In this document: in pieces, positions 1 through 11,144 of the stretch
Position numbering within the stretch: the first letter of the stretch is position 1
How the letters are laid out: every line of letters begins with the position of its first letter
DNA from: a bacterium
GTDB taxonomy: Bacteria > DYJV01 > JALVYZ01
Assembly (NCBI GenBank): GCA_027037705.1
Contig: JALVYZ010000245.1
Location: 1 to 11,144 of the forward strand
Direction: 5' to 3'
DNA length: 11,144 nt
Made by a program: the position numbers and the translations under genes
The notes under the pieces: generated by a model
The model's input: the letters and a program-made list of their open reading frames with translations, nothing else
What the model was told of the DNA's origin: nothing
Database searches by the model: none

Positions 1-29
1 ACGAGTTACGAACAACGATCACGATCCAC
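1..29. repeat. Degenerate decamer-word tract upstream of moaC
   Basis: The bases before the moaC ribosome binding site read as about three ten-base words built on ACGA(G/A)TTACG and ACGATCNACG. The 11-mer ACGAACAACGA at 8-18 recurs exactly at 7854-7864, inside the decamer tract before the M48 protease gene. The tract is cut by the left edge, so its full length is unknown. It is too short to be certain by itself; the shared 11-mer supports it being the same repeat family. Confidence 0.5.
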
Positions 30-42
30 GGAGGATTAAGAA

Positions 43-702
43 ATGTTAACTCATATTGATAAAAATGGTAAAGCAAAAATGATTGATGTTACAAATAAAA
101 GTATTACTTATAGAGTTGCATATGCTGGAGGAAGTGTATTTGTTGGTAGAAAAATTTTAGATTTAATTAAGGATAATGAGATTAAAAAAGGTGATGTATT
201 AAACACATCTAAAATAGCTGGAATTTTAGGAGCAAAAAAGGTTGGAGAATTAATTCCGTTATGTCACCCTTTAAATTTGACTTTTATTGATATTAAATTT
301 CAGTTTGATGAAGATAATGGTAAAATATTGATATTTTCTGAATCAAGAATAAATGCACCAACAGGAGTTGAAATGGAAGCTCTAACAGCGGTGAATTTAG
401 CAGCTTTAACTATTTATGATATGTGCAAAGGAGTAGATAAAAGTATTTATATTGGAGAGAGTTTTTTAATAAAAAAATCAGGTGGTAAAAGTGGATTGTT
501 CAGAAATAAAGAAAAAATCAGAGGAAAAGTGTTGAATGTTAATAAAGATAGCTCTGTTAAAATATTGGGAATTTTGCCAGAACATCTTGAAAATCATGAC
601 ATATTAATAAGTAAAGATAAAGAATTTGTAGTTAAATTAAAGAATAATACGATTTTTTTTAATAAAGATATTGCTCAAGGAGAGGAAGTATGGCTAAAAT
701 AA
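43..702 (+). CDS. moaC: Cyclic pyranopterin monophosphate synthase MoaC with C-terminal extension
   Basis: MoaC converts the GTP-derived cyclic intermediate made by MoaA into cyclic pyranopterin monophosphate, the second molybdopterin precursor step, in the cytoplasm. Residues 1-152 match MoaC throughout: LCHPL at 73-77, GVEMEALTA at 108-116, YDMCK at 125-129 (conserved Asp126 and Lys129), and KSGGKSG at 145-151. The start is supported by GGAGG at 30-34, eight bases before the ATG. MoaC proteins are usually about 160 residues; this one has about 65 extra C-terminal residues (155-219) beginning IRGKVLNVNKD and ending QGEEVWLK. That opening resembles the start of MOSC domains, and the beta-rich pattern with a GEEV ending could also be a TOBE-like fold; I cannot decide. 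The 3' end overlaps mogA by 13 nt. Confidence 0.95.
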   Translation: MLTHIDKNGKAKMIDVTNKSITYRVAYAGGSVFVGRKILDLIKDNEIKKGDVLNTSKIAGILGAKKVGELIPLCHPLNLTFIDIKFQFDEDNGKILIFSESRINAPTGVEMEALTAVNLAALTIYDMCKGVDKSIYIGESFLIKKSGGKSGLFRNKEKIRGKVLNVNKDSSVKILGILPEHLENHDILISKDKEFVVKLKNNTIFFNKDIAQGEEVWLK

Positions 703-1181
703 AATGTGCGATTATAACTTTAAGTGATAAAGGTTCAAGAGGTGAAAGAAAGGATAGAAGTGGAAGTTTATTAAAAGAGTTAGTAGAAAAAGATATAGCA
801 GTTGTTGAATATTACGAAATTATACCTGATGAAAAAGAATTAATTATTCAGCAACTTTTGAGATTTTGTGAAAAAGATAAAGTTGATTTAATTTTAACAA
901 CAGGAGGAACAGGAGTTTCTCCAAGAGATGTTACTCCAGATGCAACAAAAGTTATAATTGAAAAAGAGATTCCTGGATTTGGTGAATTGATGAGAATAGA
1001 GAGTTTAAAAAAAACTCCTCATGCAATTTTATCAAGAGCTACAGCTGGAGTAAGAGGAGAAACATTAATTATTAATCTTCCAGGAAGCCCTAAAGCTGTT
1101 AAAGAATGTTTTAATGCGATAAAAGGAGCAATTCCTCATGCAATTGAGAAAATTAAAGGTAGTGACACCGAGTGCGCATAA
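690..1181 (+). CDS. mogA: Molybdopterin adenylyltransferase (MogA/MoaB family)
   Basis: Members of this family adenylylate molybdopterin with ATP to prepare it for metal insertion by MoeA; in some organisms the product carries tungsten. Family motifs are clear: LTTGGTG at 69-75, SPRDVTPDAT at 77-86, and NLPGSPKAV at 129-137. The 163-residue length is that of single-domain MogA/MoaB proteins. The start ATG overlaps the end of moaC by 13 nt and has a purine-rich AAGGAGAGGAAG just upstream, so coupled translation with moaC is likely. MogA and MoaB cannot be separated reliably by sequence alone; MogA is preferred because the protein is alone in the window. The C-terminal residues KGSDTECA overlap the next gene. 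Confidence 0.92.
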   Translation: MAKIKCAIITLSDKGSRGERKDRSGSLLKELVEKDIAVVEYYEIIPDEKELIIQQLLRFCEKDKVDLILTTGGTGVSPRDVTPDATKVIIEKEIPGFGELMRIESLKKTPHAILSRATAGVRGETLIINLPGSPKAVKECFNAIKGAIPHAIEKIKGSDTECA

Positions 1182-1623
1182 GATTAATCCTATAATTAGA
1201 CCAATGACAGATGATGATATTGATGATGTATTAGATATTGTTAATAACTGGAGCAGAAATCTTTTTTTTGAAGAAATAAATAATCCTTTTTCATATAACT
1301 TTGTGTTAGCATCGAATAATATTATTGTTGGATATTTAAATTTCTGGGTTGTCCCAGATGGAATAGAATTAAATAATATTGCTATACATGAGAATTATAG
1401 GGGAAAAGGTTATGGGAAATTGTTGTTACAATTTTTAATTGAATGTGGTAAGGTGTTTAAAAGTGAAAAAATATTTTTAGAGGTTAAGGAAGACAATCTA
1501 ATAGCTCAAAAATTATATAAAAAGTATGGATTTAAAGAAATTTATATTAGAAAAAATTACTATTCAGATAATAAAGATGCAATTGTAATGGAAAGAAATT
1601 TATATGAAATTTCTAAGAACTAA
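1138..1623 (+). CDS. rimI: RimI-like GNAT N-acetyltransferase
   Basis: This is a GNAT-fold acetyltransferase that transfers acetyl from acetyl-CoA to an N-terminal amine; RimI classically modifies ribosomal protein S18. The acetyl-CoA pyrophosphate loop is RGKGYGK (residues 88-94 from this start), followed by FLEVKEDN (113-120), LYKKYGF (126-132) and YYSDNKDAIVM (141-151), an arrangement typical of RimI. The start is uncertain. ATG 1138 has AAAAGGAG at 1121-1128 but overlaps mogA by 44 nt and gives an N-terminus longer than usual. GTG 1162 (overlap 20 nt) is the main alternative and sits closer to the conserved IIRPMTDDD strand; ATG 1204 would cut into that strand. The 3' end overlaps pyrK by 20 nt. 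Other GNAT substrates cannot be excluded. Confidence 0.85.
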   Translation: MQLRKLKVVTPSAHKINPIIRPMTDDDIDDVLDIVNNWSRNLFFEEINNPFSYNFVLASNNIIVGYLNFWVVPDGIELNNIAIHENYRGKGYGKLLLQFLIECGKVFKSEKIFLEVKEDNLIAQKLYKKYGFKEIYIRKNYYSDNKDAIVMERNLYEISKN

Positions 1624-2338
1624 AATTACTGAAATTAAAAGAATTAAAGATTTAATTATCTTAAAAATTCCATTTAAAAATTTTAATATCCTTCCTGGTC
1701 AATTTTTTATGATTGGGACAGAGAAATCAAATGTACTTTTAAACCGACCATTTAGTGTTTCTGATTTTAATGGAAAGCTTTTAACATTTAGAATTAAAAT
1801 GGTTGGAAAATTCACTAAATTTTTAACTAAATTAAAAAGTGGGGATGAAATAAAAATAATCGGACCATGTGGAAATGGTTTATCTTTTGAAGAATTAAAA
1901 AAGTACGAAAAAATAATTTTAATAGGTGGTGGGATAGGTATAGCTCCCTTAATTTTCTTTAAAACTTTTTTAAAAAAAAGTATAGATTCATATTTGATTT
2001 TTGGCATCCCTTCTAAGAATTATTTATATTTTTTAAATGATATACATTTAGACAATATTATAATTTATACTGAAGATGGTTCTTATGGTAATAAAGGTTT
2101 TCCAGTAAATTATCTTGATAAAATAGAAAACGAAAATACCTTGGTTATTGCCTGTGGACCAGAACCTATGTATAAAGCATTATTGAACAAAAACTTTGAA
2201 ACAAAAGTTTTAGTTGAGCAAAAAATGGCATGTGGTTTTGGGGCATGTTTAGGATGTGTAATAGAAACAATTCATGGATATAAAAGAGTGTGTATAGATG
2301 GACCAGTATTTGATTTGCGAGAAATAAAATGGAAGTAA
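1604..2338 (+). CDS. pyrK: Dihydroorotate dehydrogenase B electron-transfer subunit PyrK
   Basis: PyrK carries FAD and a [2Fe-2S] cluster and passes electrons from the PyrD flavin to NAD+ in the class 1B dihydroorotate dehydrogenase of pyrimidine synthesis. It has the ferredoxin-reductase layout: an FAD-binding barrel with RPFS at 48-51, a nucleotide-binding segment with GGGIGIAPL at 108-116 and ACGPEPM at 183-189, and a C-terminal cluster domain with Cys210, Cys215, Cys218 and Cys230 in CGFGACLGC and RVCIDGPVF. At 244 residues it is a little shorter than many homologues but has every motif. The ATG follows GGAAAGAA at 1590-1597. It overlaps the acetyltransferase gene by 20 nt and pyrD by 10 nt; adjacency to pyrD makes the assignment firm. 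Confidence 0.95.
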   Translation: MKFLRTKITEIKRIKDLIILKIPFKNFNILPGQFFMIGTEKSNVLLNRPFSVSDFNGKLLTFRIKMVGKFTKFLTKLKSGDEIKIIGPCGNGLSFEELKKYEKIILIGGGIGIAPLIFFKTFLKKSIDSYLIFGIPSKNYLYFLNDIHLDNIIIYTEDGSYGNKGFPVNYLDKIENENTLVIACGPEPMYKALLNKNFETKVLVEQKMACGFGACLGCVIETIHGYKRVCIDGPVFDLREIKWK

Positions 2339-3207
2339 ACATAGGAAATTTAAAGTTAAAAAATCCAATAATGACTGCAAGTGGAACATTTGGATATGGT
2401 ATAGAGTATAAAGATTTTATTGATTTAAATATATTAGGAGCAATTGTAACAAAGGGCATATCTTTAGAACCGAAAATTGGGAATCCTCCTCCAAGAATTT
2501 TTGAAGGTAATGGTTATTTGATGAACCATATTGGACTTGAAAATGTTGGAATTGAAGTTTTTCTTAGAGAGAAATTACCTAAAATTGAAAATTTTGATAC
2601 AAAAATAATAGTAAATTTTTTTGGGAATAGTGAAGACGAATATTGCAAAGTTGCTGATATATTATCTAAAAATAAAAGGATTGATGCTCTTGAAGTAAAT
2701 ATTTCCTGTCCAAATGTAAAAAAGGGGGGATTAGAGTTTGGTTTATTCCCTGACGAAGTATTTAATTTAATTAAAAAAATAAAAAAATTTTGTTCAAAAC
2801 CTCTATTAGTAAAGATTTCTCCACAAGTTTCCGATATAATAGGTGTAGCTAATGCAATTGAAGAGGCTGGGGCTGATGCAATTACAGCAATTAATACTAT
2901 TAAAGGTTTACGAATTAATATTGAAAATGAAGAGTATTTTTATGGTGGAATTTCAGGAGAATTTTTAAAACCAGTTGCATTGAGGATAGTGGATGAAATT
3001 ACAAAACATGTTAACATTCCTGTTATAGGTTGTGGAGGAATTAAAGATTTTAAAGATGTTAAAGAGTTTTTACTTGCAGGTGCAAAAGCTGTACAAATTG
3101 GAACATTTAATTTTATTGAACCAGACATTTTACAAAGAATAATCGGAGAATTAGCAGATAATGGATCTGATAAAGAAAATAATATCGGAAATAGAAGATC
3201 TTCCTGA
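2329..3207 (+). CDS. pyrD: Dihydroorotate dehydrogenase (NAD+) catalytic subunit PyrD, class 1B
   Basis: This FMN enzyme oxidises dihydroorotate to orotate, the fourth step of pyrimidine synthesis, in the cytosol with PyrK as electron acceptor. Family motifs in order: NPIMTASGTFGYG (12-24), VTKGIS (40-45), NHIGLEN (66-72), and NISCPN (124-129). Cys127 in the last motif is the catalytic base that marks class 1 (class 2 has Ser). Then come KISP (162-165), NTIKG (189-193), GGISG (206-210) and the FMN phosphate site GCGGI through AVQIGT (234-259). Length 292 is close to the family norm, but the last 15 or so residues are polar, lack family similarity that I recognise, and overlap the following gene by 47 nt. 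The start overlaps pyrK, consistent with making the two subunits together. Confidence 0.96.
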   Translation: MEVNIGNLKLKNPIMTASGTFGYGIEYKDFIDLNILGAIVTKGISLEPKIGNPPPRIFEGNGYLMNHIGLENVGIEVFLREKLPKIENFDTKIIVNFFGNSEDEYCKVADILSKNKRIDALEVNISCPNVKKGGLEFGLFPDEVFNLIKKIKKFCSKPLLVKISPQVSDIIGVANAIEEAGADAITAINTIKGLRINIENEEYFYGGISGEFLKPVALRIVDEITKHVNIPVIGCGGIKDFKDVKEFLLAGAKAVQIGTFNFIEPDILQRIIGELADNGSDKENNIGNRRSS

Positions 3208-5029
3208 ACTTCCAAATGTAGCTTTCAAAATTTTACAGAAAATTGATGACAAGGAGATTAATAATGTTGAGTTATCAAAATATATAGAAATAAGTCCAGC
3301 CTTATCAATTAAAATCCTAAGAATAATAAATTCTTCTTATTATGGCCTCCCACAAAAAGTAAATTCTCTACCACAAGCAATAGGTTTACTTGGAAGAAAA
3401 ACAGTAAGAAATTTAGCTTTAACGATTTTTATATTAAAGAAAATAGTTGATAAATATAGCAAAGAGTATATAGTCTGGGAGAATTTAGTTTATAGTCTTA
3501 TTACAACAAAGTTTTTATCAAAAGTTTCTAAATTAGAAGATAGAAAAGAAGATCTTATTATTACAAATATTTTGATTAATATCCCTTTAATTTTAATATC
3601 TTATCTTGATTTAGGGTCTATAGAAATTATTAAAAATTTTTATACAACAAAAAAGAATAAAAAGATTATAGATGCTTATTTAAAAGTTTTATCAGAAAAA
3701 TGGAATATAGGAGAAAATCTAATTAAAATTTTTCAAGATTTTTATTTATATTGCATTGGAGAAAAAGATGTTGGTTTAGATATTAAATTACTATGTTTTG
3801 CTAATAAAATAGCAAATTTCCTTGCATTAAATGGAGAAGACAGTGAAATTCTGCTTAAAGAAATTGCAAATAATTTCCCAAATTTTTCATTTAGTGAGAA
3901 TTTTTTTCTTTTAATTCAAAAAGAAGCAAATAATATTTTGGAAATTTTTGAGATCCCGGGAGAAAAAGATTTTTATAAAGAAGTATTCATATTTTTTTCT
4001 AAGGCAAATAAAAAAATTTCAGATTTATTAATAGAGAAAGAAAAGTTAATTGATGAAATATCAAATGTTAATAATTTGCTAAGTACAGCATTGAATAATT
4101 CTCCTTTAGGTGTAATTATTTTTGAAAACGAGGTTGCTTCATTAATCAATGTAAACGCATTAGAAATTTTGGAACTTGATTCAAAAAATTTAAATTTTTC
4201 TTTAGATGAGTTTATTGAAAAATATATTGGTAAAGAATTTTTAAATAAAAATTTAGAAAATGTTAAATTAAAATTAGAATTAAAAAATGGCCATCCTGTT
4301 GATTTAACATATTTAGGTTATTCTCATTTAGGAAATATAAAAATTGTTTTTTTAAAATCATTAAAAATTGAAAAACAACTCAAAGAAAAGTATTCTGATT
4401 TAAAAGAAACATATATTCACATTTTAAATTCAGCAGGAGATGGTATTGTTATAACTGATTTAAAATTAAGAATTTTATATGCTAATACCAAATTTTTAAA
4501 TATTTTAAAAGAATATTATGGATTTACAAACAATGTTAAAAATAAAAATTTATTAAAAATTTTGAAGTTAAAAGAAGAGGATATATTAAAACTAAGATCA
4601 GAATTTGTAAAATTAATAACAGATAATAATTCTGAATTAAGAATCGAAGTTGAAAGTAAATTAAAAAAAATTTTTGAATTAACTTGTACAAAATTTATTT
4701 ATTCTGGTTCTATTAATGGAATACAATTTATTATAAGAGATATTTCAGAAATAAAAACTTTAAAAGAAGAATCCATAAAGAATCAAGTTGCAATGGAGCT
4801 TGCTGGCACCACAGCTCATGAATTGAATCAACCTTTAACCACTCTTACTTTATCTTTAGATGTATTAAAGAAAAAAATAAAAGATGAAGATTTGAAAAAA
4901 TATCTTGAAAAAATAGAAAGTTCTGTTAATAAAATATCAACAATAGTTAAAAAATTATCTAAAATTACGAAATATGAAACAAAAACTTACTTTGGAAATG
5001 GTAAAATTATTTCATTAGACAATGATTAA
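3161..5029 (+). CDS. HDOD-PAS-PAS-DHp signalling protein without kinase ATPase domain
   Basis: A cytoplasmic multidomain regulator; no membrane segment is evident. Residues about 5-200 form an HDOD domain, with LPELP, ISPALSIKILRIINSSYYGLP and the AIGLLGRKTVRNLAL segment; HDOD domains lack the HD metal site and are thought to be regulatory. Residues about 305-405 and 410-530 look like two PAS sensor domains (the second has ILNSAGDGIVITDLKLRILYAN). Residues about 535-610 are a histidine-kinase dimerisation helix pair with HELNQPL and phospho-acceptor candidate His553. The protein then ends after YETKTYFGNGKIISLD. The N, G1, F and G2 boxes of the HATPase domain are absent, and plsC starts immediately, leaving no room for a lost domain. 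It may be a phosphorelay or dimerisation element rather than a kinase. The ATG has GGAG at 3145-3148 and overlaps pyrD by 47 nt. Partner and target are unknown. Confidence 0.85.
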   Translation: MDLIKKIISEIEDLPELPNVAFKILQKIDDKEINNVELSKYIEISPALSIKILRIINSSYYGLPQKVNSLPQAIGLLGRKTVRNLALTIFILKKIVDKYSKEYIVWENLVYSLITTKFLSKVSKLEDRKEDLIITNILINIPLILISYLDLGSIEIIKNFYTTKKNKKIIDAYLKVLSEKWNIGENLIKIFQDFYLYCIGEKDVGLDIKLLCFANKIANFLALNGEDSEILLKEIANNFPNFSFSENFFLLIQKEANNILEIFEIPGEKDFYKEVFIFFSKANKKISDLLIEKEKLIDEISNVNNLLSTALNNSPLGVIIFENEVASLINVNALEILELDSKNLNFSLDEFIEKYIGKEFLNKNLENVKLKLELKNGHPVDLTYLGYSHLGNIKIVFLKSLKIEKQLKEKYSDLKETYIHILNSAGDGIVITDLKLRILYANTKFLNILKEYYGFTNNVKNKNLLKILKLKEEDILKLRSEFVKLITDNNSELRIEVESKLKKIFELTCTKFIYSGSINGIQFIIRDISEIKTLKEESIKNQVAMELAGTTAHELNQPLTTLTLSLDVLKKKIKDEDLKKYLEKIESSVNKISTIVKKLSKITKYETKTYFGNGKIISLDND

Positions 5030-5735
5030 AATATATTCAGCACTTTTCTGGATAATCTATGGAATAATAACAATCATTTTGGGTAGTTGTATTTTTATAT
5101 CTTCTATTTTTTTTGATGATAGATTTTTACATAAGATTGGTAAAATATGGGGGAAAATTGCGCTAATTTTAACTTTTACAAAAGTTAATTATCAAGAATT
5201 AAGCGATTTTGATAAAAATGATTCATATATAATTATGCCAAATCATCAATCAGCTTTTGATATTTTTGCTCTATTTGCCTATTTACCTTTAGAATTTAGA
5301 TGGGTATCTAAAAAAGAAAATTTTAAAATTCCTGTAGTAGGTCATGCAATGAAAGTTATGAAAGAAATTTCAGTAGATAGAGGGAATATTAAAGAATTAA
5401 AATCAACAATTGAAGCTATGAAAAGGTGTCTTGAAAGAAAAATATCAGTACTTATTTTCCCAGAAGGTACAAGAAGTAAAGATGGTGAACTTTTATCTTT
5501 TAAAAAGGGAGGTTTTTTTTTAGCAGTTAATTCAAATAAAAAAATTTTACCTGTTGCAATTTGGGGGACAAAAGATATTAATCAAAGAGGTTCATTGCTT
5601 ATTCATCCTTTTAAGAAAGTAAATATTTTAATTGGAGAACCAGTAGATTTAAATTATAAGGGGAAAATTGATGATAAAATGATAAAATTTAGAAAAATTC
5701 TTAATGATTTAATTGAAAAAGCAAAAAATTCTTGA
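5022..5735 (+). CDS. plsC: 1-acyl-sn-glycerol-3-phosphate acyltransferase (PlsC family)
   Basis: PlsC adds the second acyl chain to lysophosphatidic acid to make phosphatidic acid, the common precursor of membrane phospholipids, at the inner face of the cytoplasmic membrane. The catalytic block is NHQSAFD at 74-80 (H75 and D80 of the HX4D motif), the substrate-binding block is FPEGTRS at 146-152, and an ILPVAIWGT segment follows at 175-183. A hydrophobic N-terminal segment (about 5-30) provides membrane attachment. Length 237 is standard. It overlaps the preceding signalling gene by 8 nt and lacks a clear Shine-Dalgarno site, so translational coupling is likely. Its stop codon lies within the -35 box of the downstream tRNA promoter, and no terminator is visible between them. 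Confidence 0.93.
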   Translation: MIKIYSALFWIIYGIITIILGSCIFISSIFFDDRFLHKIGKIWGKIALILTFTKVNYQELSDFDKNDSYIIMPNHQSAFDIFALFAYLPLEFRWVSKKENFKIPVVGHAMKVMKEISVDRGNIKELKSTIEAMKRCLERKISVLIFPEGTRSKDGELLSFKKGGFFLAVNSNKKILPVAIWGTKDINQRGSLLIHPFKKVNILIGEPVDLNYKGKIDDKMIKFRKILNDLIEKAKNS

Positions 5736-5760
5736 CAAATTTTTTAAAATATTTTACTAT
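5732..5760 (+). promoter_or_regulatory. Sigma70-type promoter for the tRNA-fMet unit
   Basis: A perfect -35 box TTGACA (5732-5737) is separated by exactly 17 bases from the -10-like TACTAT (5755-5760). The spacer is AT-only. The predicted start is around 5767, only about 8 bases before the tRNA. The -35 box overlaps the plsC stop codon TGA (5733-5735). The 15-mer TTCTTGACAAATTTT (5729-5743) is repeated exactly at 9468-9482 before fhs. Confidence 0.85.
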
Positions 5761-5774
5761 ACTCCTCACCTTGA

Positions 5775-5852
<78 letters not shown>

Positions 5853-5861
5853 AAAATCATT

Positions 5862-6341
5862 ATGAAATTTTCCAAAATAGAAAAAGAGCTTATAAAGATA
5901 GTTCAGGAAGATATCCCTCATTCTTTAACACCTTTCAAAGATATTGGAAAAAAATTAGGTATTCCAGAAGACGAAGTTATAAATACATTAAATTTTTTTA
6001 AACAAAATGGTATTATTAGAAGATTTGGTGCTGTCCTTAGACATCAAAAAGCAGGTTTAAAAGAAAATGGAATGATTGTCTGGAATATTCCAGATGACAA
6101 AGTGGAAAAAATTGGAAATCAATTTACAAATTTTAAAGAAGTTACTCATTGTTATGAGAGACCACGTTTTGAAGGGTGGGATTACAATGTATATACTATG
6201 GTACATGGAAAATCTAAAAGTGAAATTGAAAATTTTGCAAAAAAACTGTCAGAATTATCAGGAATTAAAGATTACAGGATATTATATAGTTTAAAAGAAT
6301 TTAAAAAATCAAGTATGAAGTATTTTATGGAGGATGTTTAA
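5862..6341 (+). CDS. ahbA/ahbB: Siroheme decarboxylase, Lrp/AsnC-like (AhbA/AhbB/NirDLGH family)
   Basis: Enzymes of this family decarboxylate siroheme to 12,18-didecarboxysiroheme in the alternative haem route (AhbA/AhbB) or on the way to haem d1 (NirDLGH). Residues 1-55 are an AsnC-type winged helix; the fold is shared with Lrp regulators. The family-specific motifs are [13 protein letters not shown] (53-65), THCYERP (95-101) and [11 protein letters not shown] (106-116), which separate it from true Lrp regulators. Only one 159-residue subunit is present; the partner subunit usually found beside it is missing here, so A versus B cannot be fixed. There is no Shine-Dalgarno site: only ten bases separate the encoded tRNA CCA end from the ATG. 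hemL follows after a single base, supporting a tetrapyrrole role. Confidence 0.9.
6329..6333 (+). promoter_or_regulatory. Ribosome binding site that fixes the hemL start
   Basis: GGAGG lies in the 3' end of the siroheme decarboxylase gene. An in-frame ATG at 6334 touches this site with no spacer and cannot use it. The ATG at 6343 is nine bases downstream, a workable spacing, and begins MGNKSIELF as expected for HemL. The 6343 start is therefore chosen. Confidence 0.8.
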
Positions 6342-6342
6342 T

Positions 6343-7629
6343 ATGGGGAATAAATCAATAGAACTTTTTGAAATAGCAAATAGATATTTAGTTGGTGGAG
6401 TTAACAGTCCAGTTAGAGCATTTAAATCAGTAGGATTGAAACCTTTATTTATATCAAAAGCCAAAGGAAGTAAAATATATGATGTTGATGGAAATGAATA
6501 TATTGATTATGTTGGTTCATGGGGACCAATGATTTTAGGGCATGCAAATCCTTCAATAATAAATGCCTTAAAAGAACAATTGGAATTTGGAACAAGTTAT
6601 GGAGCTCCTACAGAAAAGGAGATAGAATTAGCAAAATTGATAATAAAAGCATATCCATCAATAGAAAAGGTAAGACTTGTAAATTCTGGAACAGAAGCTA
6701 CAATGAGCGCAATTAGACTTGCAAGAGGTTATACTGAGAGAAAAAAGATTATCAAATTTGAAGGATGTTATCATGGACATGGAGATTCAATGCTTGTTAA
6801 AGCAGGTTCAGGTGCAACAACTCTTGGAATCCCTGATTCCCCAGGTGTTCCAGAAGAATTAGCTCAACTTACTTTAACAGCAAAATTTAATAATATAGAA
6901 TCTGTTAAAAGATTAATTTATGAAAATAAAAATGAAATTGCAGCTATTATTTTAGAGCCGATTCCTGGAAATATGGGAGTTGTTGTTCCAGAAATTGAAT
7001 TTTTAAAAGAATTAAGAGAGATTTGTTCAAATGAAAAAATTATTTTAATATTTGATGAAGTTATGTGTGGTTTTAGAGTTGCTTTTGGAGGGGCACAAGA
7101 ATTATATGGAATTTATGCAGATATTACAACTCTTGGTAAAATTATAGGAGGTGGATTACCTGTGGGAGCCTATGGTGGTAAAAAAGAGATAATGGAAAAA
7201 TTGGCTCCTGAAGGACCTGTTTATCAAGCAGGAACTTTATCTGGAAATCCACTTGCTGTTACCGCTGGAATTGAAACTTTAAAACTTCTTCAGGATAAAA
7301 AAGTTTATGACAAACTTGAGGAAGCATCAAAATATTTAAATGAAAATATGGAAAATATAGCTAAAAGTTTAAATGTGAAATCCAGCTTTAATAGAGTTGG
7401 TTCTATGTTTTCAATGTTTTTTACAGATAAAAAAGTAATAGATTATGAAACCGCTAAAACTTCTGACACTGATAAGTTTGCAAAATATTTTGCGAAAATG
7501 CTTAAAAAAGGAATTTATTTAGCTCCAAGTCAATTTGAAGCAGGATTTTTATCAACTGCTCATACAAAAGAAGATCTTGATAAAACATTAAATGCTTTTG
7601 AAGAAACTTTAAAAGAGTTATTTGAATAA
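6343..7629 (+). CDS. hemL: Glutamate-1-semialdehyde 2,1-aminomutase HemL
   Basis: HemL is a PLP enzyme that converts glutamate-1-semialdehyde into 5-aminolevulinate in the C5 pathway, the first tetrapyrrole building block. The N-terminus [10 protein letters not shown] (residues 18-27) is a HemL hallmark. Other motifs: [16 protein letters not shown] (114-129), CYHGHGD (142-148), FDEVMCGFR (237-245), and [16 protein letters not shown] (264-279), in which Lys266 is the PLP Schiff-base lysine, close to Lys265 of E. coli. Length 428 is full. It follows the siroheme decarboxylase gene with one intervening base, so one transcript supplies the first-precursor enzyme and a late-branch enzyme. The glutamyl-tRNA reductase partner (hemA) is not in the window. 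A 12-bp inverted repeat follows five bases after the stop. Confidence 0.97.
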
Positions 7630-7634
7630 TGGGC

Positions 7635-7666
7635 TATAGTCTATGGGCAAGAGGCCATAGACTATA
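7635..7666. repeat. Perfect 12-bp inverted repeat after hemL
   Basis: TATAGTCTATGG (7635-7646) and CCATAGACTATA (7655-7666) are perfect reverse complements around an 8-base loop. The RNA could fold into a stable hairpin at the end of hemL. No run of T follows (AACAATGAAA), so it is not a canonical intrinsic terminator; it may be a weak terminator or protect the 3' end. Its arms are made of the seven-base words CTATAGT and CTATGGG, so it may equally be part of the adjoining repeat mosaic. Confidence 0.7.
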
Positions 7667-7670
7667 ACAA

Positions 7671-7738
7671 TGAAAAATGAATAATGAAAAACTAACACTA
7701 ATATAAGATTGAAGGAGGAAGGAAGAAGGTAGAAGATG
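7671..7738. repeat. Two heptamer-word tracts (TGAAAAA and GAAGGAN)
   Basis: Positions 7671-7691 are three consecutive seven-base units: TGAAAAA, TGAATAA, TGAAAAA. After a short unstructured stretch, 7711-7738 is four in-phase units: GAAGGAG, GAAGGAA, GAAGGTA, GAAGATG. Units are tandem but diverged by one to three bases. No coding signal is seen here; a minus-strand open frame crossing it is composed of the repeats. Confidence 0.7.
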
Positions 7739-7780
7739 CTGAATTATGAAAATGCGAAAAAGCGTAAATGTGTAGATGAG
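7733..7780 (-). repeat. Degenerate octamer tract, inverted orientation
   Basis: Read on the minus strand, the segment divides into six consecutive eight-base units: CTCATCTA, CACATTTA, CGCTTTTT, CGCATTTT, CATAATTC, AGCATCTT. The consensus is close to YRCATHTM, the same as the plus-strand tracts at 7794-7841 and 7940-8011. A 13-base stretch (7762-7774) is an exact inverted match to 7978-7990, so the region could form a large cruciform or hairpin with the downstream tracts. Confidence 0.75.
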
Positions 7781-7793
7781 AAAAGAATAATTA

Positions 7794-7841
7794 CGCATAA
7801 ACTCATTATCGCATCCACGCATATACGCATTTACGGTTATA
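7794..7841 (+). repeat. Degenerate octamer tract, forward orientation
   Basis: Six in-phase eight-base units: CGCATAAA, CTCATTAT, CGCATCCA, CGCATATA, CGCATTTA and a diverged CGGTTATA. They share the CGCAT core with the octamers inside the M48 gene. The segment is non-coding. Confidence 0.75.
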
Positions 7842-7850
7842 GGATTATTA

Positions 7851-7930
7851 TTCACGAACAACGAATTACTACGAATTACAATTAATAACAACAAATAACA
7901 ACAAATAACAATGAGTTAGTATGAATAACA
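7851..7930 (+). repeat. Degenerate decamer tract containing the M48 gene start codon
   Basis: Eight consecutive ten-base units in strict phase, for example ACGAATTACT (7861), ACGAATTACA (7871), ATTAATAACA (7881), two exact ACAAATAACA units (7891, 7901), ATGAGTTAGT (7911) and ATGAATAACA (7921). The annotated ATG of the following gene is the first codon of the last unit. No recognisable Shine-Dalgarno site exists within the tract. Confidence 0.8.
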
Positions 7931-9420
7931 AATTTTTTACACATCTCCACATCTCCGCATCTCAGCATCTATGCATTTACACATTTACGCATATCCGCAT
8001 CTACACACTTATTGTCTTTTTCCTTTTTATATTCTCTTGTGCTACAAACCCTGTTACAGGAAAAAAAGAGTTAATGCTTATTTCTGAGGGGCAGGAAATT
8101 GCAATTGGAAAAAAGTCTGATGCAGAAATTAGAGATGAATATTCAGAGTATAAATTTAAAGATTTAAATAAGTATATTAATGATGTAGGGTATAAATTGA
8201 CAAAACATGTTCATAGAAAGAATTTAAAATATAAGTTTACAATATTAGATACTCCTGTTGTTAATGCATTTGCAATCCCTGGAGGATATGTTTATGTTAC
8301 CAGAGGGATTTTAGCTTATTTAAACAACGAAGCTCAGCTTGCCTCTGTTTTAGGTCATGAGCTTGGTCATGTAAATGCAAGACATTCTGCTAATATGATT
8401 TCTAAGCAAATATTATTTAATGTTGGTTTGGGGATTGGTTTTGCAATTTCGAAAGATTTTAGGAAATATGCAGGACTTGTTGGACTTGGTGGAAATTTAT
8501 TGTTCCTTAAATTCAGTAGAAATGATGAATATCAAGCAGATGAACTTGGTGTAGAGTATGCTACATTAGCAGGATATAATACCTATGAAATGGCAAAGTT
8601 TTTTGAAACACTAAATAGATTATCACATGAACAAAAATATTCTTTACCAGAGTTCTTATCAACTCATCCATCTCCTCCCCATAGGATAAAAAGGGTTATA
8701 AAATTAACAAAATTATGGCAGAGTAAAGTAAATTATAAGAGATTTATTATAGGGAAGAAAGAATATTTAATGCATATAAATGGGATTTTATTTGGAAAGG
8801 ATAAAAGGAATGGATATGTAGACGGACATCAATACTATCATCCAAATATGAGATTTACTTTCAAATTTCCAAAAGGTTGGAAACTGATAGATACAAGAAA
8901 ATATATTTTAATTACAAATAAAAAAAATAAAAATGTTCAAATTTTAATAACTTTAAGCAGAGAATCTCTTGATAGAACCATTTCTAATTTTTTGAAAAAG
9001 ACAAAAGGTATTGTTCTCTCATATAAAGAAATTAGAATAAATGGATTTAATGCTGTAAAAATTATAGAAAAGGTTAAATTAAATGGTGGTTATGCAATAA
9101 TTCAAACATTTTTTATTAATTTTAAAGGTTATATATTTGGATTTTATGGAATTTCACCAATTTTAAGTTATAACTTATATCGTAAAAAATTAACCATTCC
9201 AGCTTTAACCTTCAAAGAATTAAGAGATAAGAAAAGGATAAATGTTAAAAATACATACATAAAAATAATAAATATTAAAAAAGAGATTATATTAAAAGAA
9301 TTGATGTTGAAATACAATATCCCTCAGAAATATCATAAAAAAATTGCACTTATAAATAATATATCTTTAAATTCCCACCTTAAAAAAGGTGATCTTTTAA
9401 AAATAATTATTGAAAAATAG
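7921..9420 (+). CDS. M48-family zinc metalloprotease, predicted lipoprotein
   Basis: This is an M48 metalloprotease of the BepA/LoiP-like envelope type, probably anchored by lipid on the periplasmic side and acting in protein quality control. The lipobox is FIFSC, with Cys40 as lipidation site after hydrophobic 29-39. The catalytic block is GHELGH (145-150: His146, Glu147, His150) and the third zinc ligand region is NDEYQADELG (201-210, probably Glu203). ATNPVTGKKELMLISEGQEIAIG (41-63) is typical of these proteases. After about 310 comes a beta-rich domain with FKFPKGW, and the last 45 residues look like a degenerate LysM-like tail (ALINNISLNSHLKKGDLLKIII). Odd: residues 7-30 are three 8-residue repeats encoded by octamer DNA, giving an unusually long N-region before the hydrophobic core. 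No in-frame alternative start exists before Cys40, and no Shine-Dalgarno site is seen. Confidence 0.88.
   Translation: MNNKFFTHLHISASQHLCIYTFTHIRIYTLIVFFLFIFSCATNPVTGKKELMLISEGQEIAIGKKSDAEIRDEYSEYKFKDLNKYINDVGYKLTKHVHRKNLKYKFTILDTPVVNAFAIPGGYVYVTRGILAYLNNEAQLASVLGHELGHVNARHSANMISKQILFNVGLGIGFAISKDFRKYAGLVGLGGNLLFLKFSRNDEYQADELGVEYATLAGYNTYEMAKFFETLNRLSHEQKYSLPEFLSTHPSPPHRIKRVIKLTKLWQSKVNYKRFIIGKKEYLMHINGILFGKDKRNGYVDGHQYYHPNMRFTFKFPKGWKLIDTRKYILITNKKNKNVQILITLSRESLDRTISNFLKKTKGIVLSYKEIRINGFNAVKIIEKVKLNGGYAIIQTFFINFKGYIFGFYGISPILSYNLYRKKLTIPALTFKELRDKKRINVKNTYIKIINIKKEIILKELMLKYNIPQKYHKKIALINNISLNSHLKKGDLLKIIIEK
7940..8011 (+). repeat. Nine-unit octamer tract encoding the lipoprotein signal N-region
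   Basis: Nine eight-base units run in unbroken phase: CACATCTC twice, CGCATCTC, AGCATCTA, TGCATTTA, CACATTTA, CGCATATC, CGCATCTA, CACACTTA. The consensus is YRCATHTM. Because three units equal eight codons, the translation repeats every eight residues: THLHISAS, QHLCIYTF, THIRIYTL (residues 7-30 of the M48 protein). Confidence 0.85.
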
Positions 9421-9467
9421 TAAAAAGCTTTGTGAAAGATTTAATTATTTTGAATTTATTTAAAAAT

Positions 9468-9499
9468 TTCTTGACAAATTTTAATTAATACACTAATGA
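9468..9499 (+). promoter_or_regulatory. Probable sigma70-type promoter for fhs
   Basis: TTGACA at 9471-9476 is a perfect -35 box within a 15-mer identical to that of the tRNA promoter (9468-9482). The -10 element is unclear: ACTAAT (9492-9497) matches best but at a 15-base spacer, and TAATGA (9494-9499) has 17 bases but a poor match. Either places the start about 150 bases before fhs. Confidence 0.55.
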
Positions 9500-9655
9500 A
9501 ACTGAGCTAAAATATTAAAATAATTAAATTTTTTAATTAATATGCAATGAAATTAGAACAATGTTATTGTAGAAGTTACAATAGTTGTATAGACATTTTT
9601 GAAGTAATATATTTGTTTTTAAAAAAATATTTTAAAAAAACAAAAGGAGGTTATC
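9500..9655 (+). other. Long AT-rich 5' leader of fhs with inverted repeats
   Basis: The 235 bases between the M48 gene and fhs hold no gene that I can support. The presumed leader contains three inverted repeats: TAATTAAA/TTTAATTA (9521-9528/9532-9539), TATTGTA/TACAATA with loop GAAGT (9565-9571/9577-9583), and TTTGTTTTT/AAAAACAAA (9612-9620/9636-9644), whose last base abuts the ribosome binding site AAGGAGG (9644-9650). No known riboswitch class is recognised. Repeats in sequence this AT-rich can occur by chance. Confidence 0.35.
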
Positions 9656-11144
9656 ATGCCTAAATTACCACCAAGAGAAGTTCCATCTGATTTAGAGATT
9701 GCTCAAGCTCATATGAAGTCAGGAAAAATGAAGAAAGCAATGGATTTAGCAAAGGAAATTGGATTCAAAGAAGAAGAAGTTGAGTTATATGGCCATTACA
9801 AAGCAAAAATTGATTTTATGAAAGTTCTTGACAGATTAAAAGATGAGCCAGAGGGAAAATTGATTGATGTTACTGCAATCACTCCTACACCACTTGGTGA
9901 AGGTAAAACAGTTACATCAATAGGAATGACAGAGGCTTTAAATTATTATTTAAGAGAAGTAAAAGGGAAAAAGGGAGAAAGGGATAGATGTTTTGTCTGT
10001 TTAAGAGAACCATCAATGGGGCCTGTTTTTGGAATTAAAGGGGGTGCTGCTGGTGGAGGATATTCACAGGTGGTACCAATGGAAGATTTAAATTTGCATT
10101 TTACAGGAGATATTCATGCAGTATCAATTGCACACAATTTATGTGCAGCATATCTTGATAATAGAATTAGGTTGAATGAACTTGATATTGATATTTTTAA
10201 TATCCCATGGAGAAGAGTAGTAGATGTTAATGACAGAGCTTTGAGAAACATTGTAATAGGTTTAGGAGGAAAACTTGATGGAGTGCCAAGAGAAAGTGGT
10301 TTTGATATATCCGTTGCATCAGAAGTTATGGCAATACTAGCTCTTGCAACAGATTTAAAAGATTTAAGAGAAAGAATTGGAAGAATTATTGTTGCTTACG
10401 ATAAATCTGGAAAACCAATTACTGCAGAAGATGTTGGTGTTGCGGGGGCAATGACTGTTCTTATGAAAGATGCTTTAAAACCAAACTTAATTCAAACTCT
10501 TGAAGGAAATCCAGCTTTTATTCATGCAGGTCCATTTGCAAATATCGCTCATGGTAACAGTTCAATTATTGCTGATAAAGTAGCTGTTAAAATGGCTGAT
10601 TATGTAATTACAGAAAGTGGATTTGCTGCTGATCTTGGTATGGAAAAATTTATGGATATTAAATGTAGATATTCAGGAATTATCCCAAGATGTGTAATTT
10701 TAACATGTACAGTAAGAGCATTAACAATGCATGGATTCCCAAATGAAAAACTTATTGGTTTAAATGCTCAACAGTTGGTTAAATTAATTAAGGAAGAAGG
10801 TGACTTAAAAACATTAGAAAAAGGATGTGCAAACCTTGCAAAACATATTGAAAATGCAAAATATTTTGGTGTCCCTGTAGTTGTTACAATTAATAGATTT
10901 AAAGATGATACAGATGAACAACATGAGGTAATAAGAAAGGTTGCACTTGAGGCAGGTGCTCATGCATGTTATCCAATTGAAGTTTGGATGCATGGTGGAA
11001 AAGGAGCTGTTGAAGCTGCTGAAGCAGTTATTGATGCAGCTGATAATTTTGATCCAAAGAACTTTAAATTTCTTTATCCATTGGAAGCACCAATTAAAGA
11101 AAAAATTGAAACTATTGCAACTAAAATGTATAATGCTGATGGTG
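9656..11144 (+). CDS. fhs: Formate-tetrahydrofolate ligase, 3' end beyond the window
   Basis: This enzyme joins formate to tetrahydrofolate using ATP, making 10-formyl-THF. It supplies one-carbon units for purines and fMet, and is the formate-entry step of the methyl branch of the Wood-Ljungdahl pathway in organisms that have it. Evidence over 496 codons: the N-terminal PSDLEIAQ (10-17), the P-loop TPTPLGEGKT (76-85), the GPVFGIKGGAAGGGYSQVVPMEDLNLHFTGD block, RALRNIVIGLGG, FIHAGPFANIAHG, and KCRYSG. The start ATG has a strong AAGGAGG at 9644-9650. The right edge removes the C-terminus (roughly 60-90 residues by family length). A short lysine/arginine-rich insertion, KGKKGERDR, sits before CLREPSMGP and is encoded by three purine octamers (9963-9986). 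The usual LG of REPSLGP is MG here. Confidence 0.96.
   Translation, partial: MPKLPPREVPSDLEIAQAHMKSGKMKKAMDLAKEIGFKEEEVELYGHYKAKIDFMKVLDRLKDEPEGKLIDVTAITPTPLGEGKTVTSIGMTEALNYYLREVKGKKGERDRCFVCLREPSMGPVFGIKGGAAGGGYSQVVPMEDLNLHFTGDIHAVSIAHNLCAAYLDNRIRLNELDIDIFNIPWRRVVDVNDRALRNIVIGLGGKLDGVPRESGFDISVASEVMAILALATDLKDLRERIGRIIVAYDKSGKPITAEDVGVAGAMTVLMKDALKPNLIQTLEGNPAFIHAGPFANIAHGNSSIIADKVAVKMADYVITESGFAADLGMEKFMDIKCRYSGIIPRCVILTCTVRALTMHGFPNEKLIGLNAQQLVKLIKEEGDLKTLEKGCANLAKHIENAKYFGVPVVVTINRFKDDTDEQHEVIRKVALEAGAHACYPIEVWMHGGKGAVEAAEAVIDAADNFDPKNFKFLYPLEAPIKEKIETIATKMYNADG
9963..9986 (+). repeat. Three-unit purine octamer tract inside fhs
   Basis: AAGGGAAA, AAGGGAGA and AAGGGATA lie in tandem. Their 24 bases equal eight codons, so the reading frame is kept. 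They coincide with an extra lysine/arginine-rich loop between the P-loop region and the CLREPSMGP block of formate-tetrahydrofolate ligase. Confidence 0.65.

Follow-up and report, generated by a model that had tools for sequence, protein, structure and literature searches.

On the plus strand of the window, the whole 11,144-nt stretch analysed here, a gene for an M48-family lipoprotein metalloprotease spans positions 7921 to 9420, encoding 499 residues with no internal stop if translation starts at the ATG at 7921. The translation matches Pfam Peptidase_M48 (E = 7.3e-37) and carries the HExxH motif as HELGH; the nearest NCBIfam models are BepA (109.5 bits against a cut-off of 570) and LoiP (54.8 bits against 365), neither of which reaches its cut-off. 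At 8008 to 8040 (plus strand) the gene retains a hydrophobic core and lipobox, LIVFFLFIFSC, with the Cys codon at 8038 to 8040. The segment IYTLIVFFLFIFS-C40 has the hydrophobic core and lipobox Cys of a lipoprotein signal, and the Cys is kept in orthologues. The product predicted from the ATG at 7921 has K4 and R26, with I27 to S39 as its core, and its Cys, at residue 40, lies outside the range of about residues 15 to 35 set by the PROSITE lipoprotein rule. Elsewhere in the window, at 3161 to 5029, an HDOD-PAS-HisKA protein ends soon after HisKA and has no ATPase domain by Pfam.

Repeat DNA at the 5′ end of the M48 gene

Nine in-phase octamers occupy positions 7940 to 8011 (plus strand), in agreement with the first-pass annotation. 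In order they read CACATCTC, CACATCTC, CGCATCTC, AGCATCTA, TGCATTTA, CACATTTA, CGCATATC, CGCATCTA and CACACTTA; all lie within one mismatch of the consensus YRCATHTM, seven of the nine matching exactly and two with a single mismatch. The array as a whole (7936 to 8011) scores 78.7 in a periodic log-odds scan, where Markov-resampled sequence of the same genome gives maxima of about 15 to 20, and TRF, as an independent method, recovered it with periods of 8, 16 and 24. The octamers do encode residues 7 to 30 as three 8-residue repeats, as had been proposed: translation from the ATG at 7921 gives MNNKFF, then THLHISAS, QHLCIYTF and THIRIYTL, then IVFFLFIFSC ending at Cys40. The array abuts the hydrophobic core and lipobox directly, with neither a Shine-Dalgarno sequence (SD) nor an ATG at the junction.

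The locus has a 5′ coding repeat with a unit that is not a multiple of three (8-nt units over codons 7 to 30), as a phase-variable locus would, but it lacks the uniform units able to slip. Matches at period 8 amount to 79% by TRF and the longest internal exact repeat is 9 nt; we rejected phase variation by slippage as the main idea, since the units are too degenerate. Recent copying of the array from another site was also rejected, because its CTCC-type units have no close match elsewhere in the genome.

The same octamer family recurs just upstream, again as first reported, in a non-coding forward array (7791 to 7835, plus strand) faced by an inverted array (7748 to 7784, minus strand). What the first-pass annotation missed is a separate decamer array (AACAACAAAT / TACTACGAAT) at 7857 to 7931 on the plus strand, which scores 82.7 against null maxima of about 20. 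The ATG at 7921 lies within it, and its last units encode MNNK. Decamers and octamers are joined by a linker, AACAAATTTTTT, at 7927 to 7938 (plus strand), and similar, often T-rich, linkers occur at other such composites. The entire MNNKFF segment, start ATG included, is encoded by the composite at 7857 to 8011.

No SD precedes the ATG at 7921. The RNA around it is A/C-rich and weakly structured (-3.0 kcal/mol), which is unremarkable against shuffles (z -0.06); the octamer array alone folds at z -2.42, with weak energy. Promoter and terminator signals at 7600 to 8080 were no more frequent than in shuffled sequence. By a simple scan, 107 of 200 long genes in this genome have an SD-like start. 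With about half of the long genes showing no clear SD, and with decamers that supply ATGs in a weakly structured leader, initiation at 7921 without an SD is plausible.

Octamer arrays as leader DNA in the genome

This 2.05-Mb genome has 166 near-matches to the octamer. G001, the one further genome of the same order (and phylum) among those compared, has none and was used as the control; the octamer pattern read backward could not serve, as the reversed pattern matches the same arrays. At a stricter setting across 290 genomes, the octamer was found only in the genome under study (41 matches) and in a distant 5-Mb genome, where a single short array is present (L105). We counted 71 arrays in 227 kb of sampled sequence, taken mostly around pattern matches. 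Eight contigs (about 59 kb) picked irrespective of arrays contain no octamer or decamer arrays, so the arrays are unevenly spread.

In the sampled sequence, forward arrays mostly end 10 to 30 nt before an SD-bearing start codon, and octamer arrays are therefore mostly gene-leader DNA. Many arrays form inverted pairs, in which a reverse array richer in TTC faces the forward array that leads to the gene, and several pairs have a common centre like GATACAGTATATTCTAATTGACGTATGA. Such pairs occur at 7748 to 7835 in the window and at L091, L092, L094, L097 and L100, several of them centred like AGTATATTCTAATTGA; this centre has 17 matches in the genome at up to two mismatches, against 5 for a backward control. 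The pairs may be a promoter or protein-binding element. Further degenerate families of 6 to 10 nt (GGAGTCG, GAAGGTT, CTATAGC, CACTAA, AAATTYA and CAACTAAC), often in similar order between genes, are found at 7630 to 7760 in the window and in other intergenic regions (L005, L006 and L010).

The order of decamers, short linker and octamers on one strand is shared by 11 sampled sites. Nine of these composites lead to an SD-like sequence and an ATG at +12 to +46 nt, one leads to a tRNA, and the M48 copy leads to neither; it alone runs straight into CTT ATT GTC TTT TTC, the signal-peptide core. At L089 (4965 to 5200) a tRNA-like gene follows the composite, which is therefore not restricted to protein genes.

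Direct reading of the sequence shows that the octamer consensus contains no stop codon and that the unit gives one cyclic 8-residue peptide, of the T-H-L/I-R-I-Y-A-F type, in all three frames. A-type arrays totalling 1794 nt contain 53 stops over all three frames, a density that predicts about 2 in a stretch of 76 nt, and finding none has a P of about 0.1; we set aside the absence of stops as a sign of coding selection, since at this P it is weak. Of 105 frames read through other arrays as a control, 25 are likewise open and have an ATG upstream. Because the octamer is frame-neutral, its consensus is stop-free and these control frames share the same state, the open frame through the M48 array is weak evidence of coding, a second point that the first-pass annotation had missed.

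A genome-wide search with the array peptide turned up seven further arrays inside long open frames; in every case the gene has a start codon of its own, placed after the array and before the gene body. At an aroA-like gene (C285), the array translates in frame as ...YAFTHIRIY..., yet the gene begins at an ATG 12 nt past the array. An alternative for the M48 gene is that its array is an untranslated leader, as elsewhere, with translation starting at a non-AUG codon (ATT at 8011) or at the ATG at 8074 and the long frame arising by accident. Such a leader is consistent with the 25 control frames and with a weak AGGA upstream of the ATG at 8074. However, a start at 8011 would leave nine residues before the Cys, none of them basic, and a start at 8074 would lose the lipobox and the conserved NPVTGK segment and lies in a more structured region (-13.3 kcal/mol). 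We regard this explanation as unlikely.

A proposed origin for the M48 start

The G001 orthologue is 41% identical over residues 25 to 496, aligns to the end of the open reading frame and has no internal stops. It begins MPDIKFFLIFLSILFLFESC, with 19 residues before the Cys. Other orthologues have 19 (L017, G056), 24 (L012, G046) or 26 (L014, G007). The first-pass annotation had called the N-region longer than usual and suggested an alignment of orthologues; the octamer segment is absent from them, and 39 residues precede the Cys here against 19 to 26 in four clear relatives. The alignment places the G001 Met opposite about residue 22, inside the octamer array, and the ancestral start of the M48 gene therefore probably lay where repeat DNA now stands.

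The original suggestion was that repeat DNA had spread or expanded into the gene and was tolerated or co-opted as signal-peptide sequence. Part of this stands, as a mostly non-coding family does run in frame toward the lipobox in a gene whose orthologues lack the array. Insertion into, or expansion inside, an intact signal peptide (MNNKFF joined to LIVFFLFIFSC) is the part we find improbable. Deletion of the array would bring KFF and LI together and yield KFFLIVFFLFIFSC, near KFFLIFLSILFLFESC of the G001 orthologue with its KFFLI, and 72 nt of inserted array would keep the frame. Matches among F, L and I are nonetheless cheap in signal peptides, and ATGAATAACAAATTTTTT is part of the decamer array and linker, both of which recur non-coding before octamers elsewhere. 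Where an element of the Rickettsia palindromic type would have intact gene on both sides, the left flank here is the repeat composite itself, although the KFF/LI junction resembles the orthologue. Since the composite, start ATG included, recurs as non-coding DNA, standing before an SD and ATG at nine other sampled loci, and since the G001 Met aligns inside the array, the array probably did not arise by insertion into a complete signal peptide. We rate insertion below an overrun of the start codon because the codons on the KFF side recur as composite DNA elsewhere.

We hypothesize that the repeat leader replaced the SD, start codon and n-region of the M48 gene, and that the reading frame now opens from an upstream ATG; on the comparisons above, we consider this the probable history. 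Repeat composites stand directly upstream of SD-ATG sites in this genome, and the M48 gene would have lost its own SD, start codon and n-region, so that the composite came to lie against the hydrophobic core; the order of these events is our reconstruction. Because the octamer consensus is free of stops and specifies the same cyclic peptide in all frames, the frame would stay open into the last decamers, and an array joined to a signal-peptide core would be open in any frame unless TTAA-type variants were present. Translation could then begin at the ATG at 7921, in the last decamers, despite the lack of a strong SD, and the protein would carry about 29 to 30 repeat-encoded residues as the front of its export signal, with Arg26 and Ile27 to Leu30 directly before or within the hydrophobic core, and the extended signal peptide is presumed to function.

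More tentatively, intergenic repeat composites may recurrently overrun translation starts in this lineage. Frame-neutral, stop-free repeats could make loss of the SD and ATG survivable by providing a leader that lacks an SD but offers spare ATGs, together with an N-terminal peptide that is mildly basic and hydrophobic and so of a kind accepted in signal peptides and membrane proteins. We consider this broader proposal possible but doubtful; if true, repeat leaders would form a lasting reservoir from which new start sites and targeting sequences arise.

Other starts and known repeat systems

A second gene, encoding a TRAP-transporter DctQ subunit (L102, 2619 to 3170; Pfam 1.6e-26), has residues 1 to 29 largely encoded by repeats of different kinds, AAATTYA heptamers and CACTAA hexamers. 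Repeats of these types are non-coding before an SD-ATG at L077 and directly precede the coding starts of L095 and L096. The G001 DctQ orthologue (66% identity) begins MSYLNWF opposite NTTTKLKWF here, its Met falling at about residue 29, and no start codon is left at the ancestral place. Judged from this alignment, the dctQ start seems to have been overrun like that of the M48 gene. Each of the two proteins has a membrane-targeting segment at its N-terminus, a position that is likely to tolerate added residues on the cytoplasmic side. A LivM-like gene at L085 (minus strand, about 700 to 1010) has a likely GTG start in GTGAGAC/GTGATAC heptamers with no SD, and is possibly a third, weaker case.

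The state of dctQ also bears on whether the M48 locus reflects misassembly, or an allele that was recently disrupted and has ceased to be expressed as a lipoprotein, either of which we hold to be very improbable. In favour of such a reading, the genome is a repeat-rich draft of 496 contigs and the locus is single copy. Against it, the arrays are degenerate and share at most 21 nt of exact sequence with those sampled, which makes assembly collapse unlikely; the reading frame is unbroken and can be aligned with the orthologue as far as its end; and a second gene is in the same state.

One genome thus offers two testable cases in which non-coding repeat DNA seemingly replaced an ancestral start codon and came to supply an envelope protein with its N-terminus. 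If confirmed, they would point to a simple route for moving the 5′ ends of genes and renewing signal sequences, and would caution that in genomes like this one gene prediction will yield N-termini encoded by repeats. A limited check of the literature found no report of exactly such a takeover of a start region.

Several known systems share single features with these loci. The STRR heptamer repeats of cyanobacteria are likewise degenerate intergenic short tandem repeats, and are set apart, by description, by their different units. In the AutB/AutA autotransporters of Neisseria and Haemophilus, AAGC repeats lie in signal-sequence DNA and vary in number, driving phase variation (PMC5118866). As there, the M48 gene has short tandem repeats, with a unit that is not a multiple of three, just past the start codon in export-signal DNA; unlike AAGC, its units are degenerate members of a dispersed intergenic family, are not known to vary in copy number, and are accompanied by a start codon that itself lies in repeat DNA. 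The TAACTGA direct repeats of marine Beggiatoaceae are heptamers found just upstream of start codons, usually at the SD position, with a few copies in the ends of open reading frames (PMC4679880). The octamers resemble them as a dispersed family whose numerous arrays lie directly before starts, but mostly precede an SD and occur with several families in recurrent order. Rickettsia palindromic elements, of about 150 bp, are inserted into genes and read in frame in ordinary proteins (PMC10969869). The M48 repeat DNA is likewise predicted to be in frame within an ordinary protein, whereas in the M48 gene the start region seems to have been taken over by a tandem array that belongs to the native 5′ flank. 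Compared with what is known, the new element seems to be that dispersed leader repeats took over the start region itself, in two genes and with two repeat types.
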